Below are positions 1 through 64,000 of a stretch of 64,000 nt of DNA, one piece after another. Position 1 is the first letter of the stretch, and every line of letters starts with the position of its first letter. A program made the translations under genes and the position numbers. The stretch is taken from assembly GCA_016192135.1 (NCBI GenBank), contig JACPUR010000025.1, positions 11,561-75,560 of the forward strand, in the 5' to 3' direction. Under the pieces are notes generated by a model. That model was not told where the DNA came from and ran no database searches. It saw nothing but the letters and a program-made list of their open reading frames with translations. The stretch comes from Candidatus Tectomicrobia bacterium (lineage in GTDB: Bacteria > UBA8248).

Positions 1-1
1 T

Positions 2-202
2 AATGAGACGTTGAGATATTTTCTTGATTCGGCTGGATATTCTCAGGCGGTGTATCTAATTTACGGCAATATGAGTGAAGGAAAGTTAAATAAATTCAAG
101 GAAATTATGCGGAGTATATTTCTATCTTATCACGCAGAAAAGGTGCACTTGCTTTGGCATTCGAAGGCAGGTTCATCAGCTGAAATAATTGAATGGAAGT
201 AA
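2..202 (+). CDS. 3' end of an unrecognised AT-rich gene (partial)
   Basis: The frame is open from the first bases of the window to a TAA stop, so this is probably the C-terminal part of a gene that begins outside it. A TTG at position 11 could be an internal start but has no ribosome binding site. The readable 66 residues contain no motif I recognise. Base composition is much more AT-rich than almost everything else here, and synonymous choices (tta, aaa, aat, ata) differ from the GC-ending codons of the neighbours, which suggests acquisition by transfer. It converges on the XRE antitoxin gene. Confidence 0.4.
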   Translation, partial: NETLRYFLDSAGYSQAVYLIYGNMSEGKLNKFKEIMRSIFLSYHAEKVHLLWHSKAGSSAEIIEWK

Positions 203-222
203 CCTCAATAATTTATTCTCCC

Positions 223-552
223 TCACGTCGCCGCGACGACCTTCATCCGCCCCCGCCGCCCCCGCGCGGACACGCGCTCCCGGACGACGATCTCCACGTC
301 CTTGCCCAGGAGGGTGAGGAAGTTCATCAGCCGCTTGGTCGAGAACTTGGAGAGCTTGCCCCGCAGGAGGTTCGAGACGTCGGGCTGCTTGAGGCCGAGG
401 ATTTTGGCGGCGGCGGCCTGGGTGAGCTTCCGGTCCTCGATGATCCCGGCAATCTGGCTCGTGAGCCCGGCCTTGACGAGCAACTCGTCCGCGTCCTTGA
501 GGCCGAGGTCCTTGAAGACGTTCCTGCTGCCTTCGACGATCTTGGGCTTCAC
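223..552 (-). CDS. XRE-family antitoxin-like DNA-binding protein (HigA2/COG5606 type)
   Basis: This predicts a protein of about 109 residues with one helix-turn-helix of the Cro/XRE type. The order of motifs (NVFKDLGL near the N-terminus, then LTQAAAAKILG, QPDVSNLLRGKL, and FSTKRLMNFLTLLGKDVEIVV) is that of HigA-like antitoxins, which normally bind a RelE/HigB toxin and repress their own promoter. I prefer the GTG at 552 because GGGAGG lies five bases upstream; an in-frame GTG at 576 has no such site. No toxin gene is found on either side, so this is an orphan antitoxin or a stand-alone regulator. Confidence 0.75.
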   Translation of the reverse strand: MKPKIVEGSRNVFKDLGLKDADELLVKAGLTSQIAGIIEDRKLTQAAAAKILGLKQPDVSNLLRGKLSKFSTKRLMNFLTLLGKDVEIVVRERVSARGRRGRMKVVAAT

Positions 553-681
553 CGGGGCCTCCCCGCGCCGACGCACCTTCGCGGGAGTATAGCCGTAGTT
601 CTATATTTAAGACAACATGAATGCGGGGAGCAGGGACAGGCGCGAAAGAGGCGGAAGCGGGCGTTCTGCGGAGGCGGAGCC

Positions 682-1068
682 CTACAGCGGGCCCGCCCGA
701 TCGAGGACGGCGGGTTCCGCGAACGTTGGCTTGGCCGCCGGGATCCCCGCGGCCGCCGGGGCTTCGGCGACGGCCGCGGCCTGGGCGAGCCGCTCCTCGA
801 GGCGCTCCTCGAGGTAGCGCTCCAGGATGGGCACGGCGGACTTATAGAGGCGGTGGCCCGCCCGCCAGAGGAGCCCGCCGAAGGCCGCGCCCGCCGCGAA
901 GAGGATGGCCAGCGCCATGAACAGCGCGGCGTCCTGCCCGAGGATGTCGGCCGGGAAGCCGATGAGGGAGACGAGGAAGCCGGCGGCGTCCTTCAGGAAG
1001 GCCGACAGCTCGCGCAGGAAGAAGTCGATGCTTCGGGCGATCGCGCCCAGGAGGCTGTTCGGTTCCAT
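682..1068 (-). CDS. Hypothetical membrane protein
   Basis: This is a 128-residue protein of unknown function. After a short amphipathic N-terminus there are two hydrophobic stretches: a weaker one around residues 25-40 (AAGFLVSLIGFPADIL) and a strong one around 48-68 (ALFMALAILFAAGAAFGG). A charged helix rich in Glu and Arg (ERYLEERLEERLAQ) follows, and then an Ala/Pro-rich tail. The pattern suggests a small inner-membrane protein with a cytoplasmic coiled tail. It stands alone between the antitoxin gene and pyrR on the same strand. I cannot assign a family. Confidence 0.55.
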   Translation of the reverse strand: MEPNSLLGAIARSIDFFLRELSAFLKDAAGFLVSLIGFPADILGQDAALFMALAILFAAGAAFGGLLWRAGHRLYKSAVPILERYLEERLEERLAQAAAVAEAPAAAGIPAAKPTFAEPAVLDRAGPL

Positions 1069-1232
1069 GGGGATGCCCGGACGGCGGACGGGCCGAAAGC
1101 ATGAGATGCCGGGAGAATGATATCACGCCGGGGGCGGAGCGGGCCTGTGGTTTTTCCCCGAAACCGGCGGGGGACGGTCCTTCAAGCCGGCCTCGGGTGA
1201 AGACCCGGGAGGCCCGCCGGCGCGGGGCGCCT

Positions 1233-1790
1233 TTACCTCCCCGCCTCGGGCCGCTCGAGCCAGACGCCCTCCTCGCCGTCCGTCTCCTTGAGGCGGACGT
1301 TCACGCGCTCGGCCCGCGCCGTGGGGACGTGCTTCCCCACGAAGTCGGGGCGGAAGGGCAGCTCCCGGTGGCCCCGGTCGATGAGGGCGGCGAACCAGAT
1401 GCGGCGGGGCCGGCCGAGCTCCATCAGGGCGTCGAGGGCGGCGCGCACGGTGCGGCCGGTGAAGAAGACGTCGTCCACGAGCACCACGTGGCGGTCGGTG
1501 ATGTCGGAGTCGAAGCGGGTGGGGCCCGAGCGCATCCCGCTGTAGGGGTGGGAATCGAGGTCGTCGCGGTGGATGCCGATGTCGAGGACGCCCACGGGCG
1601 GGCGCACCCCCTCCATCTCCTCGATGAGGGCCGCGAGGCGGCGCGCCAGGGGCTCCCCGCGCGTGCGGACCCCGGCCAGCACCATGTCCCGCCCCGGGCC
1701 GCTGCGCTCCGCGATCTCGGAGGCCATGCGGCGCAGGGCGAGCTCCACCTCGCGCTCGTTCAGGATGGTGGTCTTCGCCGCGGCGCTCAC
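1233..1790 (-). CDS. pyrR: PyrR bifunctional pyrimidine regulator / uracil phosphoribosyltransferase (first copy)
   Basis: This is a 185-residue PyrR homologue. The PRPP-binding loop reads [13 protein letters not shown] near residue 105, and [10 protein letters not shown] and LDIGIHRDD are typical of the family, as is the full length. PyrR converts uracil and PRPP to UMP, and in its regulatory form binds pyr leader RNA to favour termination. This copy is far from the pyr operon, where a second pyrR begins at 30410. I see no PyrR-type RNA element or terminator in the short upstream region, so it may act mainly in uracil salvage or regulate in trans. Confidence 0.93.
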
Positions 1791-1885
1791 GGGGCAGGCT
1801 CTCCCAAGGTCACGGGAGGATGGTAGGGAGGCGCCCCCCGCCCGTCAACGGCGCGCGGCGGGTCTGTGAGGGAAGGCGGCGGCGT

Positions 1886-1913
1886 GTAGGGGCGGTTCGC
1901 GAACCGCCCCTAC
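1886..1913. repeat. GTAGGGGC palindrome, copy 1
   Basis: This is a perfect 28-bp palindrome with arms GTAGGGGCGGTTCG and the exact reverse complement. It is the reference member of the family of intergenic palindromes with constant GTAGGGGC/GCCCCTAC ends. Confidence 0.9.
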
Positions 1914-2004
1914 GTAAAGATAGGCCCCAGGTGATGGAATGGGCGCCTTTCGTCCGGCGAAGGCCGGCGGTCGCCCCTGCGGACGGGAAAGGCACCGGCG
2001 GCGT

Positions 2005-2032
2005 GTAGGTGCGGTTCGCGAACCGCACCTAC
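2005..2032. repeat. GTAGGGGC palindrome, copy 2 (compensated variant)
   Basis: This is a perfect 28-bp palindrome, GTAGGTGCGGTTCG plus its complement. Relative to copy 1, one G in the left arm has become T and the matching C in the right arm has become A, so pairing is intact. Both copies follow the same GGCGGCGT/CGGCGGCGT sequence, suggesting local duplication of a roughly 120-bp unit. Confidence 0.9.
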
Positions 2033-2072
2033 GCAAGGAACAGGCCTCCGCCCAACGATGAAAACGCGCGGA

Positions 2073-3398
2073 TCACCCCGCCCGGTGGCGGCCGAAGCGG
2101 CTTTCCGCGAAGGAGCGGGCCTCCTCCTCCGTGCGGACCCGGCCCTCGAGCTGCTCGTCCTCGAGGGCGGAGAGGACCTCGCCCAGGATGGGCCCTTTGG
2201 GAAAGCCCATCTCCATCAGCGCGTGCCCATCCAGCAGGCGCGGCGGCCGAAGCGCCTCCTCCGGGACCTCGGCCAGCATCTCCCGGCAGAAGTGGTGCGC
2301 CGTCAGGTCGCCGTGGCTGGCCAGGCAGTCCAGCCGGTGGAGCTCCAGCAGCTCCCCGAAGAAGGGCTCGCGCAGGAAGCGCTTGAGGCGGCTGGGGCGC
2401 ATCTGCATGGCGTTCATGAAGCGCATGTGGTGGGCCACGAGGTCGCGGACGCGCGCGGCCTCCTCGCCCGGCATGCGGAGGCGGCGCGCGATCTCCTCCG
2501 CCATGCGGGCCCCCGCCGCGGCGTGGCCGTTGAAGCGGATGCGGTCCGTCACGGTCATGGTGACCGGCTTGCCGATGTCGTGGAGGAGGATGCCCCACGC
2601 CAGCGCGGGGGAGGGCGCCGCGGCCAGGCGGAACATGAGCCTCACGTGGGTCCACACGTCGCCCTCCGGGTGGAACTCCGGGGGCTGGGGGACGCCCTCC
2701 ATCGCGGCGGCCTCGGGCAGCACCTCGCGGAGGAGGCCCGAGCCTATGAGGAGATCGAGGGCGCGCTCGGGACCCCTTCCGGCGAGCATGAAGGTCAGCT
2801 CGTCGCGCACGCGCTCGGCGCTCGTGCGCTGGATGCGCGGGGCGAGCGCCCGCGCGGCCTCGAACGTCGCCGCCTCGATCTCGAAGCCGAAGCGGGCCGC
2901 GAAGCGGACGGCGCGGAGCATCCGCAGGTGGTCCTCCTCGAAGCGCTCGCGCGGCTCGCCGATGGCGCGGACGAGGCGGCCCTCGATGTCGCGGCGGCCC
3001 CCCACGAAGTCGAGGACGCGGTCCTCCCCCGGATCGTAGAACATCCCGTTGATGGTGAAGTCGCGCCGCCGGGCGTCCTCCTCGGGCCCCGCGGGGTGGA
3101 CGGCCACGGGCCGGCGCCCGTCGGCGTAGGCGTCGTCCCGGCGGAAGCGGGCCACCTCGTACTCCCCGTCCGCCATGAGGACGCGGACCACCCCGAACTG
3201 AGCGCCGACGGGGACGGTGCGCCGGAAGAGCCGCATCACCTCCTCGGGCCCAGCGTCGGTGACGATGTCCCAGTCCGCCGAGGGGAGGCCCATCAGCGCG
3301 TCGCGGACGCACCCCCCCGCCAGCAGGGCCTGGCGGCCCGCCTCGCGCAGCCTTCCGATGATGCGCAGCGCGCCCTCCGGGGCGGTGATGCGGGGCAT
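2073..3398 (-). CDS. cca: CCA tRNA nucleotidyltransferase / poly(A) polymerase family protein with HD domain
   Basis: This is a 441-residue class II nucleotidyltransferase. The head domain has AGGCVRDALMG at 26-36, the DWD metal-binding motif at 42-44 and RRDFTINGM near 111-119. The RNA-binding middle follows (RMLRAVRFAARFGF near 150-165), and a C-terminal HD phosphohydrolase-like domain carries LLHDIGKP near 271-278. The family adds or repairs the CCA end of tRNA, or adds poly(A) tails; the HD domain is typical of many CCA enzymes, but sequence alone does not separate the two activities. The ATG at 3398 has GGGAG six bases upstream. The reading frame stays open far upstream, but that part is not conserved. 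Confidence 0.9.
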   Translation of the reverse strand: MPRITAPEGALRIIGRLREAGRQALLAGGCVRDALMGLPSADWDIVTDAGPEEVMRLFRRTVPVGAQFGVVRVLMADGEYEVARFRRDDAYADGRRPVAVHPAGPEEDARRRDFTINGMFYDPGEDRVLDFVGGRRDIEGRLVRAIGEPRERFEEDHLRMLRAVRFAARFGFEIEAATFEAARALAPRIQRTSAERVRDELTFMLAGRGPERALDLLIGSGLLREVLPEAAAMEGVPQPPEFHPEGDVWTHVRLMFRLAAAPSPALAWGILLHDIGKPVTMTVTDRIRFNGHAAAGARMAEEIARRLRMPGEEAARVRDLVAHHMRFMNAMQMRPSRLKRFLREPFFGELLELHRLDCLASHGDLTAHHFCREMLAEVPEEALRPPRLLDGHALMEMGFPKGPILGEVLSALEDEQLEGRVRTEEEARSFAESRFGRHRAG

Positions 3399-3542
3399 GG
3401 CGTTCTCCCGTCTCAGGATGATACCTGATGCCAATCCAAACGATATCCCAGGGGCTTTCCTAGGGAAAATCTCCCTTGCCGGGGCTTCGCCTCCTCTGGT
3501 AGCGTCCCCTGCTAGCCGCGATTTCCCGCAGAGGGGCGTCCG

Positions 3543-4562
3543 ATGGTTCGATTCCTGGCGTCCCTGGTCCTCGCGGGGCTGATCCTCCTTCCGGCGGCTT
3601 CCCGGGCGATGAACGAAGAGGCTCTCCTCCGCGGCGCCGAGGCCGCGGCGGCGGGCCGCTTCGAGGACGCTCTCCTCGTCTTCGATCGCCTCGCCAGGGA
3701 ATACCCCGACCGGCCCGAGGGCCCGTTCTTCCGCGCGGCCGTCTACCAGTTCCTCAAGGGGCACTTCGAGCTGCCCGACTACAAGAAGGGCATGGAGGAG
3801 AGCCTCGCCCTCGCCATCTCGCTGGCGGAGGAGCGCATGCGCCGCGACCCGGCGGACGCCCGCGCGCACTTCTTCGCCGGCCTGGCCCATGGCATCCGGG
3901 CGGTCGAGGCGGTGAGCGACTGGAACTACCTGAGCGCCATCGCCGAGGGGCAGCGGATGGTCCATCTCCTCGAGCGGGCCCTGGCCCTCGACCCGGGGCT
4001 GGTGGACGCCTATTACGGGCTGGGAGTGTACCGCGTCCGGATGGCGCAGGTCCCCGTGATGCGCCCCTTGATGGGCGCCTCGCTCGACGAGGGGCTCGGC
4101 ATGCTCCGCCGGGCCGCCGCCGGGGGCCGCTGGATGGCGGCGCTGGCCCGGGTGGACCTCGCCTGGGCCCTCTACCGGGAGGAGCGCTACGACGAGGCGC
4201 GGCGCGAGCTCGCCCCCCTGCTTGACCGGTATCCCCGCCACCCCCTCTACCAGCTCGCCTGGGCGGAGGGCTATTTCCTCGCCCGCGACTATCCCAAGGC
4301 GCGCGAGCAATTCTCCTCGCTTCAGGGCAACCTGTCCGGGAAGCCGGACCGCTTCTCCCACTTCTACGGGCGCTTCGCCCAATGGCGGGTCGCCCGCTGC
4401 GACTACGCCATGGGGCGCTACGCGGAGGCGGGCGTCGCCGCTCGCGAGGTGATGGACGCCCCGGACATGAACTCCTCGCTCCTGCGGCAGGTCCGCAAGG
4501 GAGCGGCGGCCATGCTGGACCGGATCGAGAAGAAGAACGCCCAGCTCCGCGGCGGGAGCTAA
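3543..4562 (+). CDS. Secreted TPR-repeat protein of unknown function
   Basis: This predicts a 339-residue protein that starts with a Sec-type signal peptide (MVRFLASLVLAGLILLPAAS, cleavage likely after SRA near residue 22). The rest is helical and reads as tetratricopeptide-like repeats: AAAAGRFEDALLVFDRLARE near 35-54, DPGLVDAYYGLGVYR in the middle, then RYDEARRELAPLLDRYPRHP and DYPKAREQFSSL. Such proteins usually serve as periplasmic or outer-membrane scaffolds. There is no enzyme motif. It is transcribed away from cca and is alone in its unit. Confidence 0.75.
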   Translation: MVRFLASLVLAGLILLPAASRAMNEEALLRGAEAAAAGRFEDALLVFDRLAREYPDRPEGPFFRAAVYQFLKGHFELPDYKKGMEESLALAISLAEERMRRDPADARAHFFAGLAHGIRAVEAVSDWNYLSAIAEGQRMVHLLERALALDPGLVDAYYGLGVYRVRMAQVPVMRPLMGASLDEGLGMLRRAAAGGRWMAALARVDLAWALYREERYDEARRELAPLLDRYPRHPLYQLAWAEGYFLARDYPKAREQFSSLQGNLSGKPDRFSHFYGRFAQWRVARCDYAMGRYAEAGVAAREVMDAPDMNSSLLRQVRKGAAAMLDRIEKKNAQLRGGS

Positions 4563-4660
4563 ACCGCCCCGGCGCCCCGCCCTGCCGTTCCGGGGGAAAG
4601 GGGTCGCCCTGAACCCGCTGGATACGGCTTACGGCGGTGGGTCAGTTCGATGTTTTTGCT

Positions 4661-4775
4661 GTCGTTCCGAGCGCCGCAGGCGCGAGGAATCTGCTTCTAA
4701 ACGGCAGATTCCTCGGTCGCCTTTTTTTAGGTCCTCCAGGCGGCGAGCCGCCTGGGCGGGCTTCCTCGGAATGAC
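4661..4775. repeat. Inverted-repeat element of the GTCATTC-type (spurious-peptide family), copy A
   Basis: The element is bounded by GTCGTTCCGAG on the left and CTCGGAATGAC on the right, near-perfect inverted repeats. Inside is a second hairpin (GAGGAATCTGC / GCAGATTCCTC, 4690-4722) followed by a run of seven T, which could also end transcription from the upstream TPR gene. It occupies most of the 340-bp gap before the quinone oxidoreductase; I see no gene there. The element belongs to the widespread bacterial repeats often mistranslated as HSERSEES-like peptides. Confidence 0.75.
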
Positions 4776-4903
4776 ATCTCTGCGTGCTGCTCAAGTTGAC
4801 CTGCCACCCGGCTTGCCCGCGGCGCCCGGAACAATCAGAATAAAGCCCAACTAGGAAATCTTTCCTTTTCCCGTCCTCTTGACGTGAAGGAGATGTGAAT
4901 TCC

Positions 4904-5875
4904 ATGCGAGCCGTCCGCGTGCACCAGTTCAACCTCGACGTTCCGATGCGCCTCGAGGAGGTCCCCGATCCCCAGCCGGCCGCCGGGCAGGTGCTGATCC
5001 GGACCGGCGCCGCCGCCATCAACCCCGTGGACGTGGCCATCCGCCAGGGCGTCCACCCCTACGCCAAGCTGGTGAAGCCCCCCTACGTCCCGGGGGCCGA
5101 GGCGGCGGGCGACATCGTCGCCCTGGGGCCGGGCGTGCAGGGCTTGAAGGTGGGCCAGCGGGTCTTCGGGCGCGCGGTGGGCGGGGGCTACGCCGAGCGC
5201 GTGCTGCTCGACGCGCGGGGCACGGCCGAGCTCCCCGAGCGCTACAGCTACGCCGAGGGCGCGTCGATCACCGTGGCCTACGGCACCGCCTGGAACGCCC
5301 TGGTGATCAAGGCCGAGGCGGGGCCGGGCGAGACGGTGCTCATCCAGGGCGGGGCCGGGGGCGTCGGCATGGCCGCCGTCCAGCTCGCCAAGCGCCTGGG
5401 CTGCCGGGTGCTGGCGACCGTCAGCTCCAAGGAGAAGGCGGACTTCTGCCGCCTCATGGGCGCCGACGAGACCATCAACTACAAGACCGAGGACTTCGCC
5501 GCCCGCTGCCAGGAGCTGACCGGGGGCCGCGGCGTGGACGTCATCGTCGAGCTGGCCGCCTGCGACAACTTCGACAAGGACCTCGACGCCATCCGGGTGG
5601 AGGGGCGCATCGTCGTCGTGGGCACCGGCACGGGCAAGGGCCCCAAGGCGGAGTTCCGGGTGCCGGCCGCGATGACGAGGGACGCGCGCGTCATCGGCAT
5701 GGCCGCCATCAACCTGGCGCCCAAGCTGCCGGAGGTGTTCCGCCGCTTCGGCGCCCTCCTCAAGGAGGGCCTCAAGGTCCACGTGGACCGGCAGGTGCGC
5801 CTGGACGAGGCCAACGAGGCCCACGACCTCGTGCTGAGCGGCAAGTTCCTGGGCAAGGTGGTCATCACCGCCTGA
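4904..5875 (+). CDS. Zinc-free NAD(P)H:quinone oxidoreductase, MDR family (first of a tandem pair)
   Basis: This 323-residue medium-chain dehydrogenase/reductase resembles zeta-crystallin quinone reductases. An N-terminal GroES-like fold (NPVDVAIRQG, PYVPGAEAAGDIVALG) precedes a Rossmann domain with QGGAGGVGMAAVQLAKRLG near residues 147-165. The cysteine ligands of zinc alcohol dehydrogenases are absent. The likely reaction is NADPH-dependent reduction of quinones or activated alkenes in the cytoplasm. I choose ATG 4904 because its protein aligns from residue 1 with the downstream paralogue; a GTG at 4895 lies only two bases after the AAGGAG site. The next gene follows after 35 bases. Confidence 0.88.
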   Translation: MRAVRVHQFNLDVPMRLEEVPDPQPAAGQVLIRTGAAAINPVDVAIRQGVHPYAKLVKPPYVPGAEAAGDIVALGPGVQGLKVGQRVFGRAVGGGYAERVLLDARGTAELPERYSYAEGASITVAYGTAWNALVIKAEAGPGETVLIQGGAGGVGMAAVQLAKRLGCRVLATVSSKEKADFCRLMGADETINYKTEDFAARCQELTGGRGVDVIVELAACDNFDKDLDAIRVEGRIVVVGTGTGKGPKAEFRVPAAMTRDARVIGMAAINLAPKLPEVFRRFGALLKEGLKVHVDRQVRLDEANEAHDLVLSGKFLGKVVITA

Positions 5876-5910
5876 GGGGAGGCAGGGAAAACCGCAGACA
5901 GGAGGAACAG

Positions 5911-6885
5911 ATGAAAGCCGTGCTGGTCAAGAAGTTCGGCCTCGACACGCCCCTGGCGGTCGAGGAGGTGCCCGAGCCCCGGGCGGGCGCGGGCGAGGTG
6001 CTCGTCCGGGTGCGGGCGGCGGGGGTGAACCCCCTGGAGATATCGGTCCGCAACGCCGCCCATCCCAGCGCCAAGCTCCTGAAGCTCCCCTACATCTGCG
6101 GCACCGACATCGCGGGCGAGGTGGAGGCCGTGGGCGAGGGCGTCAAGACCTTCGCCAAGGGCGACCGCGTCTGGGGCCGCGCGGCGGGCGGGGCCTACGC
6201 CGAGAAGGCGGTGCTCGCCGCGGCGGAGACCGGAAGGCTCCCCAAGGCCATGTCCTTCGCCGAGGGGGCCTCGCTGGCCATCCCGCTCCTCACGGCCTGG
6301 AACGCCCTCGTCGTCAAGGGGGAGGCCCAGGCGGGGGACGCCGTCCTCGTGCAGGGGGGCGCGGGGGGCGTGGGCCAGATGGCCATCCAGCTCGCCCGCC
6401 GGATGGGCTGCCGCGTGTTCGCCACCGTGAGCACGGACGAGAAGGCCGACCTCTGCCGCCAGCTCGGGGCCGAGGCGGTGATCTTCTACAAGAAAGAGGA
6501 CGTGGCCGCGCGCGTGATGGAGCTGACGGGAGGCCGGGGGGTGGACATCGTGGTCGAGACGGTGGCCGCCGAGAACCTGCCCGTCTCCGCCGGCATCACC
6601 TGCGTGGACGGCAAGGTCATCATCGTGGGCAACGGCACCGGCAAGGGGGGGCAGGGCACCTTCCAGCTCCGGGACGCCATGGGCCGGGACGCGCGCATCA
6701 TCACCCTCGCCTCGGGCTACCTCAAGCCGCGCCTGCCCGAGATCCTCCGGCGACTCGACCCCCTGCTCGAGGCGGGCGCCCTCCGGCCCCACATCGGCAA
6801 GGAGATGCCCCTCGGCCAGGCCGAGGAGGCCCAGAAGCTCCTCCTGAGCGGAAAGTTCCTGGGGAAGATCGTGCTCAAGCCGTAG
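5911..6885 (+). CDS. Zinc-free NAD(P)H:quinone oxidoreductase, MDR family (second of a tandem pair)
   Basis: This 324-residue paralogue of the upstream gene is collinear over its full length: NPLEISVRNA, PYICGTDIAGEVEAVG, QGGAGGVGQMAIQLARRMG and the shared ending LSGKFLGKIV. The two look like an old tandem duplication that has diverged, probably in substrate choice. AGGAGGAACAG precedes the ATG. Both genes are likely one transcript, with no terminator between them. The substrate cannot be read from the sequence. Confidence 0.88.
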   Translation: MKAVLVKKFGLDTPLAVEEVPEPRAGAGEVLVRVRAAGVNPLEISVRNAAHPSAKLLKLPYICGTDIAGEVEAVGEGVKTFAKGDRVWGRAAGGAYAEKAVLAAAETGRLPKAMSFAEGASLAIPLLTAWNALVVKGEAQAGDAVLVQGGAGGVGQMAIQLARRMGCRVFATVSTDEKADLCRQLGAEAVIFYKKEDVAARVMELTGGRGVDIVVETVAAENLPVSAGITCVDGKVIIVGNGTGKGGQGTFQLRDAMGRDARIITLASGYLKPRLPEILRRLDPLLEAGALRPHIGKEMPLGQAEEAQKLLLSGKFLGKIVLKP

Positions 6886-6920
6886 GGCGAAGAATCCAAC
6901 GCCGGATGCGAGGTTCGTCT

Positions 6921-6948
6921 GTAGGGGCGCACGGCCGTGCGCCCCTAC
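6921..6948. repeat. GTAGGGGC palindrome, copy 3
   Basis: This is a perfect 28-bp palindrome with arm GTAGGGGCGCACGG. Its centre (CACGGCCGTG) differs from copies 1 and 2 but is fully self-complementary. Confidence 0.9.
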
Positions 6949-6983
6949 GTCTTTTGGGCACCACCCAGGACGCCACGCAAGAC

Positions 6984-7114
6984 GTCATCCTGAGCGAAGC
7001 GAAGGATATCGGTGTGGATTTTGGTCTGTATTCAAGGACACACCGATATCCTTCGGTCGCCCTTTGTGGTTTCCCCGCCGGTTTTGCCGCCTGGGCGGGC
7101 TCCCTCAGGATGAC
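6984..7114. repeat. GTCAT-type inverted-repeat element, copy B
   Basis: The ends are GTCATCCTGAGCG and CCTCAGGATGAC. An inner dyad, GGATATCGGTGTG (6992 onwards) against CACACCGATATCC (about 7038-7051), would form a long hairpin. One strand reads as the VILSEAKD peptide typical of this repeat class. Confidence 0.8.
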
Positions 7115-7257
7115 CTCGCTCTTCCCCCCGAAAAATGTTCTTCGGAGCACGAACCAGCGCGAAAATGGCGGAAATTGCTGTAACCGGCTTTCCCGCCGGA
7201 GGGCGTATGTTGCCCCCCGGGGCGGGCGGCCGCCCGGGGGGAGGCGGTATTTCGTCC

Positions 7258-7286
7258 GTAGGGGCGGGTCTCAGACCCGCCCCTAC
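7258..7286. repeat. GTAGGGGC palindrome, copy 4
   Basis: This is a 29-bp palindrome with arms GTAGGGGCGGGTCT and complement around one central base. It lies between the quinone reductase gene and the decarboxylase genes, which converge. Confidence 0.9.
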
Positions 7287-7398
7287 GGAATAGGGCGGGG
7301 CCACGCGTCTGCCGGGGCGGTTTTCGGAGCCGTCTCTCGGAAGTAACGGCTAATAACGCTTAATAAGGGAAAAAGGGGGTAAAAAGCCCCCGCGCTGG

Positions 7399-7983
7399 TC
7401 AGACCACCCCCAGCGCCTTGCGGAGGTTCCGCACCCGGCCGGCGTGGTCGGTGTGGGCGACGGGGGGGAGGGGCTCCTTGTTCGTGACGGGGAGGACGAC
7501 GAAGTGGGGGCCCTCCTCGGCCAGCAGCCGGGGGAGCTGGGCCTCGAACTCGGCCAGGGTTCCGATGCGCTCGACCTTGCCCTTGCCGGTCGCGCCGCCC
7601 CCGTGGAAGCCCGCCGCCCGGGCCAGCTCGAAGAAGTCGGCCCGGGGCGGAAGGGGCTGGCCCCCCACCATCTCGTAGGTGTGGTTCTCGAGGAGGAGGA
7701 TGAGGAGGTTGCCGGGCGCGTAGGCCGAGTAGGTGACGAGGGAGCCGAGGCTCATCAGGAGGCCCCCGTCCCCCTTGAAGACGATGGTCTTGCGCTCGGG
7801 CCGGGCCATCGCCAGGCCCATGCCGAAGTCGGCGGCGTGGCCCATGCCGAAGGCCAGGAAGTCGAAGTCGAGCTCGTGCCGGGAGACGAGGGGCCACTGG
7901 AGGGTGGTGGTCATGGTCATGACCACGATCTCGTTCGTGCGCCGCGCCTGGACGGCGCGCAGGAGGTCCATTCGCTCGATCAT
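7399..7983 (-). CDS. Thiamine-diphosphate-dependent decarboxylase, beta (cofactor-binding) subunit; sulfopyruvate/phosphonopyruvate decarboxylase-like
   Basis: This 194-residue protein is the PP-binding half of a split thiamine-diphosphate enzyme. The cofactor motif starts at FKGDGGLLMSLG near residue 69 and ends with the Asn of LLENHTYE about 27 residues on. The arrangement of separate alpha and beta chains matches sulfopyruvate decarboxylase (ComDE) and phosphonopyruvate decarboxylase relatives, which remove CO2 from a 2-oxo acid. The ATG at 7983 overlaps the alpha-subunit stop (ATGA), so the two are translationally coupled. The true substrate cannot be told from sequence; comABC and phosphonate genes are absent nearby. 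Confidence 0.82.
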   Translation of the reverse strand: MIERMDLLRAVQARRTNEIVVMTMTTTLQWPLVSRHELDFDFLAFGMGHAADFGMGLAMARPERKTIVFKGDGGLLMSLGSLVTYSAYAPGNLLILLLENHTYEMVGGQPLPPRADFFELARAAGFHGGGATGKGKVERIGTLAEFEAQLPRLLAEEGPHFVVLPVTNKEPLPPVAHTDHAGRVRNLRKALGVV

Positions 7984-8489
7984 GGCCGGAAGGTGAACCC
8001 CGTGACGACGGCGGCCGGGAACGAGGTTTCCCCGGCCGTCTTGTCCATGGTGTCGAGAAGGGGGAGGTCCTCGTCCCGCATGAGGTGCCAGTGGGGGATG
8101 CCGTAGGCCGAGAGCACGGGCTCGGTGTAGGTGTAGGCCGAGTCGATGGGCTTCCTGTTGGCGATGGCCCCGGCGTAGCCCCGCCAGCCCACCATGAGGC
8201 GCAGCGGAATCTTGGGGCCCAGGCCGCAGCCCCGCAGCGAGTCGCCCGCCTCGAAGAGGCCCGTGCACTGGACCACGACCAGGGGCTTCCGCCCGCCCGT
8301 CCAGAGCCCCGCGGCGATGGCCATGGACTCGCCCTCCCGGCAGGGCGTGATGAGCTTGATGGACTTCGAGCGCCCCGCCGCTTCGTGGAGGAGGCGGCTC
8401 TCGCTGTCCGGGATCATGACGACGTGGGTGAAGCCCAGGGACTCGATCTTGGCGAGCGTCTTGGCCGCGCTCGCCCCTCTCTCGCTCAC
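7980..8489 (-). CDS. Thiamine-diphosphate-dependent decarboxylase, alpha (pyrimidine-binding) subunit
   Basis: This 169-residue protein is the N-terminal TPP-binding fold. It has the activating glutamate region CREGESMAIAAGLW near residues 51-64 and GFTHVVMIPDSESR at the N-terminus, as in sulfopyruvate decarboxylase alpha chains. It needs the beta subunit encoded just downstream for activity. The start is GTG with GGAGGA nine bases before it. The pair is divergent from pdxA, separated by about 220 bp holding a compound palindrome. Confidence 0.82.
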   Translation of the reverse strand: MSERGASAAKTLAKIESLGFTHVVMIPDSESRLLHEAAGRSKSIKLITPCREGESMAIAAGLWTGGRKPLVVVQCTGLFEAGDSLRGCGLGPKIPLRLMVGWRGYAGAIANRKPIDSAYTYTEPVLSAYGIPHWHLMRDEDLPLLDTMDKTAGETSFPAAVVTGFTFRP

Positions 8490-8615
8490 GGCGGGTCTTC
8501 CTCCGAAGATGGCTCGTCCCAGCGCGAGGGACTATGCACCGCGGCTAATCGGATGGTCAACTCCCAATTGAGTTGCGGAGTAGGATATTCTGGCCGGGGC
8601 GTCGATGGGTTTCAT

Positions 8616-8672
8616 GTAGGGGCAGCCCCTGCGGTTGCCCCCCATGAGGGCGGGCACAAGGCCCGCCCCTAC
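8616..8672. repeat. GTAGGGGC compound palindrome, copy 5 (double hairpin)
   Basis: This 57-bp element keeps the outer GTAGGGGC and GCCCCTAC ends but holds two hairpins: one with GGGGCA / TGCCCC arms and one with GGGCGGGC / GCCCGCCC arms, joined by CCATGA. The copy at 53040-53103 has the same plan. Confidence 0.8.
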
Positions 8673-8709
8673 AGCGGCCTCTTCGGGAGATATGCCAAGC
8701 GGAGGACCC

Positions 8710-9762
8710 ATGAGCCAGCTTCCAATTATCGCCGTCACGATGGGGGACCCGGCCGGGGTGGGGCCCGAGGTGTGCCTGAAGGCGGTCCGCTCGCCCAAGG
8801 TGCGGCGCTGCTGCGTGCCCCTCATCGTGGGGGACCTGGAGGTCCTCCGCCTCCACGCGAGGAAGATGCGCCTGCCGGGCCGCCTCGCGGCCGTGGCCCC
8901 GGGGGGGCTGCCGGTGAAACTCGGGGCGGAGGCGCCTGCCCCCGTGCTGGACCTCGCCAACGTCCCCCCGGGGGAGCGCGCCTTCGGGGAGGTGCGCCCC
9001 GCCCTGGGCCGGGCGGCGGGGGAGTACGTCGAGCGGGCGGTCAAGCTCGTCCAGGAGGGGGCCTGCCGGGCGGTGGCCACCGCCCCCATCCAGAAGGAGG
9101 CCTTCCAGGCGGGGGGCTACAACTTCCCGGGCCACACCGAGTTCCTCGCCCACCTGACGGGGGGGCGGCCCGTCATGCTCCTCTGGCACGGGCGCTTCCG
9201 CGTCGCCCACGTCTCGACCCATCTCTCCCTGCGGGCGGCGCTCCGCCAGGTGAGGCGCGCGAACATCCGCCGCACCGGAAAGATTTTCGCCGATGCGCTT
9301 CGCGCCTACCTCGGCCGCCCGCCGCGCCTCGGGGTGGCGGGCCTCAACCCCCACGCGGGGGAGGGGGGTCTCTTCGGCCGGGAGGAGATCGAGGAGATCG
9401 CCCCCGCCGCCGGGGACCTCCGCGCGGAGGGGATCGACGCCCGGGGGCCCGAATCCCCCGACACCATCTTCGCCAAGCTGCGCGGGGGCCTCTACGACGG
9501 CGTCCTCGCCATGTACCACGACCAGGGGCACATCCCGGGCAAGCTCCTCTGCTTCCGCTTCGACGAGCGGGGCCGGGGGAGTGTGCGCGGGGTGAACGTC
9601 ACCCTCGGCCTCCCCATCGTGCGCACCTCGGTCGAGCACGGCACGGGCTTCGAGATCGCGGGCAAGGGCGTGGCCGACGAGTCCAGCATGGTGGACGCGA
9701 TTGTGCTGGCGGCGAGGCTGGCGAGGGGGAGGGGGAGGGGGAGGGGGAAAGAAAAAATGTAG
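8710..9762 (+). CDS. pdxA: 4-hydroxythreonine-4-phosphate dehydrogenase family protein (PdxA)
   Basis: This 350-residue protein belongs to the PdxA family of NAD-dependent, metal-dependent dehydrogenases that oxidise and decarboxylate 4-phosphohydroxy-L-threonine in pyridoxal phosphate synthesis. Visible family motifs are VTMGDPAGVGPE at 9-20, ATAPIQKEAF near 124-133, FPGHTEFLA with its metal-binding His, and YHDQGHIPGK near 271-280. ATG 8710 follows GGAGGA. PdxA2-type homologues act on other sugar-acid phosphates, so catabolism is an alternative. The end is odd: a GGGGGA microsatellite encodes RGRGRGRGKEKM, and the TAG stop lies in a GTAGGGG palindrome. Confidence 0.88.
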   Translation: MSQLPIIAVTMGDPAGVGPEVCLKAVRSPKVRRCCVPLIVGDLEVLRLHARKMRLPGRLAAVAPGGLPVKLGAEAPAPVLDLANVPPGERAFGEVRPALGRAAGEYVERAVKLVQEGACRAVATAPIQKEAFQAGGYNFPGHTEFLAHLTGGRPVMLLWHGRFRVAHVSTHLSLRAALRQVRRANIRRTGKIFADALRAYLGRPPRLGVAGLNPHAGEGGLFGREEIEEIAPAAGDLRAEGIDARGPESPDTIFAKLRGGLYDGVLAMYHDQGHIPGKLLCFRFDERGRGSVRGVNVTLGLPIVRTSVEHGTGFEIAGKGVADESSMVDAIVLAARLARGRGRGRGKEKM

Positions 9763-9786
9763 GGGTGTTCAATTGAATACCCCTGC
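9759..9786. repeat. GTAGGGG palindrome, copy 6 (overlaps pdxA stop)
   Basis: This has arms GTAGGGGTGTTCAA and TTGAATACCCCTGC, which pair through two G-T wobbles. Its second to fourth bases are the TAG stop of pdxA. Confidence 0.8.
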
Positions 9787-9862
9787 GGAACGAAACGTGG
9801 ACGCCTACGAAGGTGCCGTGACACAATTGATGCTGGGTGCCTCGCCGTGGGGGGATTCGTGA

Positions 9863-10090
9863 ATGGACATCAACCTGGAAAAGCTGGAGGAGGAGGCGCT
9901 GAAACTCACGCCGGGCGAGCGCGCCGCGCTCGCGCAGAGATTGCTCGCGAGCCTCGATGAGGATACCGGGATCGAAGAGGACTGGGCCGCCGAGGTCGAG
10001 CGCCGGATAGCGGAGGTCGAGCGCGGCGCGGTCCCGCTCATCCCCATCGCCGAGGCACTCGCACAGGCTCGCGCGTCACTGAAGTGCTGA
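9863..10090 (+). CDS. Addiction-module antitoxin-like protein (PF09720 type), orphan
   Basis: This 75-residue acidic protein matches the addiction module component family: an N-terminal LEEEALKLTPGERAALAQRLLASL helix pair, then EEDWAAEVERRIAEVERG and a Pro/Ile link to a C-terminal helix (AEALAQARASL). Members normally precede a RelE/ParE toxin gene and neutralise it. Here the next gene is on the opposite strand and no toxin frame is visible downstream, so it is an orphan. An AT-rich leader separates it from pdxA. Confidence 0.75.
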   Translation: MDINLEKLEEEALKLTPGERAALAQRLLASLDEDTGIEEDWAAEVERRIAEVERGAVPLIPIAEALAQARASLKC

Positions 10091-10101
10091 CGCGAAAAAA
10101 A

Positions 10102-10128
10102 TAAGGGGCGTGCGCCGTACGCCCCTAC
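10102..10128. repeat. GTAGGGGC palindrome, copy 7 (left end changed)
   Basis: The palindrome has left arm TAAGGGGCGTGCG and right arm CGTACGCCCCTAC. The usual GTAG end is TAAG here. It lies between the tails of the converging antitoxin and repressor genes and could work as a two-way terminator. Confidence 0.7.
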
Positions 10129-10159
10129 AGAATCCCATCAGCGTGTCCCGGATTTTCCC

Positions 10160-10918
10160 CTACGCCATCTTCTGCCACACCCAGATGACGCGGCCGATGA
10201 CGACGTCCTCGATGCGGTCGCCCGACTTGAGGTCGATGTGCTCGAACTCCCCGGCCGGGCGGTCCTCGACGAACCACAGGCGGTTGCCGCTGCGGCTCAG
10301 GCGCCGGACGGCGTTGACGCTGGCCTCGGAGGAGGGGCCCTTGCGGGAGAGGGTATTCACGGCGTAGTAGGCGTCGGGCTGGATCTCCTTGTCGTCGCGG
10401 TCGACGATGGCCCGGCTGCCGGCCCGCAGCGGCGGGTTCATGTTCTTCACCCACTCGCCACGGAGGTCCAGCGCGACGAGGTTGGGGCGCCCGGCCGTCT
10501 GCTGGACGGGGAGGATCTCCCACTCAGAGACCTTCTCGACCCGGATCTTGCCCGGGCTGGCCGCGGCGCGGGGGTCGACGAGGGGGATGCCGGTGTAGCC
10601 GTCGCGCTTGCGCCTGCGCTTGGTGGCCACCCCGGCCTCGTCGGGGAGGCGCACGTCGATCTGCTTCTGGGCGCGCTCGAAGGGGGAGGCCCCGGAGCCG
10701 AAGATGAGCCAGTCGCCCGAGACGCCGAAGTTGTCGGCCAGGAACTTGATGAAGGAGAGGCTGACCTCGGTGAGGCCCTTCTCGTACTGGCTGATGATGG
10801 CCTGGGAGAGCCCCGCGCGGTCGGCCAGCTCGGTCTGCTCGAGCTGGTTGAAGAGGCGGATCTCGCGGACCCTGGCTCCGATGGCTTCGCGGGCGCTTTT
10901 GTCGAGCCGCAGTTTCAT
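10160..10918 (-). CDS. LexA/CI-like transcriptional regulator with a degenerate S24 peptidase domain
   Basis: This 252-residue protein has an N-terminal Cro/CI helix-turn-helix (residues 13-70, with LEQTELADRAGLSQAIISQ), a basic linker (KRRRKRD near 100-106) and a C-terminal domain resembling LexA/CI self-cleaving repressors. In the S24 fold a Gly-Asp-Ser-Met-x-Pro motif carries the serine; here the matching stretch is GEWVKNMNPP near 154-163 with no serine, and the usual lysine of the VKRL motif is arginine (VRRL, 204-207). It probably binds DNA and dimerises but does not cleave itself. The 155-bp AT-rich stretch upstream likely contains its promoter and operators. Confidence 0.85.
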   Translation of the reverse strand: MKLRLDKSAREAIGARVREIRLFNQLEQTELADRAGLSQAIISQYEKGLTEVSLSFIKFLADNFGVSGDWLIFGSGASPFERAQKQIDVRLPDEAGVATKRRRKRDGYTGIPLVDPRAAASPGKIRVEKVSEWEILPVQQTAGRPNLVALDLRGEWVKNMNPPLRAGSRAIVDRDDKEIQPDAYYAVNTLSRKGPSSEASVNAVRRLSRSGNRLWFVEDRPAGEFEHIDLKSGDRIEDVVIGRVIWVWQKMA

Positions 10919-11073
10919 GGCTTCAGGCCCTCAATGGAAGGAGCGACGCCTCTTCCCTATCATACCGCGCGGGCGGGAGATTTCTATGAACCAGATCACC
11001 GATTCAGTCTCAATTTGAAACTACATGGTCGAGATAGTGAAATCAAGATCGAAAATCGCATTTCTGGGGCGAA

Positions 11074-11850
11074 TCAGTCATTTCTTATCCATTTCCCGGC
11101 CGAAACAGTGCAAACAGTCAAAACCGCGACGGCCTCCGCCCCCGCCCCTTTGAGCGCGTGGGCGCAGGCCGAGGCCGTGCTCCCGGTCGTGAGCACATCG
11201 TCCACCAGGAGCACCCGGGCGCCGTCGAGCCTCTTTTCGGACCGAAGCCCGAAGACCCCCCGGAGGTTGCGGCGGCGCTCCCGCCCACGAAGGCCCGTCT
11301 GGGGCGAGGCATCCCTGCGGCGCTCAAGAAGCGGCTCGAAGGGGAGGCCGAGCCGCCCGGCGGTCTTCCGGGCCAGGAGCTCCGACTGGTCGAAGCCGCG
11401 CTCGCGCCAGCGGGCAGGCGAGATGGGCACGTGGGTGACGCGGGCGCCTTCTTCCAGCCAGCCGCCCATCTCCTCCTCGGCCAGCCGCCCCAGCAACTGG
11501 CCCAGCTCGGAGGCGATACCGGCCCTCCCCCCGAACTTGTAGAGATGGATCAGCTCCCGGAGCTGGCCTTCCATGGGCCCCGCCGCCCGCGCCAGGTCGA
11601 AGGCGGGAGGGGCTTCGCGGCAGGCGGCGCACAGGTGGCCCGGGGAGTCGCGGAGGGCGATTTCGGATTCGAAGGGCTTGCCGCAGCAGGGGCACCAGGG
11701 CGGCTCGAGGCGCTCCAGCGCGTCCAGGCAGGGCTGGCAGACGGCGCGCGGGCTCCCGAGGCGGAGGCGGTCCCCGCAGAGGGGGCATTCGCGGGGGAGG
11801 AGGAAATCGAGCGCGCCCGACAGCAGCGTCCGGAGCCGGGCGGAGGGCAC
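11074..11850 (-). CDS. ComF-family phosphoribosyltransferase-like protein
   Basis: This 258-residue ComFC-type protein begins with zinc-binding cysteines (PRECPLCGDRL, CQPC, CPCCGKPF, HLCAACR in the first 95 residues). It then has a phosphoribosyltransferase fold with the PRPP loop VLLVDDVLTTGST near 225. The family is linked to uptake of single-stranded DNA in competent bacteria, but its reaction is unclear. GTG 11850 is chosen because it gives the usual length and starts 13 bases after the xdhC stop; the frame remains open into xdhC, but that extension is not conserved. It is last in the minus-strand operon and probably unrelated to molybdenum. Confidence 0.85.
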   Translation of the reverse strand: MPSARLRTLLSGALDFLLPRECPLCGDRLRLGSPRAVCQPCLDALERLEPPWCPCCGKPFESEIALRDSPGHLCAACREAPPAFDLARAAGPMEGQLRELIHLYKFGGRAGIASELGQLLGRLAEEEMGGWLEEGARVTHVPISPARWRERGFDQSELLARKTAGRLGLPFEPLLERRRDASPQTGLRGRERRRNLRGVFGLRSEKRLDGARVLLVDDVLTTGSTASACAHALKGAGAEAVAVLTVCTVSAGKWIRND

Positions 11851-11863
11851 GGAAGCGGCCGGG

Positions 11864-13015
11864 TCAGGCCTTCTTCCGGAGCTGGATGCGCTTGCCGGGG
11901 ACACCGCTCTGCCCAGCCTCCTCGCCAAGGCGGCGGAAGCGGATGAATTCGGCCACGATGGCGACGGCGATCTCGCCCGGCGTGTCGGCCCCGATCTCGA
12001 GGCCGATGGGCGCGTGGACCCGCCGGAGGAGCTCGTCCTGGTCGAAACCCTTGTCACGGAGGTGGCGGTAGGTGAGCAGCACCTTGCTCTTCGAGCCGAT
12101 CATGCCGATGTAGCGGGCGGGCGTCTTGAGCGCCCACTCGAGGACCACCTCGTCGTTCGCGTGCCCGCGCGTGATGATGGCCATGTAGTCCGACTCGTCC
12201 ACCGGGATCTTGCCGAAGACGGCCGGGAACTCGCCGACGTAGAAGGCCTCCGCCATCGGGAAGCGCTCCTGGTTGGCGAAGGTGGGCCGGTCCTCGACCA
12301 CGGCGACGCGGAAGCCCGCCAGGTGCACCGCCTGGGCCACGCAGAAAGAGACGTGCCCGCCGCCGAAGAGATAGACCAGCGGCTGGCCGGTGATGGGCTC
12401 CAGGAAGATTTCGGTGCCCTCGCCGGGCTGGCGGCGCCGCTTGCCGGTGCGCTCCTCCTCGCTCGCGAAGGTGAGCACGGAGGGCTGCCCGTTGCGGATG
12501 ACCTGGGAGCTCTCTCGCCAGAGCTCGGCCGAGTACTCGGGGATCTCGCCCCGCGCGCTCCCGTCCCGGCGGATGAGCTGCTTCCGCCGCCCGGCGGGCA
12601 GGTCGCCCAGGCGCCCCGGCTGGACCACGGTGGCGAGGGCGGCGCTGCCGCCCCGGCTCCGGATGTCGGCGATCTCGGCGAGCAGGGCGCTGTCGTACGC
12701 ATCGAAGGGCTCGACGAGAATGTCCACGACGCCGCCGCAGATGTGGCCGCTGTCCCCCGCCTGCTGGGCGGTGAGGTCGAACGTCAGCTTCTCGGGTCGG
12801 CCGCTCTCCATGATGTTCATGGCCGCCTGCCACACCTCGGCCTCGAGGCAGCCCCCGCCCACCGTCCCCACGGTGCTCCCGTCCTGGCGGACCAGCATCT
12901 TCGCATCCCCGCTCATGGGGGCCGACCCCTTGCGCGCCACCACGGTGGCCACGGCGCCGCGCTGCCCGGCCTTCTTGAGCTGGTACATCTCGCGGAAGAC
13001 GTCCTGCTGGCTCAT
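11864..13015 (-). CDS. XdhC/CoxI-family molybdenum hydroxylase maturation factor
   Basis: This 383-residue XdhC/CoxI protein has the N-terminal XdhC domain (RKGSAPMSGDAKM near 28-40, TVGGGCLEAEVW near 51-62) and a C-terminal Rossmann domain (YLFGGGHVSFCVAQAVHLAG). XdhC proteins bind the molybdenum cofactor, protect it during sulfuration and deliver it to xanthine dehydrogenase or CO dehydrogenase-like enzymes. Its place after yqeC, the VWA gene, the ATPase gene and yqeB supports a role in maturing a selenium- or sulfur-dependent molybdenum hydroxylase. Confidence 0.9.
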   Translation of the reverse strand: MSQQDVFREMYQLKKAGQRGAVATVVARKGSAPMSGDAKMLVRQDGSTVGTVGGGCLEAEVWQAAMNIMESGRPEKLTFDLTAQQAGDSGHICGGVVDILVEPFDAYDSALLAEIADIRSRGGSAALATVVQPGRLGDLPAGRRKQLIRRDGSARGEIPEYSAELWRESSQVIRNGQPSVLTFASEEERTGKRRRQPGEGTEIFLEPITGQPLVYLFGGGHVSFCVAQAVHLAGFRVAVVEDRPTFANQERFPMAEAFYVGEFPAVFGKIPVDESDYMAIITRGHANDEVVLEWALKTPARYIGMIGSKSKVLLTYRHLRDKGFDQDELLRRVHAPIGLEIGADTPGEIAVAIVAEFIRFRRLGEEAGQSGVPGKRIQLRKKA

Positions 13016-13052
13016 GGTTCCTCGGCAAAATAAATGCAGCCGCCCCCTCGGG

Positions 13053-13865
13053 TCAGGCTGCGGGGAATTGATGAGTTATGCCCGGGCCGCCGCCGAGAGA
13101 AGCGCAGAGGATCCTCTCGATGGGACCACGGGGAGTGCCCGCAACGCTCCATATAATATAGGCGGTTTCCTTAAGTTTATCAAGATCCATCGCGTCCGCC
13201 TGGTTCAGCAGGACGAGCTTGCGCGCGCCCCTTGGCGCCCCCTTGAACAGCCCCTCCGGATGTCCCGCCAGCCGCCCGACCGCCTCGGCCGTGACGGGAG
13301 CTCCGGACGGGAGTCCCGTTATTTTCCTCAGCAAATCGGAGCGGAAAGCATGCGCCTCGTCCAGCGGCGCGCCCAGCGCCCGGAGCCCCACGACGCCGAC
13401 GACGGCCTCGGCCCAGGGGGGAATCACCGGCTCCTCCGGCCCCGGCGCCTTGATGGGGAGCCCACGGGCGCCGTCCGCCTCGATGAGGAGCACGCCCGCC
13501 CCTTCCCGTAGGGCCTCCAGCTCACCAGGGGCGAAACCGTCCAGCTTCATCCGGCGAAGGGAGGGCTCGCCCGGAACCGGCGCTTCACCCAGGCGGGCGC
13601 GGGCCAGGGTGAGGGGGCCGGAGTGCTCCCCGCTCCAGGCGCCGAGGGTCCGGGCGAGGGATGAAGCCTCGCCCAGCAAAAGGAGCGAGCCCTCCCCGGG
13701 CGCGAAGATCTTGGTGGTGGTGGTCAGGAGGGCGGGGCGCCAGCCGGCGGCGTGGCACTCGGCGGCCAAAGCTGCGAGGAGGCTCGTCTTCCCGCCCGCG
13801 CCCACCGCGGCCACGGCCTGGCCGCGCCGGAGGCCCAGGGCGCGGAGCAGCGGGCCTTCGCTCAC
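13053..13865 (-). CDS. yqeC: YqeC-type selenium/molybdenum hydroxylase maturation protein
   Basis: This 270-residue protein starts at a GTG that overlaps the stop of the VWA gene (GTGA). It has a P-loop close to the N-terminus (VGAGGKTSLL, 21-30), TTTTKIFAPG near 47-56, IEADGARGLPIKAP near 135-148 and a late LNQAD. This is the pattern of YqeC, an ATP-binding protein that occurs with selenium-dependent molybdenum hydroxylases and is thought to help mount the labile selenium on the cofactor. The open frame extends much further upstream inside the VWA gene, but only this part is conserved. Confidence 0.88.
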   Translation of the reverse strand: MSEGPLLRALGLRRGQAVAAVGAGGKTSLLAALAAECHAAGWRPALLTTTTKIFAPGEGSLLLLGEASSLARTLGAWSGEHSGPLTLARARLGEAPVPGEPSLRRMKLDGFAPGELEALREGAGVLLIEADGARGLPIKAPGPEEPVIPPWAEAVVGVVGLRALGAPLDEAHAFRSDLLRKITGLPSGAPVTAEAVGRLAGHPEGLFKGAPRGARKLVLLNQADAMDLDKLKETAYIIWSVAGTPRGPIERILCASLGGGPGITHQFPAA

Positions 13866-15634
13866 CAGGCGCCTTCCCGGCTGGCTCCAAGAAGCTCGCG
13901 GCGCAGGATGCGCACCAGCTCCTCGGAGAGCTGCGGAAGGTGCCGCACCACGATGTGGTTCGGGTAGATCTGCTCGACGAAGGGATCGACGACGCCCACC
14001 CCGACGACGCGGATGCCCAGCTTCTCCAGTCGGCTCACCGTCTCGATGAGGTGGCTCGCGTCGCCGTTCGGCTGGCCGTCCGAGGTGATGATGATGATCT
14101 TCTCGCGCTCGGGCCGGAGGAGGAGCCTGCGGTAGGCGAAGAGGAGATGCTCCTCGTCCCAGTTGTTGAAGCGCGGGTAGATGTTCACCATCCGGTGCTT
14201 GATGGGCAGGAAGTCCTCGTCGAAGGCCTTGTACACGCGGTGCTGGAGCGGCGAGTGCCGCATGTGGCGGAACTTGAAAGCGGGGATGTGGCCCAGCGCC
14301 GCGGCCATGGCCGCCTCGGAGCTCTCGGTCGAGTAGCCGATGACCTCGAAGGGCACCTTCAGGCGGTCGAGCACCTCGGCGAAGAAGATGGTGGCCTCGC
14401 GCGCGGCCAGGTACTTCGACTCGCGGTTCATGCTCCCGCTCTCGTCCACGAGCAGGGTGAAGCAGACGTCCAACCGCTCGGGGCTCTCGCGGCGCTGGAA
14501 GAGGCGGTAGCGCCCGAGCCGCTGCTTCCAGAGCTTGGGGGTGTTGAGCCGGCCCGAGCGGTGGGAGCCGCTGTAGCGGGTGTAGGTGCGCTCGCGGATG
14601 ATCTGCATGAGCTTCCAGGCCAGCACCTTGATCTGGCTGCCCGCGTTCTGGACGACCGCCTGGTACTCCTCGGGCTTCCCCTCGGGGGGGACGACGATGG
14701 TCCGCTCGTCGGGCAGGGCCGCCGTCGGGTGCACTTCCTTCTTGTGCCCCTTGAGCTCGAACCAGGGCGAGGCCCAGTGGCCGAGCTTGGCCAGCTCCTC
14801 CGGGGTGAGCTCCAAAGGCTCCCCCTCGGCCTCGATGGGCTCCGCCTGGAGCTCCTGGCTCTTGAGCTCGACGGCGTCGTCCTGCTCGCCCGCCGCGCCC
14901 TGCTCCTGGATCTTCTTGAGCACCTCCTCGGGGATGCCGGTGGCGGCCATCTCCTCGGCGGCCTGGGCCATCTCCTCCTCGGTCAGGAAGCCCCGCACGG
15001 CCTCGTAGATCTCCCGGGCCGCGCGGAAGGAATCCGCCGCGCTTCCGGCCCGGCAGGCGCCCTCCACGGCGGGGGCCGCCCCCCGCAGGAAGGCGGCGAC
15101 CTCGGGTTCGAACCATCCCGTGCGCAGGGCGCCCGGCCCGGAGGGGGCCGCTCCCGGCTCGAGGCCCACCCCGCGCAGGTAGAGTCCCCACTGGACCTCC
15201 AGGAAACGGGGGAGCTGGCCGGCGGCGAGCTGCCGCTCCGCCTCCTCCAGCGCGGGGCGGATGAAGGAGCGGAAGTTCTTGCGGGTTCCGGGGAGGGCGT
15301 CCGCCAGGCGGTTCTCGCAGCGGGCGTCCTCGAGCGCGTGCCAGACCTGGAAGAAGCCGGGGCGCGCCTGGTTCTCCCGCAGCGCGCGGGCGGCCCACTT
15401 GAGAGTGCCCTCGCGGCGGTGGGCCACCTCGATGAGGGTCATTCCCTTCTGGTAGCGGAGGACGCGGTCTTCCTCCAGATCTCCGCTGTTGAGGCGGGAG
15501 AGGGTGCGGACGGGATCCTCGATGTGGATGGTCCGCCCCTCCGGGCCGGAGCCCTCGCCGTAGCGCAGGGAGAGGTCGTAGTCGTGGGAGGCGATCTGGG
15601 CCAGGGCTTCGAGGCGGGCGCGGCGCCTTTCCAT
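13862..15634 (-). CDS. VWA-domain protein, CoxE/CobT/CbbO-like partner of the MoxR ATPase
   Basis: This 590-residue protein has a long N-terminal helical region, an acidic middle, and a C-terminal von Willebrand A domain. The metal-ion site starts with DESGSM at 397-402 and has TSDGQPNG near 517. The C-terminal part (RRLLLRPEREKIIIITSDG) resembles cobaltochelatase CobT and the CbbO/NorD group. Such proteins pair with a CbbQ/NirQ/CoxD ATPase to remodel a metalloenzyme; CoxD and CoxE of carbon monoxide dehydrogenase are the closest functional model. The gene starts 12 bases after the ATPase gene. Confidence 0.88.
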   Translation of the reverse strand: MERRRARLEALAQIASHDYDLSLRYGEGSGPEGRTIHIEDPVRTLSRLNSGDLEEDRVLRYQKGMTLIEVAHRREGTLKWAARALRENQARPGFFQVWHALEDARCENRLADALPGTRKNFRSFIRPALEEAERQLAAGQLPRFLEVQWGLYLRGVGLEPGAAPSGPGALRTGWFEPEVAAFLRGAAPAVEGACRAGSAADSFRAAREIYEAVRGFLTEEEMAQAAEEMAATGIPEEVLKKIQEQGAAGEQDDAVELKSQELQAEPIEAEGEPLELTPEELAKLGHWASPWFELKGHKKEVHPTAALPDERTIVVPPEGKPEEYQAVVQNAGSQIKVLAWKLMQIIRERTYTRYSGSHRSGRLNTPKLWKQRLGRYRLFQRRESPERLDVCFTLLVDESGSMNRESKYLAAREATIFFAEVLDRLKVPFEVIGYSTESSEAAMAAALGHIPAFKFRHMRHSPLQHRVYKAFDEDFLPIKHRMVNIYPRFNNWDEEHLLFAYRRLLLRPEREKIIIITSDGQPNGDASHLIETVSRLEKLGIRVVGVGVVDPFVEQIYPNHIVVRHLPQLSEELVRILRRELLGASREGAW

Positions 15635-15646
15635 GGCGGCCCCCTG

Positions 15647-16531
15647 CTAGAAGTGGTTGTCCACGATGTCCTCGAGCACCTTCGCGTCGAAGGGGTTCAC
15701 CTTGCTGAAGACGGTCGAGGCGGCGGCCTCCATGGGGTCGAACTGGGCGGCCATCCGCGCCCAGTCGATGAGCCGGCGGGTGCTGAAGGTACAGAAGATC
15801 TTCTCGTTCCGCATGGCCTCGCGCGCGTCATGCGCCACGCGCACCATCCGCTCGACCAATGCGCGGTCCTCGTTGCCGCTCTGGCGCATGACCACCTTGA
15901 TCTCCACCTCGAGGGGGAGATACTCCATCCGGATGGTGACCGGGAAGCGATCGAGGAGGGCCTCGTTCAAGGGCTTCGTGCCGCCGTAGCGCCGGTCCTC
16001 GTGCGGGTTCATGCTGGCGAAGAGCCGGAAGCCCGGGTTCGGGTGCACGATGCGGCCATCGTACTCGGAGAGCACGATCATCCGGTCGTCGTCGAGGAGG
16101 CTGTGGAGGCAGAAGGCGATCTCGGGCAGGCAGGCGTTGATCTCGTCGATCAGCAGCCAGTCGCCCGCCTCCATCGCCTCGATCAGGATGCCGTTCACCC
16201 AGTAGGTGCCCCGCTCGTTGATCATGAGCTTGCCCACGAACTCGTCCACCGTGGTCATCCCGTTCAGGTTGACCCGGCGGAAGCCGTTGTTCGTGACGTG
16301 GGCCAGGTGGCGCACGGCGAGGGTCTTGCCCACGCCGGTTTCCCCGATGAGGAGGACGGGCAGGTTCTGGCCCACGGCCCAGGCGATGCGCTCAAGGGAG
16401 TCGCCCGCGGGCAGGTAGAACTGCGGGGCGGGGAGGAACGGGTTGTCCTTGTGGGGGTTGATCGGAATGGCGCTCCGGCCGACCCGGTAGGTACCGTTCT
16501 CGACGGTTTCGGTGAGGATGCCGACGCTCAA
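15647..16531 (-). CDS. MoxR-type AAA+ ATPase, CbbQ/NirQ/CoxD-like
   Basis: This 294-residue ATPase has Walker A GETGVGKT at 63-70, Walker B WLLIDE at 115-120, and the MoxR-like sensor stretch FASMNPHEDRRYGGT. The family remodels partly folded metalloenzymes, usually with a VWA protein encoded next door, as here. I choose the TTG at 16531, which overlaps the stop of yqeB (TTGA) and has GGAG eight bases upstream. The longer frame would reach into yqeB and lacks conservation. Its position suggests metal or chalcogen insertion into a molybdenum hydroxylase. Confidence 0.87.
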   Translation of the reverse strand: MSVGILTETVENGTYRVGRSAIPINPHKDNPFLPAPQFYLPAGDSLERIAWAVGQNLPVLLIGETGVGKTLAVRHLAHVTNNGFRRVNLNGMTTVDEFVGKLMINERGTYWVNGILIEAMEAGDWLLIDEINACLPEIAFCLHSLLDDDRMIVLSEYDGRIVHPNPGFRLFASMNPHEDRRYGGTKPLNEALLDRFPVTIRMEYLPLEVEIKVVMRQSGNEDRALVERMVRVAHDAREAMRNEKIFCTFSTRRLIDWARMAAQFDPMEAAASTVFSKVNPFDAKVLEDIVDNHF

Positions 16532-17382
16532 TGGGCTCGCTCCACGGTGGAATGTACGCCGAACAGGAACATCATGATGGCCTCGAGGACGCCGCCGGCG
16601 ACCGCCCGCGATTTGTCCGAGATGGTGAAGCAATGGGCGGGCTTGGCGCGGGGATCGACGTCCCCCACCTTGAAGCCCTCGGTCACCTCCAGTCCCTCGC
16701 GGACGAGGCCCCGCAGGACGCCCGCGATCTGGGCCCTCACCTCCCGCCCCGCGACGAGCCCCACCGGCTGGCCCTTCTCGACGCGGTCGCCAATCCGGCA
16801 GATAGGCTCGAAGCGGCCCCGGGCGGGGGAGCGCAGCAGGCGCTCAGTGGTGTAGCCCCCGATGTCGCCGGGCACCCCGGTGTTGGGCTCGGCCGGGCCG
16901 CTCAGGATCACCCGCCCGATGTCGTGCCCGCGCGCCGTCTCGATCACCGCGTGCGCGTCCTCGCCGGCCGAGAATCCCGGGCCGAGGGCCACGACCACCC
17001 CGGCCTGGTCCATCCGGGTGCCGAGGTTTCTCTTCGCGAGGATGGCGTCCACCAGGGCGGCCGGGCGGGCGAGGGAAACGATGGCGGCCTCCGGGTCCAC
17101 CACCACGGGCACCACCCCCTCCGCCAGGAGGGCGCGGGCCGCGGCGAGCTTCTCTCCGGGGGTGCCGCCCTTCGCGGGCCGGGCCTCGACTCCCTCGACC
17201 TCAATGCGGCCCGAATAGAGGCACTCCGCGAAAGCCACTGTGCGCCGCACCATGGTCGGGTTCTCCACCTCGGTCACAATGACCGGGAAACCGGCCCGGA
17301 AGAGGCGGTGGGCGGTGCCGGTGGCGAGGTCGCCTCCCCCCTTCACGACGACGAGGGAGCCGGCGACCGAACGTTTCTGCAC
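16528..17382 (-). CDS. yqeB: YqeB-type selenium-dependent molybdenum hydroxylase system protein (EF2563 family)
   Basis: This 284-residue protein starts with VVVKGGGDLATGTAHRLFRAGF, a nucleotide-binding-like motif typical of YqeB, followed by VTEVENPTMVRRTVAF and later ILSGPAEPNTGVPGDIGGY. YqeB occurs almost only in genomes that use selenium as a molybdenum hydroxylase cofactor, together with YqeC. The start is GTG. It directly precedes the ATPase gene with a 4-base overlap and follows the UGSC partner gene after 59 bases, linking the selenoprotein pair to cofactor maturation. Confidence 0.9.
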   Translation of the reverse strand: MQKRSVAGSLVVVKGGGDLATGTAHRLFRAGFPVIVTEVENPTMVRRTVAFAECLYSGRIEVEGVEARPAKGGTPGEKLAAARALLAEGVVPVVVDPEAAIVSLARPAALVDAILAKRNLGTRMDQAGVVVALGPGFSAGEDAHAVIETARGHDIGRVILSGPAEPNTGVPGDIGGYTTERLLRSPARGRFEPICRIGDRVEKGQPVGLVAGREVRAQIAGVLRGLVREGLEVTEGFKVGDVDPRAKPAHCFTISDKSRAVAGGVLEAIMMFLFGVHSTVERAH

Positions 17383-17441
17383 GATAGCGATTCCTCCCTC
17401 AAATACAGGGAGTTCAGCCTAGCACCCTTCCGGAAAGGCGA

Positions 17442-18524
17442 TCAACGCTCAGGCGACCCGGCGGGGCGCCCGACGGGGACCGTCACGGCGCGCGTGGGGC
17501 CGAAGGTGGGCAGGTAGGCGGAGTGTTTGCCCGCCCCCCCGGCCACCACCACGAGGATGTCCCCGGGCCGGTCCACGAGCGGGATGAGGGCGGCGTTGTC
17601 CCCGGCCCGGGCCTCGAGCTCCGGGGGCCAGTCCCGCATCCCCCACATGCCCCCCCGGCGGAGTTCCCGGACGCTCTTGCGCGCCCGCTCGTGCAGGGCG
17701 CGCCGCGCGTCCGCCTTGGAGAGGCCTCCGCCGGCCAGGGTGTCCGCGTGCTCGGGGCCCAGGACGACCATCACCTCCCCCCGCAGGTAAAAGTTGTTGC
17801 TCCCCATGACCGCCATGGTGTCCGCGATGGTGGCGAGCAGGCCCTCGGCGTCGTGGCTCACGTGGTCGTTCACGTTGTGCGGGCCCTCCGCCGCGATGAG
17901 GGTGACGGCGCTCTCGTCCCGCGCGAAGCCGCGCTCGGCGTGGAAGGGGGGCCAGGGGCTCTCGGCCTCGTTCTCGGCGATGCAGAAGGCGTACTTCGCC
18001 GGGGAGCCCTGAGTGGAGCGGTCGAGGACGCCCGGGATTGCCCCTCCGGCGTGCAGGAGCACCAGCCGGAGCGCCCGGCCGATGGTGGCGTTCGCGCGGC
18101 GCCCGGGGCCGAAGCAGCCGCTGCCTCCGTTGATCTCCAGCTCCCCGGCGATGGGGCCGTTCACGAGGATGAGGGGAGCGGCGGGGTGGGTGGTCGCCTG
18201 GATGGCGTGGAGCGAGAAGGCCGGGTCGAGCGCGGCCCGGACGGCGGCGGCCAGGACGGGCATGTAGGCCGGGAGGCAGCCCGCCATGACGGCGTTGACC
18301 GCCAGGGTTTCGGCCGTCACCACCCCCTGCCTGGGGGGCATGACGCCCAGCTCGGTTCCCGGGGGGAGGCCCAGGCCCCCGAGCATCTTCTCCACGCGGT
18401 CCGGGGTGGGGGGCACGACGGGGAGCCCGTCCCCCCAGCCCCGCGCCTCGAACAGGCGGAGGATGCCCTCCGGGGTGTCCGGCACCCGGAGGCGCTCGCT
18501 CAGGAGAGGCGCCGGATCGGTCAA
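17442..18524 (-). CDS. Conserved protein of unknown function paired with the UGSC selenoprotein
   Basis: This 360-residue protein is of unknown function. Conspicuous stretches are ARGWGDGLPVVPPTPDRV near the N-terminus, PPRQGVVTAETLAVNAVMAGC, LVNGPIAGELEINGGSGCFG and GVLDRSTQGSPAKYAFCIAENEAESPWPPF. It has several cysteines (CLPAY, GSGCFG) but no known active-site signature, no signal peptide and no membrane segment. The TTG start lies 10 bases after the selenoprotein gene, and the start is uncertain because no clear ribosome site is seen. The tight spacing suggests the two proteins act together. I recall similar proteins beside UGSC genes in uncultured bacteria but cannot check that here. Confidence 0.7.
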   Translation of the reverse strand: MTDPAPLLSERLRVPDTPEGILRLFEARGWGDGLPVVPPTPDRVEKMLGGLGLPPGTELGVMPPRQGVVTAETLAVNAVMAGCLPAYMPVLAAAVRAALDPAFSLHAIQATTHPAAPLILVNGPIAGELEINGGSGCFGPGRRANATIGRALRLVLLHAGGAIPGVLDRSTQGSPAKYAFCIAENEAESPWPPFHAERGFARDESAVTLIAAEGPHNVNDHVSHDAEGLLATIADTMAVMGSNNFYLRGEVMVVLGPEHADTLAGGGLSKADARRALHERARKSVRELRRGGMWGMRDWPPELEARAGDNAALIPLVDRPGDILVVVAGGAGKHSAYLPTFGPTRAVTVPVGRPAGSPER

Positions 18525-18534
18525 AGGCGGGGGC

Positions 18535-19140
18535 TCAGGCGAAGAGCGGCTTGTGCTGGACGACGCGCCGGGGCGGGAGGTAGACCCGCTCGCGGTACTC
18601 GCGCCGGAGGGTTTCGGCGTCGGCGGTGAGGGCGCGGAGGGCCTCCCCGGCGGCGCCGTCCCCCATGGCGCGCGCGGCCTCGGGCGGGATGCCCCCGACC
18701 GGGTGGGGCACCACCACGATGGGGAGCCCCGGCATCCCGAGCGCCTGGCGCTCGCTGGCGCCCAGGGCGGCGAAGACGCTCGAGCAGAAGGTGACCGTCG
18801 GCACCCCCGCCCTCTCCAGCCTCACCGAGTCGTGGACACTCCACGACGTGCAGCTCCCTCAGTCCCCCACCGCGTTGGCCACGACATCCACCTGGGGGAT
18901 GAACTCCTCGATGCGGCTCTCCGGGAGGGTGGGGTTCTCCTTGCGCCACCAGACGGGGGTGATTCCGGCCCGCTCGCCCAGGAGCTCCGCGACCCGGGCC
19001 AGTAGGGCGTCCCCGTTCGGCTTGTTGTTGTGCAGGAGCCCCAGGCGCAAGCCGCCGAGACTCGCCGGGCGCGGAGCGAGGGGGTGATCCTCCGCCCGTA
19101 CCGCGCCGAGGGGGGAGAGGATCTCGATGGTGCGGCTCAT
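18535..19140 (-). CDS. UGSC-family selenoprotein (in-frame TGA read as selenocysteine)
   Basis: Read through one TGA (18859-18861), this is a single frame of 201 residues: 93 residues ending VANAVGD, then selenocysteine at 94 followed by GSCTSWSVHDS, running to a TGA stop at 18535. The U-G-S-C motif defines the UGSC (seleno)protein family, of unknown but probably redox function, U94 and C97 forming a CxxC-like pair. Evidence that the TGA is not a disabling mutation: the frame, composition and conserved-looking residues continue on both sides, and a SECIS-like hairpin follows. Most pipelines would split it into two short hypothetical proteins. GAGG lies eight bases before ATG 19140. selA, selB, selC and selD are not in the window. 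Confidence 0.88.
18829..18847 (-). promoter_or_regulatory. Bacterial SECIS element of the UGSC selenoprotein gene
   Basis: On the coding strand, 11 bases after the TGA, GTCGTGG pairs perfectly with CCACGAC around a five-base loop AGTGT. The loop begins 19 bases after the TGA and has a G in its second position. Known bacterial SECIS hairpins have a loop 16-37 bases after UGA and a G among its first two bases, so this one fits. SelB would bind it to direct selenocysteine insertion. Confidence 0.82.
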
Positions 19141-19168
19141 GGCGAGATCCTCGCGGGCGGCGGAGGGG

Positions 19169-20341
19169 TCACAGCCCCAGCAGGTTGCGGGCGATGATGA
19201 GGCGCTGGATCTGGCTCGTCCCCTCGACGATCTGGATCTGCTTGGCGTCGCGCATGAAGCGCTCGAGGGGATGATCCTTCATGTAGCCAGCCCCGCCCAG
19301 CACCTGGATGGCGTCGATGGCCACCTTCATGGCCATGTCGGCGGCGTAGGTCTTGGCGGCGGAGAAGTAGTGGGCGTTCTCCCGGGTGTAGAGCCCGGCG
19401 TCCACGAGGGAGGCGCCCCGGTAGACGAGCAGGCGGGCGGCCTCGATCTCGATGAACATGTCGGCCAGCATGAACTGGACGGCCTGGAAGTTGGCGATGG
19501 GCTGGCCGAAGGCCTCGCGCTCCTTGGCGTAGTTGGAGGCGTAGTCCAGGCAGCCCTGGGCGAGGCCCACGGCGCGCGCCCCGATGGCGGGCCGCATCTG
19601 GTTGAAGCCCATCATGGCGCTGCGGAAGCCCTTGTTGAGTTCCCCGACTTGATTTTCCAGCGGCACCTCCACGTTCTCGAAGTGGAGGAGGCAGGTGGAG
19701 AAGCCCTTCATACCCATCTTGCGCTCGAAGCGGCCGATGCTGAAGCCGGGCGCACCCTTGGGGACGATGAAGTAGGTGATGCCCCGGGTGCCGGCCTCCG
19801 GGTCGGTCTTGGCGGCCACGAGGATGAAGTCGGCCTTGTCGGGCCCCGTGATAAAGCACTTGGTGCCGTTGATGACCCAGCGGTCCCCGCGCCGCTCGGC
19901 CCGGGTGCGGATGTTGCCCGCGTCCGAGCCGGCGTGGGGCTCGGTCAGGGCGTAGGAGCCCCTGAGCTCGCCCTTGGCCAGGCCGGTCAGGTAATGCCTG
20001 CGCTGGGCCTCGGTGCCGCTCAGGTGGATGACCCGGCTCGAGAGCATGTTCAGGACGATGAAGAGGGGGCAATTCGAGCAGAAGCGGGCGATCTCCTCGA
20101 TGGTGATGCACCCGCCCATGAATCCCATCCCGGCCCCGCCGTACTCCTCCGGCAGGAAGACGCCCAGGAGCTGCTGCCGCTTGAGGACCTCGAAGATGTC
20201 CTCGGGGTATTCCTCCCTCTCGTCGATCTCGGCGGCCCGGGGGGCCACGTGGCGCCCGGCCAGCGCCCGCACCGTCTGGCGCAGCATCTTCTGAGACTCG
20301 TTCAGGTCGAACTGCAGGTCGGTCTCGGCCTGGATGCTCAT
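19169..20341 (-). CDS. Acyl-CoA dehydrogenase
   Basis: This 390-residue FAD-dependent acyl-CoA dehydrogenase has LTEPHAGSDAGNIRTRA and ITGPDKADFILVAAKT in the middle domain, GFNQMRPAIGARAVG and EREAFGQPIANFQ in the helical C-terminal domain, and IVEGTSQIQRLIIAR near the end. The Glu of VEGTSQIQ is in the place of the catalytic base in the MCAD/SCAD group. It oxidises the alpha-beta bond of an acyl-CoA and passes electrons to ETF. ATG 20341 follows GGAG; the longer frame to 20398 would start inside the likely promoter. It is the first gene of the minus-strand operon, 28 bases before the selenoprotein. Confidence 0.9.
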   Translation of the reverse strand: MSIQAETDLQFDLNESQKMLRQTVRALAGRHVAPRAAEIDEREEYPEDIFEVLKRQQLLGVFLPEEYGGAGMGFMGGCITIEEIARFCSNCPLFIVLNMLSSRVIHLSGTEAQRRHYLTGLAKGELRGSYALTEPHAGSDAGNIRTRAERRGDRWVINGTKCFITGPDKADFILVAAKTDPEAGTRGITYFIVPKGAPGFSIGRFERKMGMKGFSTCLLHFENVEVPLENQVGELNKGFRSAMMGFNQMRPAIGARAVGLAQGCLDYASNYAKEREAFGQPIANFQAVQFMLADMFIEIEAARLLVYRGASLVDAGLYTRENAHYFSAAKTYAADMAMKVAIDAIQVLGGAGYMKDHPLERFMRDAKQIQIVEGTSQIQRLIIARNLLGL

Positions 20342-20396
20342 GGAGAAGCGCTCCGGCGCGGGAAAAGAAAAAAGGCCAAAATGAAGGACAAGCCGC

Positions 20397-20426
20397 ATGA
20401 TCTCCTCCGGCGCGGCGGCCTGTCAA
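20397..20426 (-). promoter_or_regulatory. Candidate sigma-70 promoter of the acyl-CoA dehydrogenase/selenoprotein operon
   Basis: On the minus strand a perfect -35 hexamer TTGACA (20426-20421) is followed after 18 bases by GATCAT as -10. It would give a leader of about 50 bases before ATG 20341. The -10 box is only a fair match. Confidence 0.4.
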
Positions 20427-20466
20427 CGCGGGGGCCGGGGTGCCTGCCGGCGGCGCGGGCCGGCTC

Positions 20467-20496
20467 TTGACGGCGGAGCAGGGAAGGGTCTAAAGT
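20467..20496 (+). promoter_or_regulatory. Candidate sigma-70 promoter of aroF
   Basis: TTGACG (20467-20472) and TAAAGT (20491-20496) are separated by 18 bases. It precedes the leader peptide by about 40 bases and sits back to back with the promoter of the minus-strand operon. Confidence 0.5.
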
Positions 20497-20538
20497 CCCG
20501 TCGGTTCGGAGGGAATCCTTCCCTCGGAGGATGAGGCC

Positions 20539-20619
20539 ATGCGGGCGATGTATCTGGCGGGAGGCCGGTTCGCGTTTTTCGGCTTTACCCCCGTCCGCCC
20601 GCGCGCCCGCTTCGGATAG
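20539..20619 (+). CDS. Phe-rich leader peptide of a putative attenuator
   Basis: This short frame of 26 codons starts at an ATG eight bases after GGAGG (20526-20530) and ends at TAG. Residues 10-17 read RFAFFGFT, so four of six consecutive positions (11-16) are phenylalanine, with a fifth Phe at 25. Phe runs like this are unexpected in such G+C-rich DNA. The layout copies pheL-type leader peptides, where a ribosome stalled for lack of charged tRNA-Phe changes the RNA fold. The first Phe codon overlaps an RNA segment that pairs with the sequence just after the stop. Confidence 0.65.
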   Translation: MRAMYLAGGRFAFFGFTPVRPRARFG

Positions 20620-20711
20620 CGAACCGAGGCGGCCGGGGGCGGACAACCGGCCGCCCCGCCGCCTGGCAATCGACCATGCGCCACGGGGCCGAGCCCGTGG
20701 CGATTTTTTTT
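20566..20711 (+). promoter_or_regulatory. Putative phenylalanine transcription attenuator upstream of aroF
   Basis: The RNA can form mutually dependent hairpins. CGGTTCGC (20566-20573, over the first Phe codon) pairs perfectly with GCGAACCG (20619-20626, from the stop codon on). GGCGGCCGG (20628-20636) pairs with CCGGCCGCC (20647-20655). GCCACGGG (20680-20687) pairs with CCCGTGGC (20694-20701) and is followed by eight T (20704-20711), an intrinsic terminator. An alternative pairing of CCCCG and TGGC (20654-20667 region) with GCCACGGGG would break the terminator. This is the plan of amino-acid attenuators; which alternative fold wins is inference. Confidence 0.65.
20680..20711 (+). terminator. 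Intrinsic terminator of the aroF attenuator
   Basis: An 8-bp perfect stem (GCCACGGG / CCCGTGGC) with a 6-base loop is followed after GA by eight T, 41 bases before the aroF start. A strong terminator between promoter and gene makes sense only if its formation is regulated. Confidence 0.8.
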
Positions 20712-20751
20712 GGAGAAATCCGGCAAGCTCACGGAGCCAAAGGAGAAGCAG

Positions 20752-21771
20752 ATGATCGTGGTCATGAAGTCGAGCGCGACCGAGGAGGAGATTTCCGAGA
20801 TTATCCGGCGCATCAACGATCTCGGGCTGGAGGAGCATATCATCCGGGGCGTGATGCGCACCGTCATCGGCGCAATCGGGGACGAGCGGGGCAAGATGAT
20901 GCTCGAGTCCCTCATCAGCCTTCCGGGGGTGGAGAGCGTCGTCCCCATCCTCAAGCCCTACAAGCTGGCGAGCATCGAGGGCCGTCCCGAGCGCAGCCAT
21001 ATCCCGATGGGCAAGGGGGTCAAGATCGGGGGAAATCAAATCGTCGTCGTGGGCGGGCCCTGCTCGGTGGAGAGCCGGGAGCAGATTCTGGAGTCCGCCC
21101 AGGTGGTGAAGGAGGCGGGCGCCCACGTCCTGCGCGGCGGCGCCTACAAGCCCCGCACCTCGCCCTACAGCTTCCAGGGGATGGCCCTGGAGGGCCTCAA
21201 GCTCCTCGCCGAGGCGCGGGAGAAGACGGGGCTCCCCATCCAGACCGAGCTCATGGACACCGAGGACATCGGGCCGGTGGTCGAGTACGCCGACGTCATC
21301 CAGATCGGCGCCCGCAACGTGCAGAACTTCTCCCTCCTCAAGAAGGTGGGGAAGGTGAAGAAGCCCATCTTCCTCAAGCGGGGCATGTCCACCACCATCG
21401 AAGAGCTGCTTATGTCGGCCGAGTACATCCTCAGCCAGGGGAACCCCAACGTCATCCTCTGCGAGCGGGGTATCCGCACCTTCGAGACCGCCACGCGGAA
21501 CACCCTGGACATCAGCGCCGTGCCGGTCCTGAAGGAGCTGACCCACCTCCCGGTCGTGGTGGATCCGAGCCACGCGGCGGGCGCCTGGCGTTTCGTCCCC
21601 GCCCTCGCCAAGGCGGCCATCGCCGCCGGGGCGGACGGGCTGATGATCGAGATGCACCCCGAGCCGGCCAGGGCGATGTCGGACGGGGCGCAATCCCTTA
21701 AGCCCGCCGTTTTCAAGCAGCTGATGGATGAACTTCAAGTGTTTGCGAAGGCCGTGGGCCGAACCTTGTAG
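20752..21771 (+). CDS. aroF: 3-deoxy-7-phosphoheptulonate synthase (DAHP synthase, type I-beta with N-terminal regulatory domain)
   Basis: This 339-residue DAHP synthase condenses phosphoenolpyruvate and erythrose 4-phosphate, the first step of aromatic amino acid synthesis. Residues 1-70 form the ferredoxin-like regulatory domain ([31 protein letters not shown]). The catalytic barrel has [12 protein letters not shown] near 101, [38 protein letters not shown] and [11 protein letters not shown], which include the PEP and metal ligands. ATG 20752 has AGGAG six bases upstream and gives the usual length. The Phe leader and terminator in front suggest transcriptional control by phenylalanine in addition to feedback through the N-terminal domain. 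The next gene starts directly after the stop. Confidence 0.95.
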
Positions 21772-22650
21772 ATGGGACTCCTCTTCGTTTTCGTGGACGG
21801 CCTGGGACTGGCGCCGCCCGGGCCGGTCAACCCGCTCTCCCGCCTGGCCGGGGGGCCGCTGGCAACCCTGGGAGGGGGGCGCCCGGCGGGGGAGGGTTTC
21901 CGCCTCCTCCCGGCGGACGCGTGCCTGGGGGTGCCGGGCGTCCCGCAGAGCGCGACCGGGGGTACCGCCCTCTTCACCGGGGTCAACGCACCCGCCCATG
22001 TGGGCGGGCACCTGCAAGGCCTCCCCACCCGGGCGCTGCGCGAGATCATCGCGCGCCACGGCCTGCTGCGCCGGGCGCGCGAGCGCGGGGCGCGGGTGGA
22101 CTTCGCCAACGCCTATACGCCCGCCTACTTCGCGCGCGGCCCGAACCGCCGGCGCTCCGTCACCACCGTCATGATGGAAGCCTCGGGCCTGCCCCTCAAG
22201 CGCCTCGGCGACCTGCATCGCGGCGAGGCCGTCTACCGCGACTTCACGAACCGCCTCCTCCGCGAGCAGGGCTTCGAGGCGGACGTGCTGGCGCCGGAGG
22301 AGGCGGGAGGGCGCCTCGGCGCGCTGGCGCGGCGGTGGGACCTCCTCGTCTACGAACACTTCCAGACGGACCACGCGGGCCACCGGGGCACGATGGAGGA
22401 CGCGGTGCGGGTGCTCGATGAGCTGAATCGCTTCCTCGGCGCGGCTCTCGATGCGCTCGACCCGGAGCGGGACGGCTTCCTCCTCAGCAGCGATCACGGG
22501 AACATCGAGGACATGAGCTGTACGGCGCACACCACTCATCCCGTCCCCATCCTGCTCTGGGGAAGGGCCGTGGCCTCCTGGAGCCGTGGCGGGAATTTGA
22601 GCCTTTGCGATGTCACGCCGGGGGTCCTTTCGCTTCTGGATGGGCAATAA
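21772..22650 (+). CDS. Phosphoglycerate mutase-like metalloenzyme of the alkaline phosphatase superfamily
   Basis: This 292-residue protein has the marks of the cofactor-independent phosphoglycerate mutase/alkaline phosphatase fold: the first metal aspartate in FVFVDGLGLAPPG, the nucleophile region PQSATGGTALFTGVNAP, and C-terminal metal ligands in EHFQTDHAGHRG, SSDHGNIEDMS and HTTHPVPIL. It is much shorter than true phosphoglycerate mutase (about 510 residues) and lacks its insertion domain, so the substrate is unknown; a phosphatase or phosphomutase activity is likely. It begins on the base after the aroF stop, so the two are translated together. Confidence 0.75.
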   Translation: MGLLFVFVDGLGLAPPGPVNPLSRLAGGPLATLGGGRPAGEGFRLLPADACLGVPGVPQSATGGTALFTGVNAPAHVGGHLQGLPTRALREIIARHGLLRRARERGARVDFANAYTPAYFARGPNRRRSVTTVMMEASGLPLKRLGDLHRGEAVYRDFTNRLLREQGFEADVLAPEEAGGRLGALARRWDLLVYEHFQTDHAGHRGTMEDAVRVLDELNRFLGAALDALDPERDGFLLSSDHGNIEDMSCTAHTTHPVPILLWGRAVASWSRGGNLSLCDVTPGVLSLLDGQ

Positions 22651-22688
22651 TCCAGGAATTGCGGGCATTTTTTCTTCGGGATTTAGCA

Positions 22689-22717
22689 TTGACTTTGAGA
22701 ATTTTTAGCTATACATT
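22689..22717 (+). promoter_or_regulatory. Candidate sigma-70 promoter of rodZ-like gene
   Basis: TTGACT (22689-22694) and TACATT (22712-22717) are 17 bases apart in a locally AT-rich stretch; a TATACA overlaps the -10 region. The start codon of the RodZ-like gene lies about 45 bases downstream. Confidence 0.55.
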
Positions 22718-22763
22718 TGTTTTCACAGCATTTATCCTTTAAATGCAGGTCTTCCAAGGAAGA

Positions 22764-23813
22764 ATGAAAAACGAATCAGGCGGGAACATGGCAAAGCCGA
22801 ACTGCATGATCGAAGACGGATTAGGTCCGTTCCTGCGCCAGGAGCGCGAGGCGCGCCATATCCCGCTCGCGGATGTGTCGAAGCAGACGCGCGTCCGGAA
22901 TTTTTACCTGGAGCGGATCGAGGCGGGCGAGTACCGGCGCCTGCCCTCGATCCCCGTCGGACGCGGCTTCGTCCGCGCCTATGCGGCCGCCATTGGCGTC
23001 GATGCGGACGCCGCCGCGCGGCAATTCGATCGGGAGTTCGGAACCGCGAAGGAGCGGGAGAAGGAAGTGGAGCGCAGCGGCGAGAAGATCGCCTTCTCCC
23101 AGATCGCCCAGGCCTCGCCGGGCCACCGGCTGTGGTTGCCCTTCGCGGCGGCGGGTGCGCTCATCGTGGTGAGCGGCGTGGCCCTGTGGGCCTCGATGGG
23201 GAAGACCGATCGGTACGTGCCGGTTTCCAGCCTGACGGAGCGCCTGAGGGCGGCTGCGGGCCCCATGATGAAGCAGATGCCCCTGCTGCTGAGCCCGTCG
23301 GGGGGCATGGCGCCCAAGCCCGAGGCCCGCAAGGCGCCGGCCGTGCCCGCGCCGAAGCGAGAGGAGGAGCCCCGGAGCGCCCTGCCGGCCAGGCCCCGGG
23401 AAATCCTCTCCGCCAGCGTGGCCAAGCCGAACGGGAACAATGGGCTGGGGGTTCCCCTTCCGGTGCCGGAGACGGCCAGGGCGGGCGACGAAACTCCCGA
23501 ACGGGAAGAGGGCGCCACGCCTCCCGTGGGTTCCGCCGCTCCGGGGATCGCGGTGGCGGACGGCCGCCTGGCCCTCAAAATACGCGCCCTGGAAGATACA
23601 TGGGTCCGCATCGTCGTGGACCGGAACGAGATCCAGGAGTTTCTCCTGACAGCGGGGAACGAGCGCTTCTGGAAAGGCTCGGAGAGGTTCATCCTCACCG
23701 TGGGGAATGCGGCCGGAACGCAGGTTTCCCTGAACGGGTCCAGCATCGCCCTTCCGCAGTCCTCGTCCAACATCGTGCGGGACTTCGTCATCACCGAGAA
23801 GCTGCTGAACTGA
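22764..23813 (+). CDS. RodZ-like membrane protein (HTH_25 plus DUF4115)
   Basis: This 349-residue protein has an N-terminal helix-turn-helix of the RodZ type (GPFLRQEREARHIPLADVS, then TRVRNFYLERIEAGEYRRLPSIP and GFVRAYA). One membrane segment (LWLPFAAAGALIVVSGVALW) follows at about residues 122-141, then a Pro/Ala-rich linker and a C-terminal beta-rich DUF4115 domain (LALKIRALEDTWVRIVVD, EFLLTAGNERFWKGSERF, SLNGSS). RodZ connects MreB to the envelope and sets cell shape. The start is uncertain: ATG 22764 has AAGGA very close, and ATG 22788 is possible. Confidence 0.82.
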   Translation: MKNESGGNMAKPNCMIEDGLGPFLRQEREARHIPLADVSKQTRVRNFYLERIEAGEYRRLPSIPVGRGFVRAYAAAIGVDADAAARQFDREFGTAKEREKEVERSGEKIAFSQIAQASPGHRLWLPFAAAGALIVVSGVALWASMGKTDRYVPVSSLTERLRAAAGPMMKQMPLLLSPSGGMAPKPEARKAPAVPAPKREEEPRSALPARPREILSASVAKPNGNNGLGVPLPVPETARAGDETPEREEGATPPVGSAAPGIAVADGRLALKIRALEDTWVRIVVDRNEIQEFLLTAGNERFWKGSERFILTVGNAAGTQVSLNGSSIALPQSSSNIVRDFVITEKLLN

Positions 23814-23915
23814 CCCCATTTTCATTCCGCCAGGGCGGAGGCGCCGGAACGGCCCTCTCATCCGAAGCGAACGCCGCGATCGTCCCCCGGGACGCCCTGA
23901 ACGGATGCTTGGCTC

Positions 23916-26900
23916 ATGATCGAATCGCTTCTCTCCTTCATCTCACGCCCTGAGGGCAGCCGCCGCATCCGCCTGCGGGGGAGCGACGAGGCGTCCTGCG
24001 CCTGGTGGCTCGCGCGGCTCCTGCCCAAGCTTTCCGCGCCCCTGATCTACGTCGAGGCGGACGCCAGGCGCCTGGGGCAGGTGGGGCAGAACCTCCGCTT
24101 CTTTCTCGGCACGGAAGGGCCGGATGGACGCCCGCCGGTGTTCATGTTCCCGGCCTGGGACGTGTACCCCTACGCCCGGCTCTCACCCTCGAGCGAGGTG
24201 GTGGGGGAGCGCATGGGGGCGCTCGACTTCCTCCTGAGCGGCCGGGGCGGCGTTGTGCTGACGACCCCCGAGGCTCTCGCGGGCAGGCTCCCCTCCCTGG
24301 GCCGCTTCCGGGAGCGCGCCGTCTTCCTTCGGGAGGGCGCCGAGGTCGACCGCGAGGCCTTCCTGGCGGCGCTGGAGAGCTTGATGTACCAGCGCCGCTC
24401 GGTGGTGGAGTCCCCGGGGGAGTATGCCGTGCGCGGCGGCATCGTGGACTTCTTCCCGCCCCAGGAGGCCCGCCCCGTCCGGGTGGACCTCAAGGGGGAC
24501 GAGGTGGACTCCCTCCGCGAGTTCAACCCCCAGACTCAGCGGACGCTGCGCACGCGGAAGGAGATGCGCGTCTTCCCGGCGCGGGAGCTCCTTCTGTCGG
24601 AAGAGGAGCGCGGGCGCGGGGCGGAGGGGCTGCGGCGGGCGTCGGCCGCGGACCCCGGCCTCGCCAGCCGGGTCGAGCGGATGCTCCGCCTCCTGGAAGT
24701 CGAGGGTCACTTCCCGGGCATCGAGGGTCTCTCGCCCTTCTTCGTGGATGGGATGAGCTCCGTCTTCGACGCGGTGCCGGGCGACGCCGTCTGGCTGCTT
24801 CACGATCCGGACTCGATCGCCGCGGCGGGGAGGAAGATGTGGGAGGACCTCGAGGAGGAGGCCGCCCTGGCCCAGGAGCGCGGGCTGATCGGCTTTGACC
24901 CTGGGCTCCTGTGGCTGCGCCCGCAGGAGGCGGAGGAAGCTCTCTCCCTCTGGCCCCGGGCGGAGCTCGATCCGCTCGGCCTGGACGGCACCGGCGCCTC
25001 CCGGCCCGCGGACATGCTCGCGGCGGAGCGGCTCTCCCCCATCCGGGGGCGGCTGGACGCCTTCATGGAGCAGATCGGCTCTTGGCGGAAGGCGGGGGAT
25101 CGCATCCTCCTCGCGGCGGAGGAGCGCACCCAGGCGCTCCGCCTCCAGGCCCTGCTGCGGGAGCGGGAGGTGGAGGTGCCCCTGCTTCCGCCGGGCGCCC
25201 CGCTCCTCGAGGAGAAGGGCGGGCTCGCCATCGCCGAGGGTCGCCTCACCTCGAGCTTCCGGCTGCCGGACGAGAAGCGCGTCTTCTTCCGCTCCGAGGA
25301 CCTGCTCATCACCTCGTTGGGCGGGATGCGCCGCCGCGCCGGCCGGGGACGCCCCGGGGAGGGCCTGCGCGATCTCAAGGTGAACGACTGCCTGGTGCAC
25401 GTGGACCACGGCTTGGGCCGCTACCTGGGAACCCAGATCATCGAGCACGCCGAGGGGGAGGACGAATTCCTCACCCTGGCCTACGCCGGGGGCGACCGCC
25501 TCTACGTCCCGATGGACGACGTGGATAAGGTTCACATCTACCGCGGCGGGGAGGCGCCGCCGCTCGACCGCTTGGACGGCTCCCGGTGGGACAAGACGAA
25601 GAAGAGTGTCAAGAAGGCCCTCCAGGCCATCGCCCGCGATCTGGTGCGCCTCTACGCCGAGCGCGGCGCGGCGGCCGGCTTCTCCTTCGCCCAGGACGGC
25701 GCCTGGGACCGCGAGATGGCGGCCGGGTTCCAGTACGAGGAGACCCCGGACCAGGAACAGGCCATCCGCGACGTGCTGGCCGACATGGAGCGGCCCCGCC
25801 CGATGGACCGCCTCATCTGCGGGGACGTGGGCTACGGGAAGACCGAGGTGGCGCTGCGCGCCGCGGCCCGCGCCGTCTCCTGCGGCAAGCAGGTGGCCCT
25901 GGTGGTCCCCACCACCTTGCTGGCGCACCAGCACTGGGACCGGTTCAAGGAGCGCTTTGGCCCGCTGCCGGTCAAGGTCGAGATGCTCTCCCGCTTCCGA
26001 AGCCGGAAGGAGCAGGCCGATGTGGCCCGGCGCCTGGCGGCGGGGGAGGTGGACGTCGTCATCGGCACCCACCGCCTCCTGCAGGACGACGTCTCGTTCA
26101 AGGACCTGGGCCTGCTCATCGTGGACGAGGAGCACCGCTTCGGCGTCACGCACAAGGAGCGGCTGAAAAAGCTCAAAGTCGACGTGGACGTCCTCAGCAT
26201 GACGGCCACCCCCATCCCCCGCACCCTTCAGCTCGCCCTCTCGGGCACGCGCGACCTGAGCGTCATCGAGACGCCGCCGCGCCACCGGCTGGCCCCGCGC
26301 ACCTACATCGCCCGGTTCGGCGAGAAGGTGGTGGGGGACGCCATCCGCCGGGAGCTCGACCGCGGCGGGCAGGTCTTTTTCGTGCACAACCGGGTGGGCA
26401 GCCTGCCGGCGATGGCCCGGTTCATCCGGGAGGTTGCGCCCGGCGCCCGCATCCTCGTCGCCCACGGGCAGATGAAGGAGCGGGAGCTGGAGCAGGTGAT
26501 GGAGGATTTCGTGTCGCGCAAGGCCGACATCCTCCTCTGCACCACCATCATCGAGAGCGGGCTCGACATTCCCACCGTCAACACCATCATTGTCAACCGC
26601 GCAGAGACCTTCGGCATGGCGCAGCTCTACCAGCTCCGGGGCCGGGTGGGCCGGGACCGCTTCCAGGCCCACGCCTACCTGCTCGTGCCGGGGGCCGAGG
26701 CCCTGACGCAGGAGGCGCGGGAGCGCCTCCAGGCGCTGGAGGAGTTGAGCGAGCTGGGGGCGGGTTTCAAGCTCGCCATGCGGGACCTCGAGATCCGGGG
26801 CTCGGGCCACCTCCTGGGGCACCGGCAGTCGGGGCACATCGCGGCGGTGGGCTTCGAGATGTACTGCCGCCTGCTTGAGGAGGTGATCCAGGAATCAAAG

Positions 26901-27413
26901 GGCCATGCGGTCGAGCGGCGGGAGCCGGACATGATCCTTCCGGTGGCGGGCTCCATCCCGCCCGCTTGGGTGCCCGCCCAGGTCGAGCGCCTGGAGATCT
27001 ACCGCCGCGTGGCCGCCGCCGCCGCGCCCCGGGAAATCGGAGAAATGGAGCGTGAGCTCGCCGACCGCTTCGGCCCGCTCCCGCAGCGGGCGCAGCGCCT
27101 GCTGCAGCTCGCCGAACTCCGCATCCGCTGCCGCCGCTGCGGCGTGAAGGGCCTGCACGTCCGGGGGCGGGAGGCGCATTTCGAGACTTTTCCGGGAGAC
27201 TACGAGATATCGGCGGTCTTCCTGGAGACGCCCGGCATCACCTTCACCGGCTCCCACAGCTTCCGCTGCGCGTTGACGGGCCCCTGGGAGGAGGATTTCC
27301 AGCGGCTGGCGCGTCTGCTCGAGGCGTTCGAGGCGTGCGCGCCCGAGGAGCCCGGGGAGGAGGCCGGCGGGGTGACGGTCCCGGCGGGAGAGGAGGAGGA
27401 GGAAGAAGGATGA
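23916..27413 (+). CDS. mfd: Transcription-repair coupling factor Mfd
   Basis: This 1165-residue ATPase releases RNA polymerase stalled at DNA lesions and recruits UvrA. It has the N-terminal UvrB-like module (FPAWDVYPYARLSPSSEVVGER near 76-97), the RNA polymerase interaction domain (HVDHGLGRYLGTQIIEHA near 495-512, YVPMDDVDKVHIYRG), helicase motifs GDVGYGKTEVALRAA near 636 (Walker A) and VDEEHRFGV (Walker B), then FVHNRVGSLPAM, TTIIESGLDIPTVNT and QLRGRVGRDR, and the C-terminal Mfd domain. The acidic C-terminal tail is VPAGEEEEEEG. Its last bases overlap the next start codon (ATGA). Confidence 0.96.
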   Translation: MIESLLSFISRPEGSRRIRLRGSDEASCAWWLARLLPKLSAPLIYVEADARRLGQVGQNLRFFLGTEGPDGRPPVFMFPAWDVYPYARLSPSSEVVGERMGALDFLLSGRGGVVLTTPEALAGRLPSLGRFRERAVFLREGAEVDREAFLAALESLMYQRRSVVESPGEYAVRGGIVDFFPPQEARPVRVDLKGDEVDSLREFNPQTQRTLRTRKEMRVFPARELLLSEEERGRGAEGLRRASAADPGLASRVERMLRLLEVEGHFPGIEGLSPFFVDGMSSVFDAVPGDAVWLLHDPDSIAAAGRKMWEDLEEEAALAQERGLIGFDPGLLWLRPQEAEEALSLWPRAELDPLGLDGTGASRPADMLAAERLSPIRGRLDAFMEQIGSWRKAGDRILLAAEERTQALRLQALLREREVEVPLLPPGAPLLEEKGGLAIAEGRLTSSFRLPDEKRVFFRSEDLLITSLGGMRRRAGRGRPGEGLRDLKVNDCLVHVDHGLGRYLGTQIIEHAEGEDEFLTLAYAGGDRLYVPMDDVDKVHIYRGGEAPPLDRLDGSRWDKTKKSVKKALQAIARDLVRLYAERGAAAGFSFAQDGAWDREMAAGFQYEETPDQEQAIRDVLADMERPRPMDRLICGDVGYGKTEVALRAAARAVSCGKQVALVVPTTLLAHQHWDRFKERFGPLPVKVEMLSRFRSRKEQADVARRLAAGEVDVVIGTHRLLQDDVSFKDLGLLIVDEEHRFGVTHKERLKKLKVDVDVLSMTATPIPRTLQLALSGTRDLSVIETPPRHRLAPRTYIARFGEKVVGDAIRRELDRGGQVFFVHNRVGSLPAMARFIREVAPGARILVAHGQMKERELEQVMEDFVSRKADILLCTTIIESGLDIPTVNTIIVNRAETFGMAQLYQLRGRVGRDRFQAHAYLLVPGAEALTQEARERLQALEELSELGAGFKLAMRDLEIRGSGHLLGHRQSGHIAAVGFEMYCRLLEEVIQESKGHAVERREPDMILPVAGSIPPAWVPAQVERLEIYRRVAAAAAPREIGEMERELADRFGPLPQRAQRLLQLAELRIRCRRCGVKGLHVRGREAHFETFPGDYEISAVFLETPGITFTGSHSFRCALTGPWEEDFQRLARLLEAFEACAPEEPGEEAGGVTVPAGEEEEEEG

Positions 27414-28363
27414 GCCGTCCTCTCGCCGCCGGGTTGCTGGCCGCCCTTCTCTCATTCGGCCCCGCGGGCTGCGGCGAGGATTCCTCGCCCGGCGCCGCCC
27501 TTTTCGGCGAGCTTTTGGCCGAGGTGAACGGGGAGCCCATCACGGTGGGCGATCTCAGGGCGGCGCTCATGGCGGACGGAAAGCACATGCTCTCCTCCGC
27601 CCAGCGGAGGGGGGAGGCGCTCCGGAGCCTGCTCGAGCAGATGGTCGAGCGCCGCCTCATGCTCCAGCGCTTCCGGGAGAGCGGGGAGCACGTGGACGAG
27701 GGCCAGGTGCGCGCGTATGTGGAGGCCGTCGCCCGCCAGTACGGCCCGGAGGGCTTTGACGCCGTGCTCCGGGAGGACAAGATCGACCGGGAGAAGTGGG
27801 TCCAGACCGTCCGGGAGACGCTGGAGATTGAGCAGCTCCTGGGGCGGGAGATCTATTCCAAGCTCAGCGCCTCGGAGGAGGAGGTGAGGGCTTATTACGC
27901 CCGGAACCGGGAGCGCTTCCGGGTGGGGCGGCGGTGGCGGGTGAGGCAAATCGTCGCTGGGACCGAGGAGGCGGCCGAAAAACTGCGCGCCAGGCTCCTC
28001 CAGGGCGCTTCCTTCGAGCAGGTCGCCCGGAGCGAATCCCAGGGGCCGGAGCGGGCGCGCGGGGGGGACCTGGGATTTTTTGAATCGGGGGAGCTACCGG
28101 AAAGCATCGAAGCCGTGATTAAATACCTGGACGAAGGGGAGGTTAGCCGGGTGGTGGGCAGTCCCTCCGGCTATCATCTGTTTCAAGTGACTGAGCGCCG
28201 CTCCGCCGGAATCCGGCCCCTGGAGTCCGTGCGCGAGGAAATCATGGGAGAGCTGCTTTCCCAGAAGGGCCGGGAGCAGATCGAGCGTTGGCTCGCCTCC
28301 CTCAAGGAAAAGGCCTCTATCCGCTATCATTGGAGAAATCTGGACCATGTCCCCTTGGGCTAA
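27410..28363 (+). CDS. Lipoprotein peptidyl-prolyl cis-trans isomerase (SurA/PrsA-like)
   Basis: This 317-residue protein starts at an ATG overlapping the mfd stop. The N-terminus is a lipoprotein signal with lipobox GPAGC (cysteine near residue 21), so it should be anchored to a membrane facing the periplasm. A SurA-type N-terminal chaperone part (EVNGEPITVGDLRAALM, VERRLMLQRF) is followed by a parvulin PPIase domain (RVRQIVAGTEEAAEKLRARL, FEQVARSES, GGDLGFFESGELP, GYHLFQVTE). Its role is folding of outer-membrane or secreted proteins. The next PPIase gene overlaps its last 17 bases. Confidence 0.88.
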   Translation: MSRPLAAGLLAALLSFGPAGCGEDSSPGAALFGELLAEVNGEPITVGDLRAALMADGKHMLSSAQRRGEALRSLLEQMVERRLMLQRFRESGEHVDEGQVRAYVEAVARQYGPEGFDAVLREDKIDREKWVQTVRETLEIEQLLGREIYSKLSASEEEVRAYYARNRERFRVGRRWRVRQIVAGTEEAAEKLRARLLQGASFEQVARSESQGPERARGGDLGFFESGELPESIEAVIKYLDEGEVSRVVGSPSGYHLFQVTERRSAGIRPLESVREEIMGELLSQKGREQIERWLASLKEKASIRYHWRNLDHVPLG

Positions 28364-29810
28364 GTGTTTTGCGTTATGCGCCGCCTTCCTCGCCGGCTGC
28401 GCCACGGCCGCCTCGGCCGCTCCCGTCACCATCGAGCGCATCGTGGCCAAGGTGGACCAGGAGATCATCACCCTCAGCGAGCTTCAGGACCTGGTGAAGG
28501 AGGAAGTGAGCAACCTCGCCAGAGTCTACAAGGGAGAGGAGTTCGAGCGCCGCCGCCGCGAGATGGAGCTGAGGGGCCTCGACGCCCTAGTGGAGAACAA
28601 GCTCATCCTCCGGCGGGCGAAATCCATGGGCGTCACGGTGGGGGAGTCGGAACTGGAGCAGGCCGTGAGCTCCGTCACGGACCGCAACCGGCTCACCACC
28701 CAGGATTTCCGGAAGTACCTCGCTTCCCAGGGCATGACTCTGGAGACCTACCGGGAGAAGGTGCGGGAGCGCCTCCTCGTCCGCAAGGTCGAGAGCCTGG
28801 ACGTGGCCCTCCGCGTGACCGTGAGCGATGACGAGATCGCCGCTTATTACAAGGCCAATCCCGACCTCTACCGCGAGGGGGAGGAGCGGCGCGTTCAGCA
28901 GATCTTTTTCCCGACGAAAGAGGGCATGCCCGAGCCCGAAGTGGAGGCCCAGCGCCAGAAGGCGGCGGCCGCCCACAAGGAAGTCGGCGGGGGCGCCGAT
29001 TTCGGGGAAACCGCGAAGAAGGTGTCTCAGGACCCGGCCGCCGCGCAGGGAGGGAACCTGGGATTCATCAAGAAAGGCGAGGTGTTCCCCGAGTTCGAGG
29101 CAATCATCTTCTCCCTCAAGGAGGGGGAGGTGAGCCAGCCCATGAAGACGCGGGCGGGTTTCCACATCGTGAAGCTCCTGGAGATCAAGAGGGGCAAGGC
29201 CATTTCGCTGGAGAGCGTGTCGTCCAAGATCCGCGACCAGCTCGCCGAGGAGAAGCGCGCCAAGCGCCGCCGCGAGTGGATCTCCGAGCTCAAGCGGGCC
29301 TCCTTCCTGGAGGTTCACTTCGACCCGCAGGTCCAGGCCGTCTCCGCCGGGGCGACCGTCGATCCGCTCTTCCGCGACGTCCGGGAGCAGGTGACTTTCA
29401 AGCTCGTCGGGGTCCGCCTCGCGCGCTCGAACGAGATGGTGGGCAAGGACCGGCTGTTCTGGGCCTACGGGGCCAACCAGAAGGACCCGCGCTGGAAGTC
29501 CGAGAAGGTCAAGACGGACGACAAGCTCTTCGTCGGCACCGACGAGATCGGGGTGCTGGAAAAGTCCCAGCGGGAGTTCGTGAACCCGGACCCCTCGGCC
29601 AGCCTCTTCTTCTTCGAGCACAACTACCTCCTCCCGAACGCCTATCTGGGCCGGGTGCATTTCGCGGACGTCATCAAGGAGTTCTCCCTCAAGCCGAACG
29701 TGAAGAAGCTCTCTCTCGAGACGGACTCCAAGCGCGTCCGGCTGGAGTTCGAGGTCAAGGTGGAGAAGACGCGGAGCATCGTGGCCGACCCCCGGGAGAT
29801 CGGCCAGTAG
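28347..29810 (+). CDS. surA: SurA-like periplasmic chaperone / peptidyl-prolyl isomerase with C-terminal extension
   Basis: This 487-residue protein has a signal peptide (FALCAAFLAGCATAASA), the SurA N-terminal domain (IERIVAKVDQEIITLSELQDLV, LVENKLILRRAKSMG) and a parvulin domain (RVQQIFFPTKEG, ADFGETAKKVSQDPAA, GGNLGFIKKGEVFPEFE, AGFHIVKLLEI) up to about residue 310. The last 170 residues (from FDPQVQAVSAGATVDPLF) are an extra domain I do not recognise. The family escorts outer-membrane proteins. Being directly downstream of a second PPIase suggests a paired periplasmic folding system. Confidence 0.85.
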   Translation: MSPWAKCFALCAAFLAGCATAASAAPVTIERIVAKVDQEIITLSELQDLVKEEVSNLARVYKGEEFERRRREMELRGLDALVENKLILRRAKSMGVTVGESELEQAVSSVTDRNRLTTQDFRKYLASQGMTLETYREKVRERLLVRKVESLDVALRVTVSDDEIAAYYKANPDLYREGEERRVQQIFFPTKEGMPEPEVEAQRQKAAAAHKEVGGGADFGETAKKVSQDPAAAQGGNLGFIKKGEVFPEFEAIIFSLKEGEVSQPMKTRAGFHIVKLLEIKRGKAISLESVSSKIRDQLAEEKRAKRRREWISELKRASFLEVHFDPQVQAVSAGATVDPLFRDVREQVTFKLVGVRLARSNEMVGKDRLFWAYGANQKDPRWKSEKVKTDDKLFVGTDEIGVLEKSQREFVNPDPSASLFFFEHNYLLPNAYLGRVHFADVIKEFSLKPNVKKLSLETDSKRVRLEFEVKVEKTRSIVADPREIGQ

Positions 29811-29818
29811 GCGCCCCG

Positions 29819-30133
29819 GTGCGGCTCGATCTCTTTCTCTCGCTGAGCCGCCTCGTGAAGCGCCGCGCCGCCGCCAAGGAGCTGGCTGACTCGGGCGGGG
29901 TGCGCCTGGGGGGCCGTCCGATCAAGGCCGCGCACCCGGTCCAGGTGGGGGACGAGCTGGACCTTCGCATCGGGGGCCGGGAGCTCCGGGTGCGGGTGGC
30001 GGCCCTGACCGAACGGAAGCTCCGGCCCGCCGAGGCCCGCGAGCTCTATGAAATCCTGAGCGAAACCCGGGTCGAGGAGGACGAGGGGGGCTCCGAGGGG
30101 GGCGTGATGGACTTCCTCCTCCGGCGGCCGTAG
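29819..30133 (+). CDS. S4-domain RNA-binding protein (Hsp15-like)
   Basis: This 104-residue protein begins RLDLFLSLSRLVKRRAAAKEL, the S4 RNA-binding fold, continuing DSGGVRLGGRPIKAAHPVQVGDELDL. Relatives include Hsp15 (HslR), which binds 50S subunits with stalled nascent chains, and the RqcH partner RqcP. It is read from a GTG eight bases after the surA stop. The C-terminal tail is acidic (RVEEDEGGSEGG), which is less usual for the family. Confidence 0.78.
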   Translation: MRLDLFLSLSRLVKRRAAAKELADSGGVRLGGRPIKAAHPVQVGDELDLRIGGRELRVRVAALTERKLRPAEARELYEILSETRVEEDEGGSEGGVMDFLLRRP

Positions 30134-30143
30134 CGATTTCCGC

Positions 30144-30172
30144 TTGCCGATCCCGGGCCGGGCTGATACATT
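30144..30172 (+). promoter_or_regulatory. Candidate promoter of the pyr operon
   Basis: TTGCCG (30144-30149) and TACATT (30167-30172) are exactly 17 bases apart, upstream of the PyrR-responsive leader. Confidence 0.5.
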
Positions 30173-30263
30173 CTTTCCAATAGGGCGCATCCTGGGCTTG
30201 CGCGCATGGGGCGGGTGAGCCCGGAAAAGCGCCTGGAAGACCGCTAAATTTCGAGTTGGCTCC

Positions 30264-30374
30264 CCCTTTAAGACCGTCCCGTGAGGCGGTCAAGGAGGAC
30301 CGCGCAGTGCGGTGTTGTGCTGTGAATTCGCGCGCCTATCGGCCTCCGTTCCGGATGGAATGGAGGTTTTTTTT
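30264..30374 (+). promoter_or_regulatory. PyrR-responsive attenuator of the pyr operon
   Basis: The leader has a PyrR-binding loop: CCTTT...AAGG form the outer stem and GACCG (30272-30276) pairs with CGGTC (30287-30291) around TCCCGTGAGG, close to the conserved binding loop of Bacillus pyr leaders (GUCC..GAGAGGCU). About 50 bases later is an intrinsic terminator. By analogy, PyrR with UMP bound stabilises the first hairpin and lets the terminator form. Confidence 0.75.
30343..30374 (+). terminator. Intrinsic terminator of the pyr attenuator
   Basis: CCTCCGTTCC (30343-30352) pairs with GGAATGGAGG (30357-30366), ten pairs with one G-U, around GGAT. Eight T follow (30367-30374), 35 bases before pyrR. 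Confidence 0.85.
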
Positions 30375-30409
30375 GTCTCCGCGCCCCTTTTGGGCGGGAG
30401 GAGCCCCGC

Positions 30410-30994
30410 ATGGAGCGTGAGGAGCTGGGTCCGGATCAGATCCGCCGCACCCTCCGCCGGCTGGCCCACGAGATCGTCGAGCAGACGGGGGACCTGGCGC
30501 CCCTGGCCCTGGTGGGGGTGCGGACGCGGGGGGTCCACATCGCCCGCCGCCTGGCCCGGGACATCGAGGCCCTGAGCGGCACCCTCCCGCCGGTCGGGGC
30601 CCTGGACGTGACCCTCTACCGCGACGACCTGGACCGCGAGGCCGGCGCCAGGGCCAAGCTCCAGCGGACGGACCTGCCCTTCTCCTGCCATGACCGGGAG
30701 ATCGTCCTAGTGGACGACGTCCTCTACACCGGCCGCACCACCCGGGCCGCCCTGGCCGCCCTGGTGAGCTTCGGCCGTCCCCGGCGGGTGCGCCTCGCCG
30801 TCATGGCGGACCGCGGGGAGCGCGAGCTGCCGGTGCGGGCCGACTTCATCGGCAAGAACCTCTCCGTCCTCCCGGGCACCGAGGTGAAGGTGCTGCTGGA
30901 GGAGATCGACGGCCGCGACGCCCTCGTCGTGCGCGCTAAAGGAACCGTTCCCGGGACCCCGTCCCGCAGCCATGCCCCGGAGGAAACGCCATGA
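30410..30994 (+). CDS. pyrR: PyrR bifunctional pyrimidine operon regulator (second copy, operon-linked)
   Basis: This 194-residue PyrR has [32 protein letters not shown] and the PRPP loop [22 protein letters not shown] near residue 100. It is the first gene after the attenuator, so this copy very likely regulates its own operon. The C-terminal tail is slightly longer than in the copy at 1233-1790. GGAGGAGCCCCGC precedes the ATG, and the stop overlaps the pyrB start (ATGA). Confidence 0.95.
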
Positions 30995-32013
30995 TTCCCG
31001 AACCGTACCGGAGGAAGGACCTGCTCTCCATCCGGGAGCTGTCGGCGGGGGAGATCCTGTTCCTGCTCGACCAGACCGACTCCTTCCGCGAGGTGAACGA
31101 GCGCGACATCAAGAAAGTGCCCACCCTGCGGGGCAAGACCGTCGTCAACCTCTTCTTCGAGGCGAGCACGCGCACCCGTGCCTCCTTCGAGATCGCGGGC
31201 AAGCGCCTCTCGGCGGACGTCATCAATCTCTCCGCCTCGACCAGCTCGGCCAAGAAGGGTGAGAGCCTGCGCGACACCGCCCGAAACATCGAGGCCATGG
31301 CGACGGACGTGCTGGTCGTCCGGCACTCCGCCTCGGGCGCCCCGCACTACCTGTCCCGGGAGCTCCGCTGCTCGGTGGTGAACGCGGGCGACGGCTGCCA
31401 CGAGCACCCCACCCAGGCCCTCCTCGACCTCTACACCATCCGGGAGCACAAGAAGGACTTCCAGGGGCTGAACGTCTCCATCATCGGGGACATCGCCCAC
31501 AGCCGGGTGGCCCGCTCCGACATCGCGGGGCTCCTGAAGCTCGGGGCGAACGTCACCATCTGCGGCCCCGCGCCCATGCTCCCGGCGGCGGCCGAGTGCC
31601 TGGGCGCCCGGGTGACCACCCGCCTCGATGAGGCCATCGAGGGCGCGGACGTGGCCATCGCCCTGCGCATCCAGCTCGAGCGCGGGGCCGGGACCACCTT
31701 CCCGGGCAACCGCGAGTACGCCGCGACCTACGGCCTCACCCGCAAGCGGCTCAAGGGCGCCAAGCGAAACCTCCTCATCATGCACCCGGGCCCCATCAAC
31801 CGCGGGGTGGAGATGTCCCCCGACGTGGCCGACGGGCCATTCTCGGTCATCCTGGAGCAGGTGGAGTACGGGGTGGCCTCCCGGATGGCCATCCTCTACC
31901 TCCTGGCGGGCCGGAAGGCGGACGAGCCCCCAGTCTCGCCGCCGAGGCTCGAGGAGGGAGGCCAGCCCGAGGCCGCGCCCGCGGGGAGGACCGAAGATGC
32001 CCTTGCTCGTTAA
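30991..32013 (+). CDS. pyrB: Aspartate carbamoyltransferase catalytic subunit
   Basis: This 340-residue enzyme joins carbamoyl phosphate and aspartate. It has the carbamoyl-phosphate site [16 protein letters not shown] near residues 51-66, [36 protein letters not shown] and the C-terminal [12 protein letters not shown]. No pyrI regulatory chain is present, so control is probably by PyrR only. The last 30 residues are a Pro/Glu/Ala-rich tail that is not needed for the fold. pyrC starts inside its last 17 bases. Confidence 0.95.
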
Positions 32014-33316
32014 AGGCGGCCGCCTCATCGACCCGGCCTCGGGGACGGACGAGGCGCTGGATCTCCTCATCGAGGGGGGCCGCATCGCCCGGCGCGGGAA
32101 GGACCTCGCCGCGCCCGAGGGGGCGGAGGTGCTGAACGCCAAGGGGCTCGTCGTGGCCCCGGGCTTCATCGACATGCACGTCCACTTCCGGGAGCCGGGC
32201 CAGGAGTACAAGGAAGACATCGAGAGCGGCACCCGGGCCGCCGCCGCGGGGGGCTTCACCTCGGTGGCCTGCATGGCCAACACCGACCCGGTGAACGACA
32301 CGAGCTCCATCACCGAGCGCATCCTGAAGCGCGCCCGGGAGGCGGGCGCCTGCCGGGTGCACCCCATCGGGGCCGTCTCGGTGGGCCTGAAGGGCGAGGC
32401 CCTGACCGAGATGGCCGAGCAGCTGGCGGCGGGCGCGGTGGCCTTCAGCGACGACGGGGTGCCCGTTCGCAGCGCGGCCCTCATGCGCGCCGCCCTCGAC
32501 TACGCCGGGATGCTCGGCGCCCCCGTCCTCGACCACGCCGAGGACCGCTCCCTCTCCCAGGGGAAGGTGATGCACGAGGGGAAGATTTCGACCCTCCTCG
32601 GGCTCTCCGGGAACCCGGCCGCGAGCGAGGACATCTGCGTCTACCGCGACATCCGCCTGGCCGAGCTGACCCGCGCCAGGGTCCACATCCTGCACCTCTC
32701 CTCGCGGGGGGCGGTGGCCCTCATCCGGGAGGCCAAGAAGCGAGGCGTGCGGGTGACGGGGGAGGTCACCCCCCACCACTTCACCCTCACGCACGAGGCC
32801 CTGCAGGGCTTCGACGCCTCGGCCAAGATGGCGCCCCCCCTGCGCGAGGAGGAGGACCGCCAGGCCCTCCTCGAAGGGCTCCGGGACGGCACCATCGAGG
32901 TCATCGCCTCGGACCACGCCCCCCACTACGAGGCGGATCTGCAGGTCGAGTTCGACGAGGTGCCCTTCGGGGTCGTGGGGCTGGAGACGGCGGTGCCCCT
33001 CGCCCTCGACCGCCTCTACCACCGGGGGGTGCTGACGCTGCCGGAGCTCATCTCCAAGTTCACGGTGGGCCCGGCGAAGGCGCTGGGCCTCAAGCTGGGC
33101 ACCCTGGCCGAGGGCGCCCCGGCGGACGTGACCCTGCTCGACCCGGAGCGCGACACCAAGGTGAACCCCGAGGCCTTCGAGAGCCGGGGGCGGAACACCC
33201 CCTTCGGCGGCTGGAAGCTCAAGGGCTGCGCCGTGGCCACCGTGGTGAACGGGGAGATGCGCATGAACCGCATCGCCGGCGTCACGCAGATCTTCGCCCC
33301 CGAACGGGTGGCCTGA
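31997..33316 (+). CDS. pyrC: Dihydroorotase (class I)
   Basis: This 439-residue amidohydrolase has [22 protein letters not shown] near residues 55-76 (HxH metal ligands), [35 protein letters not shown] and ASDHAPHYE near 304-312 (the catalytic Asp). It forms dihydroorotate. ATG 31997 has GGAGGA six bases before it and overlaps the end of pyrB. Its TGA stop overlaps the carA start (TGATG). Confidence 0.95.
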
Positions 33317-34419
33317 TGGGCATCTGGATGCGGCCGGACCGCGCCCGGCCCGCCCTCCTGGCCCTGGAGGACGGCCGCTGCTTCCGGGGCCGGGCCTTCG
33401 GCGCGGAAAAAGAGGCCGAGGGGGAGGTGGTCTTCAACACCGCCCTCACCGGCTACCAGGAGGTGCTGACCGACCCCTCCTACCGGGGCCAGATGGTGGC
33501 CATGACCTGCCCCCACATCGGGAACTACGGGATCATCCCGGGGGACGACGAGTCCCGCCGGGTGTGGGTCGAGGCCTTCATCGTGAAGGAGGCCTGCCGG
33601 GTGCCGAGCAACTTCCGCTCGCGCGGGGACTTGGACTCCCACTTGAAGGCCCAGGGGGTGCCGGGCATCGAGGGCATCGACACCCGGGCGCTCACCCGCC
33701 ACCTGCGGGAGAAGGGGGCCTTGAAGGCCGTCCTCTCCTCGGCGGAGCCGGACGAGAAGAAGCTCGCCGCCCGGGCCAAGGCCAGCCCCGGCCTCGACGG
33801 CCGCGACCTGGTGCGGGACGTCACCTGCGAGAAGCCCCACCCCTGGGGCGAGCGGCGCGGGCGGCCGCTGTGCGTGGCCTACGACTTCGGGGCCAAGCGC
33901 CAGATCTTCGAGGAGCTCTCCCGCCGCTTCGACCTCGAGGTGGTGCCCGCCGCCGAGACGGCGGACGCCGTGCTCGGGCGCCGGCCCGCCGCCGTCTTCC
34001 TCTCGAACGGCCCGGGCGACCCGGCGGCGCTGGGCTACATCGTGAAGAACGTCCGGGACATGCTCGGCCGGGTGCCCATCGTGGGCATCTGCCTCGGCCA
34101 CCAAATCCTCGCCCAGGCCCTGGGCGGCAAGACCTACAAGCTCAAGTTCGGCCACCACGGCGCGAACCACCCCGTCCAGGACGTGAAGGGCCGCGGAGTG
34201 GACATCACCTCGCAAAACCACTCCTTCGCCGTGGACCCCGGGAGCCTCCCGGACGGCGCCCTCGTCACCCACCTGAGCCTCAACGACGGGACCTGCGAGG
34301 GCCTGCGCTCGGAGGACCCCGCCGTCTTCTCGGTCCAGTACCACCCCGAGGCAAGTCCAGGCCCACATGATGCAAGGCATTTGTTCGATACGTTTTATGC
34401 GTTCTGCGTGGGGGAGTGA
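33316..34419 (+). CDS. carA: Carbamoyl-phosphate synthase small subunit (glutaminase)
   Basis: This 367-residue class I amidotransferase subunit has the N-terminal CarA fold (ALEDGRCFRGRAFGAEKEAEGEVVFNT, TGYQEVLTDPSY) and the GATase domain with catalytic cysteine in GICLGHQILAQALGG and the His/Glu of QYHPEASPGPHDA. Everything up to about 34350 has GC-ending codons. The last 20 or so codons (from the Ala of EASPG) switch to AT-ending ones (gca, agt, cca, cat, ttt, gat) although the protein ending stays typical, so the boundary of the foreign DNA may lie inside carA. Confidence 0.94.
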   Translation: MGIWMRPDRARPALLALEDGRCFRGRAFGAEKEAEGEVVFNTALTGYQEVLTDPSYRGQMVAMTCPHIGNYGIIPGDDESRRVWVEAFIVKEACRVPSNFRSRGDLDSHLKAQGVPGIEGIDTRALTRHLREKGALKAVLSSAEPDEKKLAARAKASPGLDGRDLVRDVTCEKPHPWGERRGRPLCVAYDFGAKRQIFEELSRRFDLEVVPAAETADAVLGRRPAAVFLSNGPGDPAALGYIVKNVRDMLGRVPIVGICLGHQILAQALGGKTYKLKFGHHGANHPVQDVKGRGVDITSQNHSFAVDPGSLPDGALVTHLSLNDGTCEGLRSEDPAVFSVQYHPEASPGPHDARHLFDTFYAFCVGE

Positions 34420-34427
34420 GGGGGGAG

Positions 34428-35297
34428 ATGGCTGAATCCGAAGAAAGATTGAAGCGCGAATCCCACCTCAAACGTATTGAAGATTTGCTTGAAGTGATTC
34501 AGGTAGAGTTTAGGCACCGAAGTAATGAGATGGAAGTGAGCAGAGAACAAAAAATTGGCGGCATTGTGAGTAATTTCAATGGAAGAGGAGTATTGCAATC
34601 GAGCATGTGTTGTCATGCAATTTTGAATGTATGCGTTGAGGATATACGAGCGCTTGCGGAATATGTTTTCACGGTTGGGCTCGATTATGCAAGACAAGTT
34701 AGTTTTGATTCCGACAAGGAATTTCTTGTTCGTTTCTCGGGGCACTCAGTCGGATTAATTGAGCAGGAATGGGTGAAACAACGTGGGCAGCTGGATAAAC
34801 GAAAATACCAGCATGATTTTTCCTACGAAGACCATTTGAAAAAAAACGTCTCTCCGATTATTGCTCGCTTGATTGAGAGGATTGCCCTGGTAGGTAAGAA
34901 AGCTGCACTTGGAATTGGAGTACGACAGGAGATTCACATGGAATCTCATAGTATCAATATTTCGCAGGCGGGCATTGTGAATTTTGGCGGTATGTATGGT
35001 CAGATTGAAGGAAATGTCACTGCTCTGAATCAAAGTGGTGCTGAGGAAGTCGCGGAAGCTTTCAAGAAGTTGATTGAGGCGATAGATCGGTCTCCCCTGG
35101 AAACTGCGCAGAAGCGCGAAATTGTTGAATTGACGAGTGAGCTAAGCCAGCAAGCAAAAGAGCCGAAAGAATCCCGCAAGGGAGCGGTGGTCAGCGCTCT
35201 CTTGGGAAGGCTGAATGAGATGGTGAAACTATATTCCGGTCTTCAGGCTATTTGGCAAGATGTCGAGCCAATTATTACGATGTGGTTCCAATCTTAG
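34428..35297 (+). CDS. AT-rich gene of unknown function inserted between carA and carB
   Basis: This 289-residue soluble protein has no signal peptide or membrane segment. Residues 1-60 are charged and helical. A middle stretch (MESHSINISQAGIVNFGGMYGQ) looks like a beta-strand repeat, followed by helices AEEVAEAFKKLIEAIDRS and LETAQKREIVELTSELSQQA and a hydrophobic end (KLYSGLQAIWQDVEPIITMW). This C-terminal arrangement, including GAVVSALLGRLNEMV, resembles modules I know from stress- or defence-associated hypothetical proteins such as the AbiTii type. Codon use (ttg, aaa, gaa, att) is alien to the window. The start is unclear: ATG 34428 or GTG 34416. Confidence 0.65.
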   Translation: MAESEERLKRESHLKRIEDLLEVIQVEFRHRSNEMEVSREQKIGGIVSNFNGRGVLQSSMCCHAILNVCVEDIRALAEYVFTVGLDYARQVSFDSDKEFLVRFSGHSVGLIEQEWVKQRGQLDKRKYQHDFSYEDHLKKNVSPIIARLIERIALVGKKAALGIGVRQEIHMESHSINISQAGIVNFGGMYGQIEGNVTALNQSGAEEVAEAFKKLIEAIDRSPLETAQKREIVELTSELSQQAKEPKESRKGAVVSALLGRLNEMVKLYSGLQAIWQDVEPIITMWFQS

Positions 35298-35467
35298 GAG
35301 TTTTATAGTCGTCCCCGCCCACGGGAGGGCCGCGGCGAGTCCGGGATTCGCCGCGGTGGCCGGGGCGGCTTAACAGGGATGGGACGATGGTTCTCCCGGG
35401 AGGGGAGATTGAACTTATGAGTCAGCTTTTCGCCGCCGCTCGATAACCGGCCAGAGGAAGCGCCGCC

Positions 35468-35764
35468 ATGATACGCAAAGAGAGGGTGAAGGGGAGCGGG
35501 AAGGTGCGGGTGACGTTCGTCCTGCCGAAGGACCAGCCGCACGGGAAGGTCTCGGTCGTGGGGGACTTCAACGGCTGGGAGCCCAACAAGACGCCGCTGG
35601 TGCGGCGGGCGAACCAGGCCTACAGCGCGGCGATCACGCTGGAGGCGGGCCGGCGCTACGCCTTCCGCTACATCACCGGGAAGGGCATCTGGCTCGACGA
35701 GCCGGAGGCCGACGCCCGCGAGCCCAACGGCTTCGGCGGCGAGAACTGCGTGGTGGTGACGTGA
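35468..35764 (+). CDS. Small CBM48 (isoamylase N-terminal/AMPK glycogen-binding) domain protein
   Basis: This 98-residue protein consists of one carbohydrate-binding module 48: VRVTFVLPKDQPHGKVSVVGDFNGWEPNKTPLVR, then a strand ending RRYAFRYITGKGIWLDEPEA and a final NGFGGENCVVV. The GDFNGW motif carries the sugar-binding tryptophan. Stand-alone CBM48 proteins occur near carbohydrate and regulatory genes; their partner is unknown. AGAGGAAGCGCCGCC precedes the ATG. It has normal G+C content, so it is not part of the AT-rich insert just before it. Confidence 0.85.
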   Translation: MIRKERVKGSGKVRVTFVLPKDQPHGKVSVVGDFNGWEPNKTPLVRRANQAYSAAITLEAGRRYAFRYITGKGIWLDEPEADAREPNGFGGENCVVVT

Positions 35765-35788
35765 GGGGCGACAGGCGCGGCATCGTCC

Positions 35789-35816
35789 GTAGGGGCGAGG
35801 CATGCCTCGCCCCTAC
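35789..35816. repeat. GTAGGGGC palindrome, copy 8
   Basis: This is a perfect 28-bp palindrome with arm GTAGGGGCGAGGCA. It lies in the carA-carB spacer region. Confidence 0.9.
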
Positions 35817-35861
35817 AAGATAGGTGCTCGGACCCATTATCCGTAGGGTCGGTTCCATGAT

Positions 35862-35953
35862 GTCATTCTGAGCGACCGGAGGGAGCGAAGAATCTGCTTT
35901 TCGTTGTTCAGGGATGAAAAAAGAAGCAGATTTCTCACTGCGCTCGGAATGAC
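35862..35953. repeat. GTCATTC-type inverted-repeat element, copy C
   Basis: The ends are GTCATTCTGAG and CTCGGAATGAC. An inner dyad AATCTGCTT / AAGCAGATT (35891 onwards and about 35923-35931) adds a second hairpin. It lies directly upstream of carB, 43 bases from its start. Confidence 0.8.
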
Positions 35954-35996
35954 AGTTCCTCTCATCCATCGAGCGAAAAGGAAATTGTAGCCCCCC

Positions 35997-39254
<3,258 letters not shown>

Positions 39255-39257
39255 CCC

Positions 39258-39701
39258 GTGCGCCGCGCGCTCGGCCTCCTCGCGGCCCTCGCCCTCCTCG
39301 GGCTGGGCGCCGGGAGCCCGGCCTCCGGGGCCGCCTCCGCCGCGCCGCCGCCGGCCGAGGCCCCGGCCCGGCCGGGCCTCTCCGTCCGTGGGGCCTTCGA
39401 GGGGCACCGCTCGGGTGTCTGGCTGAGGGCGCGGGGGGTGGTGAGCCGGCTCCTCCGCGACGACCTGGAGGGCCAGCGCCACCAGCGCTTCGTCCTCCGC
39501 CTCGCGGACGGCCTGACGGTGCTCGTCTCCCACAACATCACCGTGGCCCCGCGCGTCCCGGCCGGGAAGGGGGACGAGGTGGAGGTCTACGGCCGCTATG
39601 AGTGGAACAAGCGCGGCGGGGTCATCCACTGGACCCACCGCGACCCCAAGGGCCGGCGCGAGGGCGGGTGGATCAGGCACAAGGGGGAGGTGTACCGGTA
39701 A
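39258..39701 (+). CDS. Secreted DUF3465-like protein
   Basis: This 147-residue protein has a signal peptide (LGLLAALALLGLGAGSPASG) and an Ala/Pro-rich linker. A compact domain follows with RGVVSRLLRDDLEGQRHQRFVL, LLVSHNI-like TVLVSHNITVAPRVP, GDEVEVYGRYEW and GGVIHWTHRDPKG. This HQRF...HNI...GxYEW...HWTHRDP order is that of DUF3465, small OB-like exported proteins of unknown role. It starts at GTG only a few bases after carB and may be co-transcribed. Confidence 0.82.
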   Translation: MRRALGLLAALALLGLGAGSPASGAASAAPPPAEAPARPGLSVRGAFEGHRSGVWLRARGVVSRLLRDDLEGQRHQRFVLRLADGLTVLVSHNITVAPRVPAGKGDEVEVYGRYEWNKRGGVIHWTHRDPKGRREGGWIRHKGEVYR

Positions 39702-39777
39702 GGAAAGGATTCTCGTTCGTTGAAGATTTCCTCATTCGGACGCTGGTAGACGAGAGGTTTCGGTGTGCCTCGGTGTT

Positions 39778-39812
39778 CCCCCTCCCTCCGGGAGGGGGCA
39801 GGGGGAGGGTGA
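39778..39812. repeat. CCCTCCC/GGGAGGG low-complexity hairpin element, copy 1
   Basis: CCCCCTCCCTCC pairs with GGGAGGGGGC and is followed by GGGGGAGGGTGA. It resembles the dispersed bacterial element that mistranslates as SPSPRRGEG-like peptides. Confidence 0.6.
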
Positions 39813-39849
39813 AACGCGGGGCCATTCGAGATAAAGCGCGGGGGACATT

Positions 39850-39877
39850 GTAGGGGCGTATTGCAATACGCCCCTAC
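39850..39877. repeat. GTAGGGGC palindrome, copy 9
   Basis: This is a perfect 28-bp palindrome with arm GTAGGGGCGTATTG, between the converging DUF3465 and methyltransferase genes. Confidence 0.9.
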
Positions 39878-39902
39878 AGCAATGGGTGAGGCGGAGAAGG
39901 AA

Positions 39903-40658
39903 TCAGGGATCTCCCGCCTTTTGCGCCGTGGCGATGAGCCGCGAGAGGGCCGGGGAGGCGGGAGAGCCCTGGAAATCTCCGTAGAGGGCGATGTCCGCGA
40001 AGCCCGCCGCCAGGAGGGCGTCCCGAATTTCCCCGGGCCGGTAAAGGCGCATAGAGTAGAAGTAACGGCGCTCGGGCTGACCGGGGGCGCGAATGTGGCG
40101 GCGGATCTCGTAGCGGTCGCCCTCGGAGGAGGGGGCGATGCGGCTCGACTCGGCCACCCATACCCCCTGGATGGTCACCGCGTCGTCCGGGGGGACGTGG
40201 TGCCGGAGATGGTCCGGGTTGCGCAGCTCGAGGTAGACGCCCCCTCCGGGCCGGAGGATGCGGTGGATCTCCTGGAGAGAGGCCAGGTCCTCGGCCCGGG
40301 TATCGAAGTAGCCGAAGGAGCTGAACAAGATGGCGGCGGCGTCGAAGGCGCCCGCCGCGAAGGGGAGCCGGCGCATGTCGCCGCGCGCCCACCGGCCCCC
40401 GGGCTCTTCGTCGCGGGCCCGCCTGAGGAGGGGGGCGCTGAGGTCGAGCCCCGCCGTCCAGTGGCCGTTCCGCCCCCAGGCCCGGCTGTGGCGCCCGTAG
40501 CCGCAGCACAGGTCGAGGATGCGGGCCCCGGGCGGGAGGTCCAGCAGGACCTCCACCGAAGCCGCCTGGACCTCCGTCCAGGCCTCCTCGAAGGTCTGCA
40601 TGAGGGGGTAGTGCTCATCGAAGCCGGAGGCGTACCATGGTGCGGCGTCTGGTGCCAT
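39903..40658 (-). CDS. Class I SAM-dependent methyltransferase
   Basis: This 251-residue protein has motif I ILDLCCGYGRHSRAWG near residues 47-62, then GLDLSAPLL (motif II acidic end), GDMRRLPFAAGAFDAAAILFSSFGYFD and LRPGGGVYLELRN. The fold is that of small-molecule or tRNA-type methyltransferases; the substrate is not evident. The gene stands alone on the minus strand, divergent from the PP0621-like gene. Confidence 0.85.
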   Translation of the reverse strand: MAPDAAPWYASGFDEHYPLMQTFEEAWTEVQAASVEVLLDLPPGARILDLCCGYGRHSRAWGRNGHWTAGLDLSAPLLRRARDEEPGGRWARGDMRRLPFAAGAFDAAAILFSSFGYFDTRAEDLASLQEIHRILRPGGGVYLELRNPDHLRHHVPPDDAVTIQGVWVAESSRIAPSSEGDRYEIRRHIRAPGQPERRYFYSMRLYRPGEIRDALLAAGFADIALYGDFQGSPASPALSRLIATAQKAGDP

Positions 40659-40699
40659 GGAGGTCTCCGGGCGGGCCGGGGGTCCCGGGGGGAGGAGGC

Positions 40700-40951
40700 A
40701 TGTTGCTGAGATCCATCTTGTACCTTCTGCTCGTCTGGGCCGTCTACGCCGGGGTGCGGGGGTTGCTCGGCGCGGCGAGGCGGCCCGCCCGGGAGTCGCC
40801 GGGGGAGGGCGTGGACGACGTCATGAGCCCCTGCCCGGAGTGCGGGTCGTATTTCCCGGTGAGCTACGGCGTCTCCAGGCGGGTGGGCGGGCAGAAGCTC
40901 CTCTTCTGCGGCGAGGAATGCGCCGAGCGCCACGCCAGGAAGGGAAGCTGA
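40700..40951 (+). CDS. Membrane-anchored zinc-ribbon protein (PP0621-like)
   Basis: This 83-residue protein has one N-terminal membrane helix (LLRSILYLLLVWAVYAGVRGLL), a short linker, and a four-cysteine zinc site: CPECG near residue 45 and FCGEECAERH near 69. The layout matches the PP0621 family of small proteins. ATG 40700 has GGAGGAGG just upstream. The function is unknown. Confidence 0.75.
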   Translation: MLLRSILYLLLVWAVYAGVRGLLGAARRPARESPGEGVDDVMSPCPECGSYFPVSYGVSRRVGGQKLLFCGEECAERHARKGS

Positions 40952-40960
40952 GCGTCTCCA

Positions 40961-40988
40961 TTGACTTTTGCCGCGCCGGGCGTAATCT
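40961..40988 (+). promoter_or_regulatory. Candidate sigma-70 promoter of the transaldolase gene
   Basis: TTGACT (40961-40966) and TAATCT (40983-40988) are 16 bases apart, about 90 bases before the transaldolase start. Confidence 0.5.
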
Positions 40989-41077
40989 GACCTGCACAGT
41001 TGGATTCCGCCCGGTCCCGCGGGCCTCATGGGGATGAGCCCGGGGGAGCGAAAGGAGCCGGAACGGGGGGAAGCGGC

Positions 41078-41728
41078 ATGAAGATTTTCATCGACACGGC
41101 CAACCTGCAGGAAATCAAGGAAGCCGCCGCGACCGGCGTCATCGACGGCGTCACCACCAACCCGACCCTCATCGCGAAGGAAGGGGCCGACATCCACACC
41201 CGCATCCGCGAGATCTGCGAGGTGGTGAACGGGCCGGTGAGCGCCGAGGTGGTGGCCACGAAATGGGAGGAGATGGTCGAGGAGGGGCGCGAACTGGCGG
41301 CCATCCACGACAACGTGGTGGTCAAGGTGCCCATCGGCCTGGACGGGCTCAAGGCGGTCAAGAAGCTCCGGGAGGAGAACATTTCGACCAACGTGACGCT
41401 GATCTTCAACCCCGCCCAGGCCCTCCTGGCGGCGAAGGCCGGCGCCTCGTTCGTGAGCCCCTTCGTGGGGCGCCTCGACGACATCACCAGCCCGGGCATG
41501 GACATGGCGGCGGACATCGTCCGCATCTTCCAGAACTACGATTTCGCCACCCAGGTCCTCGTGGCGAGCGTGCGCCACCCGATGCACGTGCTCGAGGCGG
41601 CGCGCATGGGAGCGGACGTGGCGACCTGCCCCTTCGGCGTCATCGGGCAGCTCCTCAAGCATCCCCTGACCGACATCGGTCTGGAAAAATTCCTGGCGGA
41701 TTGGCGGCGGGCCAGCGAGCTCCGCTGA
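41078..41728 (+). CDS. tal: Transaldolase (short TalC/fructose-6-phosphate aldolase-like type)
   Basis: This 216-residue TIM-barrel enzyme begins [16 protein letters not shown], with [28 protein letters not shown] (Schiff-base lysine in VVVKVP near residue 86), [30 protein letters not shown] and [16 protein letters not shown]. It belongs to the short transaldolases of the pentose phosphate pathway; fructose-6-phosphate aldolase activity is possible. ATG 41078 follows a G-rich ribosome site and gives the family length. The FmdB gene follows after 26 bases. Confidence 0.92.
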
Positions 41729-41754
41729 CCGCGCAAGGCGAAGGAGAGTACCCA

Positions 41755-41982
41755 GTGCCCATGTACGAATTCATCTGCGGCGAATGCGAGACCGATTTCG
41801 AGAAGCTCGTGGCCTCGGCCGAGGCGGCTTCCTCGGTGGAGTGCCCCTCCTGCGGGTCCAAGAAGGTGCACAAGAAACTCTCCGTCTTCGCGAGGACGGC
41901 GGCGGGCACTGGCCCCTCGGGCTATTCGAGCGGTTTCTCGGGCGGCGGCCACTGCTGCGGCGGCTCCTGCTCCTGCCACTGA
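41755..41982 (+). CDS. FmdB-type zinc-ribbon regulatory-like protein
   Basis: This 75-residue protein starts MPMYEFICGECETDFEKL and has a second pair CPSCGSK, forming a zinc ribbon of the FmdB/CxxC_CxxC_SSSS type. The tail is rich in Gly, Ser and Cys (GGGHCCGGSCSCH). GTG 41755 is chosen because AAGGAG lies eight bases upstream and the protein then begins with the MPxYE of the family; an ATG at 41761 is too far from the site. The role is unknown, perhaps metal-dependent regulation. Confidence 0.85.
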   Translation: MPMYEFICGECETDFEKLVASAEAASSVECPSCGSKKVHKKLSVFARTAAGTGPSGYSSGFSGGGHCCGGSCSCH

Positions 41983-42001
41983 GCGCATCCGGAATTCCCG
42001 A

Positions 42002-42021
42002 GGCGGCCCCGCGGGGCCGCC
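42002..42021. other. GC palindrome after the FmdB-type gene
   Basis: A perfect 20-bp palindrome (GGCGGCCCCG and its complement) lies between the FmdB-type gene and the glutamate dehydrogenase gene. It could act as a terminator hairpin but no T run follows. Confidence 0.5.
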
Positions 42022-42065
42022 TTCGCGCGCACGCCCGATGACCGCCCTTTTGCGGAGGCCGCCTC

Positions 42066-43319
42066 ATGCCGGAGGAGAGCGGGGAGCACGTCAGCATCTT
42101 CGAAACGGCGAACGCCCAGTTTGACCGCGCCGCCCAGGTGATCGAGCTCGACGGGGAGATGCAGGCTCTCCTCAAGAACCCCTTCCGCGAAATGCAGGTC
42201 GAGATCCCCCTCCGCCGCGACAACGGTGCGCTCTCCCTCTACCGGGGCTACCGCGTCCAGTTCAACGGCGCCCGCGGGCCCTTCAAGGGAGGCATCCGCT
42301 ACCACCAGGACGTGGACATGGACGAGGTCCGGGGCCTGGCGGCCCTGATGACCTGGAAGACCGCCCTCGTCAACATCCCCTTCGGGGGAGGCAAGGGGGG
42401 CGTCAACGTCAACGTGAAGGAGCTGAACCGCTTCGAGAACGAGCGGCTGACGCGCAAGTTCATCTCGCGCATCGGGCATATCCTGGGCCCGTACCGCGAC
42501 ATCCCGGCCCCGGACATGAACACGAACGCCCAGGTCATGGCCTGGATCATGGACGAGTACAGCGGCCGCCACGGCTACAGCCCGGCGGCCGTCACCGGCA
42601 AGCCGCTCGCCCTCGGCGGCTCCGCCGGGCGCGAGGCGGCCACCGGCCGGGGCGTGGTGATGGTGTTCGAGGAGATCGCCCGGCGCGAGGGCTGGGACCC
42701 CAAGCAGATGACAGCGGCCGTCCAGGGCTTCGGCAACGTCGGAAGCTACGCCTCGCGCTTCCTGTCGGAGATCGGGATTAAGGTCCAGGCCATCTCCGAC
42801 GTGTCGGGCGCCTATTTCTCCCAGAAGGGCGTCGACATCTCCCGCGCCTGGAACCACAACGCGCGCCACGGCAGCCTCGAGGGTTTCGCGGAGGGAGACA
42901 AGATTTCGAACGAAGAGCTCCTCGCCCTCAAGGTGGACGTGCTGGTGCCGGCCGCGCTGGGCGGCGTGCTCAACAAGGAAACCGCGGGCCGGGTGAAGGC
43001 GCGCATCGTGCTCGAGGCCGCGAACGCCCCCGTGACGGAAGCGGGCGAGAAAATCCTCGAGGCGAACGGAGCCTGCCTCATCCCGGACATCCTGGCCAAC
43101 GCGGGCGGTGTGACGGTCTCCTATTTCGAGTGGGTGCAGAACATCCAGCAGTTCACCTGGGACGAAGACCGCGTGAACTCCGAGCTGGGAAAGATCATGA
43201 ACCGGACGGCCGCCCAGGTGTGGGAACTGGCGAAGCAGCGGAATGTCTCGATGCGCACGGCCGCCTTCATGATCGCCATCGAGCGGGTCGCGGAGGCCGA
43301 GCGCCTGCGGGGAATCTAA
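42066..43319 (+). CDS. gdhA: Glutamate dehydrogenase (Glu/Leu/Phe/Val dehydrogenase family)
   Basis: This 417-residue enzyme has YRGYRVQFNGARGPFKGGIRYHQDV, the catalytic lysine region LMTWKTALVNIPFGGGKGGVNV near residues 93-114, PAPDMNTNAQVMAWIMDEYS, and the Rossmann motif VQGFGNVGSYASRFL near 220. It converts glutamate and 2-oxoglutarate with ammonia release or uptake. The length is that of the hexameric small type. Cofactor choice (NAD or NADP) is not clear from sequence. Confidence 0.93.
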   Translation: MPEESGEHVSIFETANAQFDRAAQVIELDGEMQALLKNPFREMQVEIPLRRDNGALSLYRGYRVQFNGARGPFKGGIRYHQDVDMDEVRGLAALMTWKTALVNIPFGGGKGGVNVNVKELNRFENERLTRKFISRIGHILGPYRDIPAPDMNTNAQVMAWIMDEYSGRHGYSPAAVTGKPLALGGSAGREAATGRGVVMVFEEIARREGWDPKQMTAAVQGFGNVGSYASRFLSEIGIKVQAISDVSGAYFSQKGVDISRAWNHNARHGSLEGFAEGDKISNEELLALKVDVLVPAALGGVLNKETAGRVKARIVLEAANAPVTEAGEKILEANGACLIPDILANAGGVTVSYFEWVQNIQQFTWDEDRVNSELGKIMNRTAAQVWELAKQRNVSMRTAAFMIAIERVAEAERLRGI

Positions 43320-43348
43320 TCCGGCGCCTGCCGCCGGTGGAGCCGAGT

Positions 43349-44262
<914 letters not shown>

Positions 44263-44266
<4 letters not shown>

Positions 44267-45042
44267 GCGAATTCCTCCAGCACGCCCCCAGCCACCGCGC
44301 GGTGCGGGTGTGGATCCGGCACCTGGTGATGTACCGCTCCTGGTTCATCGCCGAGTGGGCGGGCAGCCTCACCGAGCACGCCCTATACCTCCTGGCCTTC
44401 GGCTACGGGCTCGGCCGCTTCGTTCCCGACATGGGGGGGATGGCCTACGCCCAGTTCATCGGGCCGGGGCTGGTGGTCTCGATCGCCATGTGGTCGGCCT
44501 CCTACGAGTCCACCTACGGGGCCTACTCCCGCATGCGGCTTCAGCACATCTACGAGGGGATGCTCTCGGCCCCCCTCACCATCGGGGACGTGGTGCTGGG
44601 CGATCTTCTCTGGTGCGCCTCGCGCTCCCTCATCGGAGCGGTCCTGATGCTGATCGTCCTCTCGGCGTTCGGGCTGGTGGGCTCCCCCTGGGCGGCCGCC
44701 GTGCTGCCGGTGGTGTTCATCGAGGCCCTCATGTTCGCCGGGCTGGGCCTCATCGCCACCGCCCTGGCCCCAAGCCACTCCTTCTTCAACTTCCACTACT
44801 CCCTCATCGTCATGCCCATGTTCTTCTTCGCCGGGACCTTCTTTCCTCTTCAGGGGCTCCCGGCCTGGATGCAGACCGTCTCGGAGCTGATGCCCCTGAC
44901 CCACGCCGTGATCCTCGCCCGGGGGCTGATCGTGTACGGGCACGCGCCGGACGCCCTCTGGCACCTCTTCATGCTGAGCGTCTTCACCCTGGGGTTCCTG
45001 GCGGTGGCCTGCGGGCTGGTGGGCCGCCGGATGCTGGACTGA
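44263..45042 (+). CDS. ABC-2 type permease (NodJ/DrrB type)
   Basis: This 259-residue membrane protein has about six hydrophobic segments, among them ALYLLAFGYGLGRFV, FIGPGLVVSIAMWS, IGAVLMLIVLSAFGLVG and LFMLSVFTLGFLAVACGLVG. The ABC-2 pattern LPAWMQTVSELMPLTHAVILARGL near the end is like NodJ. With the upstream ATPase it should form an exporter of a lipid, polysaccharide or drug; the substrate is unknown. ATG overlaps the ATPase stop (ATGA). Confidence 0.9.
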
Positions 45043-45045
45043 ACG

Positions 45046-46029
45046 GTGGCCTCGGAGCTGCGCCGCCTGCTCGGGGTGGAAGGGCACTTCCGCTTCCACG
45101 AAACCGTCGCCCGCTTCCTGATGGCGCGCGAGGAGCGCGTGAACCTCTATGACGGCCGCGTCTTCCGCCGCGCGGTGGAGGACGGAGCGGGAGGCCTCTT
45201 CCTTCTGGAGGCCGAGGCCGGGGGGGAGGGTCCTCAGGCGTCCGTCGTCATGCGGCTCCGCTCCCCGGGGGGGCTCCCGCGGGGGGCGGCCCGGGCGGGG
45301 GAGCGGGCCCTCGCCCATCTTCTCGCCTTCGATCTGGACCTCGCCCCCTTCAACGCCATGGCCCGGGAAGACCGCCACCTCGCCCCTCTCGTGGAGCGGT
45401 TCGAGGGCTTGAAGCCCGTCCGCTACCTCGGGATGTTCGAGGCGCTCGTGACGGCCATCTCGACCCAGCAGGTGAACATGACTTTCGGCGCCGTCATCCG
45501 GGGGCGGCTGACGGAGCGCTACGGCGGATCGTTGCGCCTGGGGGAGGCGGTGTTCCACGCCTTCCCGCCGCCCGCCGCCGTGGCCCGCGCCAAGCCCGAC
45601 GAGCTCCGCCGATTGCAATTCTCGGAACGGAAGGCGGAGTATGTCATCGGCGCAGCCCGCGCGATCGAGGAAGGCGCGATCGACGAGGCGGAGCTGCGCC
45701 GCCTCCCCTTCGAGGAGGCCGTGGAGCGGTTGAGGGCGCTGCGGGGCGTGGGCCGCTGGACGGCCGAGCAGGGCCTCTTCCGGGGGCTGGGCCGGGTGGA
45801 GGCCTTCCCGGGCGGGGACCTCGGGGTGCAGAAGGTGGTGGCGCATTACTGCCTGGGGCGCGAATGGGCGGAGGAGAAGGAGGTCCGCCGCGTGGCGGAA
45901 CGGTGGGCCCCCTGGGGAGGGATCGCGGTGACCTATCTGTTCGCCGCCTGGCGCGCGGGCGTCCCGCCCCTCCCGCCGGCCCGGCGCCCGCCGCGCCCCG
46001 CGCGGAAGCGGCAGGAGGCCCGGCCGTGA
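45046..46029 (+). CDS. DNA-3-methyladenine glycosylase II-like protein (AlkA/HhH-GPD)
   Basis: This 327-residue protein has an N-terminal beta domain, then LGMFEALVTAISTQQVNMTFGAVI near residues 127-150, the helix-hairpin-helix LRALRGVGRWTAEQGLF near 228-244 and the catalytic-aspartate stretch VEAFPGGDLGVQK near 250-262. This fits AlkA-type glycosylases that remove alkylated bases. The C-terminus is a basic Pro/Arg tail (PPARRPPRPARKRQ). It starts at GTG three bases after the permease and overlaps the next gene by four bases. Confidence 0.87.
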   Translation: MASELRRLLGVEGHFRFHETVARFLMAREERVNLYDGRVFRRAVEDGAGGLFLLEAEAGGEGPQASVVMRLRSPGGLPRGAARAGERALAHLLAFDLDLAPFNAMAREDRHLAPLVERFEGLKPVRYLGMFEALVTAISTQQVNMTFGAVIRGRLTERYGGSLRLGEAVFHAFPPPAAVARAKPDELRRLQFSERKAEYVIGAARAIEEGAIDEAELRRLPFEEAVERLRALRGVGRWTAEQGLFRGLGRVEAFPGGDLGVQKVVAHYCLGREWAEEKEVRRVAERWAPWGGIAVTYLFAAWRAGVPPLPPARRPPRPARKRQEARP

Positions 46030-47186
46030 ACGCGCTCCGGGAGATGATCGAGCGGCGCGAGGCGGAGCTCCTGGCCCCCTACGCCGCGCACAGCGCCGCG
46101 AGCCTGGGGCGGGCCCACCCCGAGCCCGAGCACGCCATGCGGACCGCCTTCCAGCGCGACCGCGACCGAATCATCCACACCACCGCCTTCCGGCGGCTCG
46201 AGTACAAGACCCAGGTCTTCGTGAACCACGAGGGCGACCACTTCCGCACCCGGCTCACCCACACCGTCGAGGTCAGCCAGATCGCGCGCTCCATCGCCCG
46301 GGCGCTCCGCCTGAACGAGGAGCTGGCCGAGGCGGTGGCGCTGGGCCACGACCTGGGCCATCCACCCTTCGGCCACGCGGGCGAGACGGTGCTGGACGGC
46401 CTCATGGAGGGCCATGGGGGCTTCGAGCACAACCTCCAGGCCCTCCGCATCGTGGAGCGCCTGGAGCGGCGCTACCCGGCCTTCCCGGGCCTCAACCTCA
46501 CCTGGGAGACGCGGGAGGGAATCATCAAGTACCTCCCCCGCTACAAGGGGCCCATGCCCGCCGGGCTCTCGAACGGCACCGCGCCTAGCCTGGAGGCCCA
46601 GGTGGTGGATGCGGCGGACGAGATCGCCTACAACAACCACGACCTGGACGACGGCCTCTCATTCCGCCTGTTCGCCCCTGAGGACGCCGCCGAGTGCTCT
46701 CTCTGGGGCGAGCACCACCGGGCCGCGCGGCGGGATTATCCCGGTGCCTCCCCCCGCGAGATCAAGCACGAAACCATCCGGCGCATCATCAACGCCCAGG
46801 TGACGGACCTCGTCCTCGCCACGCGCGGGCGGGCCGAGGCGCTGGGTCTGCGCGATCTGGCCGACGTGCGCGGGCGGGGCCACGGCGCGGCGGGCTTCAG
46901 CCCCGCGATGGAGGAGCGCAACCAGGAGCTCAAGCGCTTCCTCATGGAGCGGATGTACCGCAACGAGCGGGTGCGGCGGCTCGAGGCGAGCGCCCGCAAG
47001 GTGCTCACGGATCTCTTCAACGCCTACCTCGGCGACCCCTCCCGCATGCCCGCGCACGTCGCCCGCCGCGAGGCGGAGGACGGCCGGCCGCGCATGGTGT
47101 GCGACTACGTCTCCGGGATGACCGACCGCTACGCCTACCAACAGCACAAGCGCATGTTCGGCGAGGACCTGGCGCTGGAGGGGTAG
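46026..47186 (+). CDS. dgt: Deoxyguanosinetriphosphate triphosphohydrolase (dGTPase, HD family)
   Basis: This 386-residue HD-domain enzyme has DRDRIIHTTAFRRLEYKTQVF near residues 41-61, RTRLTHTVEVSQIARSIAR with its first His, LGHDLGHPPFGHAGE with the HD pair, VVDAADEIAYNNHDLDDGL and the late FNAYLGDPSRMP. This is the type 2 dGTPase-like group, which splits dNTPs into nucleoside and triphosphate. It starts at GTG overlapping the stop of the glycosylase gene (GTGA), so nucleotide sanitation and base repair are co-expressed. Confidence 0.92.
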   Translation: MNALREMIERREAELLAPYAAHSAASLGRAHPEPEHAMRTAFQRDRDRIIHTTAFRRLEYKTQVFVNHEGDHFRTRLTHTVEVSQIARSIARALRLNEELAEAVALGHDLGHPPFGHAGETVLDGLMEGHGGFEHNLQALRIVERLERRYPAFPGLNLTWETREGIIKYLPRYKGPMPAGLSNGTAPSLEAQVVDAADEIAYNNHDLDDGLSFRLFAPEDAAECSLWGEHHRAARRDYPGASPREIKHETIRRIINAQVTDLVLATRGRAEALGLRDLADVRGRGHGAAGFSPAMEERNQELKRFLMERMYRNERVRRLEASARKVLTDLFNAYLGDPSRMPAHVARREAEDGRPRMVCDYVSGMTDRYAYQQHKRMFGEDLALEG

Positions 47187-47222
47187 GGGCCGGATGGTTG
47201 CATGGGGCCAGCGGTTTCATCC

Positions 47223-47250
47223 GTAGGGGCGGTTCGCGAACCGCCCCCAC
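47223..47250. repeat. GTAGGGGC palindrome, copy 10
   Basis: The arms are GTAGGGGCGGTTCG and CGAACCGCCCCCAC. The right arm has C where T is usual (T to C at the third base from the end), leaving one A-C mismatch in the terminal part; otherwise it equals copy 1. Confidence 0.85.
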
Positions 47251-47290
47251 GAAATTGATCGGTGTCTCGCCTTCCGGGTCAGTAATATTT

Positions 47291-47319
47291 GTAGGGGCGG
47301 ATTTCAAACCCGCCCCTAC
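47291..47319. repeat. GTAGGGGC palindrome, copy 11
   Basis: This is a 29-bp element with arms GTAGGGGCGGATTT and AAACCCGCCCCTAC around one base, containing a single A-C mismatch near the centre. Confidence 0.85.
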
Positions 47320-47357
47320 GGATTTCCTGTCCGGAAGATGGATTGGCCTTGGCGCGT

Positions 47358-47424
47358 TCTCCCTCTCCCCCCTCCCGAACCGGCTGGCCGGTTCGGGGAC
47401 CCGAAAAGACGGGGAGAGGGGTGA
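47358..47424. repeat. CCCTCTCCC/GGGGAGAGGG element, copy 2
   Basis: CTCCCTCTCCCCCCTC on the left faces GGGGAGAGGGGTGA on the right, with a second dyad GAACCGGCTGGCCGGTTC in the loop. It is the long-arm form of the low-complexity hairpin family. Confidence 0.65.
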
Positions 47425-47493
47425 CGGCGCTGCTCTCACCCGCAGGTTTTAATTCATGGCCGGAACGTGTAGCTCGATTTGGTGGAGGGCCGC

Positions 47494-48891
47494 CTACGGT
47501 TCCAGCGTGACGTTGTAGCCCTGCTGGCGGCGCTGGATGAGGAGTTGGACGCGGGGCAGCTCGCGCGCCCGCACGAGCGCCTCGCGGAAGGTTTCGGGGT
47601 CGGCGGTTTCCTGGGCGTTGATGCGGCGGATGACGTCCCCGGGCCGGATGCCGATGCCCTCGGACGGCCCTCCGGGGAGCACCTCGGTGATGACCATCCC
47701 TTGTCGCGTGCCCAGCCGGAAGCGCTGGATGGCGTCGGGGCCGATGGGCGCGGCCCGAAGGCCCAGCCAGTTCCAGGCGATCTCCTCGGCCAGGGCGGCG
47801 GGAATGGGCGCGAGGGTGACCTGGGTCTCGATTGCCTTCCCTTGGCGCCAGAGCCGGAGAGGCACCCGGGAGCCCACGGTATAGCCGGCCAGCTCGTTCA
47901 GGTAGTCCTCGCGCGAGCCCACGTCCTTCCCGCCGAAGGCGAGGAGGATGTCGCCCGCGCGGATGCCCGCCCGCTGGGCCGGGCTGTCGGCCAGCACCTG
48001 CGTGGCGATGGCCCCGTGCGGCTGGGGAAAGCCCATCTGGCCCGCCATGCGGGGCATGAGGTCGCGGACCACCATCCCCACCCAGCTCCTGCGCACCTTC
48101 CCGAACGTGATGAGGTCGCTCACGATGCGGTGGGCGCGGTCGATGGGGATGGCGAAGCCGATCCCCTGGGCGTTGCTGAAGATGGCCGTGTTGATGCCGA
48201 TCAGCTCCCCGTAGATGTTGAGCAGGGGCCCGCCCGAGTTGCCGGGGTTGATCGAGGCGTCCGTCTGGATGAAGTCGGCCGGGTGGCGCCGGGTCTTATC
48301 CCGCCCGTCGTCCAGCGTGCGGCCGAGGGCGCTCACCACGCCCGTGGTGACGGTGTGGGCGAGTCCGAAGGGGTTGCCGATGGCGATCACGGTTTCGCCG
48401 ATCATGAGGTCGTCCGAGCGGCCCAGCGGCAGGTGGGGCAGGGGCTCGCGGACGTCGATCTTGATGACGGCAAGGTCGTTCTCGGGGTCGGCGCCGATGA
48501 GCCGCGCGGGCAGGGCCTCGCGGCCGGCGAGGGAGACGCGGATCTCGCTCGCGCGGGAGACGACGTGCTCGTTCGTGAGGATGAAGCCGTCGGGCCGGAT
48601 GATCACCCCCGAGCCCAGGCTGCGCTCGGGGCGGTAGGAAGGTGTCCTGCCGAAGAACTCGCGGAAGAACTCATCCGCCCGGGGATTCCGGTAGGGCGAG
48701 AAGGGGTTGGCCACCTCGCGGATCTGCAGCGCGCTGATGTTCACCACGGCGGGGGCCGCGCGCTCCACGGCCTGGACGACGGGGGTGCGGCGGCCGTCGC
48801 GGTCCCGGGGAGCGGCCCACGCGGAGGGCGCCGCCGCCAGGGAGGCGGCCAGGAGGATCGCGGCGGCGGTACGGCGGGCGGCTCGGGTCAT
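47494..48891 (-). CDS. HtrA/DegQ-type periplasmic serine protease (second of a tandem pair)
   Basis: This 465-residue protease has a signal peptide ([19 protein letters not shown]), the trypsin-like triad in ILTNEHVV (His), NDLAVIKID (Asp) and [13 protein letters not shown] (Ser), and two PDZ regions ([23 protein letters not shown] and [18 protein letters not shown]). It degrades or refolds damaged envelope proteins. ATG 48891 overlaps the stop of the upstream protease gene (ATGA), so both are made from one message. Confidence 0.92.
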
Positions 48892-50273
48892 TGGGCTCGC
48901 AGGGCGGCGAAGATGTTGGTGCCTTTTCGCTTGAGGAGGAGGAGGACGACGCCCTCCTTGCCCGGCTTCCCGGCCAGGGCGCGGAAGTCGTCCAGGGTGC
49001 GCACCGGCCGGTGGTTCACCTCCACGATCTGGTCGCCCACGGCCACGCCGCCCATTTGGGCCGGGCCGTCCCGGTGGACGGCCGTGATGACGATCCCCTG
49101 GTTCTCCTTGAGGCCGAACCTCTGGGCGAGCGCCGGGGTGATGGGCTCGATCTTCATGCCGAGGGGGTCCTTGGAGTTGGCCTTTACGAGGACGGGCGCC
49201 TCGGGGCTCGCCCCGATCTTGATGCGGGCCGCCTTCAGCTCGCCGCCGCGGTAGTACTTCACCTCCACCGCGTTCCCCGGGCGGGCCCGCGCCACCATGC
49301 GGGAGAGGGACTCCCAGGTGATGACCTCGAGCCCGCCGAAGGAGACGATCACGTCGCCGCGCTGGAGCCCCGCGGCATCCGCCGGCCCCCCGCGCACCAC
49401 CTCGGCGAGCTTGGCCCCCCGCTGGAAGGGGAGCCCCAGTTTCTTGGCCTCCTCGGGGGGGACGGCGGTGAGGGAGGCGCCCATGCGGCCGCGGACCGGG
49501 TAGCCCTTGTGCCGGAGGTCGTCGATGACGGCCTTGGCCTGGTTGATCGGAATGGCGAAGCCGAGCCCCAGGCTCGCGGGCTGCCTTCCCTTGGAAAAGA
49601 TGGCGGTGTTGATGCCGATCACCTCTCCCTGGCTGTTGGCCAGCGGCCCGCCGGAGTTGCCGGGATTGATGGAGGCGTCGGTCTGCAGGTAGTCGTCGTA
49701 GGGGCCTTCCCCCAGGTTGCGGTGGAGGGCGCTGATGACGCCCACCGAGACGGAGCGGGAGAGGCCGAAGGGGCTGCCGACGGCCAGAACCCACTCGCCC
49801 ACCTCCACGCGATCCGAGTTGCCGAGGATGGCGGCCTTGAGCGGGGCCGTATGCGTCACCTTGAGGAGGGCCAGATCCGATTTTTCGTCCACGCCGGCGA
49901 TGCTGGCCGCGAGTTCTTCCCCCGAATGGAGTTTCACGAGGACTTCCTTGCCGTCCTTGATGACGTGGTGGTTGGTGAGGATGTAGCCCTCCTCCCCGAT
50001 CACGATTCCGGACCCCACGCTGTACTGGCCGGAACCGAGGTCCTCGAAATCCCGGAAGGGGCCTCCCTTCTTCTGCCCGGGGCCGAAGATCCCGAGGCCC
50101 GCCTCTTCCCTGGGTTTCACCCGGATGTGGACGACCGAGGGCTCGAGCCGCTTGACCGCCTCGACGATGGTGCGGTCCCCGAAAGTGAGGGTGGAGGTGG
50201 CGGCGCGGGCCGGGAGAGCGGCCGGGACGGCGAGCGATGCCGCAATGAGAAGAGCTGGCAAAATCTTGAGCAT
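48888..50273 (-). CDS. HtrA/DegQ-type periplasmic serine protease (first of a tandem pair)
   Basis: This 461-residue protease has a signal peptide ([22 protein letters not shown]) and the triad in ILTNHHVI (His), KSDLALLKV (Asp) and [13 protein letters not shown] (Ser). Two PDZ regions follow ([23 protein letters not shown] and [22 protein letters not shown]). ATG 50273 is chosen over a longer frame because the signal peptide follows it directly and GGAAGGGACC lies upstream. It is divergent from lepA. Confidence 0.92.
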
Positions 50274-50489
50274 GGTCCCTTCCTGCCGACGGAGCGTCGC
50301 CGGTGGCGCGGCGTCCTCAATGCTAGCACCGGGGGGAAGGCGGGACAATCAGGTGATTTCGGGGGTTTATCAGGGCGCGGATGCGTTCCGGCGCGGGATC
50401 GGCTATGCTTGGGGCCGAATCGGGGGGCGGAGGCCTTTGGCCGCTCCCTTCGCCCAGTGCGGATTCCACCTGAGAGTGCTGATTCGGCC

Positions 50490-52298
50490 GTGACCCTCGA
50501 CCATATCCGGAATTTTTGCATCATCGCCCACATCGACCACGGAAAATCGACCCTGGCCGACCGTATCCTGGAGCGGACGGGGGCTCTCTCCGCCCGCGAG
50601 ATGTCCGAGCAGGTGCTCGACTCGATGGACCTGGAACGGGAGCGCGGCATCACCATCAAGGCGGCCAGCGTGCGGCTCCAGTACCGCTCCCCGAAGGGGA
50701 GGACCTACGTCTTCAACCTGATCGACACCCCGGGCCACGTCGACTTCAGCTACGAGGTTTCGCGGAGCCTCAAGGCCTGCGAGGGGGCGCTTCTCCTCGT
50801 GGATGCCACCCAGGGCATCCAGGCCCAGACGCTGGCGAACGCCTACCTGGCGATGGGGCACGACCTGGCCATCGTCCCGGTTATCAACAAGATCGACCTC
50901 CCCTCGTCCGACCCGGAGCGGGTGATGGCCCAGGTGGAGGACATCATCGGCATCGACCGCAAGGAATGCCTGCTGGTGAGTGCCAAGATGGGGACGGGGG
51001 TGGACGAGCTCCTCGAAGCGCTGGTGGAGCGCATCCCGCCCCCCGGGGGCGACCCGGATGCCCCGCTCCAGGGCCTGCTCATCGACTCCTGGTTCGACTC
51101 CTACCAGGGGGCCATCCCGCTCGTGCGCGTGTTCCAGGGGAAGGTGCGGAAAGGCGACGTGGTCCGCTTCATGTCGAACGGCAGCACGTACCAGGTAGAC
51201 GCCCTCCAGGTCTACACGCCGCGCGAGACGCCCGCGGAGTCCCTCGGGCCGGGGGAGGTGGGTTCCTTCTCGGCGGCCATCCGCCAGGTGAGCGACACCA
51301 GGGTGGGCGACACCGTCACCTTGAGGGACAGGCCCGCCTCCGAGCCGATCGAGGGCTTCCAGGAGCCCAAGGCGATGGTTTTCAGCGGCCTCTACGCCGC
51401 CGACAGCGCGGAATATGAGAACCTCCGGGCCGCCCTGGAGAAGCTCCGCCTGAACGACTCCGCCTTCAGCTACGAGCCCGAGACCTCGCCGGCCCTGGGC
51501 TTCGGCTTCCGCTGCGGCTTCCTGGGCCTGCTCCACATGGACATCATCCGCGAGCGCCTGGAACGGGAGTACGACCTCACCCTCATCATCACCGCCCCCA
51601 CCGTCATCTACCGCGTCTACCTGCGGGACGGCTCCGTGATCGAGATCGACAGCCCGGCCAAGCTGCCGGACCTCACCCGGATCGACCACATCGAGGAGCC
51701 CTTCATCGTCGGCACCATCCTGTCCCCGACCGAATATGTGGGCGCCATCTTCAAGCTCACGCAGGAGAAGCGCGGCGTCCAGCGCTCGCTGGAGTACCTC
51801 GACCCCAAGACAGTCCAGATCATCTACGAGCTGCCCTTCGGGGAGATACTCTTCGATTTCTACGACCGGCTGAAGTCCATCACCCGGGGCTACGCGAGCT
51901 TCGACTACGAGCCCCTGGACTTCCGCCCGGCGGAGGTGGTGAAGCTCGACATCCTGCTGAACGGCCAGCCCATCGATCCCTTCTCCACCATCCTCCACAA
52001 GGAGAGGGCCTACACCTACGGCCGGGCGCTGGTGACGAAGATGCGCCAGCTCATCCCCCGGCAGATGTTCGAGGTGGTCATCCAGGCGGCGGTGGGGAAC
52101 CGCGTCATCGCGCGCGAGACCGTGAAGGCACTGCGCAAGGACGTGACGGCCAAGTGCTACGGCGGGGACATCACCCGGAAGCGGAAGCTCCTGGAGAAGC
52201 AGCGCGAGGGCAAGAAGCGGATGAAGAACATCGGCACGGTGGAGGTGCCGCAGGAGGCCTTCATGGCCGTCCTGGACGTCGGCCGGGAGGGCGCGTGA
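50490..52298 (+). CDS. lepA: Elongation factor 4 (LepA)
   Basis: This 602-residue translational GTPase has G1 [15 protein letters not shown] at 13-27, the switch I stretch [16 protein letters not shown]3 [14 protein letters not shown] and G4 NKIDLPSSD, and the LepA-specific C-terminal domain with [23 protein letters not shown]. LepA acts on ribosomes during initiation or when translocation stalls. GTG 50490 gives the normal length and a protein starting directly at [11 protein letters not shown]. lepB overlaps its stop (GTGA), the classical lepA-lepB pair. Confidence 0.96.
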
Positions 52299-53017
52299 CC
52301 GAATCCGAGACGACGCGCGGCGGGCGCCGCCTCCCGCGCGAAAAATCCACGATCCGCGAGTACGCCGAGGCCATCATCATCGCCCTGCTGCTCGCGCTCT
52401 TCGTCCGCTCCTTCATTATCCAGGCGTTCAAGATCCCCTCGGGGTCCATGGAGGACACCCTCCTCATCGGGGACCATCTCCTCGTCAACAAGTTCCTCTA
52501 CTGGTTCCGCGGGCCCCGGCGCGGCGACATCATCGTCTTCCGGTATCCCCGGGACGAGAGCCGCGACTTCATCAAGCGCGTGATCGGGCTGCCGGGAGAA
52601 ACCGTGATGATCCGCGGCCGGGACGTCTTCATCAACTGCGCCACCCCGGATGAGCCCTCCCGCTGCGCGCCGCTGCGGGAGCCGTACACCATCTTCAAGC
52701 CCGAGGGAGGGATGGAAGGGCCCGAGCGCTTCTGGGGTCCTCGCGTCGTGCCGCCGGGCCATCTCCTCATGCTCGGGGACAACCGGAACAACAGCCAGGA
52801 CAGCCGCTTCTGGGGCTTTCTCCGGATGGGGGCCCAGCTCGACCGCCTCCGCGTCCGGCTGGGGGACTACCACCTCGATCTGCCCTTCCCCTGCTCGCTC
52901 TGGCCCGGAGCCTGCTGGGACGACAAGATCCGCGGCGTCGCCTTCGTCATCTACTGGTCCTGGGACGGCGGGCACGGGGGCGTCCGCTGGAGCCGGTTCG
53001 GGAAGATCATCCGGTAG
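52295..53017 (+). CDS. lepB: Signal peptidase I
   Basis: This 240-residue protein has one N-terminal membrane helix ([20 protein letters not shown]), the catalytic serine in [14 protein letters not shown] near residues 50-63, the catalytic lysine in [11 protein letters not shown] near 92-102 and the family motif [15 protein letters not shown]. It cleaves signal peptides of exported proteins on the outer face of the inner membrane. Cysteines in the loop [15 protein letters not shown] and near CSLWPGACW are extra compared with many homologues and may form disulfides. Confidence 0.94.
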
Positions 53018-53039
53018 ATTTACCGGGCTTCTTTCGCCC

Positions 53040-53103
53040 GTAGGGGCAGGCCTCCGTGCCTGCCCCATCGTGCATGAGGGCGGCCACAGGGAGCCGCCCC
53101 TAC
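53040..53103. repeat. GTAGGGGC compound palindrome, copy 12 (double hairpin, overlaps a stop codon)
   Basis: This 64-bp element contains GGGGCAGGC / GCCTGCCCC and GGGCGGC / GCCGCCC hairpins joined by a segment containing GCATGA, between constant outer ends. Read on the minus strand its end supplies the TAG stop of the glycosyltransferase gene. Confidence 0.8.
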
Positions 53104-54035
53104 ACATCCTGCCGGATTTCCCGTCCCATCAATTCCCGCAGCCGCGCCGCCCCTCGGTCCGCCTCCTCCCACGGGAGCCAGTCCGCCCGGGGGCCCAGGG
53201 GCGCCCACAGGGCGGGGGCCGAGGCGGGCCCCATGAGGATGAGGGCGGGCGCCCCGCACAGCGCGGCCAGATGGCTCACCCCCGAGTCGCAGCCCAGATA
53301 GGCGCGAGGCTCCGCCAGGAGCGCCCCCAGCGCCTCGGCCGGAGGGGCCTTGAGGGCGGGGAGGGCGCTCCCCCACGCCCCCTCGAAGGCCCGGACCGCC
53401 TCGGCGTCGGCCGGGCCCTGGATGAGCAAGGGCGGCTCATCGCCGCAAAAATCCCGCGCGATATGGGCCATCGCCCCGGACGGGGCCCACTTGCCCCGGC
53501 CCCCGCTCCCCGGGTGCAGGACCAGGGAGGGAGGTCGGTCCACCCCCAGCGCGGCCAGCAGCCCCCGCGCCTTCTCCCGGCTGGCGGGGGAGGGGACGAG
53601 CGGAGGGGGCGGCCAGGGCCCCGGCGGGGCGTCCGGGGCGGCGGCCCGTTCCATCCAGCGCGCGGTATGCGTTCCCTCGTCCGGCGGAGGGAAGGGAGGG
53701 GCGAGGCGGTGGTTCCCCCCGCGGAGCGCCCGGAGCCGCCGGGCGGTCTCCCCCTCCAGGTCGCGGGCGAAGAAAACCGAGGCGTCATAGCCTTGGAGGA
53801 GGAGATCCAGCGCGTCCCCTGGGGCAGGCTCCTGGTAGAGGAGATGGAAGGGCCGGGCCTCGGCGTCCAGGAGCGCGTCCGCCCGCCCGGCGTCGAGCAG
53901 GGGGGCGGCGCAGGCGGGCCGGGCGGCCAGGACAATCCGGGCCCCGGGGAAGCGGCGCCGCAGGGCATCCAGGGCCGGGAGGGCGAGGAGGGTATCCCCC
54001 AGCGCGCCCGAGCGGAACAAGAGGACGCGGCCCAT
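53100..54035 (-). CDS. Glycosyltransferase family 9 (heptosyltransferase-like)
   Basis: This 311-residue protein starts MGRVLLFRSGALGDTLLALPAL, the GDTLL motif of family 9 enzymes, and has LVLHPGSGGRGKWAPSG near residues 179-195 and GCDSGVSHLAALCGAPALILMGP near 254-276, which bind the nucleotide sugar. It probably transfers heptose or a related sugar to lipopolysaccharide core. The gene follows rsmA by five bases. Its TAG stop lies in a GTAGGGGC repeat, so the native end of the protein may have been altered. Confidence 0.87.
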   Translation of the reverse strand: MGRVLLFRSGALGDTLLALPALDALRRRFPGARIVLAARPACAAPLLDAGRADALLDAEARPFHLLYQEPAPGDALDLLLQGYDASVFFARDLEGETARRLRALRGGNHRLAPPFPPPDEGTHTARWMERAAAPDAPPGPWPPPPLVPSPASREKARGLLAALGVDRPPSLVLHPGSGGRGKWAPSGAMAHIARDFCGDEPPLLIQGPADAEAVRAFEGAWGSALPALKAPPAEALGALLAEPRAYLGCDSGVSHLAALCGAPALILMGPASAPALWAPLGPRADWLPWEEADRGAARLRELMGREIRQDV

Positions 54036-54040
54036 CTGGG

Positions 54041-54832
54041 TCAGGAGGGGAGCGCGCGGAGGATGCGGGCGAAGTCCTCCGCATCCAGGGTTTCGGCCCG
54101 GCGCCCGCCCGCCACCCCGGCGCGGGCCAGAATCTCCGGCCAGTCGGGGATTTTCCCCGGCAGGGAGAAACCTTTCAGGTTGTTGAGGAGGGTCTTCCGC
54201 CGGTGGGCGAAGGCGGCCCGCACGAGGCGGAAGTAGGTTTCCTCGTCGGGCACCCGGACCCGAGGGCGGGGGAGGGCCCGGAGGCGCACGAGGGCCGAGT
54301 CCACCTTGGGCGGGGGCCGGAAGGCCCCCGGCGGCACCCAGCGGCAGACTTCCGCCTCGTAGCGGTGCCGCACCCAGAGGGTGAGGGAGCCGTAGTCTTT
54401 TCCGCCGGGCGGGGCGGCAAGGCGCTCGGCCACCTCGCGCTGCACCATGACCACCATGAGCGGGAAGCGCTCCGGCCACCCGCACAGGAGCGAGAGGAGG
54501 CCCGAGGCGATGTTGTAGGGGAGGTTCGCGATGAGCTTCTGGGGCGAGGGGAGGGCCGCATAGTCGAGCTTCATGGCGTCACCGGGGATGACCTCGAGCG
54601 AGGACTCCCGGGCGGCCAGCTCCTGGAGGCCGGGCAGGAGGTCGCGGTCGAGCTCCACCGCGGCGACGCGGGCCCCGGCGGCCAGCAGGGCGCGGGTGAG
54701 GGTGCCGTCTCCCGCCCCGATCTCCAGCGCACGCTCGCCGGGAGAAATCCCCGCCAGTTCAATGATGGTCCGCAGGACCGCCGGATCCCGGAGGAAATGC
54801 TGGCCGAAGCGCTTTTTCGGGGAGGCGGGCAT
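54041..54832 (-). CDS. rsmA: 16S rRNA (adenine(1518)-N(6)/adenine(1519)-N(6))-dimethyltransferase
   Basis: This 263-residue protein begins MPASPKKRFGQHFLRDP and has motif I ALEIGAGDGTLTRALL near 34-49, VELDRDLLP, GDAMKLDY and the catalytic NLPYNIAS near 101-108. It dimethylates two adenines at the 3' end of 16S rRNA. ATG 54832 is chosen because conservation begins there; the frame is open 36 codons further upstream. The C-terminal RNA-binding part (FAHRRKTLLNNLKG) is present. Confidence 0.95.
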   Translation of the reverse strand: MPASPKKRFGQHFLRDPAVLRTIIELAGISPGERALEIGAGDGTLTRALLAAGARVAAVELDRDLLPGLQELAARESSLEVIPGDAMKLDYAALPSPQKLIANLPYNIASGLLSLLCGWPERFPLMVVMVQREVAERLAAPPGGKDYGSLTLWVRHRYEAEVCRWVPPGAFRPPPKVDSALVRLRALPRPRVRVPDEETYFRLVRAAFAHRRKTLLNNLKGFSLPGKIPDWPEILARAGVAGGRRAETLDAEDFARILRALPS

Positions 54833-55136
54833 GGCGGTTCCGTCGCGGGGGCGGGCCGGCAGGCCGACACAGTGCCCCGCCGGGAGGGAAGGGTCAAGGG
54901 GGGCCGGGACCGGCCCGAAATGGCCGTGGGCGGTTGGCACACCCCCGAGGACGTGCTAAGGATCAGGGCGTCTGATTATCCCCCTCTTGGCCCTTGCGGG
55001 GAAAAGCGCTGGCGGCCCGCCTTGCGGGCGCCCGCCCGCGCCGTAGAAGTCCCGGCCGCGCGGAAAAAATCAGGGGGCGCGTGCCCTCTGCCGTTGTGGG
55101 ATTGCCCTCCTCGGGCATGGATAAGGGAGCCGTTGA
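54833..55136. other. 304-bp divergent region between rsmA and icd
   Basis: I see no gene in it. There is a weak hairpin (GGCGGCCCGCC / GGCGCCCGCCC area near 55010-55035), but no convincing promoter box could be placed on either strand. The promoters of both genes should be here. Confidence 0.5.
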
Positions 55137-56408
55137 ATGGCCACGAAGGCGAAGTCGAAACCGAAGGCGAAAAAGCTGCTCGAGCCGCCGAAGGAAGGCA
55201 CCCGCATCACATTCAAGAACGGGAAGCTCCAGATGCCGGACGACCCCATCGTCTGCTACGTGCGGGGCGACGGCATCGGCGTCGACATCACCCCCGCCAT
55301 GATGGACGTGGTGGATGGGGCGGTGCAGAGGGCCTACGGCGGGAAGCGGAAGATCGCCTGGTACCGCATCTATGCGGGCGAGGACGCCACCGAGCGCTAC
55401 GGCGAGCTCATGCCCCAGGAGACGATGGACGCCGTCCGGCACTACTATTTCGCCATCAAGGGGCCCCTCTACACCCCCATCGGCGGCGGCTTCCGCAGCC
55501 TGAACGTGGCCTTCCGCCAGGTGCTCGACCTCTACGCCTGTGTCCGGCCCGTGCGGTGGTTCACCGGCGTGCCCTCGCCCGTGAAGCATCCCGAGAAGGT
55601 GGACATGTGCATCTTCCGGGAGAACACCGAGGACGTGTATATCGGCATCGAGTGGCCGGTGCACTCCAAGGGCGCGAAGAAAGTCATCTCCTTCCTCAAG
55701 AAAGAGCTCGATGTCACCGTCCGCCCCGACAGCGGCATCGGCATCAAGCCCATCTCGATCTTCGGCAGCCAACGCATCGTCAAGAAGGCGATCGAGTACG
55801 CCATCCTGAACAAGCGCAAGTCCTTTTGTCTCGTCCACAAGGGCAACGTCCAGAAGTACACCGAGGGCGCCTTCAAGGACTGGGGCTATGAGTTTCTGAA
55901 GAAGAACTACCGCAAGCACATCGTCACGGAGGAGGAGCTCGGGTCGAAGAAGTACAACGGCCAGCTCCCCGAGGGGAAGATTCTCGTCAACGACCGCATC
56001 GCCGACAACATCTTCCAGCAGGTGCTCACCCGGCCGAACGAGTACGAGGTCCTGTGCGCCACGAACCTGAACGGCGACTACCTCTCCGACGCCATCGCCG
56101 CGCAGGTGGGAGGCCTGGGCATCGCCCCGGGCGCGAACATCGGCGACCAGATCCACTTCTTCGAGCCCACCCACGGCACGGCCCCCAAGTACGCCGGCAA
56201 GGACATGGTGAACCCGAGCAGCCTCATCCTCTCCGCCGTGATGATGCTGGGCTACATGGGCTGGACGGAGGCCTCGCAGCTCATCGTCAAGGGCATGGAG
56301 GAGACCTTCCGCCAGAAGATCGTCACCTACGATTTCGAGCGCCAGATGGAAGGGGCCCAGAAGGTTTCCTGCTCGGAATTCGGGCGGGCAATTGTGCGCA
56401 ATATGTAG
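55137..56408 (+). CDS. icd: Isocitrate dehydrogenase (NADP-dependent)
   Basis: This 423-residue enzyme of the TCA cycle has [20 protein letters not shown] near residues 121-140 (substrate site including the serine that is phosphorylated in E. coli), [15 protein letters not shown], and NADP-specific residues in [18 protein letters not shown] near 345-362 (Lys-Tyr pair after the APKY turn). The first 20 residues are a basic Lys/Ala-rich extension. mdh follows after 15 bases. Confidence 0.94.
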
Positions 56409-57353
<945 letters not shown>

Positions 57354-57373
57354 CCGCCGTACCCACGCCACCG

Positions 57374-57426
57374 TCCCCGCCCCGCCTCCGGGCTGAGGAG
57401 GCGCGGGCGGGGCGGCGTTTTTCTCC
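57374..57426 (+). terminator. Intrinsic terminator between mdh and sucC
   Basis: CCCCGCCCCGCCTCC pairs with GGAGGCGCGGGCGGGG (long GC stem with a loop GGGCTGA), followed by GCGTTTTTC. It should end or reduce transcription of icd-mdh before sucCD. Confidence 0.75.
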
Positions 57427-57523
57427 GTCCTCCGCGCCGCCCGGGCTTCGGGCGGGGCCGGAGGCCCCGGACCCCCGCCGGGCCGGGAGAGGCGGGTTCC
57501 GTCTCAGCCGACCGGAGAGCCGG

Positions 57524-58690
57524 ATGAACATTCACGAGTACCAGGGCAAGGAGCTGTTCCGGAAATACGGGGTGGCGGTCCCCCGGGGCGGGGTGGCCTC
57601 GACGCCTGAGGAGGCCGAGCGCGTCGCCACGGAGCTGGGCGGCGCGGTGGCCGTGAAGGCCCAGATTCACGCCGGGGGACGGGGCAAGGGCGGGGGCATC
57701 CAGCTGGCCAAGAGCCCCGCCGAGGCCAGGCAGGCCGCCTCCCGGATCATCGGCATGACGCTGGTGACCCACCAGACGGGCCCCCAGGGCCGCCTCGTGA
57801 AGAAAGTGTGGGTTGAGGAGGCCAGCCAGATCGAGCGCGAGCTCTACCTGAGCATCGTCCTCGACCGCGCGGCCGGGCGCCCCACCATCATGGCGAGCAC
57901 CGAAGGCGGCATGGACATCGAGGAGGTGGCCGCCAAGACGCCCGAGAAGCTCCTCAAGGTGCCGGTGGACCCCGCCCTGGGCGCCTGGCCCTCCACTGCC
58001 CGCCGCGTGGCCTACGGCCTCGGGCTGACCGGGGCGCTGGCGGGCGAGGCCGTCAAGTTCCTCACCAGCCTCTACCGCTTCTACAGCGACATGGACTGCT
58101 CCCTGGTCGAGATCAACCCGCTCATCCAGACCAAGGACGGGCGCATCCTCGCCCTGGACGCCAAGGTGAACTTCGACGACAACGCGCTCTTCCGCCACCC
58201 CGACGTGGCCGCCCTGCGCGACCTGGACGAGGAGGACCCGCTGGAGGTCGAGGCCTCGAAGCACAGCCTGAACTACATCAAGCTGGACGGCGAGGTGGGC
58301 TGCATGGTGAACGGCGCGGGGCTCGCCATGGCCACCATGGACATCATCAAGCTGAGCGGCGCCTCGCCCGCCAACTTCCTCGACGTGGGCGGGGGGGCGA
58401 GCCGCGAGATGGTGGAGAACGCCTTCCGCATCCTCATGAGCGACAAGGCGGTCCGGGCCGTGCTCATCAACATCTTCGGCGGCATCCTGCGCTGCGACGT
58501 GCTGGCCCAGGGCGTGGTGGACGCCGTGAAGACGGTCAACGTGAACGTGCCTATCGTCATCCGCATGGAGGGCACGAACGTGGACAAGGGACGGGAGATC
58601 CTGCGGACCTCCGGCCTCGATTTCACCGTGGCGGACGGGATGGCCGACGCCGCGAAGAAGGTCGTCGCGGCCCTCGACCGCACGACCTAG
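57524..58690 (+). CDS. sucC: Succinate-CoA ligase, ADP-forming, beta subunit
   Basis: This 388-residue protein begins [17 protein letters not shown] and has [20 protein letters not shown] (ATP-grasp), [31 protein letters not shown] and [14 protein letters not shown]. It carries the nucleotide site of the enzyme that makes succinate and ATP from succinyl-CoA. ATG 57524 has GGAGAG upstream. sucD follows after 10 bases. Confidence 0.96.
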
Positions 58691-58700
58691 GAGAGCGGGC

Positions 58701-59609
58701 GTGAGCATCCTCATCGGCAAGGAGACGCGGGTCCTCGTCCAGGGCATCACCGGCAAGGAGGGCAACTACCACGCGCAGCAGTGCATGCGCTACAGCCAGG
58801 AGTTCGCGGGAGGGGGCGGGGCCGTCGTCGCGGGCGTGACGCCCGGCAAGGGCGGCGGCAAGCTCGACGGCGCCCTGGAGAAGGTGCCCGTCTTCGACAC
58901 CGTCGCCCAGGCCGTGGCGGCGACCGGGGCGAACGCCTCGCTCATCTTCGTCCCTCCGCCCTTCGCGGCGGACGCCATCGTCGAGTCCGTGGACGCGGGA
59001 GTGCCCTTCGTGGTCTGTATCACCGAGGGCATCCCGGTGCGCGACATGGTGTACGTGAAGCGCCACATGCAGGGCTCCCCCGCCGTCCTCATCGGCCCGA
59101 ACTGCCCGGGCGTCATCACCCCCGGCGGCTGCAAGATGGGCATCATGCCGGGCCACATCCACAAGGAGGGCAGCATCGGGGTCATCTCGAAGAGCGGTAC
59201 CCTCACCTACGAAGTGGTGGCCCAGCTCACCGCCCAGGGGCTCGGGCAGACGACCTGCGTGGGCATCGGGGGCGACCCGATCATCGGCACGATGTACATC
59301 GACCTCCTCAGGCGCTTCCAGGAGGATCCGGCGACCGAGGCCATCATCATGATCGGCGAGATCGGCGGCTCCGCCGAGCAGGACGCAGCGCGCTGGGCCA
59401 AGAAGAACGTGACCAAGCCGATGGTGGGTTTCATCGCGGGCCAGACGGCCCCCAAGGGCCGCCGCATGGGCCACGCCGGGGCCATCATCTCGGGAGGCGA
59501 GGGAACCGCCGCCGAGAAGATGCGCGTCATGGCCGAATGCGGCATCCGCGTCACCCAGAGCCCGGCCGAGATGGGCCTCACCATGGCGCGCGCCCTGGGC
59601 CGCGCCTGA
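58701..59609 (+). CDS. sucD: Succinate-CoA ligase, alpha subunit
   Basis: This 302-residue subunit has the CoA-binding [17 protein letters not shown] near residues 12-28, [23 protein letters not shown] and the phosphohistidine stretch [17 protein letters not shown] near 259-275. A short insertion-like stretch of glycines ([20 protein letters not shown]) follows the N-terminal motif. It begins with GTG after GAGAGCGGGC. Confidence 0.96.
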
Positions 59610-59649
59610 GCCTCGGCCGGGGATTTTTCAGGATAGGAGAGGCGGCCGA

Positions 59650-60069
59650 ATGGAGCGGACGTTCGCGATGATCAAGCCCGACGCCGTCGAGCGCGGGCTC
59701 GCGGGGAAGATCCTCTCCCGCATCGAGGGGGAGGGCTTCAAGATCGTGGGGATGCGGCTCGTGCGGATGACCAAGGCCCAGGCCGAAGGGTTCTACGCCG
59801 TGCACCGGGAGCGGCCCTTCTTCGGAGGCCTGACCGCCTACATGTCCTCGGGGCGGACGGTGGTGCTGGCGCTCGAGCGCCAGAACGCCATCCAGCACTG
59901 GCGCGACGTGATGGGCGCCACCGACCCGGCCAAGGCGGCGCCCGGCACCATCCGCAAGGAGTTCGGGGAGAGCATCGAGCGCAACGCCACCCACGGCTCG
60001 GACGCCCCCGGCACGGCCGCCTTCGAGCTGGGCTACTGGTTTCCGGGAGTATCGCTGCACGAAGGATAG
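59650..60069 (+). CDS. ndk: Nucleoside diphosphate kinase
   Basis: This 139-residue kinase begins [17 protein letters not shown] and has the active-site histidine in NATHGSDAP near 116-124. It equilibrates nucleoside triphosphates. Placement after sucCD matches the frequent sucC-sucD-ndk order and the known contact of Ndk with succinyl-CoA synthetase. Confidence 0.96.
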
Positions 60070-60108
60070 AGAGCGGGCATCGGAACAAAGAATCAATGTG
60101 CGAGCCTT

Positions 60109-60178
60109 TTCTCCCTCCCCCTCCGGGGGAGGGAGGGGGCGGGGGGAGGGAGATGCGACGAGGATCATTCCCGGGTGA
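60109..60178. repeat. CCCTCCCC/GGGGAGGG element, copy 3
   Basis: CTCCCTCCCCCTCC faces GGGGGAGGGAGGGGGCGGGGGGAGGG, followed by AGATGCGACGAGGATCATTCC. It fills the gap between ndk and the SDR gene. Confidence 0.65.
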
Positions 60179-60190
60179 AGGGGGATAAAT

Positions 60191-60979
60191 ATGCGCCTGA
60201 AGGGGAAAGTCGCCATCGTCACCGGGGCCAGCCAGGGCATCGGCCAGGCCATCGCCCTGGCCTTCGCCCGCGAAGGGGCCAAGGTCGTCCTCGCCGCCCG
60301 GAACCGGGCCAACCTTGAGGGGACGGCGCGCAAGGTGGCGGCCCTCTCCAAGGAGTCGCTCGCCTCGCTCGTCGTGCCCACCGACCAGACCGACGAGGCC
60401 CAGGTCCGCACCCTGGTCGAGAAGACCCTCGCCGAATTTGGCACCGTCGACATCCTGGTGAACAACTCGGGTGTCGCGGGCCCCACCAAGCCCTGCGAGG
60501 AAGTGACGAAGGAGGAGTGGGAGGAGTGCATGTCGGTGAACGTGACTGGCATGTTCCTGTGCGCGAAGCACGTCATCCCCGTGATGAAGAAGAACCGCCG
60601 CGGGCGCATCATCAACGTGAGCTCCATCAGCGGCAAGCGCCCCTTGCCGAACCGCATCCCCTACACCGCCTCCAAGATGGCCGTCATCGGCTTCACCCGC
60701 ACCCTGGCCTTCGAGCTGGGCGGGTACGGCATCACCGTCAACGCCATCTGCCCGGGCGCCACGGCCGGGCCGCGCATCCAGAGCGTCTTCGAGAACATGG
60801 CCCGGGTGCAGAACATCTCCGTCGAGGAGGCCGAGCGCGCCTTCACCGACCCGGCCGCCCTCAAGTGCCTCGTCACCCCGGAAGATCACGCCGCGGTGTG
60901 CGTCTTCCTCGCCTCGGACGATGCCGCCCACATGACGGCCCAGGACATCAACGTCACGGCCGGCCTCGTCTGGTACTGA
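60191..60979 (+). CDS. Short-chain dehydrogenase/reductase (SDR) family oxidoreductase
   Basis: This 262-residue classical SDR has the cofactor motif VTGASQGIGQAIALAF at 10-25, VNNSGVAGP near 90, the catalytic Ser in INVSSISGKRP and YTASK near 157-161, and AICPGATAGPRI. Likely NAD(P)-dependent oxidation or reduction of a hydroxy/keto substrate; the FabG-like look does not identify it. The gene stands alone between the repeat and uvrA. Confidence 0.9.
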   Translation: MRLKGKVAIVTGASQGIGQAIALAFAREGAKVVLAARNRANLEGTARKVAALSKESLASLVVPTDQTDEAQVRTLVEKTLAEFGTVDILVNNSGVAGPTKPCEEVTKEEWEECMSVNVTGMFLCAKHVIPVMKKNRRGRIINVSSISGKRPLPNRIPYTASKMAVIGFTRTLAFELGGYGITVNAICPGATAGPRIQSVFENMARVQNISVEEAERAFTDPAALKCLVTPEDHAAVCVFLASDDAAHMTAQDINVTAGLVWY

Positions 60980-61078
60980 GCCGGGGCGCCTCCTCCCGCC
61001 TCCCCTCCCGTGCTATGCTAGCGGGTTGCCGTCCCGATGGCCGGGGCGGCCGCCATCTGTCCGCTGCCTGGGATTCCA

Positions 61079-63937
61079 ATGCCGGAGACGAACGGAGCGC
61101 CGCGCCGCGAGCGGAAGATCGTCGTCCGCGGCGCCCGCGAGCACAACCTGAAGGACCTCCACCTCGAGATCCCCCGCGACAGGCTCATCGTCGTCACGGG
61201 GCTGAGCGGGTCGGGGAAGAGCAGCCTCGCCTTCGACACCCTCTACGCCGAGGGCCAGCGCCGCTACATCGAGTCCCTCTCGGCCTACGCCCGGCAGTTC
61301 ATGGACCAGATGGACAAGCCGGACGTGGACTCCATCGAGGGCCTCTCGCCCACCATCGCCATCGAACAGAAGACCATCAGCAAGAACCCCCGCTCCACCG
61401 TGGGCACGGTGACGGAGATCTACGACCACCTGCGCCTCCTCTACGCCCGGCTGGGGGCTCCCCACTGTCCCTCCTGCGGCCGGCCCATGAACGCCCTCTC
61501 GACCGAGCAGATGGTGGCCCGCGCCCTGGGTATCGGAGTGGGCAAGCGCCTCCAGGTGCTGGCGCCCCTGGTGCGGGGGCGCAAGGGCATTTACCGCAAG
61601 GAGTTCGACGACCTGCTGCGCAAGGGCTTCACCCGGGCGCGGATCGACGGGCGCTACCGCGAGCTGGAGGAGGACATCGCCCTCGACCGCCACGCCAAGC
61701 ACAATATCGAGGTGGTGGTGGACCGGCTGGTCCTGAAGCCGGGGATCGAGAAACGCCTGGGCGAGTCCATCGAGACGGCGCTCTCGCTGGCGAAGGGCCT
61801 GGTGATGTTCCACGAGGAGGAGGGGAGCGAGTATCTCTTCAGCCGCCAGTCGGCCTGCGCCGAGTGCGGGGTGACGCTGCCCGAGATGGCGCCCCGGATG
61901 TTCTCCTTCAACAGCCCCTACGGCGCCTGCCCGGCCTGCGGCGGCCTGGGTTCGGTCTACCAGATGGACCCGGCCCGGGTGGTGCCCGACCCCTCCCTCT
62001 CGCTGGAGGAAGGGGCCCTCGCCCCCCTGCGGGGGAGCAAGAGCTTCCTCGCCTCCGCCGTGAAGGCGGCCATCGAGGTCTACGACATTCCCCCCGATAA
62101 GCCCTTCGCCAGGCTCTCGAAGAAGCACCAGGACATCCTCCTTCACGGGAACGGGGGGGACGCCCTGCGTGTCCGCCACAAGACGGGCGGGCGAACCCTG
62201 AGGCGGGAACGGGTCTTCCCGGGGGTGCTGGCCGCCCTGGCCGAGCGGCGGGAGGAGACCCAGAGCGACGACCTGAGGGTGGACCTGGAGCAGTACATGA
62301 GCGCCCTCCCCTGCGAGGCCTGCAAGGGCGGGCGGCTGCGGCCCGAGAGCCTGGCCGTGACCTTCGGGGGGAAGAACATCTCCGAGGCCTGCGCCATGAC
62401 CATCCAGGAGGCGCGGCCCTTCTTCGCCCGGATGAGCGAGGTGCGGGCGAACGACCTGGTGGCCGAGCGCATCCTGAAGGAGATCAATGAGCGCCTGGAG
62501 TTCCTGGACCGGGTGGGGCTCGACTACCTCACCCTCGACCGCCCCACCGGCACCCTCTCGGGGGGGGAGGGTCAGCGCATCCGCCTGGCCGGGCAGATCG
62601 GGGCGAGCCTGGTGGGGGTGCTCTACATCCTCGACGAGCCCAGCATCGGCCTCCACCAGCGGGACAACCGCCGCCTCCTCGGCACCCTGCGCCGCCTGCG
62701 CGACAACGGGAACACCGTCATCGTGGTGGAGCACGACCGCGAGACCATCGAGAGCGCGGACCACGTGATCGACCTGGGCCCGGGCGCCGGGGAGCACGGG
62801 GGCCGCCTCGTGGCCTCCGGGACCCCGGACGACATCCGCGCCCACCCGGACTCCCTGACCGGGCGTTACCTGGCCGGAGAGCTCGAGGTGCCCCGGCCCG
62901 CCGGCCGGCGCAGGCCCGCGGGGCGCTTCCTCACCATCCGGGGGGCCTCCCAGCACAACCTGCGGGACATCGACGTCTCCATCCCCCTCGGGCTCTTCAC
63001 CTGCGTGGCCGGGGTGAGCGGAAGCGGGAAGAGCACCCTCGTCGAGGAGATCCTCTACCGCGCCCTGGCCCGCAAGCTCTACGGCGCGCTGGCCCCCCCG
63101 GGCGCCCACCGGGCCATCGAGGGCGTCGAGCACATCGACAAGGTGATCGACATCGACCAGTCCCCCATCGGGCGCACCCCGCGCAGCAACCCGGCCACCT
63201 ACACGGGGGTGTTCGCCCCCGTCCGGGAGCTCTTCGCCCAGATGCCCGAGGCCCGCAAGCGCGGCTACAAGGGCGGGCGCTTCAGCTTCAACGTGAAGGG
63301 CGGGCGCTGCGAGGCCTGCGAGGGGGACGGCTACATCCGGGTCGAGATGCACTTCCTTCCCGACCTCTACGCCCAGTGCTCCGAGTGCCGGGGGCGCCGC
63401 TTCAACCGCGACACCCTGGATATCCGCTACAAGGGGAAGAACATCGCCGAGGTGCTCGACATGACGGTGGAGGAGGCGGCGGCCTTCTTCGAGAACATCA
63501 ACGCGCTGCGGTGGAAGCTCCGCACCCTCCAGGACGTGGGGCTGGACTACGTGCGCCTCGGCCAGCCGGCCACCACCCTGAGCGGGGGCGAGGCCCAGCG
63601 CATCAAGCTGGCGAAGGAGCTCTCGCGCCAAGCCACGGGCCGCACGCTCTACATCCTGGACGAGCCGACGACGGGCCTCCACTTCGCCGACATCGAGAAG
63701 CTCCTCTCCGTTCTCCACCGGCTGGTGGACCAGGGGAACACGGTGGTGGTCATCGAGCACAACCTGGACGTGATCAAGGCCGCCGACTACGTCCTGGACC
63801 TGGGGCCCGAGGGCGGGAAGGGGGGCGGGCTCCTCGTGGCGGCGGGATCGCCCGAGGATGTGGCATTGGCGGAGGGCTCCCACACGGGGGCGCACCTCCG
63901 GCAGGCCCTCCGGGGAGCCCCCGCGGGCCATGCGTGA
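61079..63937 (+). CDS. uvrA: Excinuclease ABC subunit A
   Basis: This 952-residue nucleotide-excision-repair ATPase has two ABC cassettes: Walker [23 protein letters not shown] near residues 38-59 and [15 protein letters not shown] near 642, with signature stretches [17 protein letters not shown] and [16 protein letters not shown]. Zinc sites are CAECG...CPACGG and [11 protein letters not shown]...CSECRGRRF. It recognises bulky DNA damage with UvrB and is the target of Mfd, also in this window. ATG 61079 is preferred over 61037 because conservation starts there. truA begins inside its last bases. Confidence 0.96.
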
Positions 63938-64000
63938 GAAGGGCCTCCGCCGCCTCGCCATCTGGGTCGAGTACGACGGCGCGGAGTTCCAGGGGTGGCA
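63930..64000 (+). CDS. truA: tRNA pseudouridine synthase A, N-terminal fragment (cut by window end)
   Basis: Only about 23 codons are visible: [20 protein letters not shown] and then QGW. The YDGAxFxGW signature at the N-terminus is that of TruA, which makes pseudouridine at positions 38-40 of tRNA anticodon arms. ATG 63930 overlaps the uvrA end by eight bases. Confidence 0.85.
   Translation, partial: MREKGLRRLAIWVEYDGAEFQGW

Follow-up and report, generated by a model that had tools for sequence, protein, structure and literature searches.

A UGSC-family selenoprotein and its neighbouring partner protein as candidate subunits of a selenoenzyme in a Candidatus Tectomicrobia bacterium

The UGSC gene and its operon

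The window analysed here is a stretch of 64,000 nucleotides from the genome of a Candidatus Tectomicrobia bacterium (G000; 3.92 Mb in 41 contigs, 96.8% complete). Between 11.9 and 20.4 kb it holds an operon, all on the minus strand, in which XdhC, YqeC, VWA, MoxR, YqeB, a partner protein, UGSC and an acyl-CoA dehydrogenase lie in this order (Table 1). The UGSC gene opens with an ATG at 19140 and runs as a single frame of 93 residues, Sec and 107 further residues, with an in-frame TGA at codon 94, and it is closed by a second TGA that ends at 18535. The first-pass annotation had taken two minus-strand frames of 93 and 107 residues as one frame split by TGA, which is exact in the sequence, and had assigned the read-through motif VGD-Sec-GSC-TSW to the UGSC family. 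The motif reads VGD-U-GSC-TSWSVHD, and the assignment is borne out by the family profiles: the 201-aa product matches PF24696 (Pfam UGSC) with E=7.5e-50 and 169.8 bits against a cut-off of 25, and NF041046 (NCBIfam UGSC family (seleno)protein) with 133.6 bits against a cut-off of 125. It was also expected that standard annotation would miss this protein. This holds for generic gene callers, which split the gene, but not for NCBI, which has NF041046 as a dedicated model. The gene itself is one further member of the known UGSC family and ordinary in kind; it shares with PF24696/NF041046 the UGSC motif, the Sec/Cys position and the length, with no essential difference. The functions of the UGSC family are still listed among the largely uncharacterized ones in a 2026 review (PMC13188914).

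Table 1. Features of the UGSC operon, in coordinates of the window
Feature	Position	Strand	Basis
UGSC-family selenoprotein gene, 201 aa, Sec94	18535..19140	-	PF24696 and NF041046 matches
TGA codon for Sec94	18859..18861	-	same codon TGA in L023, L024, L116; a single exception among full-length homologues
SECIS-type hairpin	18829..18847	-	sequence, family covariation, published SECIS constraints
Partner protein, 360 aa, TTG start	17442..18524	-	no Pfam/NCBIfam family; adjoins UGSC
Acyl-CoA dehydrogenase, upstream of UGSC, same operon	19169..20398	-	order kept in G001, G003
YqeB, selenium-dependent molybdenum cofactor biosynthesis	16528..17382	-	TIGR03309 E=3.2e-106; conserved position
MoxR-type AAA ATPase (AAA_5)	15647..16633	-	profile match, conserved order
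VWA (CobT_C) protein	13862..15634	-	profile match, conserved order
YqeC, selenium cofactor biosynthesis	13053..13877	-	TIGR03172 E=4.8e-47; conserved order
XdhC-family maturation factor	11864..13015	-	NF045664 305.9 bits, below cut-off 350

How widely is this gene found? UGSC was detected in 36 of the 386 genomes searched, including genomes of other families, and in all 18 genomes of the phylum that were searched, with up to 8 copies per genome. A scan of viral contigs gave no relatives of the UGSC protein. The operon is complete in G003, where there is an additional acyl-CoA dehydrogenase, and in G001 it is conserved up to the contig end. Its XdhC-family factor probably serves a molybdenum aldehyde oxidoreductase, and the MoxR-type ATPase together with the VWA protein (13862-16633), standing in a molybdenum-hydroxylase/selenium operon, is what we take to be reminiscent of CoxD/CoxE-type maturation. 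YqeB and YqeC had been pointed out by the first-pass annotation as selenium-linked. Both of these markers of molybdenum hydroxylase maturation are indeed present, but they concern the operon neighbours and not the UGSC protein. Since they belong to selenium-dependent molybdenum hydroxylases, described as a separate selenium trait in PMC2276186, they lend weak support for Sec as such and serve as context.

There is a further question of concern here, namely whether UGSC and its partner act as accessories to this selenium-dependent molybdenum hydroxylase system or help in its maturation, as sharing an operon with XdhC, YqeB, YqeC, MoxR and VWA, in a gene order kept in G001 and G003, might suggest. 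Yet the operon association is for this copy only, while a genome may hold as many as 8, and the readable neighbours look different, as judged by eye, in the few other UGSC regions with ORFs listed; the wider gene context rests on few loci, and in these GC-rich genomes wrong-frame ORFs drowned out the ORF clustering. A maturation role of this kind appears improbable.

Selenocysteine codon, hairpin and decoding machinery

Is the TGA at codon 94 a sense codon? The same codon is TGA in orthologues from the same genus or the same family (L023, L024 and L116), and comparisons with these three show that coding constraint is alike on the 5' and 3' sides of the TGA. The UGSC loci of the same-genus genomes are L023/L060 and L024/L063. 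Residue 94 had been singled out in the first-pass annotation as the site where homologues should be compared for Sec or Cys. Among the full-length matches from the 36 positive genomes, each has exactly one in-frame TGA, with one exception (L137 in G288), which reads CGLC and has Cys at the Sec site. The Sec column is invariant in an alignment of 36 UGSC rows. The second Cys is not an absolute requirement, as a few divergent members (L070, L082 and L110) have the motif UGSS.

Downstream of the TGA, 11 nt (GGGAGCUGCAC) lead to the hairpin GUCGUGG-AGUGU-CCACGAC, with a perfect stem of 7 bp, a loop of 5 nt and G at loop position 2, all exactly as the first-pass annotation had described it. The distance from UGA to the loop is 18 nt and the MFE is -14.8 kcal/mol; an A-U pair is able to close the loop, which would give a stem of 8 bp and the loop GUG. 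For bacterial SECIS elements the published rules are a loop of 3-9 nt, a stem of 4-16 bp, 16-37 nt from UGA, G within the first two loop positions and an MFE of at most -7.5 kcal/mol (PMC13188914), and the hairpin satisfies all of them. Taken by itself it is unremarkable in single-sequence folding, with a z-score of -1.05, and when the peptide is recoded with synonymous codons, a stem of at least 8 bp arises in about 4% of cases. Single-hairpin statistics were dropped as proof of SECIS, since this z-score is not significant.

It is the family-level evidence that puts the hairpin beyond chance, with the TGA kept and the hairpin kept through compensatory synonymous changes. The stem scores of 104 distinct homologues were set against synonymous-codon controls; the score is above the synonymous null mean in 104 of 104, and 51 of them are, one by one, at P up to 0.05. 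At the two codons flanking the loop, the third bases pair in 103 of the 104 homologues, which are related sequences, so that these counts are not independent events. In our gene these codons are Trp99 and Val101; protein numbering puts them at +6 and +8, counted from the Sec codon (+5 and +7 zero-based). TGG (Trp) is partnered by codons ending in C or T, for example GTC and ATC, and TGC (Cys), GCC, GGC, AGC and TAC are partnered by codons ending in G, for example GTG and ATG. The switch is seen in several amino-acid contexts, and protein selection alone leaves it unexplained that a Val codon takes C as its last base next to Trp and G next to Cys. In a small clade (L061, L074, L100 and L107) the hairpin is shifted. 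The hairpin is thus conserved among the homologues, as would be expected if the first reading of it was right.

Can the organism decode such a codon? Of the four genes selA, selB, selC and selD, which the first-pass annotation had named as companions to look for, the first three are present in G000: tRNA-Sec with a UCA anticodon at 74.8 bits, selB at 389 bits and selA at 540 bits, the last two side by side. The genome also has a second UGSC gene, again containing TGA. But selD was not found in the assembly; no match was over the cut-off, and the best one is a ThiL-like protein, a label that is our reading from the neighbouring ThiE-like frame. A TGA-containing selD over the cut-off occurs in 10 of 12 same-family relatives searched, both same-genus genomes included, and the other two (G010 and G013) gave no selD over the cut-off. 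The 12-kb contig that carries selD in G001 has just short, low-identity matches in G000, with no orthologous match; the proteins of the UGSC operon are 79-94% identical between these two genomes. Because the whole surrounding block is absent, an assembly gap fits better than a targeted loss of selD, with a deletion as the possible alternative.

The missing selD might also be explained if the TGA were a real stop, by way of a frameshift, a sequencing error or a pseudogene, or if it were reassigned in this organism. Such an explanation agrees poorly with the orthologues, where TGA stands at the same codon and the constraint is alike on both sides, with its retention across genomes of other families and with the presence of tRNA-Sec, selA and selB. 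What is more, TGA is also a plain stop here, as it terminates the acyl-CoA dehydrogenase gene and the UGSC gene itself. We regard a real stop or a reassignment as extremely improbable. That the locus encodes a true UGSC-family selenoprotein is practically certain, and we infer that Sec is actually inserted at this codon.

Two other observations on G000 may be recorded. Three further GrdB/PrdB-like frames have one in-frame TGA each (C23:98919-99485, C30:61056-61496 and C21:4383-4877, which are loci L184, L185 and L186) and are probably more selenoproteins of this genome. A dispersed repeat of about 70 bp, REP-type-like, was found at L177:249-320 and in more than 20 places of G000, with matches on both strands.

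The partner protein

For the partner protein, searches of Pfam and NCBIfam gave no family over threshold, and a PDB sequence search with the UGSC and partner profiles gave no matches. Is it more than a chance neighbour? Of 112 distinct UGSC genes, 101 have a relative of the partner on the same strand within the fetched stretch, less than 150 nt away in 88, and in several loci it is fused to the C-terminus of UGSC. A fusion of UGSC with a domain called 'Unknown_1' is reported in PMC2398784, and Unknown_1 as described there is probably the same domain as the partner. In a separate search, all 27 partner-positive genomes were also UGSC-positive. Across 82 adjacent pairs, the distance matrices of UGSC and partner show a correlation of r=0.925, with a permutation maximum of 0.157, and one of r=0.66 among distant pairs alone; shared species and paralogue history account for part of it. 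The invariant residues of the partner include Cys83 in an AGC motif, the sole invariant Cys. It is very probable that UGSC and the partner work as one enzyme, presumably as a physical complex.

Some arrangements of the two genes are less simple. Five loci (L071, L084, L106, L109 and L114) have UGSC-partner fusions with the motif UGGC, and in each of them a further partner gene stands separately after the fusion. For a UGSC subgroup with the motif LGGUGSCTLC, to which the second G000 copy belongs, the nearest partner genes are several kb off, in tandem arrays. In G000 the second UGSC gene has such an array at a distance of about 5 kb, made up of three partner-family genes in tandem (C19:121793-125321), and comparable arrays are found in G016, G010, G015 and G017.

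The predicted model of the partner has a pLDDT of 86. Foldseek with this model gave 21 matches under E 1e-3, all annotated as fumarate hydratases, with E about 1e-5. The partner was not accepted as a homologue of class I fumarase, the VIA-align Z being about 4 and the rmsd about 6; what the two share is the Foldseek structural matches, from which similarity is not established. With one invariant Cys, the partner has no sign of the Fe-S cluster ligands, which sets it apart from class I fumarate hydratase.

Relation to GrdB and PrdB and a possible mechanism

Where does the UGSC protein belong among selenoproteins? Of 36 UGSC members, 19 match the GrdB model TIGR01917 weakly (best 1.2e-5), and a GrdB found in this analysis matches NF041046 at 5.5e-7 over the same region. 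A profile comparison of UGSC with GrdB gave a probability of 95.9% and E 5e-9, with Sec aligned to Sec. By the cut-offs of TIGR01917, TIGR01918 and TIGR04483 the 201-aa protein falls outside GrdB and PrdB, scoring 20.2 bits for TIGR01917 (cut-off 602) and 18.9 bits for TIGR01918 (cut-off 65). The Sec region of UGSC is homologous to the Sec domain of GrdB and PrdB, yet the protein is not a member of either family. In an AlphaFold2 model of a natural UGSC-partner fusion (pLDDT 82, pTM 0.82) the Sec domain is alternating beta/alpha, with Sec108 just ahead of a helix that starts at residue 109, and the structure matches are generic flavodoxin/Rossmann-like folds, not thioredoxin. The fold so predicted is contrary to the thioredoxin-like one suggested in PMC2398784.

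The thioredoxin view, which is also that of the selenoprotein literature, has some attraction, as the UxxC motif would suit a thioredoxin- or peroxiredoxin-type thiol/selenol oxidoreductase in which U and C form a selenenyl-sulphide pair. It agrees less well with the predicted flavodoxin/Rossmann-like fold, with the homology to GrdB/PrdB, with the existence of UGSS variants and with the tight pairing with a large partner, and we consider it unlikely, though less so than a maturation role.

We lean instead towards UGSC as the Sec subunit of a two-protein reductase, with the 360-aa partner as the second protein and GrdB-like selenolate chemistry. How might such an enzyme work? SelB and tRNA-Sec would read UGA codon 94 as Sec under the direction of the hairpin that follows after 11 nt. 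The UGSC product would then be the Sec-bearing subunit and the 17442-18524 protein the other subunit of the complex. Judging from the homologous domain in GrdB/PrdB, Sec would stand at the start of a helix after a beta-strand and may be the selenolate nucleophile, and the Cys three positions after it would be the resolving thiol. The partner would bind a small organic substrate, which the enzyme may cleave reductively or reduce. What Sec does in GrdB and PrdB is established knowledge; whether UGSC would share their kind of chemistry is, by this analogy, evenly balanced.

The constant partner, the Sec-domain homology to GrdB/PrdB and the lineage-wide expansion of paralogues make this orphan selenoprotein open to testing as an enzyme of two subunits, and the same evidence argues against classing UGSC with the thioredoxins. 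More tentatively, and with slightly less than even confidence, UGSC and its partner of about 360 aa could represent a previously unrecognised two-component Sec enzyme family, distantly related to glycine and proline reductases through the Sec domain, with a different substrate-binding subunit, and diversified for different substrates by paralogy (as many as 8 copies in one genome).

UGSC is without the N-terminal half of GrdB and far below the GrdB/PrdB cut-offs. The partner gave nothing in profile comparison with GrdB and with the one GrdE fragment sampled, so that chemistry of the GrdB kind would call for another type of subunit to bind the substrate. What UGSC has in common with GrdB/GrdF/GrdH, the selenoprotein B of glycine, sarcosine and betaine reductase, and with PrdB of D-proline reductase is the strand followed by UG(S/T)C at the helix start, the motif E-(R/K)-AG(I/V/L)P and profile matches that are reciprocal.
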